The position numbers and the translations under genes are program-made. From Breznakibacter xylanolyticus (GTDB taxonomy: Bacteria; Bacteroidota; Bacteroidia; Bacteroidales; Marinilabiliaceae): 64,000 nt of DNA. Of the stretch, positions 1 through 64,000 are shown piece after piece. The stretch is taken from contig NZ_QKZK01000019.1 of NCBI RefSeq assembly GCF_003254275.1, forward strand, positions 1-64,000, read 5' to 3'. Under the pieces are notes generated by a model. It did not search any database. It saw only the letters and a program-made list of their open reading frames with translations, and was not told the DNA's origin. Numbering within the stretch: position 1 is the stretch's first letter; each line of letters opens with the position of its first letter.

Positions 1-348
1 CATCGGAAAAGCCTTTGAATATTGCCGAAACCGATGGATCAGTCTGCAAAACTACCTCACCAACGGAATGCTGGAAATTGACAGCAATCTGATCGAAAAC
101 TCCATCCGCCCACTGGCCTTGGGGCGGAAAAACTACCTCTTTGCCGGCTCTCATGATGCCGCCGAAAACATTGCCATGTTCTACAGCTTTTTCGGAACCT
201 GCAAAAAACACGACATCGACCCTCTGCGGTGGCTCAAATTTGTCATGGATAACATTCAGGCAACACCTGTCAAGAATTTCAAAGAACTACTGCCGCAATT
301 TATCAACAGGGACTTGATATAAATAGATGGGGTTGCTGGGGTGGATAC
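1..348 (+). mobile_element. IS66-family element, right end (partial)
   Basis: The 3' part of an IS66-type insertion sequence enters from the left edge. The transposase reading frame stops at 322. The bases after it end in ...GTGGATAC (341-348), which on the other strand starts GTATCCAC; a GTA start is usual for IS66 termini. Immediately past 348 the minus-strand sequence becomes a normal aminotransferase frame, so 348 is the most likely right boundary. IS66 elements make 8-bp target duplications, so 349-356 would be the right copy. The left half lies outside the window, so completeness and the other inverted repeat cannot be judged. Confidence 0.75.
2..322 (+). CDS. tnpC: IS66 family transposase, C-terminal fragment
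   Basis: The frame is open from the first bases of the window and encodes about 106 residues of the C-terminal end of an IS66 transposase (TnpC/DDE type). Recognisable family features are NGMLEIDSNLIENSIRPLAL followed by GRKNYLFAGS and a tail with LLPQFIN. The segment LEIDSNLIENSIRP carries the last catalytic Glu region of the DDE domain. The N-terminal part, with the zinc-finger and leucine-zipper regions, lies upstream of the window. Nothing in the visible part is damaged, so the element may be intact. It points toward, and has interrupted, the minus-strand aminotransferase gene. Confidence 0.85.
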   Translation: MGKAFEYCRNRWISLQNYLTNGMLEIDSNLIENSIRPLALGRKNYLFAGSHDAAENIAMFYSFFGTCKKHDIDPLRWLKFVMDNIQATPVKNFKELLPQFINRDLI

Positions 349-800
349 ACAGAACCGGGACTTTGATCCGGAAATGAATCCAAATCATATTCTAATTGAG
401 TCGTCAACATCCATCGACGATAATTAATCCCGTATGTTTTACAGTAATAATTGAATAATGAATACGAAGGCTGAGCAATGGTAATTGGTCGTCCGCTCAA
501 TGCGAAATAACTCAACAACGAAACAATAATTTGAGCGGCACCGGGAGCTGCCACCACACAATCACCCGGCATATCCAGCCATTCACCGATAAGGTGTTCA
601 ACCTCCTCCCCTCCGGCAGAAGGATATCTACACCATTCTCGTTGACACAAGGCAAGAGCAACACGCGACTTAACCTCATCGGGAATATCAAACGGCAATT
701 CATTTTTATCGAGACAAATGTACCCACCATCGATATTCGTGATACGTGACGTACTGTCGAGCACTGCAGAAGTGAAAAAACTTCCAATGGCATTATTCAT
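349..800 (-). pseudogene. HisC-like PLP aminotransferase, cut by IS66
   Basis: About 150 native residues remain of a fold-type I PLP-dependent aminotransferase resembling histidinol-phosphate aminotransferase. Visible are the N-terminal substrate segment LDKNELPFDIPDEVK, the RYP-like motif WCRYPSAGGEEVEHLI, and the region before the cofactor pocket, APGAAQIIVSLL, which replaces the usual GNGSDELI of HisC, then PSYSLFNYY. The frame reaches the IS66 end at 348 near residue 150 and then reads about 15 foreign residues to a stop. The PLP lysine and the NPNNPTG segment are lost from this side. The start lies 5 bases after the stop of the GRAS-domain gene, so the two were an operon. The family match is good; the substrate is unknown, and the altered GNGSD segment argues against classical HisC. 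Confidence 0.75.
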
Positions 801-805
801 GTCAA

Positions 806-1900
806 TTACCCACTAGTCGTTGCACAGATGACAGCCAAAATGATTTCGGTTTCATAACCAAAACCCAAAAATCCTTCTCTATCGACAGTCAACTTCACAC
901 CACAACCAACTTCCATCAACGGATTAAAACAATCCCGATCAATAATAAAACCATGGTGATTCAGCTTCTCAACCCATCGATACCCAGGCTCATGCTTTTC
1001 GTACCGATCGCCGTTATGACGACCGATAATATCTTCAATTTCTCTTCCAAAAAATAACTTCAACCCGTTCTTGTCGACACCTCCGGCATCTAAACGATCA
1101 ATCACCTGAAAAACATGATAAAAGTGGCGATAACAATTTTGAAATCGCCGATAAAAATCAGGTTCAAAATGATCCACATTAGGCTCGGTCAGCAACAAGG
1201 CATCAGGCAATAAACTTCGAAGACACGAAATGACCCTATCGCGCTCTTCTAAACTTTGAATGTGGTGCAAGGCAAGCGATGCATTTACAATCACAGCTCC
1301 AGGATCTTCCCCCAGCAATGCCCTCAGGTCATCTACCGAAAGTTTCTCGACAAAAGCTCGCTTACCGACAAACTCTGTGGAAAACGAAAAACGACTCAAT
1401 TCCTGTCGTATAGAAAACTCCGCTCTCCGCAAAGCGCTTTCAAACGGCTCAATCCCGACCACACGAATGTGTTGATAATGGGCTGAATCCGGAATTCGAC
1501 TCAACAACTTACAAATTTGAGTCCCCTGTCCGATCCCAATATCTAAAATGGTCACATCGGACTTATCATACATCCGACTCAAAATGATGCCATTGACCAC
1601 ATCATGAGCCGCTTTAACAAACGGAAACTTACGACTTAAAATATCAAATAATTGGATTTGTGAAATCTCATAGTTTTTCAAATAAATATGCTCATTTACT
1701 CCGGTATCGCCGATATAACTCTTCAACGAACGAATATAAAGGGTGGAAAGAAACTTTTCTGAATCATCCCCCAGTCCGTCCAAACAATGCGAGAGTAACG
1801 TATCGATCTCAATCTTCGACTCTGGCGTGAATTTATCCGGATAGTTCCGCATCACCAGATCCAAAGCATCGTAAACCCCTGGAATATCAAAATTGAGCAT
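806..1900 (-). CDS. Bacterial GRAS-domain protein (methyltransferase fold)
   Basis: This 364-residue protein matches the GRAS family motif by motif. Residues 116-128, VTILDIGIGQGTQ, correspond to the plant VHIID block. RVVGI (146-150) follows. VNASLALHHI (205-214) matches the VNSxxxLHxL block. LLLTEPNVDHFEPDFYRRF (about 235-253) matches the PFYRE region. FFGREIEDIIG (283-293) and YEKHEPGYRWVEKLNHHGF (300-318) match the block before SAW, and the C-terminus GFLGFGYETEIILAV is SAW-like. Comparative work on bacterial GRAS proteins placed them in the Rossmann-fold SAM methyltransferases, predicted to act on small molecules. DIGIGQG is the likely SAM-binding loop. Residues 1-100 are helical and not recognised. 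It leads an operon with the interrupted aminotransferase, suggesting methylation plus transamination of one metabolite. The substrate is unknown. Confidence 0.8.
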   Translation of the reverse strand: MLNFDIPGVYDALDLVMRNYPDKFTPESKIEIDTLLSHCLDGLGDDSEKFLSTLYIRSLKSYIGDTGVNEHIYLKNYEISQIQLFDILSRKFPFVKAAHDVVNGIILSRMYDKSDVTILDIGIGQGTQICKLLSRIPDSAHYQHIRVVGIEPFESALRRAEFSIRQELSRFSFSTEFVGKRAFVEKLSVDDLRALLGEDPGAVIVNASLALHHIQSLEERDRVISCLRSLLPDALLLTEPNVDHFEPDFYRRFQNCYRHFYHVFQVIDRLDAGGVDKNGLKLFFGREIEDIIGRHNGDRYEKHEPGYRWVEKLNHHGFIIDRDCFNPLMEVGCGVKLTVDREGFLGFGYETEIILAVICATTSG

Positions 1901-2036
1901 GTCATAACATTATTTAAAACATCAAAAAACAAACCGCAACACAGGTATTTACTCTCCCTCTTCACATCTAAAACCGAGAGCAAACAACAATAACTCAACC
2001 CCGGAGCTGATGAGCATCCGGGGCATTTTCAATGGA

Positions 2037-2426
2037 TTAGTTAAATGATTCGAGCCACTTTCTCGCTTCAATAATTGAGGGGAAATACTTGATGTTATCT
2101 GATCGTTTTCCCTCTGCAAACTGCTTCAAGGATAATTGAGTAATCACATTTTTGGGCATCACAAATGCCATGGCTTTCAATCCCTGTTGAAACAACTTAG
2201 GCATGGCTGAAGCGGCATACTGCGTATCAGCCGGATCCACCACACTTTGATTCAACGTGTCTGAAATAATGGTGCGAACCGGATTGCTTTGTGAAAAATG
2301 AAGCGTGGCGTCTATTGCTTCACGAAATTGACCCGATGATGCAAATCCGGTCCAGGTCTGCACCAGCTGCTTGCGTGAATAATCGTAATCGATCTTCACA
2401 ACCGGAGAGTTTAAAACTGTGTTCAT
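2037..2426 (-). CDS. STAS/SEC14-like small protein
   Basis: A 129-residue soluble protein with no signal peptide. The pattern of an N-terminal strand (VKIDYDYSRKQLVQTW), a central TIISDT segment, AMPKLFQQGLKAMAFVMPK and a C-terminal EARKWLESF helix fits the Bacteroidota family often labelled STAS/SEC14-like or SpoIIAA-like. These proteins are common near sensor kinases and are thought to be signalling adaptors, but no member known to me has a firm function. It lies on the same strand as the hybrid kinase just upstream, about 145 bases behind the kinase stop. That gap holds a palindrome (2496-2510), so the gene may have its own control. The call is by overall pattern only. Confidence 0.5.
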   Translation of the reverse strand: MNTVLNSPVVKIDYDYSRKQLVQTWTGFASSGQFREAIDATLHFSQSNPVRTIISDTLNQSVVDPADTQYAASAMPKLFQQGLKAMAFVMPKNVITQLSLKQFAEGKRSDNIKYFPSIIEARKWLESFN

Positions 2427-2438
2427 AGGCGTAGTTTT

Positions 2439-2510
2439 AGGTGTTCACCTGCCTTCGCTCCCATCATCATAATTAAGGAAGTCGCGGCAAGATTGGGTCT
2501 AATTTAGACC
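2439..2510 (-). promoter_or_regulatory. Inverted repeats upstream of the STAS-like gene
   Basis: A perfect inverted repeat, GGTCTAA-T-TTAGACC, lies at 2496-2510, about 70 bases upstream of the start codon at 2426. A second, AGGTG-TT-CACCT, lies at 2439-2450 in the leader. The first has the size of a dimeric repressor site. No regulator for it can be named, and chance occurrence or an RNA hairpin remains possible. Confidence 0.3.
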
Positions 2511-2572
2511 ATTTTACTCTCGGGGTCAAGAAAAAATTGTGCACCTACAAATAAATTGTCTCTCAACAATAA

Positions 2573-4312
2573 TCAACTCAAATGTTGCTTTATTTTGCCA
2601 ATCAAATCTTCGGGCTGAAACGGTTTGCTAATATAATCGTCCATCCCCGACGCAAAACAACGCTCCCTATCCTCAGGAAAGGCATTGGCCGTCACTGCAA
2701 TAATTGGCGTATGGGTATTACTGCTACGCTCAATTTCTCTAATCTTTTGAGTGGCCTTAAAACCATCCATGATAGGCATTTGCACATCCATCAAAATCAA
2801 ATCGTACTTAGCCTTCCCAAACTTATCAAGCGCTTCCTTGCCATTGAAAGCCACATCAATACGACTCACATGATTTTTAATATACAGGATAATAATTTGC
2901 TGATTACTAAAATTATCCTCCACCAATAAAATACTGGCATCCTTCATCTCGACATTGCCTTTAAAAAGCGGCTCAACCGATTTTGCTTTCTCCTGGATAT
3001 CGAGTACAGACTGGCTTTTATGACTTTCTTTAAGGGTAATAGAGAACTCCACAATGGTTTGTCCGGTTTGCGTATAAATACTCATCGTGTTACCATCCCC
3101 TTCTATTAAGCGTTGGGTGATGCCCAGTTCAAGCACCTGCACATAACGGGCGGTGTTTAACATCACCACATCCTGATTGTAAAGCGAATCGCGCTGTGCC
3201 ATGTCGCGCGTGAGCGGCATCTGGTGATTACTAGAAATGCGAAACAACAAAACCACCTTGCCGGGAAGCATCTCTTTTTGAGTCACCTCAATATTGATCT
3301 GCTTCACCTCCTCTTTGTTTTGTTTAATGATGCTATTAAAAATATTGAGCAGAATCTGCTTCACTTTAATACTGCTCCCCAATAAATTGGACGGAATATC
3401 AGCAGAAAGCGATAAACTAAAACGCTTGTCTTTTTGACCATCTTGGAATAAACGCAAGGTATTATTAATGATCGCATACAAATTAAAGCTGGTTTCCTCC
3501 TCCGGCTCCTGGCTCACGCCCGATTTGGGAGCATTCACCAAACTGTTAACCACATTCACCAAATTGTTAGCCGAAGCATGGATGGTATTGATATAATCAC
3601 GCTGATCGTCATCCAAGCGGGTTTTTTCGAGCATATCAATAATCCCGGTGATATTGCTCAACGGCGTTCTGATTTGATGGGACAACTGAGATATTTGTTC
3701 CTCCTGACTGCGGCTTTGGTTGCGCGAATCGAGCATTATTTTCTCCTTATTAATGAGCAATTCACCTGAAATAAAATGAACCACATACGCCACCAACGTC
3801 ATGGCCAAATAAAGTGCACCCATCACAATTCGCCATTCCAAAGAATAAACCTGAACTAAAGGAATTAATTCAGACAGGGGAAGAAAAGCAATTAACATGC
3901 CTCCAAACAATAACAACGAATAAAGTACACCTTTGCGTCGTCCGAAAATGGAGATGACAAACAATGGATATAAAAATGACCAAACGATGCCCAAATGTGA
4001 AATCCCGCCCATGGTCATAAAAAACATCAACGTCCCCATCGTTACCCAGGCTAACAACTCCTGATAAATGGCTTTCTGGACAAAACGAGCTAAAAAGATG
4101 AAATTAACCAGATAAAAGAGACTAAAACACAACAAGGGGACAGCATAAATTGTCTCTTCGACAAACAACGAATAGATGCCTTCTAAAAAGACAACCAAGA
4201 AATAAAAAGTATTCATCAGATTGGCAATCAAAATGCGATTGCGATCTTCCAAATCAAGTTTTTCGGCCTGTTCAAACAGGAATATCGAAATAAAACGGCT
4301 CATCAACTTCAT
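2573..4312 (-). CDS. Hybrid histidine kinase with degenerate ATPase domain
   Basis: The protein is 579 residues from the ATG at 4312. An earlier GTG at 4381 is possible, but a TATTTTG promoter-like box lies between the two. Six hydrophobic helices span roughly residues 30-185. A HisKA dimerisation helix follows with the phospho-acceptor in SQLSHQIRTPLSN (His212). The HATPase-like region (about 275-430) is eroded: the N-box reads ILLNIFNSIIKQ, with Ser where the metal-binding Asn should be, the DxGxG motif is absent, and the GTGLGL loop reads VQVLELG. A C-terminal receiver (about 459-579) is intact, with phospho-Asp in LILMDVQMPIMDG (Asp509) and Lys in YISKPF. The likely role is a membrane phosphorelay sensor, but ATP-dependent autophosphorylation is doubtful. 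It may act as a phosphatase, a partner subunit, or be phosphorylated in trans. Confidence 0.85.
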   Translation of the reverse strand: MKLMSRFISIFLFEQAEKLDLEDRNRILIANLMNTFYFLVVFLEGIYSLFVEETIYAVPLLCFSLFYLVNFIFLARFVQKAIYQELLAWVTMGTLMFFMTMGGISHLGIVWSFLYPLFVISIFGRRKGVLYSLLLFGGMLIAFLPLSELIPLVQVYSLEWRIVMGALYLAMTLVAYVVHFISGELLINKEKIMLDSRNQSRSQEEQISQLSHQIRTPLSNITGIIDMLEKTRLDDDQRDYINTIHASANNLVNVVNSLVNAPKSGVSQEPEEETSFNLYAIINNTLRLFQDGQKDKRFSLSLSADIPSNLLGSSIKVKQILLNIFNSIIKQNKEEVKQINIEVTQKEMLPGKVVLLFRISSNHQMPLTRDMAQRDSLYNQDVVMLNTARYVQVLELGITQRLIEGDGNTMSIYTQTGQTIVEFSITLKESHKSQSVLDIQEKAKSVEPLFKGNVEMKDASILLVEDNFSNQQIIILYIKNHVSRIDVAFNGKEALDKFGKAKYDLILMDVQMPIMDGFKATQKIREIERSSNTHTPIIAVTANAFPEDRERCFASGMDDYISKPFQPEDLIGKIKQHLS

Positions 4313-4658
4313 GCGTAAATATTTGGTTGGTTCAAGTTTGGCACAAAATATGTCAATCACCACATTAGGCAGAGTGCTCAAACAACTACCGATAAAAGCT
4401 ATTCATCGTCTATGCAATTTGCAAAAATCTTTCCTTACAAGCCATGAATTTCAAAAATAAATCTTCAACTATGGAAAATCAAACTTTTCTTTATAATTTG
4501 GGATGTTCTTGATTCGTGTCACGCTCTCGAACAAGTTATTTATAATTATTGGAACCATTTACCACCTTCTTCAGTAAAAAAGAGTCATTCCCATTTTTAT
4601 ACAAAATAGGCTCCCAATACAGAACGCAACAAAAAACTAAAATAAAACAGAAGTAAAA
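4313..4658. other. Divergent intergenic region
   Basis: About 345 bases separate the divergently transcribed kinase gene and the gene for the secreted protein at 4659. The sequence is AT-rich, consistent with two promoters. A minus-strand TATTTTG box about 40 bases before the kinase ATG is a fair -7 candidate. I found no clear TAnnTTTG match for the plus-strand gene, no repeat and no RNA gene. Confidence 0.4.
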
Positions 4659-5510
4659 ATGAAAAAACTATTCCTTTCCCTCTCTGCCATCCTATCAATG
4701 GCCACATCTTTATTGGCTCAGGAACACATTCCCACACCTCAGGATTACCAAAACTTCAAATCGACCCGTACTCTCGTGGTGATGGACATCAACCCCATGA
4801 GCGATTTTAACTTTAAAATTAAAGAAGTGATGGCCAATGTCTGGAAACTCACCGAGTTTGAATTCATCGACCAAAAAGAGTTTGAAAGCAAACGACGCGA
4901 CCCAAGCTACTCATTCTTACTCACCACCACTGCCACCTTTGATGCTGACAAAACCAAGGCACGATACACCTTTTTGAGCCTCTTGATGGGAAAAGATGTG
5001 GCCAATGTTAGCAACATGCCTGATTTATGTTCCATTCCCCTCTCATACAAACGGGTTGAGGACGACAGCTACTATTACAAGATGGATGCTTTTATTCGTT
5101 TCATACAAGATCATGTAACCCTGATGACTGACAATCCCAAACTCATCAAAGCCAACCCATTAACCTATTACAACAAAAATGCGGGTGATTTGAAGAACAA
5201 GACCTTATACGTTGTCAAAGAAGAACTCTCACCCGACATCAACACAATTGCCAAAATTAAAAAAGTGTACCCCAATGAGGTAAAAATCGTGAGCAGAGAT
5301 GAAATCATGGAAGTAATTGACAGCAAAGACCCCAATGCTGTATTCTTCCACAAGGTTGGCCCCGAAGGCACACAATACAAAGCCCGTTGCTATAAAATTG
5401 TGATTGGAGCGGGCGACTCTAAACTCTACTACTTCGACTGGCACATGATTGACGCCAATAAAAAACGGGATTGGCTGCTCGAAAGCGACTTAAAGAGCAT
5501 GGCCAAATAA
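4659..5510 (+). CDS. Secreted protein of unknown function
   Basis: A 283-residue protein with a clear signal peptide (MKKLFLSLSAILSMATSLLA, cleavage probably after ALLAQ-type sequence near residue 21). The mature part is mixed alpha/beta and hydrophilic with no lipobox and no later membrane helix, so it is periplasmic or outer-membrane associated. I do not recognise the family. A possible internal two-repeat layout is suggested by RTLVVMDINP near residue 40 and KTLYVVKEELSP near residue 185, each followed by a segment about responding to EFxD or KIVSRDEIMEVI. It stands alone, with its own terminator downstream. No cofactor or catalytic motif is evident. Confidence 0.7.
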   Translation: MKKLFLSLSAILSMATSLLAQEHIPTPQDYQNFKSTRTLVVMDINPMSDFNFKIKEVMANVWKLTEFEFIDQKEFESKRRDPSYSFLLTTTATFDADKTKARYTFLSLLMGKDVANVSNMPDLCSIPLSYKRVEDDSYYYKMDAFIRFIQDHVTLMTDNPKLIKANPLTYYNKNAGDLKNKTLYVVKEELSPDINTIAKIKKVYPNEVKIVSRDEIMEVIDSKDPNAVFFHKVGPEGTQYKARCYKIVIGAGDSKLYYFDWHMIDANKKRDWLLESDLKSMAK

Positions 5511-5534
5511 TACATCAACGATATCAGCCCAATC

Positions 5535-5569
5535 AAGCACCTGCCCCATCTGGTCAGGTGCTTTTTTTT
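5535..5569 (+). terminator. Rho-independent terminator
   Basis: A 9-bp stem, AAGCACCTG paired with CAGGTGCTT, with a 11-base loop is followed by a run of T. It lies 25 bases after the stop of the secreted-protein gene. Confidence 0.85.
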
Positions 5570-5637
5570 CGTCACAATTCATATCTCCTCAGCCAATTCA
5601 TTTTATCCAGGCTCACTTCATATTAAAAAAATGCTTC

Positions 5638-5645
5638 TATTTTTG
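5638..5645 (+). promoter_or_regulatory. Bacteroidota -7 box for ettA
   Basis: TATTTTTG matches TAnnTTTG and lies 27 bases before the ATG at 5672. No convincing -33 TTTG is seen. Because the box overlaps a GTG at 5645 that could otherwise extend the gene, it supports the ATG as the true start. Confidence 0.5.
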
Positions 5646-5671
5646 TGACTCAACCACAAACAAGAATAACA

Positions 5672-7357
5672 ATGTCAGACGATAAAAAAATCATTTTCAG
5701 CATGGTAGGGGTCAGCAAAACGTACCCACCACAACGCAAAGTTCTCAACAACATTTACCTCTCGTTTTTTTACGGAGCCAAAATCGGCATCATCGGTCTC
5801 AACGGCTCCGGAAAATCGACCCTTTTAAAGATCATTGCCGGCCTCGAAAAGAACTACGAAGGGCAAGTTGTGTTCTCGCCAGGCTATTCGGTGGGTTATC
5901 TAGAACAAGACCCGCAACTCGACAACACAAAGACCGTCCGCCAGGTGGTTGAAGAAGGTGTACAGGAAATTGTCGACACCCTTAAGGCCTACGAAGAAGT
6001 CAACCTCAAGTTTGGCGATCCGGATGTATTGGAAGATCCCGACAAAATGGATGCCCTGATGGACGAGCAAGCCAAACTGCAGGAAAAAATTGACCAATAC
6101 GATGCTTGGAACCTCGACACAAAACTCGAGATTGCCATGGATGCACTGCGCTGTCCACCAGAGGATCAGCTCATTGGCGAATTATCGGGAGGTGAGCGTC
6201 GCCGGGTGGCACTTTGCCGCCTACTGCTTCGCCAGCCCGACATTCTGCTTTTAGACGAGCCCACCAACCACCTCGATGCCGAATCGGTGCAATGGCTTGA
6301 AATGCACTTGCAAAAATACAGTGGCACCGTGATTGCCATCACCCACGACCGCTACTTCCTGGACAACGTAGCCGGTTGGATTCTGGAACTCGACAGAGGG
6401 GAAGGCATCCCTTGGAAAGGCAACTATTCATCGTGGCTCGACCAAAAATCAACCCGTTTGGCACAAGAAGAAAAACAAGTTTCCAAACGTCGCAAAACCC
6501 TTGAACGAGAGCTCGAATGGGTTCGCATGGCTCCCAAAGCACGTCAGGCCAAATCGAAAGCTCGCTTGTCGGCCTACGAAAACCTGATGCACGAAGACGT
6601 GAAAGAAAAAGAAGAAAAACTGGAAATCTTCATCCCCAATGGCCCCCGATTAGGAGATAAAGTCATCGAGGCTCACGGCGTTGCCAAAGGATACAGCGAC
6701 CGATTACTATTTGAAAATTTGGAATTCGTACTTCCCAAAAACGGCATCGTAGGAGTAATCGGCCCTAACGGTGCCGGTAAAACCACCCTGTTTCGCATGA
6801 TTATGGGATTGGAAAAAGTGGATGACGGCACCTTTGAAGTGGGCGAAACCGTAAAAGTGGCATACGTGGATCAATCACACGAAGGCATAGACCCTGAAAA
6901 AACAGTCTTTCAAGTGGTTTCGGGTGGACAGGAGCTCATTCGCTTAGGCAATCGCGACATCAACGCACGAGCCTACCTGGGACGATTCAATTTTACCGGT
7001 TCCGACCAGGAAAAAAAATGCAAAATGCTCTCGGGTGGGGAACGCAACCGACTACACATGGCACTAACACTCAAAGAGGAAGCCAACGTTCTGCTCCTCG
7101 ATGAGCCAACCAACGACATTGACGTGAACACCTTGCGTGCGCTGGAAGAAGGCTTGGACGATTTTGCCGGTTGTGCCGTTATTATTTCACACGACCGATG
7201 GTTTCTCGACCGGGTAGCCACACACATTTTGGCTTTCGAAGGCAATTCCACAGTCTACTTCTTCGAAGGGAGCTACTCTGATTACGAAGAGAATAAAAAA
7301 CGTCGACTGGGCGACACCACACCCCATCGAATCAAATACAAAAAGCTGATTAAATAA
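5672..7357 (+). CDS. ettA: Energy-dependent translational throttle protein EttA
   Basis: A 561-residue ABC-F protein with two ATPase domains and no membrane segments. The first domain has GLNGSGKST (Walker A), LSGGERRRVALCRLLL (signature) and LLLDEPTNHLDAESV (Walker B). The second has GPNGAGKTT, LSGGERNRLHMAL and LLLDEPTNDIDVNTL. The linker contains the EttA-type stretches GEGIPWKGNYSSWL and LEWVRMAPKARQAKSK, and the C-terminus ends RIKYKK as in E. coli EttA. The family binds the ribosomal E site and couples the first peptide bond to ATP level. Its identity with EttA is high by recall, well above other ABC-F types. It is monocistronic between two terminators. Confidence 0.95.
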   Translation: MSDDKKIIFSMVGVSKTYPPQRKVLNNIYLSFFYGAKIGIIGLNGSGKSTLLKIIAGLEKNYEGQVVFSPGYSVGYLEQDPQLDNTKTVRQVVEEGVQEIVDTLKAYEEVNLKFGDPDVLEDPDKMDALMDEQAKLQEKIDQYDAWNLDTKLEIAMDALRCPPEDQLIGELSGGERRRVALCRLLLRQPDILLLDEPTNHLDAESVQWLEMHLQKYSGTVIAITHDRYFLDNVAGWILELDRGEGIPWKGNYSSWLDQKSTRLAQEEKQVSKRRKTLERELEWVRMAPKARQAKSKARLSAYENLMHEDVKEKEEKLEIFIPNGPRLGDKVIEAHGVAKGYSDRLLFENLEFVLPKNGIVGVIGPNGAGKTTLFRMIMGLEKVDDGTFEVGETVKVAYVDQSHEGIDPEKTVFQVVSGGQELIRLGNRDINARAYLGRFNFTGSDQEKKCKMLSGGERNRLHMALTLKEEANVLLLDEPTNDIDVNTLRALEEGLDDFAGCAVIISHDRWFLDRVATHILAFEGNSTVYFFEGSYSDYEENKKRRLGDTTPHRIKYKKLIK

Positions 7358-7360
7358 TTC

Positions 7361-7405
7361 AAACACCACAAAGGCTATCCGGAAACGATAGCCTTTGTGG
7401 TGTTT
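7361..7405. terminator. Bidirectional terminator
   Basis: A perfect 19-bp stem (7361-7379 with 7387-7405) with a 7-base loop separates the convergent genes ettA and the cyclase. It has A-tracts and T-tracts on both sides and can end transcription in either direction. Confidence 0.85.
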
Positions 7406-7423
7406 TGATAATGGGCATCAATA

Positions 7424-8551
7424 TTATTGACCATTAGGCATCACAATGCTTACCAAGGGATGCTCATCAAATGATTGATGATAAAACTCAGTATCAACAA
7501 TGGGGCGATATAAATAAAACATCTTTTGCACCCCTTTACCCTTCACTTTCAACGGAACCCGTTCGATGGTTTTAAAATAATCTCGCACCAATTCATTGGT
7601 CTTTTCCGATAGGTTGATTTGCATAGGATCGGCATGTTGCTGCATTCGGGCTGCCGTATTAATAGTGTCACCAAATACGTCGAAATGATAATTCTCACGC
7701 CCGATGAGTCCGGCAAACATATCGCCCGAATGAATACCGATGCGCAATCGCCAACGGGTAGGGTGTTTTTTATTTCGCAAACTCACAAAATTGATCATAT
7801 CTACCGCAGCACGAGCTAATTTAACGGCATGCAACGGTTCCGCCTCCGGAAATCCACACGAAGCTAAATAAGCATCGCCAATGGTCTTGATTTTCTCACA
7901 CCCGTGATAGTGCATAATTTCATCGAATGCCGGAAACAATGAATTCAACTCATTAAACATACACTTGGGTGACATGCTATTGGTGGTGGTGGTAAAGTCC
8001 ACCAAATCGGCAAATAACACCGACACTTCCTTATAACGCCGGGGCTTGACAAAACCATCATTCAAAATCTCCTTCACCACACTCTCGGGCAAATAGCCTT
8101 TTATGATATTATGTGTTCTTTGACGTTCATGATTCAACAACACTGTCTGTTCTCGTAATTTATTGTAAGCACTCGTGAGCGCCAACACCGATCTCACCCG
8201 GGCTATCAACTCGATGCCATCAATGGGCTTACGTATATAATCGATGGCGCCGGCTTCCAAAGCCAACCGGATATTTTCACTCTCGGTAAAACCCGAAGAG
8301 ATGATAACCGGAATATCCTTCAGTGCGTCATTTTTTTTCATTCGCTGCAAAGCCTCGTAACCCGACATTTCGGGCATCTCCCAATCCATGATCACCAAAT
8401 CGGGACGCGCAGCATGAGCCATTTTGCACGCTTCTTTCCCGTTCATGGCAAAGAGATACTGAAACGGCTCATTCAACTCATTGAGCAATGAGGCGATCAG
8501 CTCGGAGATAATTCGCATATCATCAACAATCAAAATCTTAACGGCACTCAT
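7424..8551 (-). CDS. Receiver domain-adenylate cyclase fusion
   Basis: The 375-residue cytoplasmic protein joins a receiver domain (1-122, phospho-Asp56 in LVIMDWEMPEMSG, Lys108 in YIRKPI) through a helical linker (about 125-165) to a class III nucleotide cyclase domain (about 172-360). Metal-binding aspartates are Asp182 (LFADLVDF) and Asp226 (TIGDAY). The base-specifying positions are Lys222 (KIKTIG) and Asp291 (FDVFGDTINTAARM), which is the adenylate rather than the guanylate combination. Transition-state residues Asn298 and Arg302 are also present. It should make cAMP under control of phosphorylation by an unlinked kinase. No kinase gene adjoins it; the degenerate hybrid kinase about 3 kb to the left is on the same strand but separated by other genes. 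Confidence 0.9.
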   Translation of the reverse strand: MSAVKILIVDDMRIISELIASLLNELNEPFQYLFAMNGKEACKMAHAARPDLVIMDWEMPEMSGYEALQRMKKNDALKDIPVIISSGFTESENIRLALEAGAIDYIRKPIDGIELIARVRSVLALTSAYNKLREQTVLLNHERQRTHNIIKGYLPESVVKEILNDGFVKPRRYKEVSVLFADLVDFTTTTNSMSPKCMFNELNSLFPAFDEIMHYHGCEKIKTIGDAYLASCGFPEAEPLHAVKLARAAVDMINFVSLRNKKHPTRWRLRIGIHSGDMFAGLIGRENYHFDVFGDTINTAARMQQHADPMQINLSEKTNELVRDYFKTIERVPLKVKGKGVQKMFYLYRPIVDTEFYHQSFDEHPLVSIVMPNGQ

Positions 8552-8625
8552 GGCTAATTTTTATTCAAATATAAAAAATGTAAAATTGCAATACAATTTC
8601 TTTAACGGCCATCTATTAAGGAAGG

Positions 8626-8656
8626 TTTGCTTTTTTGACGAGAGTCGTTATTTTTA
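8626..8656 (+). promoter_or_regulatory. Promoter of the cupin gene
   Basis: TTTG at 8626-8629 and TATTTTTA at 8649-8656 are 19 bases apart, the Bacteroidota sigma-factor spacing. The last base of the -7 box is A instead of G. Transcription would start near 8663, favouring the start codon at 8674 over ATG 8659. Confidence 0.5.
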
Positions 8657-8673
8657 ACATGGAAGTCACGGAA

Positions 8674-9192
8674 ATGTCGTTCATTTTTGACAAAATTGCC
8701 GACCATCCATTTTACACACCACACATGATCATCATTGACAACGCAACCCTCAGCTCCCTCAGCCAAAAAGCGGCAACATCACCCCGCTTGCGCCAGGGAA
8801 ACAACTACCATGCCAAATTAACCGACCCGCTACAGAGGATGCTCAACGCTTTTGAACCGGGCACATATGTCCGCCCACATCGGCACATCGACCAACAAAA
8901 ACGCGAAGTATTTATCATCCTGAAAGGGCGATTACTGGTGATGTTTTTTGACGACGAGGGACTTGAGACCCATCGAATAGAGCTATCGTCAGCAAGTGGA
9001 ATTCACGCAGTGGAAATTGCACCCGATGAGTGGCACATGGCGACAGCCCTTGAACCCGGCACGGTGGTGTACGAAATAAAAGATGGCCCTTATGACCCTG
9101 CCACTGACAAACAATTTGCCCCATGGGCTCCTGAAGAAACCGATGCGGCTGCAGCGACCGCCTGGCTCAATGAACGATTAGCAGAAGGCTAA
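8674..9192 (+). CDS. WbuC-family cupin metalloprotein
   Basis: A 172-residue protein with the cupin signature YVRPHRHIDQQKREVFIILK and second motif VEIAPDEWHMATALEPGTVV, giving metal-binding residues His, His, Glu and His. The segments SPRLRQGNNYHAKLTDPLQR and KDGPYDPATDKQFAPWAP are distinctive for the WbuC family, named from an E. coli O-antigen cluster but widespread as a solitary gene. The biochemical role is not established; a small-molecule or sugar-processing cupin is likely. An upstream in-frame ATG at 8659 and TTG at 8635 are less likely starts because a promoter overlaps them. It is a single gene next to the tRNA-Phe pair. Confidence 0.85.
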   Translation: MSFIFDKIADHPFYTPHMIIIDNATLSSLSQKAATSPRLRQGNNYHAKLTDPLQRMLNAFEPGTYVRPHRHIDQQKREVFIILKGRLLVMFFDDEGLETHRIELSSASGIHAVEIAPDEWHMATALEPGTVVYEIKDGPYDPATDKQFAPWAPEETDAAAATAWLNERLAEG

Positions 9193-9225
9193 AAATACCA
9201 TGATGGCCATGCCCCAAGAGCACCA

Positions 9226-9259
9226 AATAAAAAAGGGAAACACTTACGCGTTTCCCTTT
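9226..9259 (-). terminator. Terminator of the tRNA-Phe pair
   Basis: On the minus strand AAAGGGAAAC pairs with GTTTCCCTTT around an 8-base loop and is followed by a T-rich run. It begins 7 bases after the end of the second tRNA in transcription order. Confidence 0.8.
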
Positions 9260-9265
9260 CATTTG

Positions 9266-9338
9266 TGGTGCCACCAGGAATCGAACCGGGGACACAAGGA
9301 TTTTCAGTCCTTTGCTCTACCAACTGAGCTATGGCACC
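9266..9338 (-). tRNA. tRNA-Phe (GAA), second of a tandem pair
   Basis: A 73-base cloverleaf with acceptor GGTGCCA/TGGCACC, D-loop AGCTCAGTTGGTAGAGC, anticodon stem GGACT-GAA-AATCC and T-arm CCGGTTCGAATCCTGG. The anticodon GAA reads phenylalanine codons. The 3' CCA is not encoded (the template continues CAA after the discriminator A). It follows its twin by 27 bases on the same transcript. Confidence 0.97.
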
Positions 9339-9365
9339 ATCGCAGAAAATCTTTTTTTTAAGAAG

Positions 9366-9438
9366 TGGTACCACCAGGAATCGAACCGGGGACACAAGGA
9401 TTTTCAGTCCTTTGCTCTACCAACTGAGCTATGGTACC
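9366..9438 (-). tRNA. tRNA-Phe (GAA), first of a tandem pair
   Basis: Identical to the neighbouring tRNA-Phe except for one base pair of the acceptor stem: GGTACCA/TGGTACC instead of GGTGCCA/TGGCACC. Both strands of the stem changed, so pairing is kept. The 3' CCA is not encoded. A strong promoter lies directly upstream at 9456-9485 on the minus strand. Confidence 0.97.
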
Positions 9439-9455
9439 ATCTGCTTTTGCGGTTG

Positions 9456-9485
9456 CAAATATACGGAAAGATTTATCACTTCAAA
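9456..9485 (-). promoter_or_regulatory. Promoter of the tRNA-Phe operon
   Basis: On the minus strand TTTG (9482-9485) is followed after 18 bases by TATATTTG (9456-9463), a near-ideal Bacteroidota promoter. The -7 box ends 17 bases before the first tRNA. Confidence 0.8.
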
Positions 9486-9520
9486 ACCATTCGCCCACAT
9501 TTTACGTTCTTTTTTTATGC

Positions 9521-9555
9521 CCTCAGGTTAATTCAACTGAGGTTTAGTATCTTTG
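9521..9555 (+). promoter_or_regulatory. Promoter with inverted repeat, M16 peptidase gene
   Basis: TATCTTTG at 9548-9555 is a good -7 box, 17 bases before the ATG at 9573. Upstream, CCTCAG (9521-9526) and CTGAGG (9537-9542) form an inverted repeat across the -33 position, where no TTTG is seen. The repeat may be an operator, which would fit a weak or activated promoter. Confidence 0.45.
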
Positions 9556-9572
9556 CTCCGCAAAATTTTATC

Positions 9573-10793
9573 ATGGTTATAGAAACACATCTGCTTTCCA
9601 ACGGCATTCGCATCATTCATACCCATCACCATTCTCCGGTCGGGAATTGTGCCCTCATCATCAACACCGGCTCACGCGACGAGGCGCCAAATGAACACGG
9701 GATGGCTCACTTTATTGAACACGTCATATTTAAGGGCACCAAAAAACGCAAAGCTTTCCATATCCTGAGCCGACTTGATGATGTGGGAGGCGAACTCAAC
9801 GCCTACACCACAAAGGAAGAGACCTGCATCTATGCCTCGTTTCTTAAAGAAGATTACGATCGCGCCCTCGAACTCATTCACGACATCACCTTCAACTCGA
9901 TTTTTCCCAACAAGGAACTGGAAAAAGAGAAGGAAGTCATTGTCGATGAAATCAATTCCTACAAAGACAGTCCATCGGAACTGATTTTCGATGACTTTGA
10001 AGAACTCATCTACCCTAACGACCCCATGGGGCGCAACATACTGGGCACGGCCGAAACACTGCGAACCTTTACTCGCGAAGATGTGCTGCGATTCATTGCC
10101 AACAACTACCATACCGACCAAATGGTCATTTGCAGCGTGGGAAATATCGCATTTAAACGCTTGTGCAACCTGTGCGAACGATATTTCGGTTCGGTGAAAC
10201 CGAACCTGCGCTCACAGATGCGTCGGGAAGTCACCCCGTACGTTCCCCAACAAAAAGAGGTCAAGATGGACACCTATCAAAGCCACATGATCATTGGCAA
10301 CGTGGCCTACGACCTAAACCACCCTAAACGGTTGGGTCTGCATCTGCTCAACAACATACTGGGCGGCCCCGGCAGCAACTCACGCCTGAATATGTCGCTG
10401 CGCGAGAAAAACGGCATCGCCTATAACGTCGAATCGAGTTATTCTCCTTATTTCAACACGGGCGTGTTTACCATTTACTTTGGCACCGATGAAGAGAATT
10501 TGGCCCGAAGCATGCGCATCATCAACAAAGAACTTAACCTGCTGCGTAACCAGACCATGGGCTCGCTACAACTACACAAAGCCCAACGACAGCTCAAAGG
10601 TCAAATGACCATTGCCACCGAAAATAAAGAAAGCCTGATGCTCTCGCTGGGAAAGAGTTTTTTGCTTTATGACAAAGTAGATGCGCTGGAAACCATCTAC
10701 CAAAAAATTGACGCCATCACAGCCACCGATTTAATGGAAATCGCCAACGACATTCTGGCGCCCGAAAAACTATCGTACCTCACCTATCGCTAA
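9573..10793 (+). CDS. M16 family zinc peptidase (PqqL/YmxG type)
   Basis: A 406-residue protein whose HFIEH motif (in NEHGMAHFIEHVIFKGT, about residues 42-58) is the inverted zinc-binding HxxEH, with the distal Glu in KEKEVIVDEINSYKD. The second half has the typical substrate-clamping domain and the segment GGPGSNSRLNMSLREKNGIAYNVESS, shortened here in use to LREKNGIAY. There is no signal peptide, so it is probably cytoplasmic, like bacterial mitochondrial-processing-peptidase relatives of about 400 residues. The start was chosen at 9573 because upstream codons overlap the tRNA genes and the promoter box. The O-methyltransferase gene follows after 13 bases, so the two are probably cotranscribed. 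Confidence 0.9.
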   Translation: MVIETHLLSNGIRIIHTHHHSPVGNCALIINTGSRDEAPNEHGMAHFIEHVIFKGTKKRKAFHILSRLDDVGGELNAYTTKEETCIYASFLKEDYDRALELIHDITFNSIFPNKELEKEKEVIVDEINSYKDSPSELIFDDFEELIYPNDPMGRNILGTAETLRTFTREDVLRFIANNYHTDQMVICSVGNIAFKRLCNLCERYFGSVKPNLRSQMRREVTPYVPQQKEVKMDTYQSHMIIGNVAYDLNHPKRLGLHLLNNILGGPGSNSRLNMSLREKNGIAYNVESSYSPYFNTGVFTIYFGTDEENLARSMRIINKELNLLRNQTMGSLQLHKAQRQLKGQMTIATENKESLMLSLGKSFLLYDKVDALETIYQKIDAITATDLMEIANDILAPEKLSYLTYR

Positions 10794-10806
10794 ATCATTA
10801 CACACC

Positions 10807-11448
10807 ATGAATCCCAATATAGATCTGGAACAATACATTCTTTCGCACATCGACCCCGAGGATGCCATTCTCACCGAACTAACGCGGCAAACACACCTTA
10901 AAGTGTTGCGATCGCGCATGCTCAGTGGCCATCTGCAGGGTCAACTACTTTACCTGCTGGTAAAGATGCTCAACCCCAAACGCATTCTCGAAATTGGAAC
11001 CTTCACCGGCTATTCGGCCATTTGCATGGCCAAAGGTATGCGCGAGAGCGGCCTTCTGCACACCATCGAAATCAACGACGAGCTGTGCCCCATGATTGAG
11101 TCGTTCATCCATAAAAGCGGCAACAACGGGCGCATCCAACTGCATCAAGGCAGCGCCATAGACATCGTGCCCACCCTCAATGAGACTTTCGACCTGGTGT
11201 TCATGGACGGTGACAAGCGCGAATACCCGGACTATTATCCGCTCATCATGGCCAAGCTGCGCCCGGGCGGTGTCATCCTGGCCGACAACGTACTGTGGGA
11301 CGGAAAAGTGGTACAACCCCTCGATCCCAATGACCGTTACACCAAAGGCATTCTTGAATTTAACGACATGGTGCGCGACGACCAGCGCGTTGAAAAAGTT
11401 ATCCTCCCCATTCGCGATGGTATCACGCTTGTTCGAAAAAAGGAGTAA
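10807..11448 (+). CDS. SAM-dependent O-methyltransferase
   Basis: A 213-residue class I methyltransferase of the caffeoyl-CoA/catechol O-methyltransferase type. The SAM-binding loop is ILEIGTFTGYSAICMAKGM (about 58-76), the acidic residue that holds the ribose is in LHTIEINDEL, and the metal-binding stretch is LVFMDGDKREYPDYYPLI, with LADNVLWDGKV after it. These match the metal-dependent bacterial small-molecule O-methyltransferases (YrrM-like in length). YrrM-type enzymes in some bacteria methylate tRNA wobble uridines (TrmR), so tRNA is an alternative substrate. It lies 13 bases behind the M16 peptidase gene. Confidence 0.9.
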   Translation: MNPNIDLEQYILSHIDPEDAILTELTRQTHLKVLRSRMLSGHLQGQLLYLLVKMLNPKRILEIGTFTGYSAICMAKGMRESGLLHTIEINDELCPMIESFIHKSGNNGRIQLHQGSAIDIVPTLNETFDLVFMDGDKREYPDYYPLIMAKLRPGGVILADNVLWDGKVVQPLDPNDRYTKGILEFNDMVRDDQRVEKVILPIRDGITLVRKKE

Positions 11449-11501
11449 TCCCTCTTTGGGGTCGAACTTTATGGTGCCGCCCGATGTTGTATTGCTTTAA
11501 C

Positions 11502-12014
11502 ATGAATGCAATGACAATGAAATCGACAGGCATAATTTACGGTTCAAGCATGGGCAACACCCGCTTTGTGGCAGAGAAAATAGCCAAACGCCTCCCCGGT
11601 ACCAAAGCAACATCGGCCAAAACCATGACCAGAGAGGCCATCGAGGCCTTCGACAACCTGCTTATCGGCACTTCGACCTGGGGTGTGGGCATGTTTCAGG
11701 ACGACTTTCATCAATTCTCAAAAATTCTGGAACAAAGCGACCTGACGGGTAAAACTGTCGCATTGTTCGGGCTGGGCGACCAAATGAACTACCCCGACTC
11801 GTTTTGCGACGGCATTGGAATCATTTATGACCTATTGGAGAAAAAGGGATGTCAAATCGTGGGCTTTTGGCCAACAGACGACTACAACTTCAGTGAATCA
11901 AAAGCTGTGAGAGAGGGGCAATTTGTGGGATTAGCGCTGGATGAAGACAACGAACCGGACATGACCGACTATCGCATCAAAAAATGGCTCTCCCAAATAT
12001 CTCAGGAACTATAA
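11502..12014 (+). CDS. fldA: Flavodoxin, long-chain type
   Basis: A 165-170 residue FMN-binding electron carrier. The phosphate loop is GIIYGSSMGNTRFVAEKIA, with the S/T-x-T/S-G-N-T pattern, the first FMN-flanking loop is GTSTWGVGMFQDDF (Trp stacking), and the second is GLGDQMNYPDSFCDGIGIIY (Tyr stacking). The inserted segment after the second loop makes it the long-chain class. The start may be the ATG at 11502, 11511 or 11517; the last aligns best with E. coli FldA. In Bacteroidota, flavodoxin serves pyruvate oxidoreductase and radical-SAM enzymes, and replaces ferredoxin under low iron. No regulatory box was recognised upstream. Confidence 0.92.
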   Translation: MNAMTMKSTGIIYGSSMGNTRFVAEKIAKRLPGTKATSAKTMTREAIEAFDNLLIGTSTWGVGMFQDDFHQFSKILEQSDLTGKTVALFGLGDQMNYPDSFCDGIGIIYDLLEKKGCQIVGFWPTDDYNFSESKAVREGQFVGLALDEDNEPDMTDYRIKKWLSQISQEL

Positions 12015-12024
12015 AGAAAAGGGG

Positions 12025-12297
12025 TTAAATGCGCAGTTTATCGAGGTCGCCCTTGTCGAAGAGGGTGGGATAATCGTTGACAAAATGCTCCATAACGCAG
12101 CGCATCACCGTTTCGCGAATGAAACGCGCTTTATTGTCAATCCCATGTTTTTTACAATAAGCATCCAGGGCTTCCTGTTCCTTTTCGTTAAACAAAACTT
12201 CAGCACGATGAACCCGTCGCAGCTTTGAGCGACGTTTGACGTAATCGACAGGTGTTTTAGATGATGATGCCTTGGTGGCGTTCACTTTTTTCGCCAT
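12025..12297 (-). CDS. Small ribbon-helix-helix-like protein
   Basis: A basic 90-residue protein. After a Lys-rich unstructured N-terminus, RAEVLFNEKEQEALDAYCKK gives a strand and first helix and NKARFIRETVMRCVMEHF a second helix, the layout of ribbon-helix-helix DNA-binding proteins. The C-terminal tail is VNDYPTLFDKGDLDKL. It could be a small regulator or a relative of MobC-type relaxosome proteins, but no mobilisation genes lie near. It converges with the flavodoxin gene, leaving 10 bases between stops. Confidence 0.55.
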   Translation of the reverse strand: MAKKVNATKASSSKTPVDYVKRRSKLRRVHRAEVLFNEKEQEALDAYCKKHGIDNKARFIRETVMRCVMEHFVNDYPTLFDKGDLDKLRI

Positions 12298-12388
12298 TTT
12301 GTATCGGGTAGTGTGACCGGCACAAAAGTAGCATTTTTAACCGATTTGAAATGACTGAGTTATTAAAAACAGGCAAAAAAACAGTAAC

Positions 12389-12871
12389 TCAATCAACGCG
12401 GGCGAGGATGACCACGTAATTTTTGCCGTATTTTTTGGCGCACTTGGGGCAGGTGGTGTACCACATCAAAAGCTTACCTGCTTTTAATCCCTTGGCAACC
12501 ACAGCGGCCTCATAATCGCGACACCATCTGCCGGTATCTTTAAAAGGGCCTTCGTAAACTTTACAGTAATATTGGCCACTCAGCGTGATATTGTCAACAC
12601 CCGCCACTTCTTTGCCCACGGCCAGGTAAATATCCATTCGCCATCGGGAGACATGATCTGAAAGGCAGAGCCAATCCTGAATATCGGTGCCCGAAGCAAG
12701 GATTTTTTTGTGCACTTTGCGGATGACCCCTCCAAAATTGAGTGGCAGATAAAAGAGGGTTCTCACCGGATGACGCACAAAAGGTTTTTGATGCCACTCA
12801 ACCATCTTATCGTCCCACAATTGGGGATGGAAGGGCGGACAGCAAACGGGCTCATTGGATTGAGGTGCCAT
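12389..12871 (-). CDS. Conserved cysteine-rich protein, hydrolase-like family
   Basis: A 160-residue soluble protein. Diagnostic segments are an N-terminal CC pair in EPVCCPPFHPQLWDDK, LFYLPLNFGGVIRKV, WRMDIYLAVGKEVAG and the C-terminal TTCPKCAKKYGKNYVVILA. The same set occurs in a bacterial family usually labelled hydrolase without evidence. The CC pair and CPKC could bind a metal. The start is the ATG at 12871, as upstream codons read through unrelated sequence. A small winged-helix gene lies directly upstream on the same strand, 79 bases away. Confidence 0.65.
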   Translation of the reverse strand: MAPQSNEPVCCPPFHPQLWDDKMVEWHQKPFVRHPVRTLFYLPLNFGGVIRKVHKKILASGTDIQDWLCLSDHVSRWRMDIYLAVGKEVAGVDNITLSGQYYCKVYEGPFKDTGRWCRDYEAAVVAKGLKAGKLLMWYTTCPKCAKKYGKNYVVILARVD

Positions 12872-12950
12872 GATTGATTTTTTGAAGTTAAACCGAGCAC
12901 TAAAAATACTCCCTAACGACACAAAAGTCAATACGGCACCTGTCAGCCAC

Positions 12951-13139
12951 TTACTTTTTGGGCTGCCAACAGCAACGCACGGGCGACTCGATGCGCTCAT
13001 CGGCTTTAAGCTGCTTCATGGCTTTGTCGACCTCGGTTTTGGTGAGACCGGTGGCTTTTTCAATTTCTCCGGCTTTCATGGGTTTAGCGGCTTTGGCCAT
13101 GGCATCCAATACAATTTCGGCGTGTGTCATAATGGTCAT
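12951..13139 (-). CDS. Small winged-helix DNA-binding protein
   Basis: A 62-residue protein folding as one winged helix: AEIVLDAMAKAAKPMKAGEI (helix 1 and 2 start), EKATGLTKTEVDKAMKQLKA (helix-turn-helix) and the wing ERIESPVRCCWQPKK. A family of 60-residue single-wHTH proteins ending in SPxRCxW is known in bacteria and archaea. The Cys pair in the wing could sense a metal or redox state. It precedes the cysteine-rich protein gene on the same strand and may regulate or accompany it. Confidence 0.65.
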   Translation of the reverse strand: MTIMTHAEIVLDAMAKAAKPMKAGEIEKATGLTKTEVDKAMKQLKADERIESPVRCCWQPKK

Positions 13140-13262
13140 GTTTTGTTTTTTTATCGATGCTATAACACATCAGAGCGTGAAATGTTGCAGATGATGCTTG
13201 AAGAACGAAAAAAGGCGCCCACCCTTCGATGAACGCCCATGAAACTTTTTTTGCTGAATCGT

Positions 13263-14630
13263 TTATGCTCCCACTATTTCGATGAGCTGCGCCAAATCGA
13301 CCAACTGCTGCTGACCGGATTGCATGGCCTTGAGCATGATTTTTTGCTGGTTCATCTCCTCATCGCCAATGATGGCCACAAAGGGAATCTGCTTTTTATC
13401 GGCGTAGCCCATCTGTTTTTTCATTTTGTCGCTGTTGTCGGGATAGAGCTCGGCGTTGATGCCGGCCTGACGCACCTGAGCCAACAACCCTAAAGCGTAC
13501 AACGCTTCTTTTTCGCCAAAATTAACGAAGAGCACCTTCGTGGTTGCTGCATGATTCTCGGGAAAAAGGTCGAGTTGCGTCATCACGTCATAAATGCGGT
13601 CGGCACCGAAGGAGATGCCCACGCCCGACACGTTTTTGAGACCGAAGATGCCGGTGAGGTCGTCGTAGCGACCGCCGCCGGTGATGCTGCCAATGGCCAC
13701 ATCCTTGGCCTTGACTTCAAAGATGGCGCCGGTGTAATAGTTGAGGCCGCGTGCCAGGGTGAGATCCAATTCCACATCGAGCGACAGGCCAATGGCCGCC
13801 ACGGTGCTGAGGATGGTCTCCACCTCCTCGATGCCCTTGACACCAATGGCCGAGCTGCCAATGACGCTGCGAATCACACTCAGCTTTTCGGCATTGGTGC
13901 CGGTGAGTTGAATGATGGGCTGAAGCCGGTCGATGGCCTCCTGTGGGAGCCCTTTCTCGGCCAGTTCCTGATTCACCTTGTCGAGGCCAATTTTATCGAG
14001 TTTGTCGATGGCCACAGTGATGTCGATGATGCGCTCGGGCTGGCCGATGGTTTCGGCAATGCCGGCCAATATCTTGCGGTTGTTGAGCTTGAGCAGCACA
14101 TTGATATTAAGACGTCGGTACACCTCATCAACAATCTGCATCAACTCCACCTCGTTGAGCAGGGAGTTGCTCCCCACCACATCCACGTCGCACTGAAAGA
14201 ACTCTCGGTAGCGCCCTTTTTGGGGTCTGTCGGCCCGCCACACGGGCTGAATTTGATAACGCTTAAAGGGGAAGGTGATGTCGTTTTGATACTGCACCAC
14301 AAAACGGGCAAAAGGCACGGTGAGGTCGTAACGAAGACCCTTTTCGCTGATTTGTGACGTGACTTTGGTGGAATTTTTTTCGGCCAGCAAGGTTGCATCG
14401 GCATCCTTAAGATAGTCGCCCGAGTTGAGGATTTTAAACAACAGTTTGTCGCCCTCCTCGCCATATTTTCCCATCAGGGTGGAGAGGTTTTCCATGGCAG
14501 GCGTTTCGATGGGCAGATAGCCGTAACGCTGAAACACCCCCTTAACGGTGTCGAAAATATAGTTGCGCCGCACCATTTCGGCGGGCGAAAAATCGCGTGT
14601 TCCCTTTGGGATAGATGGTTTTTGAGCCAT
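13263..14630 (-). CDS. hisS: Histidyl-tRNA synthetase
   Basis: A 455-residue class II aminoacyl-tRNA synthetase. It begins [20 protein letters not shown], contains motif 2 in [19 protein letters not shown], the histidine-binding signature [15 protein letters not shown] and GGRYDDL, and ends in an anticodon-binding domain (about residues 355-455). The start is the ATG at 14630; in-frame codons further up overlap the promoter side of the divergent TetR gene. Length and motifs are normal for a Bacteroidota HisRS. Confidence 0.96.
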
Positions 14631-14816
14631 GACAAATCGTGTATTGAATAGAGCCGGCAAATTTATCAATTTTTGAATCAATAAAAAGGTCAGCGCCATC
14701 AACCTCCATCGCCAAAGTGCCAATGCGTCCCCATTGGGATGAATAGCAAAGTTCCTTCGCTTGATTCCTTCGCCCACATTTCCGGCATCTTAAAAAAAAA
14801 GTTAAATCACGAAAGC

Positions 14817-14850
14817 TTTTGGCGTACCAAAAGTTTTCGGATTACATTTG
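14817..14850 (+). promoter_or_regulatory. Promoter of the TetR gene
   Basis: TTTTGG (14817-14822) and TACATTTG (14843-14850) lie 21 bases apart, matching the Bacteroidota consensus. The -7 box ends 20 bases before the ATG at 14871, which supports that start. Confidence 0.65.
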
Positions 14851-14870
14851 CGTCCATCAATGAACAGATT

Positions 14871-15494
14871 ATGGACCTGAAAACACGCATCATCGAAGAA
14901 GCCTCCAAGCAGTTTCTTCAATACGGCATCCGTGCCATTACCATGGACGAGATTGCCAAAAACCTGGGCATCTCCAAACGCACCGTTTACGAAACCTTTA
15001 AGGACAAAGACACCCTGGTGAGCTGCTGCATCGACTTTATACAAGAAAGCCACCTGATTAAACAGCAAGCCATTGAATTGCAAAGTGAAAATGTGATTCA
15101 AACCTTTTTCAAGATGCTGATGGAAGGGATCAAAATCATGAAAACCACCAATCCTCTCTTCTTTAAAGACCTGCAAAAATACCACCACCCCGTGTGGAAA
15201 GGGTGCGCCAAACGCCAGGAAGAGAAAAAACGTGACCACATGAACGCCCAGTTGCGCAAAGGCATTGAGCAGGGCTTCTTGCGCAGCGACATCAACCCCG
15301 ACATTGTCACCCGCATCTTGTTTGAACAGATGAACATCTTAGGCAACGACGAAGTATTCCCCCCTGAGAAGTTCGACAGAACCGAGGTGTTCGAGAACAT
15401 CCTGGTGAACTTTGTGCGAGGCATCTCGACCATGAAAGGCATGCAGATGATTGACGAATTGCAGGTGCAATACAAATCCAACGAATTACGCTAA
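14871..15494 (+). CDS. TetR-family regulator of the RND efflux operon
   Basis: A 207-residue regulator. Residues 1-50 form the TetR helix-turn-helix domain: IIEEASKQFLQYGIRAITMD, EIAKNLGISKRTVYETFKDK. The rest is a helical ligand-binding and dimer domain. The TolC-like gene starts 24 bases after its stop, so it is the first gene of an operon with the outer-membrane channel, adaptor, pump and PII-like protein. By analogy with TtgR and AcrR it probably represses its own operon and is released by pump substrates. No clear palindrome overlapping the promoter was found. Confidence 0.88.
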   Translation: MDLKTRIIEEASKQFLQYGIRAITMDEIAKNLGISKRTVYETFKDKDTLVSCCIDFIQESHLIKQQAIELQSENVIQTFFKMLMEGIKIMKTTNPLFFKDLQKYHHPVWKGCAKRQEEKKRDHMNAQLRKGIEQGFLRSDINPDIVTRILFEQMNILGNDEVFPPEKFDRTEVFENILVNFVRGISTMKGMQMIDELQVQYKSNELR

Positions 15495-15518
15495 TACATT
15501 ATAATACCATCAACAACG

Positions 15519-16820
15519 ATGAAGAGAACCCAACAAATCATGCTGCTGTGCATGGCCTTAACAGCGCTCCCCCTGAGTGCCGCAGCCCAAAAGCTCACCG
15601 TGAGCGTGCAGCAGGCGGCCGACCATGCCGTTGAAAACAACCGTCAAAGCCGCAACGCCTCTCTGGCCGTGCAGGAGGCCAAGGCCAAACAATGGGAAGC
15701 CATTGCCAATGGTCTGCCACAGGCCGAAGCCACGGCCGAAGCCACGGCCGACTATACCAACTTTTTGGGCGCTTCGGTAGAGGCATTTGGCAACACCATC
15801 GAATTCAATCCCACCACCAACCTGGCCTTTCGGGTGACCCAACTGGTGTTTAGCGGCAACTACTACGTGGGGCTGCGGATGGCCAAAATAGCCCGATCGA
15901 TGGCTCAAACCGGCAAAACCAAGAGCGACCTGGAGCTGCGCATCGACGTGGCCAACGCCTACTACCTGGCACTGGTGGCCGTGCAGTCGCGCGACTTTGC
16001 CGCCCAAAACCTGGCCAACCTGCAATCGATTTACGAAACCACCAAACTGTCGGCGCAGGTGGGCGTGATTGAGCAAACCGACCTGGATCAGCTCACCGTG
16101 CAAGTCAACAGCATGGCCAATGCCGTGCGCTCGGCCGAACGACAAATTGAGCTGGCACATAACATGCTGCGCCTGCAAATGGGCGTGTCGGCCACCACCG
16201 AGCTGGAGCTCACCGACAATCTGGAGGCCATCATTGCCCACACCAACGTGGAAGCGGCCACCGAACGGTTGTTCGAGGTAGAAAAAAACATCGACTACCG
16301 CCTGATGACCGAACAGGAAACTCTGGCGCAGCAGCAAATACGCCTGCAACAGGCAGCGGCTCTGCCCACGCTGGCCGCCTACTACAGCTACACCGAAAAG
16401 CTGAAGAAACCGGCCATCGACTTTAGCCCCAGCCAAATGGTGGGTCTCAACCTCACGGTGCCCATCTTTTCGAGCGGGCTGCGTTGCGCGCGGGTGAAAC
16501 AGGCGCGCATACAGTACGAAACCACCCTCAACCAAAAAGAGCTGCTCACCGACCAACTGCGCATTCAGGAAAAACAGGCGCGCTTCAACCTGCGCAATGC
16601 CACCGACCAGTACCTCACCCAACAGCAAAATCTGGAGGTGTCGCAACGCGTGTTCAACAACATCAACCTCAAATTTCAGCAGGGACTGGTGTCGGGCATC
16701 GACCTGACCACGGCCGCTAACAACCACGTAAACGCCCAAAACAGCTATGTGATGGCCGTGTTACAACTGTTGCAGGCTGGTAACGACCTGGAAAAACTCT
16801 ATTTTACCACGGAGCAATAA
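15519..16820 (+). CDS. TolC-family outer-membrane efflux channel
   Basis: A 433-residue protein with a signal peptide (MKRTQQIMLLCMALTALPLS, then AAAQ). Two homologous halves of the outer-membrane efflux protein domain follow, with long amphipathic helices rich in Gln and Ala (for example AKQWEAIANGLPQAEATAEA and its second-half counterpart QQQIRLQQAAALPTLAAYYS). There is no lipobox Cys at the cleavage site, so it is TolC-like rather than OprM-like. It should trimerise and dock with the adaptor and RND pump encoded next. Confidence 0.9.
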   Translation: MKRTQQIMLLCMALTALPLSAAAQKLTVSVQQAADHAVENNRQSRNASLAVQEAKAKQWEAIANGLPQAEATAEATADYTNFLGASVEAFGNTIEFNPTTNLAFRVTQLVFSGNYYVGLRMAKIARSMAQTGKTKSDLELRIDVANAYYLALVAVQSRDFAAQNLANLQSIYETTKLSAQVGVIEQTDLDQLTVQVNSMANAVRSAERQIELAHNMLRLQMGVSATTELELTDNLEAIIAHTNVEAATERLFEVEKNIDYRLMTEQETLAQQQIRLQQAAALPTLAAYYSYTEKLKKPAIDFSPSQMVGLNLTVPIFSSGLRCARVKQARIQYETTLNQKELLTDQLRIQEKQARFNLRNATDQYLTQQQNLEVSQRVFNNINLKFQQGLVSGIDLTTAANNHVNAQNSYVMAVLQLLQAGNDLEKLYFTTEQ

Positions 16821-17040
16821 AAGACATTCAAACAAGAGAAGAAGAAGCCAGAGGATGAGATGAAGAAAGATTCTCAGAATGTCTCGTCAGTCTCATCTAT
16901 CCGTCTGACGTCTGATCATCTTCTTGTCTTTTATCCGAATGGTCATAACAAAACAGCATCTATCAATAATTTGTAAAAAAAACACCTCACTCCCACAATG
17001 CTCCCCTTCGGGAGACGGAGGAGGCAAATACATCCAACCC
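16821..17040. repeat. Purine-tract/pyrimidine-tract intergenic element
   Basis: A purine-rich stretch (AGAAGAAGAAGCCAGAGGAT and on, about 16838-16870) is followed by a pyrimidine-rich stretch with GTCAGTCTCATCTATCCGTC (about 16887-16906). The words AGTCTCATCTATC and CATCTT recur in a similar gap at 54895-55038. The two tracts are partly complementary and could fold back. No gene is seen. The element separates the channel gene from the adaptor gene inside one operon. Confidence 0.4.
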
Positions 17041-18099
17041 ATGACATCACACATGAGAAAACCCATGGCGGCAACGCTCACGCTGGCCGCTGCCCTGATG
17101 ACCCTGAGCAGCTGCGGCGCGTCATCGACCGAAAACACCTCCTCAGCCACTCCCCCAAAGGCCGAAAACGTGAAGGTGCAACCCCTCACCCTCAAAAGCA
17201 TCAACCGGGTGGTGGAATACGCTTCGTCGCTCATCGCTTACGAAGAGGTGCACATGGCACCTGCCTCGCCCGGCCGCATCGAACAGATTACCGTGGAAGT
17301 GGGCGACCGCGTGGCACAGGGGCAACTGCTGGCCATTATGGATCAAACCCAGCTGCACCAGGCACAGGTGCAACTGCGCAATGCCGAAACCGACTACCAG
17401 CGCTTCGACACCCTCAACAAGGTGGGCGGCGTGGCCCGGCAGCAATACGACCAGGTGAAGGCCAATTACGACATCACCCGCTCAAACGTGGCCTTCCTCA
17501 CCGAAAACACCCGCCTGAAAGCCCCCTTTAGCGGCGTGGTGAGTGGCAAATATTATGAAAACGGCGAAATGTACTCGGGATCACCCACGGCAGCAGGCAA
17601 GGCGGCCATTGTGTCGCTGGTGCAGATGAACCGCCTCAAGACGCTGGCCAACGTGTCGGAACAGTTCTTCCCCCAAATTAAAAAAGGCATGCCCGTGAGC
17701 CTGGTATGCGACATTTACCCCGGCCGCACCTTCACAGGCACCGTGTCGCGCATCTACCCCACCATCGACGCCGCCACCCGCACCTTCCCCGTGGAGGTAG
17801 AGCTGCCCAACGCCGACGAGGCCCTGCGCCCCGGCATGTTTGCCCGCGTGAGCTTTGAGCTCGACAAGGTAGAAGCCCTGCTGGTACCCGCCCAGGCCAT
17901 CCTCAAAATGCAGGGATCCGACGAGCGATACCTGTTTGTGGCCGACAATGGCAAAGCCCGCCGCGTAAGCCTCAAAATGGGTCAGCGCATCAACGACGAG
18001 GTCGAAATCATCACCAACAACATTCAGGCCGGCGACCAAATTATTGTGGCCGGTCAGGCCCGCCTGCTGGATGGCATGCCCGTGAATGTGATGCCGTGA
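17041..18099 (+). CDS. RND efflux periplasmic adaptor (membrane-fusion lipoprotein)
   Basis: A 352-residue lipoprotein adaptor. The signal peptide ends in the lipobox LSSC (MTLSSCGASS), so it is anchored by lipid. A biotinyl-lipoyl-like half is seen at ASPGRIEQITVEVGDRVAQG and its partner LKAPFSGVVSGKYYENGEMY, with a short coiled-coil hairpin between them (QAQVQLRNAETDYQRFDTLN). Then come the beta-barrel domain (MPVSLVCDIYPGRTFTGTVS) and membrane-proximal domain (VPAQAILKMQGSDERYLFVA). Starts at 17041 or 17053 are equally possible; earlier codons run through repeat-like sequence. It links the TolC-like channel to the RND pump. Confidence 0.92.
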   Translation: MTSHMRKPMAATLTLAAALMTLSSCGASSTENTSSATPPKAENVKVQPLTLKSINRVVEYASSLIAYEEVHMAPASPGRIEQITVEVGDRVAQGQLLAIMDQTQLHQAQVQLRNAETDYQRFDTLNKVGGVARQQYDQVKANYDITRSNVAFLTENTRLKAPFSGVVSGKYYENGEMYSGSPTAAGKAAIVSLVQMNRLKTLANVSEQFFPQIKKGMPVSLVCDIYPGRTFTGTVSRIYPTIDAATRTFPVEVELPNADEALRPGMFARVSFELDKVEALLVPAQAILKMQGSDERYLFVADNGKARRVSLKMGQRINDEVEIITNNIQAGDQIIVAGQARLLDGMPVNVMP

Positions 18100-18114
18100 T
18101 CCGAATGCCGTGAT

Positions 18115-18144
18115 GGTAGAGACGCGATTAATCGCGTCTCTACC
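18115..18144. repeat. 30-bp perfect palindrome, GTAGAGAC family
   Basis: A perfect palindrome with outer arms GGTAGAGAC/GTCTCTACC and a core GCGATTAATCGC. It lies between the adaptor and pump genes. Two 28-bp relatives with the same outer arms and a different core lie at 21328-21355 and 21768-21795. It forms a strong hairpin but has no T-run, so it is more likely a REP-like repeat or mRNA stabiliser than a terminator. Confidence 0.7.
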
Positions 18145-18180
18145 ACCCCCCCATTCCAAAAACAATAAATAAAAAACACC

Positions 18181-21100
18181 ATGTCGATATACAAAAGTTC
18201 AGTCAACAACCCCATCACCACGCTGATGATATTCGTGGGCATCATTGTGATGGGGCTTTATTCGCTGACCAAGTTGCCGGTGGATCTCTATCCCGAGATG
18301 GAGCCCCCCTACATCTCGGTCATCACCACCTACCCGGGCGCCAATGCCTCCGACATTGAAACCAACGTGACCAAGCGCATCGAAGACGCGCTCAACTCGG
18401 TGGACAACCTCAAGGAAATTTCCTCCGTGTCGTACGACAACATGTCGATGGTGCGCCTGGAGTTTGAGTGGAACGCCAACCTCGACGAGGCCTCCAACGA
18501 TATGCGCGACGCCATCGACCGCATCATCGACTACCTGCCCGAGGCGTGCGATCGCCCCACCATCTTCAAGTTCAACACCAGCATGATGCCCATCCTCTTT
18601 TATGCCATCAAAGCCAATGAGAGTTACCCGGGGCTCAACAAAATTATTGAAGAAAAAATCATCAACCCCCTCAACCGCATCAACGGCATTGGCTCCATCA
18701 GCATGATGGGCGCCCCCTCGCGCAAGGTGTACGTAGAGGTCGATCCCAAGCTGCTCGACGCCTACCGCCTCACCCTCGAGCAGGTGGGCGCCGTGGTCGG
18801 TGCCGAAAACCTCAACATGCCATCGGGCAACGTCAAAATGGGCATGATGGACTACCAGCTGCGCGTGCAGGGCGAATTTGCCGGCAGTGCCGAAATCAAC
18901 AACCTGGTGGTGGGCTATCACGAAGGCAAAACCATTTACCTGCGCGACGTGGCCCAGGTGAAAGACACCCTCAAGGACGTGTCGCTCGACGAGCGCATTG
19001 ACGGCCAACGCGGCATGCGCATGTTTGTGATGAAGCAGAGCGGCGCCAACACCGTGAAAATTGCCCGCCAGGTGAAAACGGCCATGGCCGACCTGGTGCA
19101 AACGCTGCCCCCCGACATCGAGATTGAAGAAATCATCGACACCTCGACCTTCATCAGCGACTCCATCAGCAACCTGTCGGAGACCATCCTCTACGCCCTG
19201 CTGTTTGTGGTGCTGGTGGTGTTCTCGTTTTTGGGTCGATGGCGAGCCACCATCATCATTGTGCTCACCATCCCCATCTCGCTCATCGTGTCGTTCATCT
19301 ACCTCTATATGACGGGCGGATCGCTCAACATCATCTCCCTCACCTCCATTTCCATTGCCATTGGCATGGTGGTGGACGATGCCATTGTGGTGCTCGAAAA
19401 CATCACCAAGCACATCGAACGGGGCGCCAGTCCGCGCGAAGCCGCCATTTACGCCACCAACGAGGTGTGGCTGTCGGTGATTGTGACCACCGCCGTGATT
19501 GTGGCCGTGTTTATGCCCCTGACCATGGTGGGCGGCATGACCGGCGTGCTGTTTAAACAGTTGGGCTGGATTGTGACCATCACCGTGGTGACCTCAACCA
19601 TCGCGGCCATCACCCTCACCCCCATGCTGGCCTCGCGCCTGATGCGCCTGCGCCCGCGGGTCGAGAAACCCGGCCGATGGAGCTACCAAAACACGGTTGA
19701 GAAATGGCTCGACAAGCTCGATGATTTTTACGAACGCCTCATTCGCTGGAGCCTGCGCAACAAAAAGAAGGTGTCGGCCGTGTCGTTTGCCCTCTTTATT
19801 GGCGCCTTCGGCTTGATGAAATTTGTGGGCACCGACTTCATGCCCGAGTCAGACGAGAGCCGCATGACGGCCATGGTGGAACTGCAAACCGGCCTGCGGG
19901 TGGAAGAGACCATGAAGGTGGCTCGCCGCCTCGAAGCCCTCGTGGGCGAGCACTTCCCCGAGGTGAAACTCATGTCCACCTCATCGGGGTCCGACGACGA
20001 GGGATCCATGTCGTCGCTCTTCAACACCAGCGGCTCGCACATCGTCAACCTGCAAATGCGCCTGGTGCCTACCAAGGAACGCACCCGCACCGTGTGGGAA
20101 ATGGCCGAGGCGATGCGCGGATACCTGGGCGAGATTCCCGAGGTGATTAACTACAACATCAGCACGGCCAGTGCCGGCTTTGGCGGCAGCAGCAACACGG
20201 TCGATGTGGAGATTTTTGGCTACGACTTTAACACCACCAACCGCCTGGCCGAGGAGGTGAAAACCCGCGTGAGCAAGATCCCCGGCGCCCGCGACGTGCA
20301 AATAAGCCGCAAAAACGACAAGCCCGAGCTGCAAATTGTGCTCGACAAGCAAAAGCTGGCGCAACACGGCCTCAGCAGTGCCTCGGTGTCGAAAGCCATC
20401 AGCTATCGCGTCGATGGCATGACCGCCTCGCAGTTTCGCGAAGAGGGCGAGGAGTACGACATCATTGTGCGCCTCAAAGAACAATACCGCAGCTCTATCA
20501 CCGACCTTGAGAACCTCACCATCACCAGCCCCGCCGGCAAACAGGTGAAACTGGTTGAGATTGCCCGCGTGCAGGAGTATTGGGGCCCCCCAAACATTGA
20601 ACGCAAACGCAAGGAACGCGTGGTCACCATTTCGGTGAAACCGGTCGACGTGTCGCTGGGCGACATGGCCTCGGCCATCAAAAAAGAACTGGCACAAATC
20701 AACTTCCCCCAAGAGGTGCTGGTGAACGTGGGCGGCGCCTACGAAGACCAAATGGAATCGTTTGCCGACCTGGGGCTGCTGTTGCTCCTGAGTTTGGTGC
20801 TGGTATTTTTGGTGATGGCCTCGCAGTTCGAATCGTTTGTGATGCCCTTTGTCATCATGTTCTCCATCCCCTTTGCCTTCACCGGCGTGATACTGGCACT
20901 GGTGGTCACGGGCGCCTCGCTGAGCGTGATTGCAGCCCTGGGCGCCGTGCTGCTGGTGGGCATTGTGGTGAAAAACGGCATCGTGCTGGTCGATTACATC
21001 AACCTGATGCGCGACCGCGGCTACGAACTCTCCGAAGCCATTGCCCTGTCGGGACGCTCGCGTCTGCGCCCGGTGCTCATGACGGCCCTCACCACCATTC

Positions 21101-21303
21101 TGGGGATGCTGCCCATGGCTCTGAGCACCGGCGACGGCTCCGAAATGTGGCGCCCCATGGGCATCTCGGTCATTGGCGGTCTCACCATCTCTACCGTCAT
21201 CACCATGGTGATTGTGCCGGTGATGTACAGCATCTTTGCCAAACATGGTGAACGCGACAAAAAAAACCGGGTGCGCAAACAATTTCAATTTATGCACGAT
21301 TGA
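18181..21303 (+). CDS. RND multidrug efflux pump (AcrB/HAE1-like)
   Basis: A 1040-residue inner-membrane proton-driven pump with 12 helices in two homologous halves, each with a large periplasmic loop. TM1 is within NPITTLMIFVGIIVMGLYSL. The proton relay is present: Asp-Asp in GMVVDDAIVVLENITKH (TM4) and Lys in GIVVKNGIVLVDYINLM (TM10). YLPEACDRPTIFKF and PSGNVKMGMMDYQLRVQGEF are pore and docking-domain segments. The lack of the CzcA-type metal motifs and the HAE1-like relay point to organic substrates. It is cotranscribed with adaptor, channel and TetR genes. Confidence 0.94.
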   Translation: MSIYKSSVNNPITTLMIFVGIIVMGLYSLTKLPVDLYPEMEPPYISVITTYPGANASDIETNVTKRIEDALNSVDNLKEISSVSYDNMSMVRLEFEWNANLDEASNDMRDAIDRIIDYLPEACDRPTIFKFNTSMMPILFYAIKANESYPGLNKIIEEKIINPLNRINGIGSISMMGAPSRKVYVEVDPKLLDAYRLTLEQVGAVVGAENLNMPSGNVKMGMMDYQLRVQGEFAGSAEINNLVVGYHEGKTIYLRDVAQVKDTLKDVSLDERIDGQRGMRMFVMKQSGANTVKIARQVKTAMADLVQTLPPDIEIEEIIDTSTFISDSISNLSETILYALLFVVLVVFSFLGRWRATIIIVLTIPISLIVSFIYLYMTGGSLNIISLTSISIAIGMVVDDAIVVLENITKHIERGASPREAAIYATNEVWLSVIVTTAVIVAVFMPLTMVGGMTGVLFKQLGWIVTITVVTSTIAAITLTPMLASRLMRLRPRVEKPGRWSYQNTVEKWLDKLDDFYERLIRWSLRNKKKVSAVSFALFIGAFGLMKFVGTDFMPESDESRMTAMVELQTGLRVEETMKVARRLEALVGEHFPEVKLMSTSSGSDDEGSMSSLFNTSGSHIVNLQMRLVPTKERTRTVWEMAEAMRGYLGEIPEVINYNISTASAGFGGSSNTVDVEIFGYDFNTTNRLAEEVKTRVSKIPGARDVQISRKNDKPELQIVLDKQKLAQHGLSSASVSKAISYRVDGMTASQFREEGEEYDIIVRLKEQYRSSITDLENLTITSPAGKQVKLVEIARVQEYWGPPNIERKRKERVVTISVKPVDVSLGDMASAIKKELAQINFPQEVLVNVGGAYEDQMESFADLGLLLLLSLVLVFLVMASQFESFVMPFVIMFSIPFAFTGVILALVVTGASLSVIAALGAVLLVGIVVKNGIVLVDYINLMRDRGYELSEAIALSGRSRLRPVLMTALTTILGMLPMALSTGDGSEMWRPMGISVIGGLTISTVITMVIVPVMYSIFAKHGERDKKNRVRKQFQFMHD

Positions 21304-21327
21304 TCACACGCGTGGCGGATTCGGACG

Positions 21328-21355
21328 GTAGAGACAGGGCATGCCCTGTCTCTAC
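21328..21355. repeat. 28-bp perfect palindrome, GTAGAGAC family
   Basis: A perfect palindrome, arms GTAGAGACAGGGC and its complement around AT. The identical 28-mer occurs again at 21768-21795. It lies between the pump gene and the PII-like gene. Confidence 0.75.
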
Positions 21356-21397
21356 GCAACGCCCCACCCATCCACCCAAAAAATAAAACAACAGAAT

Positions 21398-21691
21398 ATG
21401 AAATCAGTCTTCATTGCCTTTAACCAGGCCAACACCGAACGGGTTGAATACATGCTCGACACGCTGGGCATCCGTGGCTTTACGTGGTGGAACGACGTTA
21501 CCGGTCGCGGATCGGTGGATGGCGAACCCCGCATGGGCACCCATACCTGGCCCGAAATGAACTCGGCCCTGCTCACCATTGTGCCCGACGAGGTGGTGCC
21601 CGAACTGCTGCACCGCATCAAAAAACTGGACGAAATCAACAAAGAAGTGGGCATCCGCGCCTTCGTGTGGAACGTGGAAGCCTCGGTGTAA
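21398..21691 (+). CDS. PII-like protein linked to the RND operon
   Basis: A 97-residue protein with the ferredoxin-like pattern of PII and PII-like proteins: strand KSVFIAFNQAN, helix ERVEYMLDTLG, strand IRGFTWWNDVTGRG (the VxGRG of PII before the T-loop), a short T-loop with SVDGEPRMGTHTWPEMNSAL, then LTIVPDEVVPELLHRIKKL and the final strand GIRAFVWNVE. The T-loop is much shorter than in GlnB and lacks the uridylylated Tyr. Family members sit beside transporters and bind metals or nucleotides, so it may sense a substrate or energy state for this pump. It is 94 bases behind the pump gene, with a palindrome between. The start at 21398 gives the expected first strand. Confidence 0.75.
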   Translation: MKSVFIAFNQANTERVEYMLDTLGIRGFTWWNDVTGRGSVDGEPRMGTHTWPEMNSALLTIVPDEVVPELLHRIKKLDEINKEVGIRAFVWNVEASV

Positions 21692-21720
21692 ACGTTTATC
21701 GGTTTATTTGTTTTTTGATT

Positions 21721-21760
21721 CCCCCGTTTCCCCGTGTTCGCATGGGGGGGCGGGGTTTTT
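21721..21760 (+). terminator. GC-rich terminator of the efflux operon
   Basis: CCCCG...CCCC pairs with GGGG...CGGGG around the loop GTGTTCGCAT and is followed by TTTTT. It lies 30 bases after the PII-like stop. Confidence 0.7.
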
Positions 21761-21767
21761 CGTTTTG

Positions 21768-21795
21768 GTAGAGACAGGGCATGCCCTGTCTCTAC
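21768..21795. repeat. 28-bp perfect palindrome, GTAGAGAC family, second copy
   Basis: The sequence is identical to the palindrome at 21328-21355, 440 bases away. The two copies flank the PII-like gene and its terminator. Confidence 0.75.
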
Positions 21796-21807
21796 ACCAT
21801 TATCCCC

Positions 21808-22027
21808 GTTGATCGAATCAACAGGGTTTTGCACGCCTGCAAAAGGCCGTTGATCGGATCAACAGGGTTTTGCACGCCTGCAAAAGGCCATTGATTGAAT
21901 CAACAGGGTTTTGCATGCGTGCAAAAGGCCATTGATCGGGTAAACGGGGCTTTGCACGCGTGTAAAACCCCGTTGATCGGGTAAACAGGGCTTTGCACGC
22001 GTGTAATGGGCTGTTGATTGAATCAAC
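21808..22027. repeat. 41-bp tandem repeat, five copies plus a part
   Basis: Units start at 21808, 21849, 21890, 21931 and 21972, exactly 41 bases apart, with a partial sixth at 22013. Each unit holds two inverted repeats: GTTGAT-nnn-ATCAAC and TTTTGCA-nnnn-TGCAAAA. Where a base changes in one arm (for example TGTAAA replacing TGCAAA), parts of the partner arm are also changed in some units. No reading frame is supported. The array fills most of the gap between the efflux operon and the DUF6261 gene. Confidence 0.9.
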
Positions 22028-22161
22028 CACATCAAAAACGCATCCCTACGGAAGGCTTCCATCAGCGATGAATAAAAAAACATCGTAGGCGTTGTGAATG
22101 ACAAAAAAATATTAATTTCAACTTTGTTTTTGAAATCTTAACAATTAAAAACCCATTCTTA

Positions 22162-22932
22162 ATGCAACAACAATTGGAATCTGTCAACATTGGGCGTCTC
22201 CCCTACGACGATCTGGCCGACCTGGCCGCCCAAACCCTCACCGCCCTGGGCAGTCTGCCCCCGGCCATGTCAGAAAATGCCAGCACGCTGCAACTCTACA
22301 CCGAGCAGCTGGCCGAGGCTCGTGCCGCCTTCATGGCCGGCCGTCAAAGCGAGCAGGTAGACAATCAAACCCAAGAGGCGCGCGATGCCGACCGCACCCG
22401 CGACCGTGCCTTCTCAACGGTAAATCATCAAATCAAGGCTTTTGAGCATTCCGACGACCAAGCCGAATTTGAAGCCGCCTACCAGCTGGGCTTATTAATG
22501 AACCGCTACAAGGGCACGCCCCGCCTCAACGATAGCAAAGAGACTGCTGCCCTGGAACTGCTCATCGCCGACCTGCAAGGCCCCCTGTACAGCAAGTACA
22601 TCGACACCCTGGGCGTGAAACGCTTTGTCGATCGTCTGCAAGTGGCCAACAACGCCTTCAAAGCCGTCGTGGCCAGCCAAAACGGCAGCGCCGCGCTGCA
22701 GGTAGCCACCGACAACAAGCTGTTGCATCAGGATCTCGTGGCTCGCTACACCTCCCTGTGCCGCTTTGTGGAAACCATGGCCAACGTGCCCAACAACGGC
22801 TACTTTGTGCAGTTGCTGGCAAGCATCAACACGGTACGCAAGGACTTTGCCGTGCTGCAGGCCCGCCGTGCCGGCATCAAAGAGAGCAAGGCCGCCAAAG
22901 AGGCCGCCAAGCAGCAGGTGAGCAACAACTAA
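22162..22932 (+). CDS. DUF6261-like protein
   Basis: A 256-residue, mostly helical cytoplasmic protein without signal peptide. The pattern of an N-terminal YDDL segment, a central EARDADRTRDRAFSTVNHQI, then LGVKRFVDRLQVANNAFKAV, and a Lys/Ala-rich C-terminal tail (KAAKEAAKQQ) fits the Bacteroidota family DUF6261. Its function is unknown. The gene is solitary, between the 41-bp array and a strong terminator. Alternating Ala-rich helices could form a coiled-coil bundle. Confidence 0.65.
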   Translation: MQQQLESVNIGRLPYDDLADLAAQTLTALGSLPPAMSENASTLQLYTEQLAEARAAFMAGRQSEQVDNQTQEARDADRTRDRAFSTVNHQIKAFEHSDDQAEFEAAYQLGLLMNRYKGTPRLNDSKETAALELLIADLQGPLYSKYIDTLGVKRFVDRLQVANNAFKAVVASQNGSAALQVATDNKLLHQDLVARYTSLCRFVETMANVPNNGYFVQLLASINTVRKDFAVLQARRAGIKESKAAKEAAKQQVSNN

Positions 22933-22955
22933 CGCCCCGCGCAAAAACCGGGTAA

Positions 22956-23001
22956 AACCACGCCGCCCCGCACGATCGAATCGTGCGGGGCGGTGTGGTT
23001 T
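22956..23001. terminator. Long-stem terminator
   Basis: About 20 bp of stem (AACCACGCCGCCCCGCACGA with its complement at 22980-23000, one G-T pair) separates the convergent DUF6261 and acyltransferase genes. Confidence 0.75.
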
Positions 23002-23040
23002 ATTTCGTCTCCTCCCCTGTTTGAGGAGGCCTGAGGGGAC

Positions 23041-24186
23041 TTATGATTTTTTATAAAAATTGCGCACCGGGTTGGCATACATCTCCAGCATCACACGAAA
23101 CATGAAATCGTGGTCGGGGTTTTTTACCCGCGAGATGTGTTCGTTAAGATAATTGACAAACTTCTCCTTTTCGGCGGCGGTGTATTGATCGGCAAACTCA
23201 TTTTTGTCGGGCTCCAGCAAGTCGCAGGCCACAAAGTTACCCGGCCACAACTTGTAGTTGGCGTGAATTTGGCGGTCGATGGTTTCGGCCAGCGCCTGCA
23301 GCTGTTCGTTGCGTCCCTCAATGGCGGCAATGGCATCAATCTCGGCGTCGATGGGCGTGCCAATGGTGAAGTGCACCCGTCCCTTGCGTCCGCGCAGTCC
23401 GGCACCCATGTGGTGCAAGTCCTCGCCCTTCGACTTTTGGTAGTCGGGCTTGTCGCGCTTAAGCTGAAACTGGTATGCTTTGAGGTGATCGCAGGGATCG
23501 AGCTCGTACGACACCGACAGGGGCACGATTTTGAGTTCGCGAAAGTCGGCCGCAAAATCGCCGCTGCCACTCATGTTGAGCATCTTAAGCAGGCTGGCCT
23601 GAGTGCGGTCGTCGCCATCTTTGGAGCGTCCTTCGCGCTGGGCAATCCAAATGCCACGCCCCTTTTGGGTGATGGTGTGACGAATGTATTGCGACAGCAA
23701 CATGGAGCTCTCAATCATTTGCCGACCCGGCAGGTTGCGGCGCACCACAAACGAGCGGTTGAGCTTCACCAGGTCAGTAATCCAGAGAAAAATGAGCAGG
23801 TTGTCGCCAATGGCAATTTCGGTGGTCTCGAGGCCCTTGTCGACAAACATGATGTTGAGAATGCCCGAGTCGAGGATGATGTCACGATGGTTGCTGATGA
23901 ATAGGTATCCCTGTTTGGGGTCGAGCTTTTCGGTGCCCTCCAGGGTGATGCCCTCGGTGGTGTGCTCAAGCACCTTCATCATATAGGGATACACAATCTC
24001 CGACTGAAACTCACGCACGGTGCGGATGCTGGTGAGTTTTTCCAAAAATAAATCGATGGAATAGGCGGGATAGAGAAAGCTGACCAGTTCCAGAAACGTC
24101 TTTTCGTTTTTCAGGCGCTCCACCACAGCGTGCACTTCATGATCTTCGTAAGGACGAATAAGACTGAAATCAAGATCTTTAACCAT
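23041..24186 (-). CDS. PlsC-like acyltransferase
   Basis: A 381-residue member of the glycerol-3-phosphate/lysophospholipid acyltransferase superfamily. The catalytic NHx4D motif is ISNHRDIILDSG (about residues 113-124), and an IAQREGRSKDG segment corresponds to the FPEGTRS phosphate-binding block. There is no obvious membrane anchor, unlike small PlsC enzymes; the extra C-terminal 100 residues (AANxNYKLWPGNFVAC region) are typical of a larger Bacteroidota group. It is likely to add acyl chains to a lysolipid on the inner membrane face. The start at 24186 (MVKDLDFSLIRPYED) is preferred to a codon 14 residues earlier. Confidence 0.8.
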   Translation of the reverse strand: MVKDLDFSLIRPYEDHEVHAVVERLKNEKTFLELVSFLYPAYSIDLFLEKLTSIRTVREFQSEIVYPYMMKVLEHTTEGITLEGTEKLDPKQGYLFISNHRDIILDSGILNIMFVDKGLETTEIAIGDNLLIFLWITDLVKLNRSFVVRRNLPGRQMIESSMLLSQYIRHTITQKGRGIWIAQREGRSKDGDDRTQASLLKMLNMSGSGDFAADFRELKIVPLSVSYELDPCDHLKAYQFQLKRDKPDYQKSKGEDLHHMGAGLRGRKGRVHFTIGTPIDAEIDAIAAIEGRNEQLQALAETIDRQIHANYKLWPGNFVACDLLEPDKNEFADQYTAAEKEKFVNYLNEHISRVKNPDHDFMFRVMLEMYANPVRNFYKKS

Positions 24187-24266
24187 TACATTACAAATTT
24201 TTAAACGGCGCAAATTTAGCGCAAACAAAGCAGTATGAAAACGTTTGTACGAACTTTAATGACTTT

Positions 24267-25646
24267 TTAATGACCCCCGGGCGTTGCCCCCAGGGTGTTG
24301 ACCTGCACCACAGCACGCCCCAGCAGGGTGGCCGCCGTGGCATCGTGCACGGTCACGGTCACCAGGTCGCCGGGTTTGTAGCTCTCTTTGGGAAACACCA
24401 CCACCTTGTTTTGCGAGGTTCGACCAAAGAGTTCGGTTTTCGATTTTTTTGAAACGCCCTCCACCAGCACTTCAAAGGTTTTGCCAATGTCGGCCTTGTT
24501 AGAGGCCAGCGAAAGCTTCATCTGCAAATCGACAATCTCCTGCAGGCGGCGTCCTTTGACGTCCTCGGGCACGTCGTCGGCCAAATGCTTGCTGGCATAA
24601 GTCCCCGGACGTTCTGAATATTTAAACATAAAAGCGCTGTCGTACCCGGCCCATGCCATGAGCGAAAGGGTTTGCTGATGATCATCCTCCGTTTCGGAAT
24701 GGAAGCCGCAAAACACGTCGGTCGAGAGGCCGCACCCGGGCAGGATGCGACGAATGGCTTCGATGCGTTCGATGTAATCTTCGCGGGTATATTTGCGGTT
24801 CATCAGGTCGAGAATGCGCGTGCTGCCCGACTGCAGGGGCAGGTGTATGAACTTACAGATGTTGTGGTAGCGTGCCATCACGTGCAGCACCTCATCGTTC
24901 ATGTCCTTGGGGTGCGAAGTGGTGAAGCGGATGCGCAGGGCAGGAAACTCGCGGGCCACCATCTCAAGCAGACCGGGGAAGGTCACGTCCTGACCGTCGC
25001 CTTCGGGCTGCCAGTGATACGAGTTGACGTTTTGCCCCAGCAAGGTCACCTCCTTAAAGCCGCGTTGCTGCAGGTCGGCAATCTCGGCACAAATACTGGA
25101 GGCTTCGCGGCTGCGTTCCCGTCCACGGGTATAGGGCACGATGCAGTACGAACAGAAATTGTTACATCCCCGCATGATGGAGACGAAGCCCGAAATGCGG
25201 TTGGTACCCAGTCGCGAAGGCAACACGCCCCCGTAGGTCTCGGTTTTCGACAGGGTGACGTTGATGGCTTTTTGGCCGCTTTCGGCCATGCCCACCAGAT
25301 TGGGCAAATCGAGATAAGCATCAGGCCCCACCACAATGTCGGCACCCTGAGCAAAAAGCGTTTCCTGCACCCGTTCGGCCATACACCCGATGATGCCGAT
25401 GAGGAGACGCGGGTTTTTCTTTTTCAGAGAGGTGAGTTCGGCCAGACGCCCCAGCACGCGCTGCTCGGCGTTGTCGCGAATGGAGCAGGTGTTGATAAAA
25501 ATAGCGTCGGCGCCCTCGTGGCTCTCCACCACCCGGTAACCATCCATTTCCATCACCGAAGCAACCACTTCGCTGTCGGCCACGTTCATTTGGCAGCCAT
25601 AAGTTTCGATGTACAGTTTCTTTCCTTCGTCACGTCCTTGCTCCAT
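24267..25646 (-). CDS. miaB: tRNA-2-methylthio-N6-dimethylallyladenosine synthase MiaB
   Basis: A 459-residue radical-SAM methylthiotransferase that modifies A37 of tRNAs reading UNN codons. The N-terminal UPF0004 domain has the auxiliary-cluster cysteines, starting IETYGCQMNVADSE, with others in INTCSIRDNAEQ and GCMAER. The radical-SAM triad is RGCNNFCSYCIVPYTRGRE. A TRAM RNA-binding domain closes the protein (about 390-455). CQMN and the C-SIRDNAEQRV stretch mark MiaB rather than RimO or MtaB. Upstream a TAGTTTTG box (minus strand, 25721-25728) may be its promoter. Confidence 0.95.
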   Translation of the reverse strand: MEQGRDEGKKLYIETYGCQMNVADSEVVASVMEMDGYRVVESHEGADAIFINTCSIRDNAEQRVLGRLAELTSLKKKNPRLLIGIIGCMAERVQETLFAQGADIVVGPDAYLDLPNLVGMAESGQKAINVTLSKTETYGGVLPSRLGTNRISGFVSIMRGCNNFCSYCIVPYTRGRERSREASSICAEIADLQQRGFKEVTLLGQNVNSYHWQPEGDGQDVTFPGLLEMVAREFPALRIRFTTSHPKDMNDEVLHVMARYHNICKFIHLPLQSGSTRILDLMNRKYTREDYIERIEAIRRILPGCGLSTDVFCGFHSETEDDHQQTLSLMAWAGYDSAFMFKYSERPGTYASKHLADDVPEDVKGRRLQEIVDLQMKLSLASNKADIGKTFEVLVEGVSKKSKTELFGRTSQNKVVVFPKESYKPGDLVTVTVHDATAATLLGRAVVQVNTLGATPGGH

Positions 25647-25953
25647 CTCTCTGTTTATTTAATGTTGTATTGATGCCAATGACATCATTAACGGGGTCAC
25701 CAAGCCCCAAAAATTTTGTGCAAAACTAAAGCAAATCAACCGAATAAAAAAACGAAACACCGCTCAAAACCTCAGCTGCGAAGCCGGTGCAACCGGCATC
25801 ATAAAAAACAAAACAAGAGATATTGCACAATCATTTTAATTCGTACATTTAAACCATGTTCAACGGCTGAAAACAAACCCCTTGTAAAAACACTCCGTTG
25901 GCGCCCCTTAACCAATCATAACAATGCACAACCTTTAAAAGAGACCATATTAT
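25647..25953. promoter_or_regulatory. Divergent promoter region miaB / universal stress protein
   Basis: On the minus strand TAGTTTTG (complement of 25721-25728) is a -7 candidate for miaB. On the plus strand TTG (25823-25825) and TACATTTA (25844-25851), 18 bases apart, form a likely promoter for the stress protein, with a leader of about 95 bases. An inverted repeat GCCGGT-GCA-ACCGGC lies at 25783-25797 between the two promoters and is an operator or hairpin candidate. No gene is seen. Confidence 0.45.
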
Positions 25954-26796
25954 ATGAAACGCGTCCTTGTTCCCATCGATTTCTCCGAAGCCTCGCTCAA
26001 AGCGCTTGAATTCGGGGTAGAAATGGCTAACCGCCTCAAAGCCAATCTCCGCATCATGCACGTGGTGACCGGCAAAAATTACGCTCCCTTTTTCGATCCG
26101 ACTCACAATGCCGAGCTACGCATTGACGGCATGGCCGAACACTGGATGGAAAAACTCACTCACGACTTCACGCCAAAATACACAGTACACGGGGGCAACT
26201 TCGACTACAAAGTGCGCGAAGGCAACGTGACTCGGGAAATTTGCAACCAAGCCAAGTACGACGATTCGTCGATCATCATCGTGGGCTCGCATGGCATTTC
26301 GGGCTTTGAGGACAAATGGATTGGCAGCAACGCCTACCGATTGGTATCCAACGCCCCCTGCCCCGTGATGCTGGTACGCAAACAAACGGTGTGGAAAGAG
26401 TTTCAACGCATCGTCATCCCCCTGACGGTGAAAAAAGATTCCCGCCTGAAAGTGCCCATTGTCACCGGCGTGGCCAAGCTCTTTGGCGCCAAGGTATTCA
26501 TTGCCGGCCTCAAACAGTCGAGCTTCAAATATCTGCTCGTCGGCATCCGGGTGGCCATCCGCCAGGTTCAAAACTTCATTGAAACCAAAGCCGGCCTGGA
26601 AACCGAAAGCACCATTCTCAGCGGCAAGGACAAACCCAAAATTCTGCTCGATTACGCCCAGTCGGTCAACGCGGATTTGATTGCCATCAACATTCACAAC
26701 GACAACAACCCGCTGGCCGAAATCATCCGTCCGTTTGCCAACGACGTTATCAACTATTCCGAAATACCCGTGCTGGTCGTTCCCACACGCGAATAA
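25954..26796 (+). CDS. Universal stress protein, two UspA domains
   Basis: A 280-residue cytoplasmic protein with tandem UspA domains. The first starts KRVLVPIDFSEASLKALEFG and contains the nucleotide-binding GSHGISGFEDKWIGSNAYRL with the downstream NAPCPVMLVR. The second starts FQRIVIPLTVKKD and ends with DVINYSEIPVLVVP. The ATP-binding GxxGx9GS is clear in domain one only; domain two has IHNDNNPLAEII at that place, so it has probably lost ATP binding. Such proteins respond to starvation and oxygen or membrane stress. Confidence 0.9.
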   Translation: MKRVLVPIDFSEASLKALEFGVEMANRLKANLRIMHVVTGKNYAPFFDPTHNAELRIDGMAEHWMEKLTHDFTPKYTVHGGNFDYKVREGNVTREICNQAKYDDSSIIIVGSHGISGFEDKWIGSNAYRLVSNAPCPVMLVRKQTVWKEFQRIVIPLTVKKDSRLKVPIVTGVAKLFGAKVFIAGLKQSSFKYLLVGIRVAIRQVQNFIETKAGLETESTILSGKDKPKILLDYAQSVNADLIAINIHNDNNPLAEIIRPFANDVINYSEIPVLVVPTRE

Positions 26797-26807
26797 AAGA
26801 TATTCGT

Positions 26808-26815
26808 TATCTTTG
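26808..26815 (+). promoter_or_regulatory. -7 box for the SPOR protein gene
   Basis: TATCTTTG matches the consensus exactly; no -33 element is evident. It lies 87 bases before the ATG at 26902. Confidence 0.45.
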
Positions 26816-26901
26816 CCGGCAACCCCGGTGACAACACAAAGTGGCAGCCCAGGCTGTTGCTTTGTGTTTTTCTGTTCCGGCTAACGATCAATCGCTCCAC
26901 C

Positions 26902-27357
26902 ATGAAAACATTGTTATTAACACTCCTTCTTACAATAGCCATCACATGCGGGATTCAGGCACAAACCGCACCTGATATTTTTCAACGCCTGTCGGCCAAC
27001 ACACCCTCGGAGGGCAATGTACGCCTGGTGCAGGAAAATGGCATTGCCGACCTGGTGAAGCTGCACATCGAACAAAACCAAAGCAGCCCCGGCATCGATG
27101 GTTATCGCATTCAACTCTTCTCGGGCAGTGGCGCCTCGGCACGCAAAGAAGCCGAAGACACCAAGAGTCGCCTCATGTCGGCCTTCCCCGACACCAAGGC
27201 GTATCTCACCTACAACGCTCCCTTTTGGCGGGTGAGAGCCGGCGACTACCGCAACAAAAGCGAGCTGCTACACACTTTTCAGCAAATGCGAAAGGTGTTT
27301 CCCAACTGCTACCCCGTACGCGATAACACCATTCGCCACACCGATCTGCAGCAATAA
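26902..27357 (+). CDS. Secreted SPOR-domain protein
   Basis: A 151-residue protein with a signal peptide (MKTLLLTLLLTIAITCGIQA, cleaved before QTAPD) and a C-terminal SPOR domain: GYRIQLFSGSGASARKEAED, then WRVRAGDYRNKSELLHTFQQ. SPOR domains bind denuded glycan strands of peptidoglycan at division sites. The N-terminal 50 mature residues are not recognised. The Bacteroidota carry many such small SPOR proteins. It has its own promoter box and terminator. Confidence 0.85.
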   Translation: MKTLLLTLLLTIAITCGIQAQTAPDIFQRLSANTPSEGNVRLVQENGIADLVKLHIEQNQSSPGIDGYRIQLFSGSGASARKEAEDTKSRLMSAFPDTKAYLTYNAPFWRVRAGDYRNKSELLHTFQQMRKVFPNCYPVRDNTIRHTDLQQ

Positions 27358-27366
27358 TAAAACGAC

Positions 27367-27392
27367 ATCCCACCCCGCGTGGGATTTTTTAT
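27367..27392 (+). terminator. Rho-independent terminator
   Basis: ATCCCA pairs with TGGGAT around a 7-base loop, followed by TTTTTT. It lies 9 bases after the SPOR gene. Confidence 0.75.
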
Positions 27393-27438
27393 TTATCACC
27401 TTCAACCCCCTTCGAGTTACAATTTGAAAAAATAACGG

Positions 27439-27446
27439 TAATTTTG
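27439..27446 (+). promoter_or_regulatory. -7 box for purF
   Basis: TAATTTTG fits TAnnTTTG and lies 27 bases before the ATG at 27474. The -33 region is not recognisable. Confidence 0.5.
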
Positions 27447-27473
27447 CCGCAAATTATTTTTCGACCATCAATC

Positions 27474-29375
27474 ATGAGCGACCAAGTAAAGCACGAGTGT
27501 GGGATAGTGTTAATCCGTTTATTGAAACCCCTGGAGTATTATCAGGAAAAATACGGAACCTGGATGTACGGCCTCAACAAGCTGTACCTTTTAATGGAAA
27601 AACAACACAACCGGGGACAGGATGGCGCCGGAGCCGTTAACTTAAAGATTGACCAGGCAGCCGGGAAACAATATTTTCACCGCGTCCGCTCCAACAAAAC
27701 CAACCCCATCAAGGATGTGTTTAAGCATGTGCATGCCCCCATCGAACAGGTGGCCGAAAATCATCCCGAACGACTCAACAACCCGCAATGGGCCAAAGAA
27801 AACCTCCCCTTTGCCGGCGAACTCTACCTGGGTCACCTGCGCTACGGGACCTTTGGCAACAGCAGCATCGAATACGTACACCCTGTGATGCGCGAAAACA
27901 ACTGGAAATCGCGTAACCTGGTATTGGCAGGCAACTTTAACCTGACTAACGTAGATGAGATTTTTAACGCCCTGGTTGAACTGGGGCAGCACCCAAAGGA
28001 TTACACCGACACGGTGACCATCCTTGAAAACGTGGGGCACTTCTTAGACGAAGAGAACCAAAACAAATTCCGCCAGTTTAAAAACGAAGGTTATTCGAAC
28101 CGCGATATTTCCTCGCTCATAGAGCGCGACCTTGACGTGCGCAAAATATTGGAGCGATCGAGCCGTCGATGGGATGGCGGGTACGCCATTGCCGGCCTCA
28201 TTGGCCATGGCGATGCCTTTGTGATGCGCGACCCCTGGGGAATCCGCCCGGCCTACTACTACCACGACGACGAAATTGTGGTGGTGGCCTCCGAACGGCC
28301 GGTCATCCAAACAGCCATCAACGTACGATCAGTACAGGTGCAAGACCTCAAACCCGGCCACGCCCTGATCATCAAAAAAGATGGACGCGTGACCGAAGAA
28401 CTGGTGCAGGTTCCTCAACAGCGCCACTCGTGCTCTTTTGAACGCATTTACTTCTCGCGAGGCAGCGACCGCAACATTTACCAGGAACGCAAAGCCCTGG
28501 GACGCCTGCTCACGCCCATCATTTTGGAGCGCATTAACTACGACATCGCAAACACCGTCTTCAGCTACATCCCCAACACGGCCGAGACAGCATTTTTCGG
28601 ACTCGTGAATGGCATTCGCAAGCATCTCAACAAAATCAAAATCGAAAAAATCAAAGCTCTGGGCTGCAACATTACCGACGAAGAGGTGGAACGCATCCTG
28701 GAGCTGGAGCCGCGCGTTGAAAAAATCGCCATCAAGGATGTGAAGATGCGAACCTTCATCACCAGCGACCAAAGCCGCGACGACCTGGTGGCTCACGTGT
28801 ACGATGTAACCTACGGTATTGTCAAGAATCAAGAGGACACGCTGGTGATCATCGATGACTCCATCGTGCGCGGCACCACCCTCAAGCGCAGCATCCTGAA
28901 AATTCTGGATCGCCTGCATCCCAAAAAGATCATCATTGTTTCCTCAGCGCCACAAATCCGTTACCCCGACTGCTACGGCATCGACATGGCCAAACTAAAG
29001 GATTTTTGCGCCTTTACAGCCGCCATTGAGTTGCTCAAAGAAAGGGGCATGGAAAACGTCATTCAGGACGTGTACCAAAAATGCAAGGAACAGCAATATC
29101 TGCCCAAAGAGGAAATTGTGAATTACGTGAAAGAGATTTACCGTCCTTTCACCGACGAGGAAATTTCAGGAAAAATTGCACAAATGCTGCGCCCAAAGGA
29201 CATCGATGCGGAAGTAGAAATCATCTTCCAAACCGTAGAGAACCTGCACGAAGCCTGCCCCAACGACACGGGCGACTGGTACTTTACCGGCAACTACCCC
29301 ACCCCGGGCGGCAACAAGGTGGTGAACACGTCGTTCATCAACTTTATGGAAGGCATCAACCAACGAGCCTATTAA
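27474..29375 (+). CDS. purF: Amidophosphoribosyltransferase
   Basis: A 633-residue enzyme making phosphoribosylamine, the first step of purine synthesis. The glutaminase domain starts after a short propeptide: MSDQVKHE then CGIVLIR, with Cys9 as the nucleophile after processing. RGQDGAGA and GHLRYGT are glutamine-binding segments. The phosphoribosyltransferase domain has the PRPP loop VIIDDSIVRGTTL. It is about 130 residues longer than E. coli PurF; the extra length lies in inserted segments of the glutaminase half and a C-terminal tail, as in the Bacteroidota form. The start at 27474 follows a promoter box. It is monocistronic with a strong terminator. Confidence 0.93.
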   Translation: MSDQVKHECGIVLIRLLKPLEYYQEKYGTWMYGLNKLYLLMEKQHNRGQDGAGAVNLKIDQAAGKQYFHRVRSNKTNPIKDVFKHVHAPIEQVAENHPERLNNPQWAKENLPFAGELYLGHLRYGTFGNSSIEYVHPVMRENNWKSRNLVLAGNFNLTNVDEIFNALVELGQHPKDYTDTVTILENVGHFLDEENQNKFRQFKNEGYSNRDISSLIERDLDVRKILERSSRRWDGGYAIAGLIGHGDAFVMRDPWGIRPAYYYHDDEIVVVASERPVIQTAINVRSVQVQDLKPGHALIIKKDGRVTEELVQVPQQRHSCSFERIYFSRGSDRNIYQERKALGRLLTPIILERINYDIANTVFSYIPNTAETAFFGLVNGIRKHLNKIKIEKIKALGCNITDEEVERILELEPRVEKIAIKDVKMRTFITSDQSRDDLVAHVYDVTYGIVKNQEDTLVIIDDSIVRGTTLKRSILKILDRLHPKKIIIVSSAPQIRYPDCYGIDMAKLKDFCAFTAAIELLKERGMENVIQDVYQKCKEQQYLPKEEIVNYVKEIYRPFTDEEISGKIAQMLRPKDIDAEVEIIFQTVENLHEACPNDTGDWYFTGNYPTPGGNKVVNTSFINFMEGINQRAY

Positions 29376-29390
29376 CACACATCGACATCT

Positions 29391-29435
29391 ATCAAACACA
29401 AAAAGCTGCTTATGAAGCAGCTTTTTGTGTTTGAT
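29391..29435. terminator. Bidirectional terminator
   Basis: A perfect 21-bp stem (29391-29411 with 29415-29435) with a 3-base loop. It lies between the convergent purF and glsB-like genes, with T-tracts in both directions. Confidence 0.85.
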
Positions 29436-29456
29436 ATCATTTATCGCAAAAACGAT

Positions 29457-30413
29457 TCAGCGCTGATCGGGCTGATCGTTGGGATTGTAGGTATCGAAAT
29501 GACGCTCGACCTTGGCCTTGTACAAATCGCGAATGCGAATAATAATGCCGGTCTCCTCCACATCACCAAACCCATCGTTGATGGCTGTGCCAAAGGTGCG
29601 CATCGAAGGTGACAGGTTCATGTAGGCATTGATGAGCGGCGGGATGTTTTCGCCCAAATCACGCACTTTTTTATTGAGCACTTTGTAATCGTCCATGAAC
29701 GACTGTCCCACAAACACCTCATCGAGTTGCGTCTGGCTCAGTTTCAACTCCACGGGATGAAAGGGATACACCAACTGATCTTTATCGCCAAAATACTTGC
29801 GCATGAAGCCCAAAATCAGATCGCGAGCCTCTTGGTTATAATGCGTGTACATGGTCACCTTACCAAAGAAATACTCCATCTGGGGATTTTTGACCACCAA
29901 ACCACCGAGCCCGTCCCACAAGTTATCGAGCGCATAAAGACTCTTGGCACCTGCTTTTGAAGACTGATATTGAGGCTGCACAAACGAACGGCCCAACTCG
30001 ATGGTTCGCCCCAGGTAATCCTGAATAAACGCATCGGAGAAATGAAACATGTGACTGGTAGCCAGGCAATGAGTTCCTGCAGGGTCGCGCAACACGGCAT
30101 CGCCCATGATGTAACGATACCCCCCCAACATTTCACGCTCCTCGGGATCCCACACGATGAGCTGGCGATAGGGCGTGGGGTTGGTGTCGTACTCGTCGAT
30201 ATCGACCGACTTACCGGTTCCACCTCCAGCCAGTCGAAAACTCAGCTCGCGCAAACGCCCCACTTCCTGCATGAGGATGGGCGATTCGTGGGCATCAAAA
30301 TCGTATATCAAGTTATTGCCCTTATTGGTTTTGCGCACAAAACGCTCACGGGTCAGTTCGCCCTCGATGATCTCGCGGGGAATGGCCGGTATGATATCTT
30401 CCATTGCACTCAT
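29457..30413 (-). CDS. glsB: GlsB-like N-acyltransferase (OlsB/hemolysin family)
   Basis: A 318-residue GNAT-fold acyltransferase of the OlsB type. GGYRYIMGD, TIELGRSFVQPQYQ and LWDGLGGLVVKNP are the acyl-donor and catalytic blocks of this family. In Bacteroides thetaiotaomicron the GlsB/GlsA pair makes N-acyl-3-hydroxyacyl glycine lipids, GlsB forming the amide. Here the same two genes lie side by side in the order glsA-glsB. A GTG directly abutting the glsA stop (30443) could also be the start; the ATGs at 30413 and 30404 fit homologues better. Glycine lipids are membrane components needed for bile and stress tolerance in Bacteroides. Confidence 0.82.
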   Translation of the reverse strand: MSAMEDIIPAIPREIIEGELTRERFVRKTNKGNNLIYDFDAHESPILMQEVGRLRELSFRLAGGGTGKSVDIDEYDTNPTPYRQLIVWDPEEREMLGGYRYIMGDAVLRDPAGTHCLATSHMFHFSDAFIQDYLGRTIELGRSFVQPQYQSSKAGAKSLYALDNLWDGLGGLVVKNPQMEYFFGKVTMYTHYNQEARDLILGFMRKYFGDKDQLVYPFHPVELKLSQTQLDEVFVGQSFMDDYKVLNKKVRDLGENIPPLINAYMNLSPSMRTFGTAINDGFGDVEETGIIIRIRDLYKAKVERHFDTYNPNDQPDQR

Positions 30414-30443
30414 CTTGCTCAGTTTTGAAATAATATGTGTCAC

Positions 30444-31283
30444 TCACGCCATATCGTAACACCGACGGCGAATCTCGGCCACCCAATCGTTGGGCGTGCG
30501 CTCGTCGCGCAACTGCTGCCAGGGAATGGGTGTGCCAAATTTAATAACAATTTTCTTGGTTTTGGTTCGAAACAATTCGTGAGGCAATAACAACATTTCC
30601 AAATTAGCCCGTATTCCCAGTTTTTTTCGAAACAGCGCCAAATTGTAAAAGAAACGACTATTGCGACCCAAAACATATACCGGCACCACATCGCGCTGTG
30701 AGGCGATGGCACGTTTCACAAAGGTATTTTTCCATGGTAAATCGGTGATGCGACCGTTGATTTTGCGCGACACCATGCCGGCAGGAAAATAAAGCATCTG
30801 GTTGGCACCACTGAAGGCGTCGTCCATCAGGCGGGCGGCATGCTTGCTGTGACTCCCGTGTTTGTTGATGGGAATGAAGATATCGTTGAGGGGGCGCACA
30901 TGCATCAGAAGGTCGTTGACCGGGAATTTCATCTCGGGGAAACGTTCTCCCACGGCCGAAATCAAAGCAATGCCATCGAGCCCTCCCAAAGGGTGGTTGG
31001 CCACGAATAAATAACGCCCTTGTTGCGGAATTTTATCCAACCCCACATGGCTCAATTCACCAAAACATTCGCGAACTCCGGCACGGGCAAACTCAATGCC
31101 CGGCTTATCGGCATGGTCACGCAAAATGCGATTGATGGTCTCCTGATGAATGATCCGTTTGATGATTGAGAAAACAAATCGGGGCATCCAGCGATGGAGA
31201 CTCGGGTTTTTATCGGCAAATAAATTCTCAACATCTACATATTTCTGGGGCTCGGATCCGTTGGTGGGCGTGAGTGGAGTCAT
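30444..31283 (-). CDS. glsA: GlsA-like O-acyltransferase
   Basis: A 279-residue lysophospholipid acyltransferase-type enzyme. The catalytic NHx4D is VANHPLGGLDGIAL (about residues 95-108), and FPAGMVSRK is the substrate-phosphate block equivalent (FPEG). In the glycine-lipid pathway GlsA adds the second acyl chain to the hydroxyl of the N-acyl chain made by GlsB. The glsB frame begins within 0-30 bases of this stop, so translation is likely coupled. No signal peptide; membrane association would be peripheral. Confidence 0.82.
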   Translation of the reverse strand: MTPLTPTNGSEPQKYVDVENLFADKNPSLHRWMPRFVFSIIKRIIHQETINRILRDHADKPGIEFARAGVRECFGELSHVGLDKIPQQGRYLFVANHPLGGLDGIALISAVGERFPEMKFPVNDLLMHVRPLNDIFIPINKHGSHSKHAARLMDDAFSGANQMLYFPAGMVSRKINGRITDLPWKNTFVKRAIASQRDVVPVYVLGRNSRFFYNLALFRKKLGIRANLEMLLLPHELFRTKTKKIVIKFGTPIPWQQLRDERTPNDWVAEIRRRCYDMA

Positions 31284-31409
31284 ATTTCAAATTTGCTAAT
31301 GGGTGCCAATTTTAGGAAAAAATGGCGAGAAAACCGAGCAGATTCACAGATGTCTTGCGACGGATGAACCATGGCAATAAAAAAAACGGCTTCAAAGCCA
31401 TCATCCCCC

Positions 31410-32414
31410 TCACTCCCACACCCCGTGCACGCTTTGCCCGCAAGCAGGACAGCGCCCATTGGCCACTTTATTGGTGCCCACCCAAAATCCATTCCGTTCA
31501 ATCAACAATGAGTGACAAACCGGACAAAATGTGTTTTCACGATCACCCATAGAGATGTTTCCGGCATAAACATATTTCAATCCGGCATCCTGAGCCACCC
31601 CCATGGCCTGTTCCATGGCCGACACCGACGTGGGCGGCAAATGTGCCAATTGGTGATGAGGAAAGAAACGACTCAGATGCAAGGGCACATCGGCCATGCC
31701 ATGGCTCACCATCCAATGGCACATGGCCGCAATGTCGTCGGCACCATCGGTCATGCCGGTCACCAGCAGACGAGTCACCTCGAGCCACACGCCCTCCTCG
31801 TGCAGGATTTGCAACGTGCGCAACACAGGAGCCAGCGAGGCACCGCACAAGAAACGATACATCCCATCGTCAAAAGACTTCAGGTCGATATTGGCGGCAT
31901 CCAACACCCGACAGAATTTGCGTAGCGGCTCCTCGTTGATATACCCGGCCGACACCACAATGTTCTTCACCCCGCGAACACGAGCCAAACAGGCCGTTTC
32001 GTAAGCATACTCGTAATACACCACCGGATCGGTGTAAGTATAAGAGATGGATCGACAACCGTGCAACACTGCCGCATCCACAATTTGATGAGGCGACATG
32101 GGCTCCGAGGTAATCTCATCTGGACGATGCTGCGAGATGTGTACATTTTGGCAATTACGGCAGCGCAAATTGCAGCCCGCCGTGGCCACAGAAAAAGAAC
32201 GGCTGCCCGGCATGAAATGAAACAACGGCTTCTTCTCGATGGGGTCGACATGTGCCGCGCATACGGCACCGTATGCCAGGGTGTGCAACTCACCGTCATG
32301 ATTGATGCGGGTGCGACAGATGCCAATCTGACCCGTTTTTAAGATGCACCCGTGCGGACACAACTCGCACTTTACAGACTGATTTTGCAATGATGTGTAG
32401 AATTGGGCTTTCAT
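31410..32414 (-). CDS. amrS: AmmeMemoRadiSam system radical-SAM enzyme
   Basis: A 334-residue radical-SAM protein. An N-terminal cysteine block (CELCPHGCILKTGQIGICRT) precedes the radical-SAM triad TAGCNLRCRNCQN (about residues 83-95). A C-terminal zinc-ribbon-like pair, CPVCH and CPACG, closes it. This layout identifies the AmmeMemoRadiSam (AmrS) family, which co-occurs with Memo and AMMECR1 proteins. The reaction is not known. The start is the ATG at 32414. The fused Memo/AMMECR1 gene lies 230 bases upstream on the same strand, with a palindromic repeat just before this start. Confidence 0.9.
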   Translation of the reverse strand: MKAQFYTSLQNQSVKCELCPHGCILKTGQIGICRTRINHDGELHTLAYGAVCAAHVDPIEKKPLFHFMPGSRSFSVATAGCNLRCRNCQNVHISQHRPDEITSEPMSPHQIVDAAVLHGCRSISYTYTDPVVYYEYAYETACLARVRGVKNIVVSAGYINEEPLRKFCRVLDAANIDLKSFDDGMYRFLCGASLAPVLRTLQILHEEGVWLEVTRLLVTGMTDGADDIAAMCHWMVSHGMADVPLHLSRFFPHHQLAHLPPTSVSAMEQAMGVAQDAGLKYVYAGNISMGDRENTFCPVCHSLLIERNGFWVGTNKVANGRCPACGQSVHGVWE

Positions 32415-32644
32415 GGAACCAACTGAGATTAAAGCCCCTCCCGGCCTCCCCAAAGGGGAGGTAACGGAAGAAAGCAGGGGTGCATTAAAACATCAAAACA
32501 CAAAAAATAAATTTCAAAACCCTCAACACAATCGCGATGGAGACGGAGCTGCACATGCTGCATCGTTGCGATGTATAAAACTTGCGACCCCAAACGCACA
32601 TCATCATCCATCAGTGAGTCACACGGGCGGGCATGGGTGTTTCA
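32415..32644. other. Gap between the AmmeMemoRadiSam genes with CCCCTCC repeat
   Basis: At 32431-32462 lies an element with AAAGCCCCTCCCGGCCTCC followed by CCAAAGGGGAGG, a hairpin of the CCCCTCC family. On the coding (minus) strand it ends about 17 bases before the ATG of the radical-SAM gene. A near-identical copy sits at 48185-48217. The rest of the gap is AT-rich with no frame or promoter I can support. Confidence 0.6.
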
Positions 32645-34063
32645 TCACTTTGTTTCCTCAACCACAATGGCTTCGTAAACAAACAAATCGGCATCGCGCC
32701 AACCATCCCAGCCAATGCCGGCCTTGTCGCGGGCGCAATGCCCCAGAAATTCAGTCACACTCCACCCCGTGTGATCGGCCACCTGGGGCAAGAAAGTTCC
32801 CGAGTACATGCCTTTGCGAATGTATATGCCATGCTTGCCCAACACAATTTCCTTCTCGCTGTCGATGCGGCGCAATGGGGTGATGATGGACAACTCGACG
32901 GACATACCCGGTAACTCATCAGGGGTAACAGGCGTGAAGCGCGAGTCGCGCAGGGCAGCCGACCGGGCGGCATCTTCAATGACCCGCCACAAGGGCATGG
33001 TGGATGGAAACTGCCCAATGCAGCCCCGCAATTTTCCATCCTTATAAAGCGACACAAAAGCCCCCGCTTTCGCCTCGTTGGCTGCCGAATGGGGTTCGGC
33101 AGGCGGTGCAGGATGCCCATGGCCGGTCACGGCGCTTTCGAATGCCGCGCGAGCACGAGCCAACAACTCCGATTGATCAGCATTGGTAAACTCTAAATGA
33201 TTGTCCTTGTTTTTACGAAACACCCCAATGGCTTGATAGCCCACCACGCGTTCGATGTCGCCGAAGTCCATGTCGCCTGAGTTTTGATACTTCAGATGAC
33301 GGTAGTCCACCGGAAAAGTGGTGGTGATATTCAACAAGGTAAGCACCGACGACCACCCGCAAAGCGAAGTATCCAAACCGCTGATGTTGGCTGCTTTGTT
33401 TTTTTTCAATTGGTCGGTGAGCACCCTCGGGTCGTTTTTCAGGATGGCATTGGCCGTGAGCTGATCAATGTAACAAGCATCATCGTGCGAAGGGTAATGC
33501 GAAAAATCGGTGCTGATGATAAACAACGAACGAGAGTTGAACCAGCGGGATAGGATCCGTCCCATTTCGGTGCACACCTCGGCACGATGGGTTCCCACCA
33601 CCACGGGCACAATGGGTGGCATTTGATAGAGATGCCGCTGCAAAAAAGGCAACTGCACCTCAAGGGTATGCTCGTGCTCGTGTGCCATGGGATGATAGCG
33701 AAACCACTCCGACTGTTCCATCAGTGCATTGACGGTTTCCTTATCAACCGGCACAGTTCCCAATGGTGTTCGGTAACTGTCAACCGCATCCACCGAAGCC
33801 CCCTCAAACAGTTCCCGATGGCTCGACCCGATGATAAAGATGCGCTCCCACTGCCCGTCGCGGGGCAAAAAAGCATAAGCCGCCGCCGCCACGGCTCCCG
33901 AATAAACATATCCGGCATGCGGCACAATCAGCGCAGCCACCTGATGCGATGGCACCGCCTCATGCGCCCCGGCCAACAACTCATCGACGCGATGTGCCAA
34001 CTGGTTCGGGTCGCTATCGTAAAACATACCCGCCACGGCAGGTTGTCGTTCCTTGGTTTTCAT
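32645..34063 (-). CDS. AmmeMemoRadiSam protein B-A fusion (Memo plus AMMECR1)
   Basis: A 472-residue fusion. Residues 1-285 are a Memo domain: QPAVAGMFYD, LIVPHAGYVYSGAVAAAAY (metal-ligand His), GSSHRELFEGASVDAVDSY, EHEHTLEVQLPFLQ and FSHYPSHDDAC. Residues about 295-472 are AMMECR1: GAFVSLYKDGKLRGCIGQF, with the family motif LRGCIG, and FTPVTPDELPGMSVELSI. Memo relates to extradiol dioxygenases; AMMECR1 has no known chemistry. With the radical-SAM gene downstream, all three parts of the AmmeMemoRadiSam system are present, which suggests one shared reaction. The fusion implies a fixed 1:1 ratio. The start codon is preceded by a CCCCCTC-type repeat. Confidence 0.92.
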   Translation of the reverse strand: MKTKERQPAVAGMFYDSDPNQLAHRVDELLAGAHEAVPSHQVAALIVPHAGYVYSGAVAAAAYAFLPRDGQWERIFIIGSSHRELFEGASVDAVDSYRTPLGTVPVDKETVNALMEQSEWFRYHPMAHEHEHTLEVQLPFLQRHLYQMPPIVPVVVGTHRAEVCTEMGRILSRWFNSRSLFIISTDFSHYPSHDDACYIDQLTANAILKNDPRVLTDQLKKNKAANISGLDTSLCGWSSVLTLLNITTTFPVDYRHLKYQNSGDMDFGDIERVVGYQAIGVFRKNKDNHLEFTNADQSELLARARAAFESAVTGHGHPAPPAEPHSAANEAKAGAFVSLYKDGKLRGCIGQFPSTMPLWRVIEDAARSAALRDSRFTPVTPDELPGMSVELSIITPLRRIDSEKEIVLGKHGIYIRKGMYSGTFLPQVADHTGWSVTEFLGHCARDKAGIGWDGWRDADLFVYEAIVVEETK

Positions 34064-34072
34064 GTGTTAATA

Positions 34073-34405
34073 AATAAGCCCCCTCATCCCCCCAAGGGGG
34101 ACTTTGGGATATTTCGTTAATGAGTTACTTCCACTATCGGACTTTTGCACTTTCGTATTCCTCGCTTTCAAATTTATCCACTTCGTCACAAAAAAATTGA
34201 AACGATTAGAGTCAACACACGATTAAAGATACAACATCCTGACAGGAATGACATTTTTTAACAACCAAACCAAGGCAATGAAAACAAACCAATTACCGCT
34301 ACAAAGCGCGCCGATGCTGATTTTTTATCAGATTTTTTTTGGCGCTACTATTGCAGAATCAAAAATAGCCTCTATCTTTGCACTCGCAATTGAGAAACAA
34401 CGGAT
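34073..34405. other. Repeat and divergent promoter region
   Basis: At 34073-34110 lies an AGCCCCCTCATCCCCCCAAG element that on the minus strand ends about 14 bases before the Memo/AMMECR1 start. It is followed, going away from the gene, by GAGTTACTT and by CTTTTGCACTTTCG. The same order of parts occurs before tamB (36421-36577) and before the gene at 59726. The remaining sequence is AT-rich and leads to the tRNA-Lys promoter at 34351-34380. No coding region is seen. Confidence 0.6.
34351..34380 (+). promoter_or_regulatory. Promoter of tRNA-Lys
   Basis: TTG (34351-34353), a 19-base spacer and TATCTTTG (34373-34380) form a consensus Bacteroidota promoter. The -7 box ends 25 bases before the tRNA. 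Confidence 0.8.
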
Positions 34406-34481
34406 GACTCAGTAGCTCAGCTGGTAGAGCACATCCCTTTTAAGGATGGGGTCCTGGGTTCGAGCCCCAGCTGAGTCACCA
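34406..34481 (+). tRNA. tRNA-Lys (TTT)
   Basis: A complete cloverleaf: acceptor GACTCAG/CTGAGTC, D-arm AGCTCAGCTGGTAGAGC, anticodon arm ATCCCTTTTAAGGAT with anticodon TTT, T-arm CTGGGTTCGAGCCCCAG. The 3' CCA is encoded (34479-34481), unlike in the tRNA-Phe genes of this window. Confidence 0.97.
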
Positions 34482-34483
34482 AC

Positions 34484-34518
34484 AAAAAGCGAAATCGGTA
34501 ACGGTTTCGCTTTTTTGT
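34484..34518 (+). terminator. tRNA-Lys terminator
   Basis: AAAAAGCGAAATCG pairs with CGGTTTCGCTTTTT (one G-T pair) around GTAA, followed by a T-run. It starts 3 bases after the tRNA. Confidence 0.8.
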
Positions 34519-34609
34519 TTTTAACAACTTCGGCAACATCTCGGCGTATTGACTAACTTCGCATTTGCCACTAACTTACATGCTAAGGCACCTATCACTC
34601 CCTCGGTTT

Positions 34610-36415
34610 ATGAAACGCCATCCTCACATCGCCCGCACACTCCTTTTCCTAATGCTCCTTGGGTGGATGCAAGGCATGCAGGGACAGGAAAACCTTGAGA
34701 TTCGCAAGATACACTTCAAAGGGAATAAAACTTTTTCGGACAAAGAACTCAAACAACAACTGAATTTAAAAGGAGCCACCTGGGTGGAAAAAAAGCTCCT
34801 GAAACGACAAAGCGAGTTATTTGCCGAGAATGCCTATCAACAAGGCATCGACAACCTGACCCGTTTTTACCAAACGGAAGGGTTCCTCAAAACCACGTTT
34901 CAAGAGCCCGACATCCATATTAAAAGAGACAAAATCACCCTGACCATCCCCCTTACAGAAGGTGCCCCCATGGTCATCGGCAATGTTTTTTCGGGCAACA
35001 TGGCCGAATTTCTCACCAAAAAGAAAGCCACCAAACGACTGCTGGCCACCCCGGGCAAGCGCTTCCGCGATGAATGGATGAAGGCCGACGGCGACCTGCT
35101 CACCCGGTCACTCACCGAAAAGGGGTATGCTTATGCCACCGTGCAGCACCACATTTTGGCCGATACCACCTTCATGCTGGTGGATGTGCAATGGATGACC
35201 GACAAAGGCCCCATGTGTGTATTTGGGAAAACCACCCTCACGCCCGTGGCGCGCACCCCCGAACGCATCACCCGCAAGCAACTGGCCTACCGCGAGGGGC
35301 AACCTTACAGTCCCCTGAAGCTCAGCAAAACCCAACAACAGATTTATGACCTGGGCACGTTTCGCGTGGCCTCGGTGAAGGCACAACTCACCCAACCGCC
35401 CACCGACACCGTGCACGTGGCCATCAAACTGACCGAAGCGCCGGGCATCACCACCCGGTTTGGGGTGGGTTATGGCAAAGAAGACCGTTTCAGAGCCTTT
35501 GTGGAACTTCAAAAACTCAATTTCCCCGGGGGCGTCAGGCGCACCACCTTTTATGCCAGTCACTCGGCCATTGAGCCATACCTGATAAAAACCACCATCA
35601 CCCAACCGGCCGTGTGGGGTCCCAAGAGCAGCGTCTCGCTCACCCCCTACATCCGCAATCAAAAAGAACCCGGCTACAAGCTCATCACCTACGGAAGCAC
35701 ACTCTCGTGGATCCAACGCCTGAGCACCCACCTCACCGGTCAGGCCAATCTTTCGATTAACCAGGTGCTGCTCGACACGAGCACCGTGGCCCGCATCAGC
35801 CAAAACCTGACCAAGCAATATGCCCGCACCGGCATCGAAACCGGCCTTGTGTACGACAATGCCCTGCCGCGATTCGACCCCACGAGGGGATGGATTGTGA
35901 CGGGCAACACGCAATACATCACCGTCTTTTCGGGCGACCGCACCCGTTTTTTCAAACACCAGTTAGAGGTGAAGAACTACCAGCAAGTAACCCCTTCACT
36001 GGTGGTGGCCACCCGCATCAAGGCAGGCACCATTGACCTGCTGAACCAGTCAGTGGCGGCACCCGTTGATGACCGTTTTTTTGCCGGGGGAAGCCGCTCG
36101 GTGCGCGGATGGGCCCGACAACAACTGGGGCCGGTGGATGCCGATGGCATTCCCTCGGGGGGGCACACCCTCACAGAGGGAAGCATGGAAGCAAGACAGA
36201 AACTCATGGGCCCGCTGAGCGTGGTGGGTTTTGTCGATTGGGGCAACGTATGGGAACCCTCGGGTCACCTCTCGCTTACCGACCTGCACTGGGCTGCGGG
36301 GGGCGGACTGCGCTTTGCCACCCCCATCGGCCCCATTGGCATTGATGCTGCAAAGCCGGTGTACGACAGTGCCAAGTCATGGCAAATACACTTCAACATT
36401 GGGCATCCGTTTTGA
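34610..36415 (+). CDS. tamA: TamA-like Omp85 outer-membrane assembly protein
   Basis: A 601-residue Omp85 protein. After a signal peptide (MKRHPHIARTLLFLMLLGWM, cleaved near MQGQ) come POTRA-type repeats (LEIRKIHFKGNKTFSDKEL and others to about residue 270) and a 16-strand surface-antigen barrel. The barrel has the conserved VRGW motif of loop 6 (GGSRSVRGWARQQLGPVD) and ends in Phe (HFNIGHPF), the outer-membrane insertion signal. There is no lipobox, so it is TamA-like rather than the lipoprotein TamL. An ATG ten codons earlier (34580) is an alternative start. The tamB gene follows, as in TAM systems for outer-membrane protein or lipid transport. Confidence 0.88.
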   Translation: MKRHPHIARTLLFLMLLGWMQGMQGQENLEIRKIHFKGNKTFSDKELKQQLNLKGATWVEKKLLKRQSELFAENAYQQGIDNLTRFYQTEGFLKTTFQEPDIHIKRDKITLTIPLTEGAPMVIGNVFSGNMAEFLTKKKATKRLLATPGKRFRDEWMKADGDLLTRSLTEKGYAYATVQHHILADTTFMLVDVQWMTDKGPMCVFGKTTLTPVARTPERITRKQLAYREGQPYSPLKLSKTQQQIYDLGTFRVASVKAQLTQPPTDTVHVAIKLTEAPGITTRFGVGYGKEDRFRAFVELQKLNFPGGVRRTTFYASHSAIEPYLIKTTITQPAVWGPKSSVSLTPYIRNQKEPGYKLITYGSTLSWIQRLSTHLTGQANLSINQVLLDTSTVARISQNLTKQYARTGIETGLVYDNALPRFDPTRGWIVTGNTQYITVFSGDRTRFFKHQLEVKNYQQVTPSLVVATRIKAGTIDLLNQSVAAPVDDRFFAGGSRSVRGWARQQLGPVDADGIPSGGHTLTEGSMEARQKLMGPLSVVGFVDWGNVWEPSGHLSLTDLHWAAGGGLRFATPIGPIGIDAAKPVYDSAKSWQIHFNIGHPF

Positions 36416-36577
36416 GGAAGGGAAAGAGTGGAGGAGTGGAGAAGTGGAAGAGTGAAAGAGTGGAGGAGTGGAGGAGTGGAGGAGTGCGAGAGTACAAGAG
36501 TACAAAAATGCGACTGAATAAGTAATTGAAGACGAAATCATCCAAAGTCCCCCTTTGGGGGATGAGGGGGCTAAACA
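36416..36577. repeat. GAGTG minisatellite plus CCCCCTTT element before tamB
   Basis: From 36421 to about 36510 there are about a dozen irregular copies of 8-9 bases like GGAGTGGAG, turning into GAGTACAAGAGTACAA. Then come AAGTAATTGAAGACGAAAT and a hairpin AAAGTCCCCCTTTGGGGGAT followed by GAGGGGGCTAAACA and the ATG of tamB. The same order of parts is found at 59586-59725. The tamA-tamB gap consists entirely of this element. Confidence 0.75.
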
Positions 36578-39500
36578 ATGAAACGCTGGAAAAAATATCT
36601 GCTCATCATCCTGTCGACCATCATTATGATGGTTGCGGGATTGCTATGGGTGGTGCAGACCCAATGGTTTCAGGACAGGCTCACGCGGCGCATCGAAGCC
36701 TTGGTGAATCAGCACATCAACGGTCGCCTGGAGATTGGGCGCATCGAAGGCAACCTGCTCACGCATGTCACCATCCGCCACCTCACCCTCACGCAGGGAG
36801 ACGATTCCCTGCTGAGGCTGCCCGCCCTGGCCCTCCATTACTCCCTGACGGGACTGCTGAGCCATCGCATCGACATTGACTCGTGCATCCTGACAACGCC
36901 GGGGCTGTGGCTCACGCAAAGCCCCGACAGCACCTGGAACTATCAACACCTGATGCGCCCGACGGCCGACACCATCGATGAAGCCCCGGCAACACCATTT
37001 GCCTTCACCATCAACGTTGGGCAGTTTGCCATTCGCGAGGCCAACCTGACCCTCCGCGCCATCGACAGCATCATTCCCCGCCGGGTCAGTCACCTCAATC
37101 TAAACTTGCAGGGGAGCTATGCCACCGGAAAAGCCCGGCTGCACCTTCAAGAGATGCAACTGACCACCCATGCCCCCGACTTTCGTCTCGACCATCTATC
37201 CCTCGAAGCCGAACAAGACAGCAGCACCCTGGTGTTGAAGCGCCTCCACCTTGTCACCCCGGGCAACCGCATCGAGGCCAACGGGCGATTCACATCCGTG
37301 CAGGCTTTTGAAGCCCATGTGAACTGGCCCGACATGCACCCGGGCGAGCTGACCCCGTGGGTACCGCCCCTGCCCCTCAAAGTACGTCCGTCGCTAAAGC
37401 TGCACATCGAACAGAGCCAACAACACACCATGATGGACATCGTGGCATCATATCAAGCCCAATCGATTGGCATCAACGGAGAGGCGGAGGGCATCCTGGC
37501 ATTCATCAACAATAACAATCCCGAACCGCTGCGCATCAACGCCACCATCGACGCCCAAAAGCTCGTTCCGTCGGAATGGCTGGAGATGTCGCCCCTGCCC
37601 CTGAGTGTGACGGCCACCCTCCGCGCGCGCGGCAACGGGCTCACCGCCACGGCTCCGGCCTTGCTCCTGGAACTGGATGCCGGCGGCACCCGGTGGCAAC
37701 ACCTGTGGCTGCGCAACGCCCGAGTGACCGCCCACTATCGCAACGGCGACACGGGGGGAGAATGGCACATCGACAGCCCGCTGGGACAAACCACCGGCAA
37801 CGCCCGCATCGACCTGCACCACCCCGACCGCCAGGCCGTGGCCAACGTGGCCATCCAACACCTGCAACTGCATCGCATCATCCCCGCCATGGCCGACAGC
37901 ACTGTGGTCAACGCCACCCTGCAGGTGACAGGCAGCCGGGTGATGCAAGATGCGCGCCGGCTCACGATGAGCGCCCGCATCTATCACTCACACGCCATGC
38001 GCATCCCCATCGACAGTCTGATGGTGACAGGATCGATACGAGGCACCGACATGGCCGTGGACACCCTCATCTTCGAAAACCCATCGGCACACCTGGCGGG
38101 CAAAGGCACCTTTAACGCTTCGCGACAACTGCAGGCCCGGGTCACCGGAACGATTGACGACACCCGGGCCTTTGATAGCTATTTTAGTCAGCCGGCAACC
38201 TGGCGCCGAATGACCTTTGCCCTATCGGCTAACGGCTCCCTCGACTCACTGGCCGCCACGCTGAGTACCCAACTGGATGACGTGCGCCTCGACACCACCT
38301 TGCAGGCACAAAGCATTGCCCTGACGGCCGAAGGCCGGATGCACGACACCACCCTCTCCGCCCGGGCGCAACTGAGGGTCACCAACAGCCGCGCGGGAAG
38401 TCTGCACGTCGATTCGCTCACCCTGGCAGCCCACCTGCAACATCAACGCATTGAAGGCGACCTCGCGGCCTGGTTTCCCGGGGCGATGTCCCTCAGAGCA
38501 GTTGCCCACGCCACGCCCGACAGCCTCACGACCACCACCGTAGAAACGCTGAGCCTGCAAACCCCCCAAACCCATCTGCATATGGCCAACGGCCCGGCCA
38601 CCATCGACATAGGCCACGGCGCCATCACCACCAACACCATCCGCATAGTTGACGACCACGCCCCGGCTTTCGCCATGACCCTGCAAGGCCATTACGCCCG
38701 CGACAGCATGGGGGCAGACATTGACGTGTCGAACCTGGCCTTGCCGCTGCTACACCATTTGGGCATCGCCCCCGTGAACATGCAGGGAACCGCCCGCTTC
38801 ACGGCCAACGTAAACGGCACACCCGCCATGCCCGAGATGACGGTGCACACACAACTGGATTCGCTAAAGGTCAACGGGCTCAGCGTGTCGCGCCTGACCA
38901 CCAATGCCGGGTATCGCAACCACGAGGCAAACGTGCGCACGGCCATCTACACCCCCCTCAACGACTCGCTCACCCTCACCGCCACGCTGCCCATGACCGT
39001 GGCGCTGGACAGCAGCGGCATCGTCATGCCCCAAACCTTCACGGCCGGCATCCGCGCCGAGGGCTTGCGGCTGAGCCCCTTTTATCGGCCCATGCCCCCC
39101 AATGCCGCCGCCACCATCGACATGAACGCCCACGGCCTCCTCACCGATCCCGTGGTGAACGGAAACATCCGACTGCACAACGGCGAGTTTGCCATCCCAC
39201 AATGGGGCATCCGCCTCAACGATGCCTTACTGGTGATGCAGGTGAACGACAAAACCATCACTCTCGACTCGCTCTACACCCGCAACGGACGCGGCTATTT
39301 GCTGGCACAGGGAACGCTGCACATCGACTCCACCTGGCTGTCGCCACAGCCCGCCGTGGCCGACTTACGGCTACGGGCCGACAACTTTCAGGCGCTCAGG
39401 CACCGCGATTTTGACCTGTTGATGGATGCCGATTTGTTTGTAAAAACCAACCATCAACAGTCCACCTTTGGGGGCGACATCACAATTCCCCAGTCGAGCT

Positions 39501-40414
39501 TTAATTTAGATGCCATATTGGGGCTGGCACAGGAACACCAGCGCGTTGACGAGCCCCTGCTGGTAACCGCCCTCAAAGACACGTCGCGACAGGTGGTGAT
39601 GACCGACACACTCACGATGGAGACCGACAGCATAATGGTGAGTCCCCTGATGGAACGTCTCACCGGCAGCTTGCGCGTGAACATTCCGCGCAACACCTGG
39701 ATACGCTCCGACGAGATGCAGATGGAGCTGTACGGCAACCTGGACGTGGTGAAGAACGGGCCCGACTTTGAACTGTTTGGCACCTTGGGCGTGCATCGGG
39801 GTTTTTACACGCTGTACGGCAAGCGCTTTGTGGTGGATGAGGGCGAGCTCACCTTTTCGGGCGGCAAGGAGATGAACCCCGGCATCGGGCTCACGGCACA
39901 TTACATTTTTCGCGACAGCGAAAAAAAGAAGCGACAGCTCAACTTCAGCATCGAGGGGAGCGCGCAAGAACCCCAGCTGGCCTTTACCATCGACGGGAGT
40001 GCCATTCCCGAGTCGGATGCGGTGGCCTACCTGCTGTTTGGACGCCCCTTTGACGAGCTGGCCTATGGCAACCGCGAAACCACCACCACGGGCGACCTCT
40101 CGACCCGCGCCCTGGGCAGCCTGGTGGCCTCGCAACTGAGCAAGACGTTGGGCCACACCCTGCAGCTCGACATGATAGAGATTGACGCGGGCGACAACTG
40201 GCAAAACACCACCTTTATGGTGGGCAAATACATTACCAACAACCTGTTTGTAACCTACCGCAAGGACTTTGGCAGCACCGACCAGCAAACGGCCACGCCC
40301 GACATCATCACCCTGGAGTACGAAATAGGTCGTCGGCTGTCGCTGCGACTGGTGCAGGGCGACGAAAAATCGACCGGCGCCGATGTGATTCTCAAGTTTG
40401 AGTCGAAGAAATAA
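36578..40414 (+). CDS. tamB: TamB-like translocation/assembly protein
   Basis: A 1278-residue protein anchored by one N-terminal helix (KKYLLIILSTIIMMVAGLLW, residues 5-24). The AsmA-like N-terminal part (ALVNQHINGRLEIGRIEGNL) is followed by a long run of beta-rich repeats forming the hydrophobic groove of bridge-type lipid transporters. The C-terminal DUF490 domain contains SDAVAYLLFGRPFDEL and FVTYRKDFGSTD. It spans the periplasm and works with the TamA-like barrel encoded upstream. Length is near E. coli TamB (1259). The gene follows tamA after a 162-base repeat element; the two are probably cotranscribed. Confidence 0.92.
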   Translation: MKRWKKYLLIILSTIIMMVAGLLWVVQTQWFQDRLTRRIEALVNQHINGRLEIGRIEGNLLTHVTIRHLTLTQGDDSLLRLPALALHYSLTGLLSHRIDIDSCILTTPGLWLTQSPDSTWNYQHLMRPTADTIDEAPATPFAFTINVGQFAIREANLTLRAIDSIIPRRVSHLNLNLQGSYATGKARLHLQEMQLTTHAPDFRLDHLSLEAEQDSSTLVLKRLHLVTPGNRIEANGRFTSVQAFEAHVNWPDMHPGELTPWVPPLPLKVRPSLKLHIEQSQQHTMMDIVASYQAQSIGINGEAEGILAFINNNNPEPLRINATIDAQKLVPSEWLEMSPLPLSVTATLRARGNGLTATAPALLLELDAGGTRWQHLWLRNARVTAHYRNGDTGGEWHIDSPLGQTTGNARIDLHHPDRQAVANVAIQHLQLHRIIPAMADSTVVNATLQVTGSRVMQDARRLTMSARIYHSHAMRIPIDSLMVTGSIRGTDMAVDTLIFENPSAHLAGKGTFNASRQLQARVTGTIDDTRAFDSYFSQPATWRRMTFALSANGSLDSLAATLSTQLDDVRLDTTLQAQSIALTAEGRMHDTTLSARAQLRVTNSRAGSLHVDSLTLAAHLQHQRIEGDLAAWFPGAMSLRAVAHATPDSLTTTTVETLSLQTPQTHLHMANGPATIDIGHGAITTNTIRIVDDHAPAFAMTLQGHYARDSMGADIDVSNLALPLLHHLGIAPVNMQGTARFTANVNGTPAMPEMTVHTQLDSLKVNGLSVSRLTTNAGYRNHEANVRTAIYTPLNDSLTLTATLPMTVALDSSGIVMPQTFTAGIRAEGLRLSPFYRPMPPNAAATIDMNAHGLLTDPVVNGNIRLHNGEFAIPQWGIRLNDALLVMQVNDKTITLDSLYTRNGRGYLLAQGTLHIDSTWLSPQPAVADLRLRADNFQALRHRDFDLLMDADLFVKTNHQQSTFGGDITIPQSSFNLDAILGLAQEHQRVDEPLLVTALKDTSRQVVMTDTLTMETDSIMVSPLMERLTGSLRVNIPRNTWIRSDEMQMELYGNLDVVKNGPDFELFGTLGVHRGFYTLYGKRFVVDEGELTFSGGKEMNPGIGLTAHYIFRDSEKKKRQLNFSIEGSAQEPQLAFTIDGSAIPESDAVAYLLFGRPFDELAYGNRETTTTGDLSTRALGSLVASQLSKTLGHTLQLDMIEIDAGDNWQNTTFMVGKYITNNLFVTYRKDFGSTDQQTATPDIITLEYEIGRRLSLRLVQGDEKSTGADVILKFESKK

Positions 40415-40690
40415 GCGGTGAAGATGAAAGAGATGAATAAGAATAGACGCGAAGGGGCTGAGTTACGCTGAGGTTTCTTCTCCTCACCGGCTCTCATCTT
40501 ATCTCACTGTAACTCAGTGTCAGTTCTTCGTTGGTGACACAGAGTCAGAATAAACGCAAAGGCGCGAAGGCGCTGAGTTATTTTGTAACGCCTTGCGTTT
40601 AAATAACAAAGCAGATAACTCAAAGAGTTATATAGTAGTAACACAGAGTTAAATGACCTGCCGAAGTATTCTCCCCCACCCGCCACGTCG
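40415..40690. repeat. AACTCAGCG-family dispersed repeat
   Basis: The stretch 40426-40640 contains TCATCTTATCTCACTGTAAC (40494-40513) followed by TCAGTGTCAGTTCTT, nearly identical to 60615-60648. It also has GGCGCTGAGTTATTTTGTAA (40567-40586) followed by CGCCTTGCGTTTAA, whose reverse complement recurs at 60697-60732 and, less exactly, at 57076-57104. No frame is supported. Confidence 0.7.
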
Positions 40691-40694
40691 CATC

Positions 40695-41245
40695 TTTTTA
40701 GCAGGACATCGAACTAAAAACTGACAACGCCGCACTTTTTTGAGAGGACATCGGATTAAAAAACGTCACCATCGCATTTTTTAAACAGGACGTCGGATTA
40801 AAAACTGAGGACACCGCATTTTTCAGACAGGATATCGGATTAAAAAATGTCATCATCGCATCTTTTAAACAGGACATCGGATTAAAAACTGAGGACACCG
40901 CATTTTTTAGACAGGATATCGGATTTAAAAATGTCATCATCGCATCTTTTTGATAGGACATCCTACCCAAAACTGACAACGTCCTACCAAAAACCGACAA
41001 CATCCCACCCAAAACTGACAACGTCGCATCTTTTTGATAGGACATCCTACCCAAAACTGACAACATCCTACCAAAAACTGACAACGTCCTACCCAAAACT
41101 GACAACGTGGCATCTTTTTGATAGGACATCCTACCCAGAACTGACAACGTCCTACCCAAAACTGACAACGTGGCATCTTTCAGATAGGACATCGGGCCAA
41201 AAACTGACAACGACCTCGCTTTTAGGGAGGATGCCCCACCAAAAA
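40695..41245. repeat. 21-bp/42-bp minisatellite array
   Basis: About 26 units of 21 bases or multiples, in two flavours. The right half (from about 40955) is built of CAAAACTGACAACGTCCTAC-type units mixed with GCATCTTTTTGATAGGACAT units. The left half alternates ATCGGATTAAAAA-type 42-mers. Because all units are multiples of 3, the array is open in more than one frame on both strands: the minus strand reads as heptapeptides such as TLSVLGR, MSYQKDA and VSSVFNP, the plus strand as SYPKLTT and SHLFDRT. Neither has a convincing start context, so I treat the array as non-coding. Confidence 0.8.
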
Positions 41246-41364
41246 CCGACAAGGGGGAAGGTGTCCCGGGCATCAAAAACAAAAAAACGGCGCCATTGCC
41301 TTGTTAACAGTCACCGTGCAGTCCAAAAACTTAACGATATTTGCATCACACGAAACAAAAGCCC

Positions 41365-43557
41365 ATGAACACCACACAAATTCGACAGGCCCAACCCACA
41401 CTGCACCAACACCTGGCCGGGAAACGCATTAAAGACGCCCTCGACTTTTTAGAGCCGCTGGTGCGAGCCACCCAACGGGGCGACCTCATCGATGCCCGTT
41501 ACAACCTGGAGCTATCCTACAAAAGCATTCTGAAATATACCACCGAGGGCATCAACGACCCCGAACGACAAAAGATTTACAACCACCTGCTCATCAGCAT
41601 CTATCAGCTCACCGATGCGGTGATGGAACGGCTGGGTTTCATTCACTTGCCCGACATGGCTTACGAGCTGATGCGCCAACGTGTCAACCAACCGCAACCC
41701 ACCATCGACGAGCAAATGGAGGCACTGCTGCACGAATACGAAACGGCCAAGCTCAAATCGTCGGCCATGCCTGAGATTGTGCTCACGCAGGAATTTACCC
41801 GAACCGAAGAGAGCCTGTTTGTTTCGGCCTGGATTGAGGGCGACAGCCAATCCGACGCCCTGCGCCGCCTGTTCGACAACGAGGAGGTGCCCTGGCACTC
41901 ACAGGCCCTGGTGGTGAGCGCCCTGTTTCTGTTGTTGATGCGCAAATGGGATTTGCCCCTGATGCTGCTGCTGCTCGACCTCACGCACCACCCCCGCCAC
42001 CAGGTGCAGATGCGAGCCCTTACCGCCGTCATTCCGGTGCTGCAAAAGTACGACCGGCGCCTGTGGCTCTTCCCCGAAATCACCGACCGGCTGCATGCCA
42101 TCAGTCACGATACTGTGCTCAGCAGCCACATTCAAACCCTGTTCATCCAGCTCATTCGCACCCGCGAAACCGAAAAAATATCGACCAAGCTGCGCGACGA
42201 AATCCTGCCCGAAGTCATCAAGGTGCACCCCATCCTCAAGGAGAAACTGGATCTCGACAACCTGGCTCCCGACTCGGGCGACGACAAGAATCCCGAGTGG
42301 GAAGAGGTGTTTGCCGGCTCGCCCGGTTTGCTCGAAAAGCTGGAGGAGATCACCAAATGGCAAATGGAAGGCGCCGACGTGTTTCTCACCACCTTTCAAA
42401 TGCTCAAGCATTTCCCGTTTTTCAACCGCGTGTCGAACTGGTTCATCCCCTTTGTGCCCACCCATCCGGTGGTGACCGAAGCGCTCAACGACAGCGGCCC
42501 GGCGCTGCGCCACTCGGGCCTGCTCGATCACATTGCCCACGCGGGCGCCTTGTGCAACAGCGACAAATACTCGCTCATGCTGGGCATCCCCCTCATGCCC
42601 ACCGCCCAGCGCGACATGATGGGGCAGTTCTTTGGCAACGAACTCAAGCAGATGGACGAAATTCACCAGGACGAGCTGCTCATCAACCCCGCCAAACGCG
42701 ACCTGGCCGTTTCCAACCAGTACATTCAGGATTTGTACCGATTTTTCCGCATCTATCCCAACCGCCATCAGTTCGAAGATGTGTTTGCCGGCAAGATGGA
42801 TTACTACAAAAACGACTTTTTCAAACACCTGTTTCACGACCTGGCCCCCCTGGAGCAAATGGGTGAGTTCCTCTTTAACAAGGGTTATTACCCTGAAGCC
42901 CTCGAAATATTCATCCTGCTGAGCGACGCCACCCCCGACCACGTGGGCTACACGCAAAAAATGGCTTATGCCCGCCTGCAGCTCAAACAGTATCCTCAAG
43001 CCCTGCAACATTTCCTCAAAGCCGATCTGCTGCAACCCGACAAAGCCTGGACGCTCAAAAAAATCGCCCTCTGCTACAAGCATCTGCAACAACCGGCCAA
43101 AGCCCTCGACTATTACCAAAGGGCAGCCCAGCTCACCCCCGACAGCCTCCCCACGCAAGCGGCCATTGGGCACTGCCTGCTCGAACTGGGCAATCACGAA
43201 GAGGCGCTTCGACACTATTTTAAAGTCGAGTACCTCGCCCCGGCCAACACCCGGGTGTGGCGTCCCATTGCCTGGTGCTCACTGGTGACGGGCAAACTCG
43301 ATCAGGCCGAGAAATACTGCAAAAAACTCATCGACACCGAAAAAAATGCCCACGACTGGATCAACCTGGGGCACGTGCACTTGTGCAGGGGCGATAAAAA
43401 GGAAGCCCTGGCCTGCTACCGCCAAAGCATCCTCAACGGGCACACCATCGAGGCGTTTCTGAAGATTTTTGAGGAAGACATTAAGCAACTCGCCCTCAAC
43501 GGCATTCCGACGGACGACCTCCCCATTTTACTGGATCAATTGCGGTACTCCATTTAA
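41365..43557 (+). CDS. Large TPR-repeat protein
   Basis: A 730-residue cytoplasmic protein without signal peptide. The first 480 residues are helical and unrecognised, though shared by a Bacteroidota family with C-terminal TPRs. From about residue 495 there are at least five tetratricopeptide repeats, for example GEFLFNKGYYPEALEIFILL, AYARLQLKQYPQALQHFLKA, ALCYKHLQQPAKALDYYQRA and GHCLLELGNHEEALRHYFKV, with a last one at HVHLCRGDKKEALACYRQSI. It is probably a protein-binding scaffold. It is solitary, between the minisatellite and an AT-poor gap. Confidence 0.82.
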   Translation: MNTTQIRQAQPTLHQHLAGKRIKDALDFLEPLVRATQRGDLIDARYNLELSYKSILKYTTEGINDPERQKIYNHLLISIYQLTDAVMERLGFIHLPDMAYELMRQRVNQPQPTIDEQMEALLHEYETAKLKSSAMPEIVLTQEFTRTEESLFVSAWIEGDSQSDALRRLFDNEEVPWHSQALVVSALFLLLMRKWDLPLMLLLLDLTHHPRHQVQMRALTAVIPVLQKYDRRLWLFPEITDRLHAISHDTVLSSHIQTLFIQLIRTRETEKISTKLRDEILPEVIKVHPILKEKLDLDNLAPDSGDDKNPEWEEVFAGSPGLLEKLEEITKWQMEGADVFLTTFQMLKHFPFFNRVSNWFIPFVPTHPVVTEALNDSGPALRHSGLLDHIAHAGALCNSDKYSLMLGIPLMPTAQRDMMGQFFGNELKQMDEIHQDELLINPAKRDLAVSNQYIQDLYRFFRIYPNRHQFEDVFAGKMDYYKNDFFKHLFHDLAPLEQMGEFLFNKGYYPEALEIFILLSDATPDHVGYTQKMAYARLQLKQYPQALQHFLKADLLQPDKAWTLKKIALCYKHLQQPAKALDYYQRAAQLTPDSLPTQAAIGHCLLELGNHEEALRHYFKVEYLAPANTRVWRPIAWCSLVTGKLDQAEKYCKKLIDTEKNAHDWINLGHVHLCRGDKKEALACYRQSILNGHTIEAFLKIFEEDIKQLALNGIPTDDLPILLDQLRYSI

Positions 43558-43770
43558 ACGAGAATGATAACGGATGGACGCGGGGTGTCTTCCGCCCCCA
43601 TAGGGGCGGGACTAGGCTCGCAGCAGAAATCGTTCTACCGATGTTGCGCACCTACGGCGCGATGGTGAATTCAGGTGTGCGAGCACACGGTCATCGCTGA
43701 TTGAAAATCACCAAAAACAATCTTCCCCACCCCAAAACCTTTCATAACCGCCACAACATCGTTTTAAATC
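43558..43770. other. Intergenic gap with GC-rich palindromic parts
   Basis: The stretch 43595-43690 is GC-rich and holds short inverted repeats, CCGCCCC-CATA-GGGGCGG at 43592-43609 and GCGCACCTACGGCGC at 43647-43661. It resembles a fragment of a dispersed repeat but has no second copy in this window. No gene is seen. Confidence 0.4.
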
Positions 43771-44196
43771 ATGAGCAAACGAAAAATCACCTGCGAAATA
43801 TACAGCTACGGGGTTTACGACAAATGGAACCGGCAGAGCAAGGCCATCCCCAAGCTGATGGACATCACCACGCGCATCCCCATTGTTCCGGAAACGGAAT
43901 TCGGGTACGTGCTGAAAATTAAAGGTGCCAAAGGAAAAGTGCTGGAATTTATCATGGATCATCCGCCCATGACCGACGAAAATGGAAAAAGCATGCCCCC
44001 CTTTGAAGGAACCTGCTTTGTGGACTCAAACGACTTTGAATTCTTTTTGGGAGATACGGTATGGGAACCCTACGAACAAATGGCAGGCACGTGGCACCTG
44101 ACAACCCTGCTGGACGGAAAAATCATTGCCGAAAAAAAACTGACGCTCGTCACCACGTCAAACGATGAAGGCAATGGCTCAATTAAAAACGAATGA
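43771..44196 (+). CDS. DUF3859 family protein
   Basis: A 141-residue beta-rich cytoplasmic protein. The segments SYGVYDKWNRQSKAIPKLMD, TEFGYVLKIKGAKGKVLEF, DHPPMTDENGKSMPPFEG, FEFFLGDTVWEPYEQMAGTW and HLTTLLDGKIIAEKKLTL fit DUF3859, a family of unknown function with an immunoglobulin-like look. It has no signal peptide. Its 3' end overlaps the 3' end of a small membrane-protein frame on the other strand. Confidence 0.8.
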   Translation: MSKRKITCEIYSYGVYDKWNRQSKAIPKLMDITTRIPIVPETEFGYVLKIKGAKGKVLEFIMDHPPMTDENGKSMPPFEGTCFVDSNDFEFFLGDTVWEPYEQMAGTWHLTTLLDGKIIAEKKLTLVTTSNDEGNGSIKNE

Positions 44197-44313
44197 AATC
44201 AGGAAAAAAGTAAATCCCAACAACAAAATCACCAAAAACACTTCAATAACGAAATACATGAAGATTTTACGCTTCAATTTCACTGTGATATCCTGAACAT
44301 TTTCCCGTTCCAT
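44179..44313 (-). CDS. Small single-pass membrane protein
   Basis: A 44-residue frame starting at the ATG at 44313: a charged N-terminus (MERENVQDITVKLKRK) then one hydrophobic helix, FVIEVFLVILLLGFTFFLIS. It overlaps the DUF3859 gene tail-to-tail by 18 bases. The charge and hydrophobic layout look like a real membrane peptide with inside-positive orientation. I do not recognise it, and it may be chance. Confidence 0.4.
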   Translation of the reverse strand: MERENVQDITVKLKRKIFMYFVIEVFLVILLLGFTFFLISFVFN

Positions 44314-44489
44314 AGTCGCTTGTTTCTTAAAAAAATTGAGTCCCATTTGTATTTTTTGCAAAAGTACGAGTTGACAATATGCCCACAAATACACTTAACA
44401 GTTTTTAACCCCCGATTAACGATAATTACCCAATTTTCAACCATTTTTCCCCTTATGGGCAGGTCGATGCCACTGCCTGTCAAAACAAA

Positions 44490-44525
44490 ATCGCCCGTTG
44501 TGACACAAAAATCACAACGGGCGAT
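44490..44525 (-). terminator. ychF terminator
   Basis: A perfect 14-bp stem, ATCGCCCGTTGTGA with its complement, with an 8-base loop. Minus-strand transcription then reads TTTGTTTT. It lies 20 bases after the ychF stop. Confidence 0.85.
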
Positions 44526-44544
44526 GACATTTTACCCCATGGGG

Positions 44545-45645
44545 TTAGACATTAAAGCGGAAGTGCATGATGTCGCCATCGCTCACCACATATTCTTTTC
44601 CTTCCACGCGCATGCGACCGGCCTCTTTACAAGCCTGTTCGGAGCCATACTTCACAAAGTCGTTGTAACTGATGACCTCGGCACGGATAAAGCCCTTTTC
44701 AAAGTCGGTGTGAATCACACCGGCAGCCTGTGGCGCCATGGCTCCCTTGGGATAAGTCCAGGCACGCACCTCTTTCACGCCGGCCGTGAAATAGGTCTCG
44801 AGGTTGAGCAACTTGTAGGCGGCGCGAATGAGCTGAGCCACGCCCGACTCCTTCAGTCCCAAATCTTCCAGAAACATCTGGCGCTCCTCGTAGGTTTCCA
44901 GCTCGGCAATCTCCGACTCGGTTTTGGCGGCAATCACCAGCACCTCGGCGTTCTCGTCCTTCACGGCCTCGCGTACCATATCGACATATTTATTGCCGGT
45001 TGCCACCGATTTCTCATCAACATTGCACACGTACATCATCGGCTTATTGGTGAGCAGAAACAGCTCGCGTGAAATCTTCTCCTCCGACTCGGCCACCTCA
45101 ACCGTACGCGCCGACATGCCGCTTTCGAGCGCTGCCTTATAACGCAGCAACAAATCGTACAGTCTTTTCGCATCGGCATCTTTGCCTGTTTTGGCCTGTT
45201 TTTCGGTGCGGGCAATGCGAGCATCCACTGTCTCCAAATCCTTGATTTGAAGCTCCACGTCAATCACTTCCTTATCGCGAATGGGGTTCACCGAACCATC
45301 CACGTGTGTGATGTTGTCGTCGTCGAAGCAGCGCAACACATGAATGATGGCATCCGTTTCGCGAATGTTGGCCAGGAACTTATTGCCCAAGCCTTCGCCC
45401 TTGCTGGCTCCCTTCACCAGGCCGGCAATATCGACAATCTCGACAGTGGTGGGCTGCACGCGCTGAGGTTTCACCAAACGCTCCAGCTCGATGAGGCGGT
45501 CATCGGGAACGGTAATCACCCCCACGTTGGGTTCGATGGTACAAAAAGGAAAATTGGCCGATTGCGCCCGGGCGTTCGACAAACAATTAAACAACGTTGA
45601 CTTGCCCACGTTTGGCAGTCCTACAATTCCACACTGTAAAGCCAT
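44545..45645 (-). CDS. ychF: Redox-regulated ATPase YchF (OLA1 family)
   Basis: A 366-residue P-loop protein of the Obg-related family. G1 is [18 protein letters not shown] (residues 6-23), G3 is [20 protein letters not shown], and the base-specifying motif is YVCNVDEKS (NxxE), which favours ATP over GTP. A coiled-coil insertion and a C-terminal TGS domain follow; the end [17 protein letters not shown] is typical. YchF binds the ribosome and modulates translation and stress response. Confidence 0.95.
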
Positions 45646-45713
45646 GTTCGATAAATATTTCTACAATAAAAAAATCAAATACATCAAAAAAAGGGGGGAT
45701 CCCCAAAACAAAA

Positions 45714-45749
45714 GAGAGGCTAACCGGCATCATCGCCTGTTAGCCCTCG
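45714..45749 (-). terminator. aspS terminator
   Basis: On the minus strand GAGGGCTAAC pairs with GTTAGCCTC, and TCTCTTTTGTTTT follows. It lies 25 bases after the aspS stop. Confidence 0.7.
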
Positions 45750-45773
45750 GTACGGAAGCGGCATTGAACCGCC

Positions 45774-47525
45774 TTATTTCTTCACCACCTGAATGCCCAG
45801 CTCGGCCAACTGTGCCACGCTGATTTCCGATGGCGTGTCAATCATCATGTCACGTCCGGCATTGTTCTTGGGGAAGGCGATGACGTCGCGGATGGAGTCG
45901 CTGCCCGTGAAGAGCGACACCCAACGATCGAAACCAAAAGCCACCCCACCGTGCGGAGGCGCACCATATTTAAAGGCATTCATCAGGAAGCCAAACTGGT
46001 GCTCGGCCTCTTCGTGGGTGAATCCCAAAATTTCGAACATCTTTTGCTGCAACTCATCGTTGTGAATGCGGATGGATCCCCCGCCAATCTCCACCCCGTT
46101 GATGACCAAGTCGTAGGCATTGGCACGCACGGCACCGGGATTGGTCTTGATGAGTTCAAAATCCTCTTTTTTGGGCGATGTAAAGGGGTGGTGCATGGCG
46201 TAAAAACGCTGCGAGTCGTCGTCCCACTCCAACAGGGGAAAATCGACCACCCAAAGCGGGGCAAACACCTCTTTGTTGCGCAACCCCAGGCGCGAGCCCA
46301 TCTCGAGGCGCAATTCGCACAACGCCGACAGGGTTTTCTTTTGAGGCCCGGCCAATATCAAAATCAAATCGCCCGGCTTGGCACCAAAACACTCGGCCAT
46401 GGTTTTGAGCTGCAATTCGTCAAAAAACTTGTCGATGGACGACTTCAAGGTTCCGTCAGCATTGTAACGCACGTACACCAATCCGGTGGCACCAATTTGG
46501 GGACGCTTCACAAAATCGGTCAACTGATCCAATTCCTTACGGGTGTATTCGGCACAATTTTCGGCACAGATACCACCCACGTAGGCCGCATCGTCAAACA
46601 CTTTAAAGCCCTTGCCTTTCACCACATCATTGAGTTCAACAAACTTCATCCCGAAACGCAAATCGGGTTTGTCGCTGCCATAATATTTCATGGCATCGGC
46701 ATAAGGCAGACGCAAAAAGTCCTCCTTCAGCTCCACACCTTTAATGGTGCGAAACAGGTGCTTGGTCATGCCCTCAAAAGTGCGTAGGATGTCCTCCTGC
46801 TCCACAAACGACATCTCACAGTCGATTTGTGAAAACTCGGGCTGACGATCGGCACGCAAGTCCTCGTCGCGAAAACACTTCACGATTTGGAAATATTTAT
46901 CAAACCCGGCCACCATCAGCAACTGCTTGTAGACCTGAGGCGACTGTGGGAGGGCGTAAAACTGGCCATCGTTCATGCGCGAAGGCACCACAAAATCGCG
47001 TGCCCCCTCGGGCGTGGATTTAATGAGCACGGGCGTTTCCACTTCAATAAACCCTTGCTCATCCATATATTTGCGCACCTCCATGGCCATTTTGTGACGC
47101 AACATCAGGTTGTCGCGCACAGTGCGGCGACGCAAGTCGAGGTAACGATATTTCATGCGTAACTCCTCCCCCCCATCGGTATCGTCTTCGATGGTAAAAG
47201 GAGGCAAATCGGACACATTGAGCACCACAAGCTTTTCAACCAACAATTCAATATCGCCTGTGGCGATTTTGCTGTTTTTGTTGCTCCGCTCGGCCACCAC
47301 GCCAGTCACCTGCAGCACGTATTCACGTCCAAGTTCGCGCGCCTGTCCGCACAGGGGCTCATTGGTTTCCATGTTGAAAACCAACTGGGTGATCCCGTAC
47401 CGGTCACGCAAATCGACAAAGGTCATGCCCCCCAAATTGCGGATGCGCTGTACCCAGCCGCTGAGTGTCACTTGCTTGTTTACATCTTCGATCCGGAGAT
47501 CGCCACAGGTGTGTGTCCTATACAT
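45774..47525 (-). CDS. aspS: Aspartyl-tRNA synthetase
   Basis: A 583-residue bacterial-type class IIb synthetase. It starts [20 protein letters not shown] with an OB-fold anticodon-binding domain, contains motif 2 [20 protein letters not shown], the bacterial GAD insertion (about 290-420) and motif 3 [12 protein letters not shown]. The ATG at 47525 gives the usual N-terminus; upstream codons are extra. Whether it is discriminating or also charges tRNA-Asn cannot be told from the visible motifs with certainty. Confidence 0.96.
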
Positions 47526-47664
47526 ATCTTTTTGTGATTTTTTTATTAACGGAAAAAAGTGCGTCAAAATTATCACATTTCAATGAATAACAAACCATTC
47601 CCGCCCCGATAATATGGGAAGAATAAAAGCAGGAACGCCGGCGCCTGATATTCCCGGAATGCGT

Positions 47665-47672
47665 TAATTTTG
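47665..47672 (+). promoter_or_regulatory. -7 box for tadA
   Basis: TAATTTTG fits TAnnTTTG, 66 bases before the tadA ATG. No -33 element is evident. Confidence 0.45.
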
Positions 47673-47737
47673 TGTGGCCGAAATTAGTAAGAAAAGATGA
47701 ATTGCGGCATGCCTGTGAATGATTAAACCAAGCGACC

Positions 47738-48187
47738 ATGATAGGGAAAATTGATTTTTCAGACCAATATTTCATGCAAATGGCCTTTAAAGAGGCGCAA
47801 TATGCCTATCAAAAGGATGAAATTCCCGTTGGAGCCGTCATTGTGGCCGGCAAACAAGTGATTGCCAAGGCGCACAATCTCACCGAAACGCTCAACGATG
47901 TGACAGCTCATGCCGAGATGCTGGCCATTACCGCCGCCACCCAAACCCTGGGCGGAAAATACCTGAACGACTGCACGCTTTACGTCACCCTGGAACCCTG
48001 CCCCATGTGTGCCGGCGCTTTGGCCTGGTCGCAAATTTCGCGCATTGTGTATGCGGCCACCGACGAGAAACGCGGATGTATGCGCCACAGCCCGTCGCTG
48101 CTGCATCCCCGCACCGAAGTGTGCCAGGGGCCACTACAAACAGAAGCGACACAATTGATCAAGGATTTTTTTGCGAGAAAACGGTAA
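47738..48187 (+). CDS. tadA: tRNA-specific adenosine deaminase TadA
   Basis: A 149-residue zinc deaminase converting A34 of tRNA-Arg(ACG) to inosine. The catalytic HAE is in VTAHAEMLAI and the zinc cysteines in LEPCPMCAGALAWSQ. The early EIPVGAVIV strand and the C-terminal LIKDFFARKR helix are those of TadA rather than of guanine or cytosine deaminases. A repeat of the CCCCTCC family begins at its stop codon. Confidence 0.93.
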   Translation: MIGKIDFSDQYFMQMAFKEAQYAYQKDEIPVGAVIVAGKQVIAKAHNLTETLNDVTAHAEMLAITAATQTLGGKYLNDCTLYVTLEPCPMCAGALAWSQISRIVYAATDEKRGCMRHSPSLLHPRTEVCQGPLQTEATQLIKDFFARKR

Positions 48188-48217
48188 AGCCCCTCCCGGC
48201 CTCCCCAAAGGGGAGGT
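48185..48217. repeat. CCCCTCC/GGGGAGG repeat at the tadA 3' end
   Basis: AAAGCCCCTCCCGGCCTCC followed by CCAAAGGGGAGG is the same 30-mer as at 32431-32460. Here it overlaps the last bases of tadA and lies between convergent genes, where it could act as a weak terminator. Confidence 0.7.
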
Positions 48218-48263
48218 CTAAGAAAACCACATTATTCATCTGATACAGACACAAACTCTGCCA

Positions 48264-51200
48264 TCAATCTTCGCGACCGGCCATGGGTTTTAATCCCATC
48301 AGTAAAATGTCATCCACCTGCTCGTAGGTCGCGCCCATCATCCATTCCTCCATTTTTTGGTGCAAAATGGCCTTTTGATCCTCAAAGGGCAGCTTGTGAA
48401 TGTTGAGCAACAAGTGTCGGAAACGACGATACTTAAATTTCTTGCCTTCAGGCCCGCCAAACTGATCGGCATAGCCATCGGAGAACATATATAAGATGTC
48501 GTTCTCGGCCAGTTCAATTTCTTTGGGGATGAAACAATCGCCCCGGCACTCGCTGCCGATGGCCGAACGAGCCCCGTCGTAGGTGGCAATTTCGTTATCG
48601 CTCACCACATATAACGAGTGGTTGGCTCCGGCAAAACGCACCACTTTTTGGTCGTAATCGATCACGCACAACCCCATGTCCATGCCATCATTCACCTCGC
48701 CATGACGGGGGTCGTATAAGTAGGTCTCCTTTTTAAATGTATCGCGCAACATGGTATTGACCGACATGAGTATTTCGCCCGGATCATCCAAGCCCTGCAC
48801 CTCAATGACATTTTTGAGCAAATCGTAACCGATGATCGACATAAAGGCACCCGGAACACCATGACCGGTACAATCGACCGCCCCCACAAACAAGAGATTC
48901 CCGCGACGGAAAAAATAGTAAAAGTCGCCACTCACAATATCCTTGGGGCGGAAATACACAAACGATTCGGGCACCAATTGCTTGATAATATCATCCGATG
49001 GCAACATGGCTTCCTGAATGCGTTTGGCGTAATTGATACTATCGGTCAGGCTTCGATTAATTCTCGACAACACCTCCTTTTGCGCCTCTATCTTCTGGCT
49101 GTCAACGTTCTTCACCCGCATGTCGTGATAAGCCTTGCGATAATAACGCACGTTGAACTGAATGATGCTGTAAAGCAAAAACGCCAGCAACACAACGTAA
49201 AACGCGATGGCGTACCCGGTTTGCCACAAAGGGGGATTCACGATGATGTACAACTCGGTGGGCTGCTCGTTCCACACGGCATCACTGTTCGATCCCAAAA
49301 TTTTGAGTTTGTAGTCGCCGGCCGGCAAATTCGAATAAGCCACATAATTCTGCTCAGTCACAGGCTGCCAGGTTTCATCGTATCCCTCCAAATAAACCTT
49401 ATAATGGTTTTTATGGGGGATAGAAAAATCGAGGGTACTGTAATCGATGCGCAAAGTCGCGCCTTTTTGGTACTTGAGGTCGATGATACCCGCTTCGCCC
49501 GGCCATTGCCGTTTCACCACGCCTTGATGGATGAGCTTTACCGATGACACGGACACCACCGGCACAAACTGATTGACACGAATGGACTCAGGCGCAAAAT
49601 AAGTCAACCCCTCGCTTCCCCCGAAATAGAGGCGCCCCGACTGATCCTTAAACACCGACCCGGCATTGAACGAAGGGCCGGAAAGCCCGTCGGTTACAAA
49701 AAAATTGGAGACATGGCCCTGGGGCGTGATCATGGAAATACCCTGATTGGTTCCCACCCACACCCGTTTTTTCCGATCCTCAACCACACTATTAATCACA
49801 TCATTCAGCAACCCGTTGGCCACCGAATAAATAGAAGTCTCACCGGTCGCTTTCCGATAACAAGTCAGTCCGCTGCGTGTCCCAATCCATATCTCACCGC
49901 CCTCGCCTTCGGCCAGCGACAACACGTAGTCGTTGCTGAGAATCTTCTCGCCGACATCAGAATTGCGAAGTGCCCAAAACTGATCCTTAGACGTTTTATA
50001 CACCGACACGCCCTTTCGGGTGCCAATCCACAGCCACCCTTCGCGGTCAATCATCAACGCGTTAATCTCATCGTCGATCAACGAAGCCGCCTGTCCCGGC
50101 TCGGTAAAAAAGCTCTCGAGCGTTGTTCCCGAGTAACGATAGAGCCCAAAACGGGTTCCAAACCAGATGTTCCCTATTTCATCTTCCACAATGGCTCGCA
50201 CCTGATTGTCGCGCAACAACCGGGCATACTTCATATCACCGGCATAATCAAACTCCTCAATGTCGTCCAAATAAGGATCGTAACGGTAAATTCCCCCCGA
50301 CACCCCAATCCACACATACCCCCTGCTATCGCGAAAAATAGCAAAAACCACGTCGCGGCCTGACTTAAAGCGTTCGGGATCTAAGGCATAATGGGTCACC
50401 TTTTCAGTGATTTTATCAATCACATACAAACCTTTACCATCGGTGCCTAACCACATTTTGTCCTTCTCATCCACCATAATAGAGGTGAAATTGTAGGACT
50501 CCAGGTGGGTAATAATCGGGTCGCGCGGCGTGAGGGAGCTGAACTTTCGCGGCTTACGATCGAACTTAAACACGCCGTTTTTTCGGGTGCCAACCCAAAT
50601 GATGCCGTAGCGGTCTTCTAACAACGAGGTGACTTCGTCATTCACCTCATCGCCATTGTAATAAAGCCGGATGGCCGGGCGGTAACTTTTCAAATCGCTA
50701 TCGAGCAATGCCACGCCCTTTCCGGTGGCCAGCCAGATTTGCTTATCGGAGGTTTGCAAAAACGCGTTTACCCGTTCAGAATGACGATCGGGTAAAAAGG
50801 CCGGCACCCGTTGCGAGACACCGGTATGGCAATGAAACAACATCGCCCCGGAAGAGGTTCCCACCATCATCCGATCATTATCGATCCACATCAAATCGTT
50901 CACCGTGCTCCCCCCATCCTGACGGTTGCCCACCACGTTGGCAAAACGCTTAAAAGTACGCCCGGCAATCTCAAAGCGATTGAGACCATCCTTGGTGCCC
51001 ACCCAAATGGAGGCAGAATCTCTCCCCGCCAACAACGGATATCGCACAGCCCGCGAATTATTAAACACATTATTATAATGCCCGAAAGCAGCCACCTTTT
51101 GACTCACGGTTTCGACACGAAGAAGATGCGAGGGAGTTTTGACCCACAATTCAGTGCCGCCCAGACGCAGCAGTCCGCTGATTTCGGTCAAATCAGCCGC

Positions 51201-51605
51201 ACTCACATCGGGCGTAAACAAGAGAGGACGCCAAAGCGAAAAGCAATGATCGCGACGATGCCAAAGATTCAGCCCGCCATTGCGCGTTCCCACCCACAAA
51301 TCGCCATTGTCGGCTTCCTGAATGGCCGTAATGAAATTATCGGTAATGGACAACGAATCGATGGGATTGTGCCGAAACACCTCCATCTGGTAACCGTCAT
51401 AACGGTTCAGGCCATCTTCCGTTCCAATCCATAAATAGCCCCGACTGTCCTGAAACAACGTGGTAATTTTATTGCTTGATAACCCCTGATCGATGGTCAG
51501 GGGCATATCGGCATGAGGCAATGATTGAGCCCCCATCCCCCCGCCACTCGACAACATCAAGAGCATCCAACTAATAATCAATCGAAAGTGTAGATTTTTT
51601 CTCAT
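48264..51605 (-). CDS. Beta-propeller sensor with SpoIIE phosphatase output
   Basis: A 1113-residue transmembrane sensor. After a signal sequence (HFRLIISWMLLMLSS, residues 5-19) come about a dozen two-component-regulator propeller repeats (GYLWIGTEDGLNRYDG, GDLWVGTRNGGLNLW, GIIWVGTRKNGVFKFD, GWLWIGTRKGVSVY and others), a Y_Y_Y domain (about 740-810), one helix (GYAIAFYVVLLAFLLYSIIQ) and a coiled coil. The C-terminal PP2C/SpoIIE domain has the metal aspartates in VSGDFYYFF, VDCTGHGVPGAFMS and FSDGYADQFGG. Most Bacteroidota propeller proteins end in a histidine kinase, so a Ser/Thr phosphatase output points to partner-switching (anti-sigma/STAS) control. The start is the ATG at 51605; longer versions lack a clean signal peptide. 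Confidence 0.9.
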   Translation of the reverse strand: MRKNLHFRLIISWMLLMLSSGGGMGAQSLPHADMPLTIDQGLSSNKITTLFQDSRGYLWIGTEDGLNRYDGYQMEVFRHNPIDSLSITDNFITAIQEADNGDLWVGTRNGGLNLWHRRDHCFSLWRPLLFTPDVSAADLTEISGLLRLGGTELWVKTPSHLLRVETVSQKVAAFGHYNNVFNNSRAVRYPLLAGRDSASIWVGTKDGLNRFEIAGRTFKRFANVVGNRQDGGSTVNDLMWIDNDRMMVGTSSGAMLFHCHTGVSQRVPAFLPDRHSERVNAFLQTSDKQIWLATGKGVALLDSDLKSYRPAIRLYYNGDEVNDEVTSLLEDRYGIIWVGTRKNGVFKFDRKPRKFSSLTPRDPIITHLESYNFTSIMVDEKDKMWLGTDGKGLYVIDKITEKVTHYALDPERFKSGRDVVFAIFRDSRGYVWIGVSGGIYRYDPYLDDIEEFDYAGDMKYARLLRDNQVRAIVEDEIGNIWFGTRFGLYRYSGTTLESFFTEPGQAASLIDDEINALMIDREGWLWIGTRKGVSVYKTSKDQFWALRNSDVGEKILSNDYVLSLAEGEGGEIWIGTRSGLTCYRKATGETSIYSVANGLLNDVINSVVEDRKKRVWVGTNQGISMITPQGHVSNFFVTDGLSGPSFNAGSVFKDQSGRLYFGGSEGLTYFAPESIRVNQFVPVVSVSSVKLIHQGVVKRQWPGEAGIIDLKYQKGATLRIDYSTLDFSIPHKNHYKVYLEGYDETWQPVTEQNYVAYSNLPAGDYKLKILGSNSDAVWNEQPTELYIIVNPPLWQTGYAIAFYVVLLAFLLYSIIQFNVRYYRKAYHDMRVKNVDSQKIEAQKEVLSRINRSLTDSINYAKRIQEAMLPSDDIIKQLVPESFVYFRPKDIVSGDFYYFFRRGNLLFVGAVDCTGHGVPGAFMSIIGYDLLKNVIEVQGLDDPGEILMSVNTMLRDTFKKETYLYDPRHGEVNDGMDMGLCVIDYDQKVVRFAGANHSLYVVSDNEIATYDGARSAIGSECRGDCFIPKEIELAENDILYMFSDGYADQFGGPEGKKFKYRRFRHLLLNIHKLPFEDQKAILHQKMEEWMMGATYEQVDDILLMGLKPMAGRED

Positions 51606-51693
51606 ACTATTAACCAAAGAGGAACCCAAGTTACAAAATTTCGTGCGACGATATTCCTTCACGAGACAGAATTGATGAAATGATGACATCGGC

Positions 51694-51727
51694 ACAAAAA
51701 AAAGCCCGATGGCAACCACCGGACTTT
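51694..51727 (-). terminator. dnaN terminator
   Basis: On the minus strand AGTCCGGTGG pairs with CCATCGGGCT (two wobble or mismatched positions), followed by TTTTTTTT. It lies 26 bases after the dnaN stop and overlaps the leader of the sensor gene. Confidence 0.7.
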
Positions 51728-51753
51728 TTGCAAAATATAGAAACAATGACAAG

Positions 51754-52881
51754 TTACACGTTAATCATCATGGGCATGAGCAACATCAAAACCTCTTCGT
51801 TTTCGCGGCTTTCGAGGGGCACGAACAAACCGGCACGCGAGGGATCGGACAACTGAAACACCACATCGGTGGTTGAGAGGTTGTCGATGATTTCGGCCAG
51901 GAAGTTTGAGCGGAAACCAATTTCCATTTCTTTGCCTTCGTATTGACAACCCACTTTTTCGTAAGCCGAAATGGAGAAATCGAGATCCTGAGCCGACACA
52001 GTCATCTCGTCGGGCGCCAACATCAATTTCACCAGGTTGGTCGACTGGCTCGAGAAAAGCGACACACGCCCCAGGGTATTGTAAAACTCAACCCGATCGA
52101 CCGTCACCTGATAAGGACTATCCTGAGGGATGACCGCATTGTAGCTGGGATAATTGCCCTCAACCAGGCGGCAAATGAGCTTATAATTGGGCAGCGTAAA
52201 ATATGCATTCTTCTTATCGAACTGAATAAACACATCCCCCTCTTCGCGAGCGAGAACGTTTTTGAGGAGTCCGGCAGGTTTTTGAGGCAAAATAAAGGCC
52301 CCCTCAAAACCGGCACTGACATCCTTGCGACGGTAACGCACCAATTTATGAGAATCGGAAGCCACAAACGTCAATCCGGCATCATTAATTTCCATTAAAA
52401 TGCCATTCATCACCGGGCGCAAATCGTCGTTGGCCGTGGCAAAAATGGTTTTGACAATCCCGGTATTGAGCAATTCCACGGGCACTTGCAGCGACTGCAC
52501 ATCATTGCCTTCCAAAGCAGGGGGCTGAGGGAAATCGGCGCCATCCTGCCCCACCACGCTGAACTTTCCTTTTTCGGTCACAATGTTGACGGCAAAAGTG
52601 GTCATGTCGATGTCGAAGTTCAAGGGTTGCTCCGAGAACTTTTTGAGCGCTTCTAACAAAATTTTTGATGGCATGGCAATCACCCCGTTGCCGTCGGCCG
52701 ACGACAGGTCGAGCGAAGTTACCATGGTCACTTCCTGATCGGAAGCCGTGAGCGTAAGTTTGCTATCCTGGAGGTCGAACAAAAAGTGATCAAGGATAGG
52801 AATATTGCTTTTATTGCTGATGACCCGGCTTATGGCTTGCAGGTGCGACAACAGCTCGGAACTGGATACAACAAATTTCAT
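51754..52881 (-). CDS. dnaN: DNA polymerase III beta subunit (sliding clamp)
   Basis: A 375-residue clamp of three repeated domains. It begins MKFVVSSSELLSHLQAISRV; domain links such as PVMNGILMEI and the C-terminal LLMPMMINV (the MPMR-type end) are typical. No dnaA or recF adjoins it, as is common in Bacteroidota. Its upstream region carries DnaA-box-like sequences. Confidence 0.95.
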   Translation of the reverse strand: MKFVVSSSELLSHLQAISRVISNKSNIPILDHFLFDLQDSKLTLTASDQEVTMVTSLDLSSADGNGVIAMPSKILLEALKKFSEQPLNFDIDMTTFAVNIVTEKGKFSVVGQDGADFPQPPALEGNDVQSLQVPVELLNTGIVKTIFATANDDLRPVMNGILMEINDAGLTFVASDSHKLVRYRRKDVSAGFEGAFILPQKPAGLLKNVLAREEGDVFIQFDKKNAYFTLPNYKLICRLVEGNYPSYNAVIPQDSPYQVTVDRVEFYNTLGRVSLFSSQSTNLVKLMLAPDEMTVSAQDLDFSISAYEKVGCQYEGKEMEIGFRSNFLAEIIDNLSTTDVVFQLSDPSRAGLFVPLESRENEEVLMLLMPMMINV

Positions 52882-53173
52882 TTCTCGTACATTTTAATTT
52901 GGAAGCCAAAATTAGAAAAATTTCACCCCTCGTGACCATTATTTTACAAAGAGTTATCAGAGGTTATGAACAGGGGTGTTGATAACTACTGAGTAGATGG
53001 TGTTAACCGAATTGGTTTGGATCTCGCGACAGCGTCGCAAGCGTGAATTGAACTTAATTTGGACCTCGCGACTGAGTCGCAAGGATCAAACAAAAAACAA
53101 CGGGTTAAGACGCCGGGTAAAGACGCCCAAATTGGGCGTCTCCACAACCACCATCACCTTCTCCTCCTCCACA
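52882..53173. other. dnaN upstream region with hairpins
   Basis: Three DnaA-box-like 9-mers cluster at 52954-52986: TTATCAGAG, TTATGAACA and, on the other strand, TTATCAACA; the outer parts also form an inverted repeat GTTATCA/TGATAAC. Next, two copies of CTCGCGAC-nnn-GTCGCAAG at 53023-53041 and 53065-53083 form similar hairpins. At 53121-53141 a 10-bp palindrome AGACGCCCAA-A-TTGGGCGTCT resembles the GTAGAGAC family. No gene is seen. Confidence 0.45.
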
Positions 53174-54865
53174 TCATCTCCCATACTTTCGTCTGCGCAG
53201 CCACACAAAGCCCACCCCTGCCAACACCACCAGCACCACGGGTAAGGCCACGTTTAACATCTTCCAAAAGGTGGCCTCACGCCCCAGCCGCTCCTTATCG
53301 AGCAACCGCAGGGCATAACTACGCGACCGCAAGGCCATCCAGCCATCATCGTCGGCCAGGTAATTGACGGCATTCACCACAAATTGCTTGTTACCGAAGG
53401 TCTGCCCCGAGAGTTCATCAAACCCCAGTGGCACAATTTGCGGATTGGTGTAACGGTAGCGCACGGCATTTTTGGCCACATCGCCATCGGCCACCACCAC
53501 CATGCGCGTGGGCACACTTTGGTCGAGCCGCGTGATGTTGGATTGGCGCAGGCCGGCGGGCACGGGTCGATGGGCATACAACGAGGGGAACACACCCTCC
53601 TGCGCATAAGCCACCGGCACCAACGACCGCTGAAACTGCTCGCGCACGGGCTGCTCGTTGACCATGGCCAGCGACACAAACACGGGCACGGGGGTCACCT
53701 TGGTAAACCGCGAGGTGTGCAACAGCAGGTGCCGTTTCACCTTCAAATCCTCGCCCACGGTGTCGATGGTGCTCACAAACTCGCCTTTGACGGCATTGAT
53801 GTTTCGGCTCACGGGATGCGCATTCACGGGCTGCAACAACGGATTGAAGAGCCAGGGCACGGGCACAAACTTGGGCTGCGTGCCGGGTACCGAGGCGTTG
53901 ATGGGAATCATGGCCGACTGGATGTCCTCAATGAGGTCGTGATTGATGCGGATGCCGTATTTAAACAACATGTCGTTCAGGTTCACGTCGCTGTAAATGC
54001 CCACCGTTTGGGTGATGCGCGTGAGGCTGTCGAGGGTGACATTGACAGCATCGACCATCCACAACACCCGCCCGCCGCGCATCAGGTATTGATCGAGCGC
54101 ATACTTGTCTTTTTCGGGGAAAGGCTGCTGAGGCTTTGCCACAATAATGACTTTATAGGGGTCGAGAATGGCCGGGTCGTCGCCAATTCGGCCACGGTCG
54201 ACCTGATAAAACTCAGACAACTGGCGGGTCACGTCCATCACATCCAGCTCATCGAGCTCGCCGTGCCCCTCGAGAAAGGCGATGCGGGGCTTTTCGCTCT
54301 GAAGCAGTTTGCGCATGGCATCGGTGAGTTTATACTCGAGTTCCTCCTGCGACTTGTTGAGGTTTTCGGCCCCCGACAAACCGGGAATGTTGCTCAGCAG
54401 ATCCACCGCCACAGCATCTTTGTTGTGATGAATGATGGCATAAGGGAACATGGTGACGGTGGTGTTGCGCCCATCTTCAGCCGCCTCGTACACGGGCACG
54501 GGCTGGCATCCAAAGGCCTGAAGACGCTCAAAGAGTTTCTTTTTTTCGTCGTTGCTCCCCTCGTTGGGGTTGATGAAGGCGTATCGCACCCGAAGGCCGG
54601 CAAACACTTTCATCTCGTCGAGCATCTCGCGCACCGAAGCGGCCAGCTTGCGAAACCCCGGGTTCAAATCGCCTTCGAGAAACACATCGACCGTCATTGA
54701 GGCGTCCATGCTTTGCAGAAATTGCCGGGTATTGTCCGACAAGGTGTAGCGTTTCTCGGCTGTGAGGTCGATGCGGTAAAACCACGTTGAAGCCAAATGA
54801 TTGACCAACACCACAGCGCCTAAAATCAACACCAAACCAAGAATATCTTTTTTAATTTTTTTCAT
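53174..54865 (-). CDS. gldG: Gliding-motility ABC transporter component GldG
   Basis: A 563-residue protein with an N-terminal membrane helix (DILGLVLILGAVVLVNHLAS), a large extracytoplasmic part and a C-terminal helix before WLRRRKYGR. WFYRIDLTAEKRYTLSDNTR is diagnostic of GldG/ABC-type uncharacterised transport (DUF4350-like) proteins. The IAFLEGHGELDE segment marks the internal GATase-like fold. GldG works with GldF and the ATPase GldA. GldF is encoded just upstream on the same strand; GldA is not in the window. The start is the ATG at 54865. The presence of the pair does not by itself prove gliding, as non-gliding relatives keep it. Confidence 0.9.
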   Translation of the reverse strand: MKKIKKDILGLVLILGAVVLVNHLASTWFYRIDLTAEKRYTLSDNTRQFLQSMDASMTVDVFLEGDLNPGFRKLAASVREMLDEMKVFAGLRVRYAFINPNEGSNDEKKKLFERLQAFGCQPVPVYEAAEDGRNTTVTMFPYAIIHHNKDAVAVDLLSNIPGLSGAENLNKSQEELEYKLTDAMRKLLQSEKPRIAFLEGHGELDELDVMDVTRQLSEFYQVDRGRIGDDPAILDPYKVIIVAKPQQPFPEKDKYALDQYLMRGGRVLWMVDAVNVTLDSLTRITQTVGIYSDVNLNDMLFKYGIRINHDLIEDIQSAMIPINASVPGTQPKFVPVPWLFNPLLQPVNAHPVSRNINAVKGEFVSTIDTVGEDLKVKRHLLLHTSRFTKVTPVPVFVSLAMVNEQPVREQFQRSLVPVAYAQEGVFPSLYAHRPVPAGLRQSNITRLDQSVPTRMVVVADGDVAKNAVRYRYTNPQIVPLGFDELSGQTFGNKQFVVNAVNYLADDDGWMALRSRSYALRLLDKERLGREATFWKMLNVALPVVLVVLAGVGFVWLRRRKYGR

Positions 54866-55041
54866 AAACAATCAATCTTGTTTGCAGATGGAAGTATCAA
54901 TGTCATTAAGTTAAGAGAAGAAGACGTAAGACAAGGAGACAGATGATGAGATGAGAAAAGATGTTTAGATCTCTCTGCTTTTGTATCTTCAGTCTCATCT
55001 ATCTCTCTTTAGTCTCATCATCTTTTTATCTCTTCAGTAAG
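54866..55041. repeat. Purine/pyrimidine-tract element between gldF and gldG
   Basis: AGAGAAGAAGACGTAAGACA and GGAGACAGATGATGAGATGA (54910-54955) precede a pyrimidine-rich half with AGTCTCATCTATCTCTCTTT (54991-55010) and AGTCTCATCATC. It resembles the element at 16821-16925 and also lies inside an operon. The halves can fold on each other. Confidence 0.45.
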
Positions 55042-55776
55042 TCACTTCCATTTGCGACTACCGATGACCACGCGGGTGCCCCACACGAAAAGCACGATGA
55101 CACTCAAAAAATAAATCACATCGCGCGAATCGACCACCCCGCGGCTCACCGATTTATAATGGTCGTTGATGCCCCAAAAAGTCAACGATTCGCCAATGGA
55201 TTTGAGCACCGGCATCTCCGACAGGGCTTCGAAACCGTAATAAAACACGAAACATAGCACCACCGACACCACAAAGGCCACAATTTGGTTATCGGTCAAC
55301 GCCGAGGCAAACACCCCGATGCTCACATACACCGCCGCCAAAAAAAACAGCCCGATGTACGACCCCCAGGTGGCACCCATATCGATGCTGCCCACCGGGT
55401 TCCCCAATTGATAAACCGACCAAAAATACAGCAAGGTGGGCAACAAGCTGATGCTCACCAATGCCACCCCGGCCAAATATTTGGCCATCACAATCTGTAG
55501 TTCGCTCACGGGACGTGTGAGCAGCAACTCCAGAGTGCCGCCTTTCCGCTCCTCGGCAAATAAACGCATGGTGACGGCCGGCACCAGAAACAGATAAATC
55601 CACGGCGCCAGATAAAACAGAGAGTCGAGCGTGGCATAGCCGCCAAACAACACATTTAAATCGCCCGGCAAAACCCATAAAAAAAGTCCCGTCATCAACA
55701 AAAACACGCTCACCACCAGATATCCGGTGAGTGAACTGAAAAACATCGATATTTCCTTTTTAAAGAGTGCTAACAT
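55042..55776 (-). CDS. gldF: Gliding-motility ABC transporter permease GldF
   Basis: A 244-residue ABC-2 type permease with six hydrophobic helices. MLALFKKEISMFFSSLTGYL starts it, and FAEERKGGTLELLLTRPVSE is the conserved cytoplasmic loop of ABC-2 permeases that contacts the ATPase. It is followed by gldG after a 176-base repeat-like gap. The GldA ATPase must be encoded elsewhere. Confidence 0.9.
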   Translation of the reverse strand: MLALFKKEISMFFSSLTGYLVVSVFLLMTGLFLWVLPGDLNVLFGGYATLDSLFYLAPWIYLFLVPAVTMRLFAEERKGGTLELLLTRPVSELQIVMAKYLAGVALVSISLLPTLLYFWSVYQLGNPVGSIDMGATWGSYIGLFFLAAVYVSIGVFASALTDNQIVAFVVSVVLCFVFYYGFEALSEMPVLKSIGESLTFWGINDHYKSVSRGVVDSRDVIYFLSVIVLFVWGTRVVIGSRKWK

Positions 55777-55834
55777 GATTGTTCAAAATTTCGTTTGGTC
55801 AGTTTTATTCGGACTTTGGGGATTCATAATCAAC

Positions 55835-56986
55835 TCACTTTCGGCCTTCCGATTCCGTCCATGAGTTCAAATATTTCACCATCAACCGGGCCGTGCGGTC
55901 GCTCGACCCCGGGCCGCCCATCAAACGCTGCAACTCGCCACAACTCTCAACCTGCTGCTGATGATAAGCGTCATCGTTGAGCAAACGATGCAGCTCCAGC
56001 GCCAGGGTCGATTCGTTCAACTGCTTTTGAATCAGTTCGACCACCGCGGCACGGTTCAACACCAAATTCACCAACGATACGTAAGGAATTTTCAGCACCA
56101 ACGGCCTGAGCCAATCCACCAAAAACCCGCCCCCCATGCGATAACAAACCACCTGAGGGCATCCCAACAAGGCCGTCTCGAGCGTGGCCGTGCCCGAGGC
56201 CACCATCGACGCCCGGGCATGCTGCACAATTTGATAGGTCTCACCAAAAAGCACCTTCACATCTAACCCGGCAATGTAGGGCTCATAATCAGTCTGCGTA
56301 AACGACGGGGCACCGGCAATCACAAACTGATACTGCGGAAACAGCGGCACCATCTTGAGCATGGTGGTGAGCAACAACTTTAACTCCTGCCGACGGCTTC
56401 CGGCCAACAACCCCACAATGGGACGCCCGTCGAGGCCGGTACGGGCGGTGAAAGCCTCAAACGATTCCTCTTTGTGATGACGGTTGTCGATGGCATCCAA
56501 CACCGGATTGCCGGTGTAATCGACCGTCATGCCATACCCCTTATAAAAGTCAGTCTCGAAAGGCAAAATGGTGAATAACTTATCGACAAAAGCCTTTACT
56601 TTTTTGACCCGACTGCGGTTCCAGGCCCAGATTTTTGGGGTGATGTAATAAAACACCTTCATGCCATGGTTGTGCGCAAACTCGGCCATGCGAAGGTTAA
56701 AACCGGGATAATCGACCAAAATAACCACATCGGGCTGCCAAGCCAACAAATCATGCTCACACAACTTGAAATTGCGCTGAATGGTGCGCAAATTGGCCAA
56801 TACTTCAAACACCCCCATAAAGGCGAGGTCGCGATAATGTTTCACCAGGGTTCCCCCCTGCTGCTGCATCAAATCGCCACCCCAAAAACGAAATTCAGCC
56901 GCGGTGTCTTCGGCTTTCAAAGCCTTCATTAAATTGGAGCCGTGCAAATCGCCCGAAGGTTCGCCCGCTATCAGATAGTATTTCAT
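55835..56986 (-). CDS. lpxB: Lipid-A-disaccharide synthase
   Basis: A 383-residue GT19 glycosyltransferase that joins UDP-2,3-diacylglucosamine and lipid X. MKYYLIAGEPSGDLHGSNLM is the glycine-rich N-terminus, VDYPGFNLRMAEFAHNHG and YYITPKIWAWNRSRVKK are family blocks, and SGTATLETALLGCPQVVCYR is the donor-binding block. The small membrane-protein gene upstream, then ddh and surE, are on the same strand; surE and lpxB are neighbours in many Bacteroidota. Confidence 0.95.
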   Translation of the reverse strand: MKYYLIAGEPSGDLHGSNLMKALKAEDTAAEFRFWGGDLMQQQGGTLVKHYRDLAFMGVFEVLANLRTIQRNFKLCEHDLLAWQPDVVILVDYPGFNLRMAEFAHNHGMKVFYYITPKIWAWNRSRVKKVKAFVDKLFTILPFETDFYKGYGMTVDYTGNPVLDAIDNRHHKEESFEAFTARTGLDGRPIVGLLAGSRRQELKLLLTTMLKMVPLFPQYQFVIAGAPSFTQTDYEPYIAGLDVKVLFGETYQIVQHARASMVASGTATLETALLGCPQVVCYRMGGGFLVDWLRPLVLKIPYVSLVNLVLNRAAVVELIQKQLNESTLALELHRLLNDDAYHQQQVESCGELQRLMGGPGSSDRTARLMVKYLNSWTESEGRK

Positions 56987-57000
56987 TTGCTTTGTTACTG

Positions 57001-57150
57001 ATTAGGTAAACACTGTGCCGTAGTGCCTACTTTATAATTCTGTTGAGTTATCTATTTTTCCATTTTAACACAAGGTGCCACAAATCAACTCAGCGCCATT
57101 TGCCTCAGCGTTAAAACCTACTCGGTGTTAAAACCAGATTCGTATCAAAT
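57001..57150. repeat. AACTCAGCG-family repeat upstream of lpxB
   Basis: GTTGAGTTATCTATTTTTCC at 57043-57062, then ACACAAGGTGCCACAAATCA (57066-57085) followed by ACTCAGCGCCATTTGCCTCA. The second part matches, in the same orientation, the copy at 60697-60745. It fills the gap between the membrane-protein gene and lpxB. Confidence 0.6.
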
Positions 57151-57447
57151 TCAAAACGCAAACTTCACCACCAGCACCACCAGCACCCAAAAAAGCGTGG
57201 AAGCCACAATGCCGCGTGCAATTTGCAACTTCTCATAAGTCACCAACAGAATGAACACGATTAAACTCGGCAACATACTAATGCTAATGAGCTTGCCCAA
57301 GCTTTTCAATACAATCAATCCTTGCAGGAATTCCTTAAAGGGATACTGACCGTGATACTGCTGCTTGTATATTAAATACGACGTAATGACCGGCAGCACA
57401 AGGCCAATAATCACCCCAAAGATCAACTTATTACAATTACATTTCAT
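57151..57447 (-). CDS. Small membrane protein of the surE-lpxB region
   Basis: A 98-residue protein with three hydrophobic helices (IFGVIIGLVLPVITSYLIY, LISISMLPSLIVFILLVTY, IVASTLFWVLVVLVVKFAF). The N-terminus MKCNCNK is Cys-rich. Similar three-helix proteins lie between surE and lpxB in other Bacteroidota, so a role in envelope lipid synthesis is possible but unproven. The ATG at 57447 is preferred over one five codons earlier. Confidence 0.6.
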   Translation of the reverse strand: MKCNCNKLIFGVIIGLVLPVITSYLIYKQQYHGQYPFKEFLQGLIVLKSLGKLISISMLPSLIVFILLVTYEKLQIARGIVASTLFWVLVVLVVKFAF

Positions 57448-57462
57448 AATGATAAGAATCAA

Positions 57463-57653
57463 GATGTAAGTATCAAGATGTAAGACTTACTAAACATTCA
57501 GCACTTCAACATAAATAATGACGGTACAACCAAATCCCTTTATCACAGCGAGACGGACCACACCGACATAACAAGCATCAAAATAAAACAAAAAACAGAT
57601 GATGACGAAAAATGGGGTCATTCTCCGTCATCATCTCATCATACCATTATGAA
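57463..57653 (-). terminator. Gap with ddh terminator
   Basis: On the minus strand GATGATGACG (complement of 57626-57635) pairs with CGTCATCATC (complement of 57598-57607) around an 18-base loop, followed by TGTTTTTTG: a likely terminator of ddh at 57590-57635. Near 57471-57497 a 13-base word ATCAAGATGTAAG is directly repeated. Confidence 0.6.
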
Positions 57654-58643
57654 TTAAAGAAACTGCTCGCGCAATGCCTCGTTAGACATTGGTGACAATA
57701 AAGCAGGTGCGATATCAAAAACCGTTTTGGCACCGTACGATGCTTCATTGGCCAATTTATACGCCGCACGAGCGTATGCCACCAAAACACTGGAGGTAAA
57801 TTCAGGATTGGAATCCAACTTTAATGAATATTCAATCAACTGCTTGTTTTCTCTGTTTTCGCCGGTGAATCCGCTTCGAATCACAAACCCGCCGTGCGGC
57901 ATGGTGTTGTGATTTTTCTCAAACTCTTCGTCAGAAATAAAATTGACAAACGTATCGTAATCGGCAAAATAGTTGGGCATATTTTTAATCTCACTTTCGA
58001 TGCGAGCCAATTCAGCGCCCGGTTGAGCAACCACATAACACACCCGGGTGTGCTTTTGACGGGTGGTCAACTCCGGATTCGAGCCGGTGCGCACCTGCTC
58101 CACGGCACTTTCAACCGGAACAGTATATTGCTTTCCGTTTTTAACCCCTTCCACACGACGAATCGCATCTGAATGCCCCTGACTCACCCCTTTACCCCAA
58201 AAGGTATAATCTTTGGCATCAGGCAAAATACAATTGTTATACAAACGAGTGATTGAGAACATTCCGGGATCCCAACCCACCGAAATAATGCTCACATGTT
58301 TGGTCGGTTTGGCAGCCGCATCCACCAATGAATAAAACTCGGGGATACGCGCATGCGTGTCAAAACTATCCACAGTATTAAACATTTTTGCCACATCAGG
58401 GGCTTGCACAATCAGGTCTGTGGCACTTCCCCCGCACAGCACCATCACATCAATCTTGCCCACATATTGCTTCATCTCGTCGTAATGACAAACGGCAACA
58501 CCACTCGTCTTTAACGAAATATCACCGGGTTGACGTCGTGTAAACACGGCCACCAACTCCATGTCCGGATTCTGACGAATGGCATATTCAACGCCACGTC
58601 CCAGATTGCCGTATCCGACAATCCCAATTTTAATTTTTCCCAT
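57654..58643 (-). CDS. ddh: meso-Diaminopimelate D-dehydrogenase
   Basis: A 329-residue NADP-dependent enzyme that reductively aminates tetrahydrodipicolinate directly to meso-diaminopimelate. The Rossmann loop is KIGIVGYGNLGRGVEYAI, CGGSATDLIVQAPDVAKMFN and SVGWDPGMFSITRLY are active-site blocks, and FWGKGVSQGHSDAIRRVEGV is characteristic. The start at 58643 gives MGKIKIGIVG. It provides the lysine and peptidoglycan precursor by the one-step route. It sits between surE and the small membrane protein. Confidence 0.93.
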   Translation of the reverse strand: MGKIKIGIVGYGNLGRGVEYAIRQNPDMELVAVFTRRQPGDISLKTSGVAVCHYDEMKQYVGKIDVMVLCGGSATDLIVQAPDVAKMFNTVDSFDTHARIPEFYSLVDAAAKPTKHVSIISVGWDPGMFSITRLYNNCILPDAKDYTFWGKGVSQGHSDAIRRVEGVKNGKQYTVPVESAVEQVRTGSNPELTTRQKHTRVCYVVAQPGAELARIESEIKNMPNYFADYDTFVNFISDEEFEKNHNTMPHGGFVIRSGFTGENRENKQLIEYSLKLDSNPEFTSSVLVAYARAAYKLANEASYGAKTVFDIAPALLSPMSNEALREQFL

Positions 58644-58728
58644 GCAACTTTTGTGTTTGAAATATTTATAAAATCTAAAACGGCCAAAAACAGAATCACG
58701 CACATCTAAAGATTAAGCATCCAAAGAT

Positions 58729-59508
58729 CTATCGTGATGATAATTTCGATTGCAAATCACGCAACACGCCAAAATGCGTAACATCAATCACACAAGGCAC
58801 CACCGACACGTAACCATGAGCCAACGCGTGTTCACACGTATCGTCAGCCTCGGGCTCCTGGTTTTGCAAATGGCCGGTTAGCCAGTAATAAGTTTCCCCA
58901 CGAGGATCTTGTCGCTCATAAAACGCTTCGTTCCAATGCCCGGCCGTTTGACGACAAAACTTCACGCCCTGAATGGGCACCTGATAGGGTGCATTCACGT
59001 TGAGATAACAGTTGGTGTCGAGCCCATTGGCCAGCACATGCTCAAAGATGGGCTTGAAGGCGGCCACCGAATCGGTGAAGTCAGCCTCAGCATCGTAACT
59101 CATCAACGAAAAACCGATGGAAGGAATGCCGTAAAAAGCAGCCTCACGCGCCGCTCCCAACGTGCCGCTGTAATGCACACTCACCGAGCTGTTGCTCCCG
59201 TGATTGATGCCCGACACACAAACGGCCGGCTTGCGATCCACAAGAATATTCAAAGCCAACTTCACACAATCGACCGGCGTGCCGTTGCTTTTATAAATGG
59301 TGAGCCCCTCCTCGTGATGGATTTTCTTGAGCGTCAGTGGCGTTTTAACGGTAATGGCATGCGACATTCCCGAATGGGCATCGCGCGGTGCCACCACCAG
59401 CACATCGCCATAAGGCTTTACCATATCGGCCAAAGCCCGTATGCCGCGGGCATATACGCCATCGTCGTTGGTCACCAAAATCAGGGGACGTTGAACTGCT
59501 TGCATCAT
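58729..59508 (-). CDS. surE: 5'/3'-nucleotidase SurE
   Basis: A 259-residue metal-dependent nucleotidase and survival protein. Metal ligands are Asp-Asp in LVTNDDGVYARGIRALADMV, Ser in DAHSGMSHAIT and Asn in SGINHGSNSSVSVHYSGTLG. TPVDCVKLAL is also typical. It dephosphorylates nucleoside monophosphates. Expected neighbour of lpxB in this phylum. Confidence 0.95.
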   Translation of the reverse strand: MMQAVQRPLILVTNDDGVYARGIRALADMVKPYGDVLVVAPRDAHSGMSHAITVKTPLTLKKIHHEEGLTIYKSNGTPVDCVKLALNILVDRKPAVCVSGINHGSNSSVSVHYSGTLGAAREAAFYGIPSIGFSLMSYDAEADFTDSVAAFKPIFEHVLANGLDTNCYLNVNAPYQVPIQGVKFCRQTAGHWNEAFYERQDPRGETYYWLTGHLQNQEPEADDTCEHALAHGYVSVVPCVIDVTHFGVLRDLQSKLSSR

Positions 59509-59585
59509 TTACTTACGATTTTGCCCAAAGATATAGAAAAAACGAGGTTGCTTGTCCACGCCAATTGTTTATAATTACATCTCAA

Positions 59586-59725
59586 AAGTGCAAGAGTACA
59601 AGAGTGCGAAAGAGAAGAGTACAGAAGCAGCAAAGTGCAGGAGCACATCATAAAACAAAGTAATTCAAGACACAATGCCCTGTAAGTCCACCTTCGGGGG
59701 GATGAGGGGGCTAAATTATTGACAC
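59586..59725. repeat. GAGTG minisatellite plus CCACCTTC element before the DUF1080 gene
   Basis: AGTGCAAGAGTACAAGAGTG and further irregular GAGTG-like units (59586-59645) are followed by AAGTAATTCAAGACACAAT (59658-59676) and AAGTCCACCTTCGGGGGGAT then GAGGGGGCTAAATTATTGAC and the ATG. Order and sequence parallel 36421-36577. The last 28 bases also match the leader of the Memo/AMMECR1 gene almost completely. Confidence 0.75.
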
Positions 59726-60424
59726 ATGAAACACATTATCACCATCATGCTTTTGATAAGCATGAGCTATGGCACAACATCCGCACAAAAAAGCGCCCGA
59801 CTTTTCAACGGCAAAAACTTCAAAAACTGGTATGCCTACTCCCCTTCCACCGGGAAAACCAAAGGTGAAAAGCTGTTCGAAATACGCGATTCGGCCATCG
59901 TGATGCAAGGCTCCCGTCCCGGCTATCTGATGACGAAAAAATCGTTTGCAAACTACCGCTTATCCGTCGATTTTAAATGGGATGAACAGCACAAGGGTAA
60001 ACGCAACAGCGGAGTGATGTACCATGTTGCCACCTCCCAACCCGACTCCTTATGGCCCCAGGGCATCCAATACCAAATAAAAGACAATGCCACGGGCGAC
60101 TTTATCCTGCTTCGAGGAACCACCCTCACTGTCAATGACATCACCAACCCACCCGCACCCAATGCCGTCCACAAACGCACGGCAGATGCCGAAAAAACGA
60201 TTGGAGAGTGGAACACCCTCGTCATCGAAGTCCGTGGCGACAGATGCGATCAATACCTCAACGGCACCCTCGTCAACAGCGGCACCGGGGCGTCACAGAA
60301 TCACGGCCGCATCCTCCTCCAATTTGAAGGCGCCCCCGTGTGGTTCAAAAACATCATCCTCACCCCGCTAATGCCACACAAAACAGCAAAGCCACAAAGT
60401 GATTGCAGCCCACACGCCGTTTAA
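59726..60424 (+). CDS. Secreted DUF1080 (3-keto-disaccharide hydrolase-like) protein
   Basis: A 232-residue protein with a signal peptide (MKHIITIMLLISMSYGTTSA, cleaved before QKSAR). The concanavalin-like DUF1080 fold is marked by LFNGKNFKNWYAY, FANYRLSVDFKWDEQHKGKR, NSGVMYHV, WPQGIQYQI, GEWNTLVIEVRGDRCDQYLN and LQFEGAPVWFKNI. The family includes 3-keto-glycoside hydrolases and sugar-binding proteins of the periplasm. It stands alone; no SusC/D partner lies near. The C-terminal 20 residues are not conserved. Confidence 0.85.
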   Translation: MKHIITIMLLISMSYGTTSAQKSARLFNGKNFKNWYAYSPSTGKTKGEKLFEIRDSAIVMQGSRPGYLMTKKSFANYRLSVDFKWDEQHKGKRNSGVMYHVATSQPDSLWPQGIQYQIKDNATGDFILLRGTTLTVNDITNPPAPNAVHKRTADAEKTIGEWNTLVIEVRGDRCDQYLNGTLVNSGTGASQNHGRILLQFEGAPVWFKNIILTPLMPHKTAKPQSDCSPHAV

Positions 60425-60971
60425 ATCGAAACAGCCTGTTTTTTTTGATAACCCTCATCGACTCCTGTGGGTATCCCCAATGCGGCAGCACGAAATGAAC
60501 TCAGCGCCGTTGGCTTCAGCGTTTATTTCTTACTACGACAGAACTCAGCAAAAGAGTTCACGTTACAACTCTTTTGCTGAGTGACGCTGAGTTTTCTTCA
60601 CCTCACTGGTTCTCATCTTATCTCACTGCAACTCAGTGTCAGTTCTTAGTTGGTTCTGCTGAGGAAGATGAGTTTACGCTGAATTATCTGCTTTTTTTAA
60701 ACGCAAGGCTTTACAAATGAACTCAGCGCCGTTGAGCCTCAGTGTTTATTCGATTCTGTGTTTTCATAAAACTCTGTATTTCCTCCAAACGCTATGAGAT
60801 GAGGATCTCGAAACGACATTGAAACTGAATGAGATTTTTCACAATGGCCACGCTTTTCGAGCCACAAAAATTGTAATTTTACGGCCTTAATTTTCAAGAC
60901 CAACAAGCATTTTCCATACATCTTCACCTTGGTCAACCCGGCCAAAGACGAAGATTCAATTTTTTTGCACC
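60425..60971. repeat. AACTCAGCG-family repeats and pheT leader
   Basis: From 60484 to about 60755 there are repeated words: GAACTCAGCGCCGTTGGCTT (60497-60516), AACTCAGCAAAAGAGTT and its inverted copy (60543-60583), TCATCTTATCTCACTGCAAC (60615-60634), ACGCAAGGCTTTACAAATGA (60701-60720) then ACTCAGCGCCGTTGAGCCTC. These match 40426-40640 and 57066-57105, partly inverted. Beyond 60760 the sequence is the pheT leader, with a weak TAATTTTA -7 box at 60874-60881. No gene is seen. Confidence 0.65.
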
Positions 60972-63431
60972 ATGAATATTTCATACAACTGGTTAAAGAA
61001 TTATATCCAAACGGACATCACGCCGGAACAGGTAGCCGCCGCCCTCACATCCATCGGACTTGAAGTGGGCAGCATCGAAGAGATTCAGACCATAAAGGGA
61101 GGCCTCGAGGGCATCGTGATTGGCGAAGTGATCACCTGCCAGCGCCATCCCAATGCCGACAAGCTTAGCTGCACCACTGTCAACATCGGCCAGGGAGAAC
61201 CCCTCCCCATTGTATGCGGAGCTCCCAACGTGGCAGCCGGCCAAAAAGTATTGGTGGCCACCGTGGGCACCACGCTTTATCATGGCGATGAGAGTTTCGT
61301 CATCAAAAAATCAAAACTGCGTGGCGAACCCTCCGAAGGAATGATTTGTGCCGAAGACGAAATTGGCTTAGGCACCAGTCACGATGGCATCATGGTGCTC
61401 GCCCCGTCGGCAGTGCCCGGCACACCGGCAAAAACGTACTTCAACATTGAGAGCGACTGGCAACTGGAAGTGGATCTCACCCCAAACCGTATCGACAGTG
61501 CGTCGCACTTTGGTGTGGCTCGCGACCTGGCTGCCTATCTGAAACAAAATGGTGCCAACGTCAGCACCGCCAAACCTTCGGTGGAGGCATTTAAAACCGA
61601 CAATCATGACTTCCCCATCACAGTAGAAGTCGAAAACCAAAATGCTTGTCCCCGATACAGTGGCGTGACCATCAGTGGCATCACTGTAAAAGAGTCGCCC
61701 GACTGGCTCAAAAACCGCCTGCGCGCCATTGGCATGTCGCCCATCAACAACGTGGTGGACGTAACCAACTTTGTGCTGCACGAAATCGGGCAACCCCTGC
61801 ACGCCTTCGACGGCAATAAAATCACCGGCAACAAAATCATTGTCAAAACACTGCCGGGCAACACAAAATTCGTCACCCTGGATGGCAAAGAACGTCAGCT
61901 CGACAGCCAAGACCTGATGATTTGCAACGCCACCGACGGCATGTGCCTGGCCGGTGTATTTGGCGGCCTGGACAGTGGCGTGACCGAAACCACCACGCGC
62001 GTATTCCTCGAGAGTGCCTGCTTCAACCCGGTGTACATACGCAAAACGGCTCGACGCCACATCCTGAGCACCGACTCGAGCTTCCGCTTTGAACGCGGCA
62101 CTGACCCAAACAACACGCTTTACGCCCTCAAACGCGCAGCGCTGCTGATTAAGGAAGTGGCCGGCGGAACCATCTCATGCGACATCATCGACATCTACCC
62201 GACCCCAATCACCGACACTCGCATTGACGTGGCCTTTGCCCAGGTGAAACGACTCATCGGCAAAGAAATTTCTCGCGACACCATCGTCAGCATCCTGGCA
62301 TCACTCGACATCAAAGTGGTAAACGAAACGGCAGAAACACTCACCGTGGATGTGCCTCCCTATCGAGTGGATGTATTGCGCGAGGTAGACGTGATTGAAG
62401 AAATACTGCGCATTTACGGCTACAACAACGTGGAAATGCCCAACGAAGTACGTTCCACGCTCACTTACGCATCAAAACCCGATCAGCATAAAGTGCGCAA
62501 CATGATCGCCGACCAGCTCATTGGTGCCGGATTTCAGGAAATCATGTGCAACTCACTGGGCAAATCGAGCCTCTACGAAGGACTCACCAGCTTTCCCGAC
62601 CAACAATCGGTCATCTTGGCCAACCCCCTGAGCAACGACCTCAACGCCCTGCGCCAAACCCTGCTTTTTGGCGGACTGGAAAGCATTCAGCACAACCAAA
62701 ACCGCAAGAATGCGAATCTTAAGTTTTTTGAGTTGGGCAATTGCTATGCTTACACCGGCAACAACAAACACGAACAAAAAAGCTATAGCGAACAACTGCA
62801 ACTGGCTCTGTTCATCACCGGCGAAGAAGCACCCGCCAACTGGTACACCCCTTCGCGCGAAGTCAGCTTCTTCAGCCTCAAGACGCATGTTCTCAACATC
62901 CTTGCCCGCGTAGGCGTGAAGGCAGCCGACATCAACGAAGAAACATCGGATGCCGACATTTTCAGCGAAGCCCTGGCCATTGTTGACCAAAACAAGCAAA
63001 CGCTGGCAGTTTTTGGCGCTATTGGCCCAAAGTTCCTGAAAACCTTCGACATCGACAGCCCGGTTTATTACGCCTCGCTCAACTGGGATTTGCTAATGAA
63101 AAAAGCAGCCCGCAACACAGTACGATACAGCGAACTGAGCAAATACCCCGAAGTGCGTCGCGACTTGGCTCTGCTCATCAATAAGGAGGTCAGCTTTGCT
63201 CAAATCAAACAACTGGCACAAAAGGCTGAAAAGAAACTGTTGAAAAAAGTATCGCTATTCGACGTGTACGAAGGTGAAAAATTGGGTGCCGGCAAAAAAT
63301 CATACGCCATCTCGTTCATTCTGCAGGACGACAGCCAAACCCTCACCGACAAGCAGATTGATAAAATCATGCAATCGCTCATCCAAAGCTTCGAGAAAGA
63401 ATTGGGAGCGCAAATACGCTCAGCAAACTGA
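60972..63431 (+). CDS. pheT: Phenylalanyl-tRNA synthetase beta subunit
   Basis: An 819-residue protein with all domains of bacterial PheT: N-terminal coiled start MNISYNWLKNYIQTDITPEQ, an EMAP-like OB fold (about 40-155, GEVITCQRHPNADKL), B3/B4 editing domain (about 200-380), B5 domain (about 395-480), the class II-like catalytic fold and a C-terminal FDX-ACB anticodon domain (SELSKYPEVRRDLALLI). Length is normal. pheS is not next to it. Confidence 0.96.
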   Translation: MNISYNWLKNYIQTDITPEQVAAALTSIGLEVGSIEEIQTIKGGLEGIVIGEVITCQRHPNADKLSCTTVNIGQGEPLPIVCGAPNVAAGQKVLVATVGTTLYHGDESFVIKKSKLRGEPSEGMICAEDEIGLGTSHDGIMVLAPSAVPGTPAKTYFNIESDWQLEVDLTPNRIDSASHFGVARDLAAYLKQNGANVSTAKPSVEAFKTDNHDFPITVEVENQNACPRYSGVTISGITVKESPDWLKNRLRAIGMSPINNVVDVTNFVLHEIGQPLHAFDGNKITGNKIIVKTLPGNTKFVTLDGKERQLDSQDLMICNATDGMCLAGVFGGLDSGVTETTTRVFLESACFNPVYIRKTARRHILSTDSSFRFERGTDPNNTLYALKRAALLIKEVAGGTISCDIIDIYPTPITDTRIDVAFAQVKRLIGKEISRDTIVSILASLDIKVVNETAETLTVDVPPYRVDVLREVDVIEEILRIYGYNNVEMPNEVRSTLTYASKPDQHKVRNMIADQLIGAGFQEIMCNSLGKSSLYEGLTSFPDQQSVILANPLSNDLNALRQTLLFGGLESIQHNQNRKNANLKFFELGNCYAYTGNNKHEQKSYSEQLQLALFITGEEAPANWYTPSREVSFFSLKTHVLNILARVGVKAADINEETSDADIFSEALAIVDQNKQTLAVFGAIGPKFLKTFDIDSPVYYASLNWDLLMKKAARNTVRYSELSKYPEVRRDLALLINKEVSFAQIKQLAQKAEKKLLKKVSLFDVYEGEKLGAGKKSYAISFILQDDSQTLTDKQIDKIMQSLIQSFEKELGAQIRSAN

Positions 63432-63446
63432 TATTATTTAGCTATT

Positions 63447-63512
63447 AGGTGTGAACATAAGCGATCACACCTCAATGTAAAAACGGGGTCAACTGATGAC
63501 ACCCGTTTTTTT
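63447..63512 (+). terminator. Double hairpin terminator of pheT
   Basis: AGGTGTGA (63447-63454) pairs with TCACACCT (63465-63472). A second hairpin, AAACGGGGTC-type arm with GACACCCGTTT (63480-63509), ends in TTTTTTT. Confidence 0.7.
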
Positions 63513-64000
63513 TATCCCCATTCACCTACAATTACGAAACAACAACTGATGATTTTCACAAGCTGGCACTTATTTTTCTCTTTTGCATCACTGTTATCGT
63601 CGCTCATCGAATCTGTGCCTAATATTCCACATACGCTTCATGACACAAAAAAAGGCGGAGATAACTTCACAGTCTCCCCGCCTTACTAACCCTTAACCCA
63701 AATCAATCTATGATCTATGATCATTATTTAAACACCAGAAACGGGGAAATGTTCTCGCTGGGGTATAAAAACAGAAAAAGGAACGAAACATTTTTCGCCC
63801 CTTTTTCCTAACCTAACCTTAACCCTTATTTAAAGAAGAAATCTGACCTTTATAACGGAGGTGAGTTATGAATGTTACAATCAAAATACGCATTTAACAT
63901 GCTTTAACAACAATAAAAAAAAACAAATAAACATTACACGCACAAATTCAAACAGATGCAACACCTCAACAATTCAACATTCTCGAATTTTAACACACAA
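63513..64000. other. Non-coding end with two leader-like hairpin modules
   Basis: Two similar modules lie in tandem: AAAGGCGGAGA/TCTCCCCGCCTT followed by ACTAACCCTTAACCC (63651-63698), and AAAAAGGAACGAAA/TTTCGCCCCTTTTT followed by CCTAACCTAACCTTAACCC (63773-63827). Read on the minus strand each hairpin is followed by a T-run and could be a terminator. Frames of 33 codons (ATG 63710 to 63811) and 9 codons (ATG 63868 to 63897, with GGAGG at 63857-63861) are present; neither is recognised. The last 100 bases are very AT-rich. Confidence 0.4.

Follow-up and report, generated by a model that had tools for sequence, protein, structure and literature searches.

The window, that is, the whole 64,000-nucleotide stretch of the Breznakibacter xylanolyticus genome analysed here, encodes a member of the GRAS family, which most likely functions, judging from its residues, as a SAM-dependent methyltransferase, and which recurrently stands in bacterial genomes beside a HisC-like aminotransferase (AT), beside small STAS-fold proteins, or beside both. 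The protein itself is an addition to a known family, and the recurrent AT and STAS modules are the new part. The features of the locus are summarized in Table 1.

Table 1. Features of the GRAS locus in the window and of its separated parts on contig C31 of the same genome.
Feature	Position	Strand	Evidence or remark
IS66 3' end	1..348	+	transposase C-terminus 2-322; terminal inverted repeat ~322-348 (by eye)
HisC-like PLP AT, N-terminal part, 165 aa	303..800	-	TIGR01141 44.7 bits, PF00155 28.8 bits
8-bp target-site duplication of the IS66 insertion	349..356	.	identical 8-mer adjoins the IS end on C31
GRAS-family protein, 364 aa, SAM-binding motif intact, probable methyltransferase	806..1900	-	PF03514 E 9.5e-29
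STAS-fold protein, 129 aa, upstream of GRAS	2037..2426	-	model pLDDT 86.3; Foldseek RsbS
Second STAS copy, beyond AT	C31 (L035), 6793-7188	-	close copy
AT remainder	C31 (L035), about 7581-8222	-	match to L006 AT query

The affiliation with GRAS, claimed in a preliminary description of this DNA, was borne out. The 364-residue product matched the Pfam GRAS model PF03514 at 100.9 bits (cut-off 27) over residues 78-318 (profile positions 74-324 of 374), and all 14 matches returned from the PDB in a single-sequence search were plant GRAS proteins, headed by SCL3 (E 2.4e-10) and DELLA 1. When a profile of 10 bacterial members was used instead, 15 of the 16 PDB matches were plant GRAS, with E values of 1.8e-33 for DELLA 1, 1.9e-30 for SCL3 and 4.6e-28 for the rice SCL7 chain 5hyz; the sole other match was AprA MT1 (E 0.033), and the alignment of the profile with DELLA 1 spanned positions 31-355. 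The three generic methyltransferase models that matched the reading frame all remained under their own cut-offs, so that the result which the preliminary description had named as speaking against its claim, the lack of a significant GRAS match together with a better one to an unrelated methyltransferase family, did not arise. The further statement that every GRAS block is present in order was somewhat overstated. The quoted motifs VTILDIGIGQGTQ, RVVGI, LALHHI, FFGREIEDIIG and YEKHEPGYRWVEK were all found in the translation of the minus strand, and VHIID-like and then PFYRE/RVER-like blocks followed in order, both in the translation and in the alignment with DELLA 1; the Pfam match of this protein covered neither the LHRI-like portion at the N-terminus nor the final ~50 positions of the profile, which correspond to SAW, and these ends were aligned only with the 10-member profile.

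Structural comparison agreed with this assignment, although the AlphaFold2 model of the GRAS protein was built from three sequences and was poor (pLDDT 51.3). The first ten chains retrieved with this model by Foldseek were plant GRAS, and re-alignment of the candidates supplied by Foldseek with VIA-align 2 placed eight plant GRAS entries at the top (Z 16.0-17.7, 198-224 residues, rmsd 3.2-4.7), with ordinary class I methyltransferases behind them at Z 13.9 and lower. An unrelated methyltransferase misread as GRAS was also considered and was rejected on the grounds that the generic models stayed under cut-off and that these eight entries came first by fold.

As for the SAM-binding motif, 20 hand-picked positions were compared across 17 bacterial GRAS proteins. 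The residues D120, G122, G124 and G126 of the DxGxGxG signature were identical in all 17, as were Q128, G149, N206, H212, H213, E239, R252, H259, R286, E287, R299, E301 and W309; positions 151 and 246 were invariably acidic (16 E and one D each), and H244 was kept in 16. Position 151 is the acid that follows beta-2 of the SAM motif, and the combination that marks class I SAM-dependent methyltransferases, the glycine-rich motif I plus this acid, was accordingly present in 17 of 17. The small-molecule methyltransferase role put forward in the preliminary description is, with this motif in every member collected, a probable one, and it agrees with an older proposal: Zhang, Iyer and Aravind reportedly suggested in 2012 that bacterial GRAS proteins act as small-molecule methylases. 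As relayed in two citing papers (PMC4609302, PMC6232258), their proposal dealt with the same kind of protein and already gave it this role.

The plant GRAS proteins (DELLA/RGA, SCL3, SCL7, SHR and SCR) belong to the same Pfam family, share the fold and can be aligned with the bacterial protein across most of the domain. In contrast to the bacterial protein, which has the SAM glycines and the acid, the two plant chains compared have lost them partly or wholly: DELLA 1 reads GLKQG at the bacterial G-x-G-x-G and has a glycine in place of the acid, and SCL3 lacks the glycines as well as the acid. According to a review, plant GRAS domains are devoid of SAM-binding motifs, and neither SAM nor SAH binding was detected by ITC (PMC5873383). 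Considering that the motif is intact in bacteria and degraded in these two plant chains, the bacterial protein appears to resemble the type of enzyme ancestral to plant GRAS.

The HisC-like aminotransferase described as the operon partner of GRAS is indeed present, 5 bp from the GRAS gene, but as a fragment, since the gene is split by an IS66 element. The homologous coding portion of the AT reading frame extends over ~349-800, the rest of the frame running into the IS element, and the frame matched the hisC model TIGR01141 with an E value of 7.7e-12 at 44.7 bits, below the cut-off of 276.55. The contig of the window starts at base 1 inside the IS66 element, the transposase end of which matched PF03050 (61 bits) and NF033517 (95.3 bits); the latter score falls under the whole-protein cut-off of 180 because just the last 82 residues of the transposase are present. 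With the AT of locus L006 as query, residues 11-156 matched the window and residues 154-263 matched contig C31, the end of which (base 44,318) bears the other IS terminus as judged by eye. IS66 elements generate 8-bp target duplications, and the same 8-mer adjoins the element on both contigs. An IS66 element thus interrupts the AT gene in this genome, where further IS66 copies occupy three other contig ends; the AT step has probably been lost here, with the GRAS and STAS reading frames intact.

The conservation of the GRAS-AT pair was surveyed at 17 GRAS loci, the neighbour counts being judged beside GRAS. A same-strand AT adjoins GRAS at seven of them (the window, L006, L016/G527, L054/G806, L056/G1010, L057/G847 and L018/G450), and these pairs span six genus codes and the Ww25 MAG. 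By ATG starts, the two genes are separated by 5 bp in the window and by 33, 1, 41, 52 and 49 bp in L006, L016, L054, L056 and L057, respectively; L018 has the opposite gene order, and its AT overlaps GRAS by 4 bp. At three loci a contig end falls near GRAS, namely partway through the AT in L006, within GRAS itself in L056 and behind STAS in L022, so that partners could be missed there. Using the AT of G806 as query (E ≤ 1e-40), the AT subfamily was found in four of 390 genomes of the class (G000, G806, G847 and G1010), all of them GRAS-bearing, in a survey that scored up to four candidates per genome and counted in the genome of the query and that of the window; three of the four have the AT beside GRAS, and the genome of the window (G000) enters through the half on C31. 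The naive chance of this co-occurrence is 1.6e-8, a value that ignores kinship and counts the query and window genomes. Within the samples, the AT subfamily and GRAS are reciprocally specific.

The pair ATs resemble HisC and CobD-type aminotransferases, being HisC-like and retaining the SFSK motif, which holds the PLP lysine. This motif occurs in all six pair ATs of the main clade, and TFSK replaces it in L018. They are distinguished from HisC in two respects: the six formed one clade (99/98) apart from the HisC of the genome in a tree that carried long-branch warnings, and the four whole ATs of this clade all scored below the TIGR01141 cut-off of 276.55 bits (L016, 240.4; L054, 223.7; L056, 223.7; L057, 229.7). 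The AT of L018 is possibly an ordinary HisC, as it is distant (23% identity) and exceeds the cut-off with 290.5 bits. The identification of the window AT with the genome's own HisC was rejected, since the genome's own paralogue (L027) groups with the HisC of the his operon in L066 (100/99).

The pairing is nevertheless not general. All six other GRAS genomes found in the family of the window have STAS and no AT beside GRAS, the same holds for G105 and G208, and in G505 and G791 neither AT nor STAS adjoins GRAS. The lack of an adjacent AT in the six family relatives and in G105 and G208 indicates that GRAS persists without an AT neighbour. The conserved pair that the preliminary description had expected is partly supported: it recurs at seven of 17 loci, and every sampled genome with the AT subfamily bears GRAS, whereas the lack of the pair in relatives, which that description would have counted against it, was observed in part, in these six family genomes. 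Nor is the AT the only partner, because STAS-fold genes stand beside ten of the 17 GRAS genes.

These STAS genes always lie on the same strand as GRAS and come from five genus codes and the Ww25 MAG; the window and L006 are the two loci that have both AT and STAS. The model of the window protein (pLDDT 86.3) adopts the STAS fold, the best Foldseek match being RsbS (6jhk, E 1.8e-5, TM 0.75/0.82), followed by SpoIIAA. While sharing the fold of RsbS and SpoIIAA by this model, the protein differs from them in that no Pfam family passed its cut-off for the window copy (best, DUF7793 with 14.7 bits against 26) or four further copies, and in that these proteins seem, from sequence and model, to have no conserved serine at the position of the SpoIIAA phospho-serine.

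The STAS proteins track GRAS closely within the family. Among 71 of its genomes, full-length GRAS was found in seven and close STAS copies in exactly the same seven, with 14 copies in total, two per GRAS genome, at E 3.9e-43 or better; the profile used (A4) includes the window copy and both copies of G007, and the STAS copies of the window and G007 therefore match by construction. Eight weak matches (E 3.4e-14 to 8.3e-7), seven in five GRAS-less genomes and one extra in G005, were left out of this count. The naive chance of the co-occurrence is 7.5e-10, again ignoring kinship and counting query genomes. Thirteen of the 14 close copies adjoin GRAS, and the remaining one, on C31 of G000, lies beyond the AT. 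The gene order is STAS-GRAS-STAS with no AT between in G007, G024, G005, G020, G1209 and G1212, and STAS-GRAS-AT-STAS across the IS break in the genome of the window. One reading of this difference is that an AT was lost from the middle of the set, and the other is that it was gained. The GRAS tree is weakly resolved, with stars on four of its 14 internal branches and with L018 and L017 on long ones; the minimum number of changes on it is four for AT and three for STAS.

It could be argued that these adjacencies reflect chance or inherited synteny and carry no functional meaning, given that several loci come from related genomes, that GRAS genomes within a family share synteny, and that the samples are small with the query genomes counted in. 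We consider this highly improbable, however, as the AT pairs extend over six genus codes and the Ww25 MAG and occur in both gene orders (reversed in L018), and as neither the AT subfamily (E ≤ 1e-40) nor close STAS copies were found in sampled GRAS-less genomes.

The explanation that we favor, with a confidence slightly better than even, is that a GRAS methyltransferase of the active type and a dedicated HisC-like AT work, or once worked, on one amino acid/2-oxo acid, with the STAS proteins as regulators or scaffold. The AT would convert an amino acid into the corresponding 2-oxo acid and back (or do the same with an amine and its aldehyde), the GRAS enzyme would methylate one of these two compounds to afford a methylated amino-acid-like molecule, and the small STAS proteins, of which two copies flank GRAS in the family of the window, would probably serve the GRAS enzyme as regulators or as a scaffold. 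Methylation itself, a pathway shared by GRAS and AT, the class of substrate and the role of STAS are the elements that we infer. No further biosynthetic gene was recognized by eye beside the GRAS-AT pair, and several neighbours were read as signalling genes.

The pairing of a methyltransferase with an aminotransferase is likewise known from MppJ/TyrB, MrsA/MrsB and GlmT, in which the methyltransferase belongs to a different family. Methylation by MppJ is followed by transamination by TyrB (PMC11496134), and MrsA and GlmT are listed as 2-oxo-acid C-methyltransferases (PMC10502145). The statement of the preliminary description that no pathway of transamination and methylation had been described consequently holds for GRAS alone, because 2-oxo-acid C-methylation and subsequent transamination are described for other methyltransferases. 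Among the literature matches listed, no paper on GRAS-AT or GRAS-STAS modules was found, the 2012 paper of Zhang, Iyer and Aravind lying outside that scope.

A specific version of the favored explanation would follow this precedent, with a 2-oxo-acid C-methyltransferase and a transaminase acting like MppJ then TyrB, or like MrsA, to give a beta-methyl amino acid as a signal or inhibitor. In this precise form we rate it as rather unlikely. The pairing logic fits that of MppJ and TyrB (PMC11496134), the fold neighbours of the GRAS model include SgvM and AprA MT1, the latter being also the sole non-GRAS match of the bacterial profile in the PDB, and the 2-ketoarginine methyltransferase model TIGR04543 is the NCBIfam family touched by most members (five of ten, best E 0.002). 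The TIGR04543 match is weak, however, the window protein reaching 13.5 bits (E 0.028) against a cut-off of 425; four of ten members touch the protein methyltransferase PrmC, with a better best E value (0.0004), EgtD and cap N7-methyltransferases rank equally high by fold, and such similarities are weak and confined to the common SAM-binding core. Moreover, neither an exporter nor a peptide synthetase was seen by eye beside the pair, among neighbours annotated in part.

The same comparisons bear on a methyltransferase of another kind, one that would N-methylate an amino acid or amine, as EgtD does with histidine, and for which the AT would supply or remove the substrate. Outside GRAS, EgtD ranks with the best matches by fold (E 3.7e-4; Z 12.9) and the AT is HisC-like, but EgtD is tied with many other class I methyltransferases, Methyltransf_33 is touched by one of ten members (E 0.13), and all four whole ATs of the main clade fall short of the hisC cut-off; we consider this reading quite unlikely.

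Alternatively, GRAS might now be mainly a regulator, a switch that senses SAM or a metabolite and, together with two STAS proteins, acts on a kinase or on gene expression, as a forerunner of the role in plants. The STAS copies flanking GRAS, with close copies in just those sampled family genomes that hold GRAS, the Crp/Fnr-type, LytTR-type and YfiR-like genes syntenic in five relatives, and an AT that six relatives lack next to GRAS and that is broken in the genome of the window would all suit such a switch. On the other hand, these genomes retain the full SAM motif and the invariant His and Glu residues, as an enzyme would be expected to, and the STAS proteins appear to lack a conserved serine at the position of the SpoIIAA phospho-serine; a mainly regulatory role is unlikely in our estimation. 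On the favored explanation, the reciprocal pairing with one subfamily each of AT and STAS narrows the general idea of a small-molecule methylase to a concrete module open to expression, knock-out and assay, and the bacterial GRAS module hints at the role of GRAS before its adoption by plants.

The most plant-like bacterial GRAS found was that of L018 (G450, 3631-4755), which scored 238 bits against PF03514 over profile positions 3-370 of 374, compared with 101-119 bits for five other bacterial members in the same scan and 100.9 for the window protein. It matched DELLA 1 with an E value of 2.2e-38, and its SAM motif is intact, the acid being D rather than E. The gene still overlaps an AT gene by 4 bp. 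GRAS might have started out in a module of two enzymes, supplying the methyltransferase to a dedicated AT, after which some Bacteroidota lost the AT and drew GRAS into a two-STAS regulatory set. We regard this history as speculative and quite unlikely as it stands; if true, the Bacteroidota GRAS would have turned from enzyme into regulator independently of plants, where the same change came later. The G450 protein is in any case a possible clue to where plant GRAS came from and a candidate for structural and activity work.

Bacterial GRAS is rare in the sampled genomes. With the genome of the window or the seed counted in, GRAS exceeded the Pfam cut-off in four of 295 genomes of the order, was found by single-protein search in four of 395 genomes of the phylum, and gave strong profile matches in six of 395 genomes of the class (one of the six cut by a contig end), seven of 71 of the family, one among 114 from the order that includes G450 and one among 123 from that of G527. 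Ten short matches (~20-24 bits; three in the class, six in the order of G527 and one in the family) and L012/G075 (21.3 bits, under the cut-off) were dropped before counting. The latter (42-1136), a GRAS-like protein, is possibly a divergent branch or another methyltransferase.

In the regulatory-site scans, promoter-like sites were near chance (seven against 5.6 expected) and terminator-like sites slightly above it (four against 1.8). The Bacteroidota-type promoter pattern occurred four times in the window (1.14 expected), though never in the STAS-GRAS gap or immediately ahead of STAS, and Rfam gave no match in 1-5000.

Several observations were made on the wider neighbourhood. On C31 (L035), the second half of the AT and the STAS copy are followed on the same strand, as judged by eye, by mraZ- and mraW-like genes and further cell-wall/division genes. 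In L066 (G1212, 2360-5661), an apparent histidine-biosynthesis operon, whose HisC passes TIGR01141, lies divergently beside STAS-GRAS-STAS. At L017 5506-7932 (G505), a GRAS gene that has neither AT nor STAS stands between a phosphotriesterase-family gene (PF02126) and a directly abutting reading frame of 111 aa. In L007, L019, L020, L023 and L065, STAS-GRAS-STAS is syntenic with genes for a LytTR-type membrane protein, a YfiR/HmsC-like protein and a Crp/Fnr-type regulator, the labels deriving from Pfam in L007 and from BLAST or inspection by eye in the other four. Upstream of GRAS in the window, a reading frame at 2573-4381 on the same strand was read by eye as a hybrid histidine kinase/response regulator, and kinase or regulator genes also occur near GRAS in L016, L054, L055 and L057, the kinase of L055 being the one tested with Pfam.
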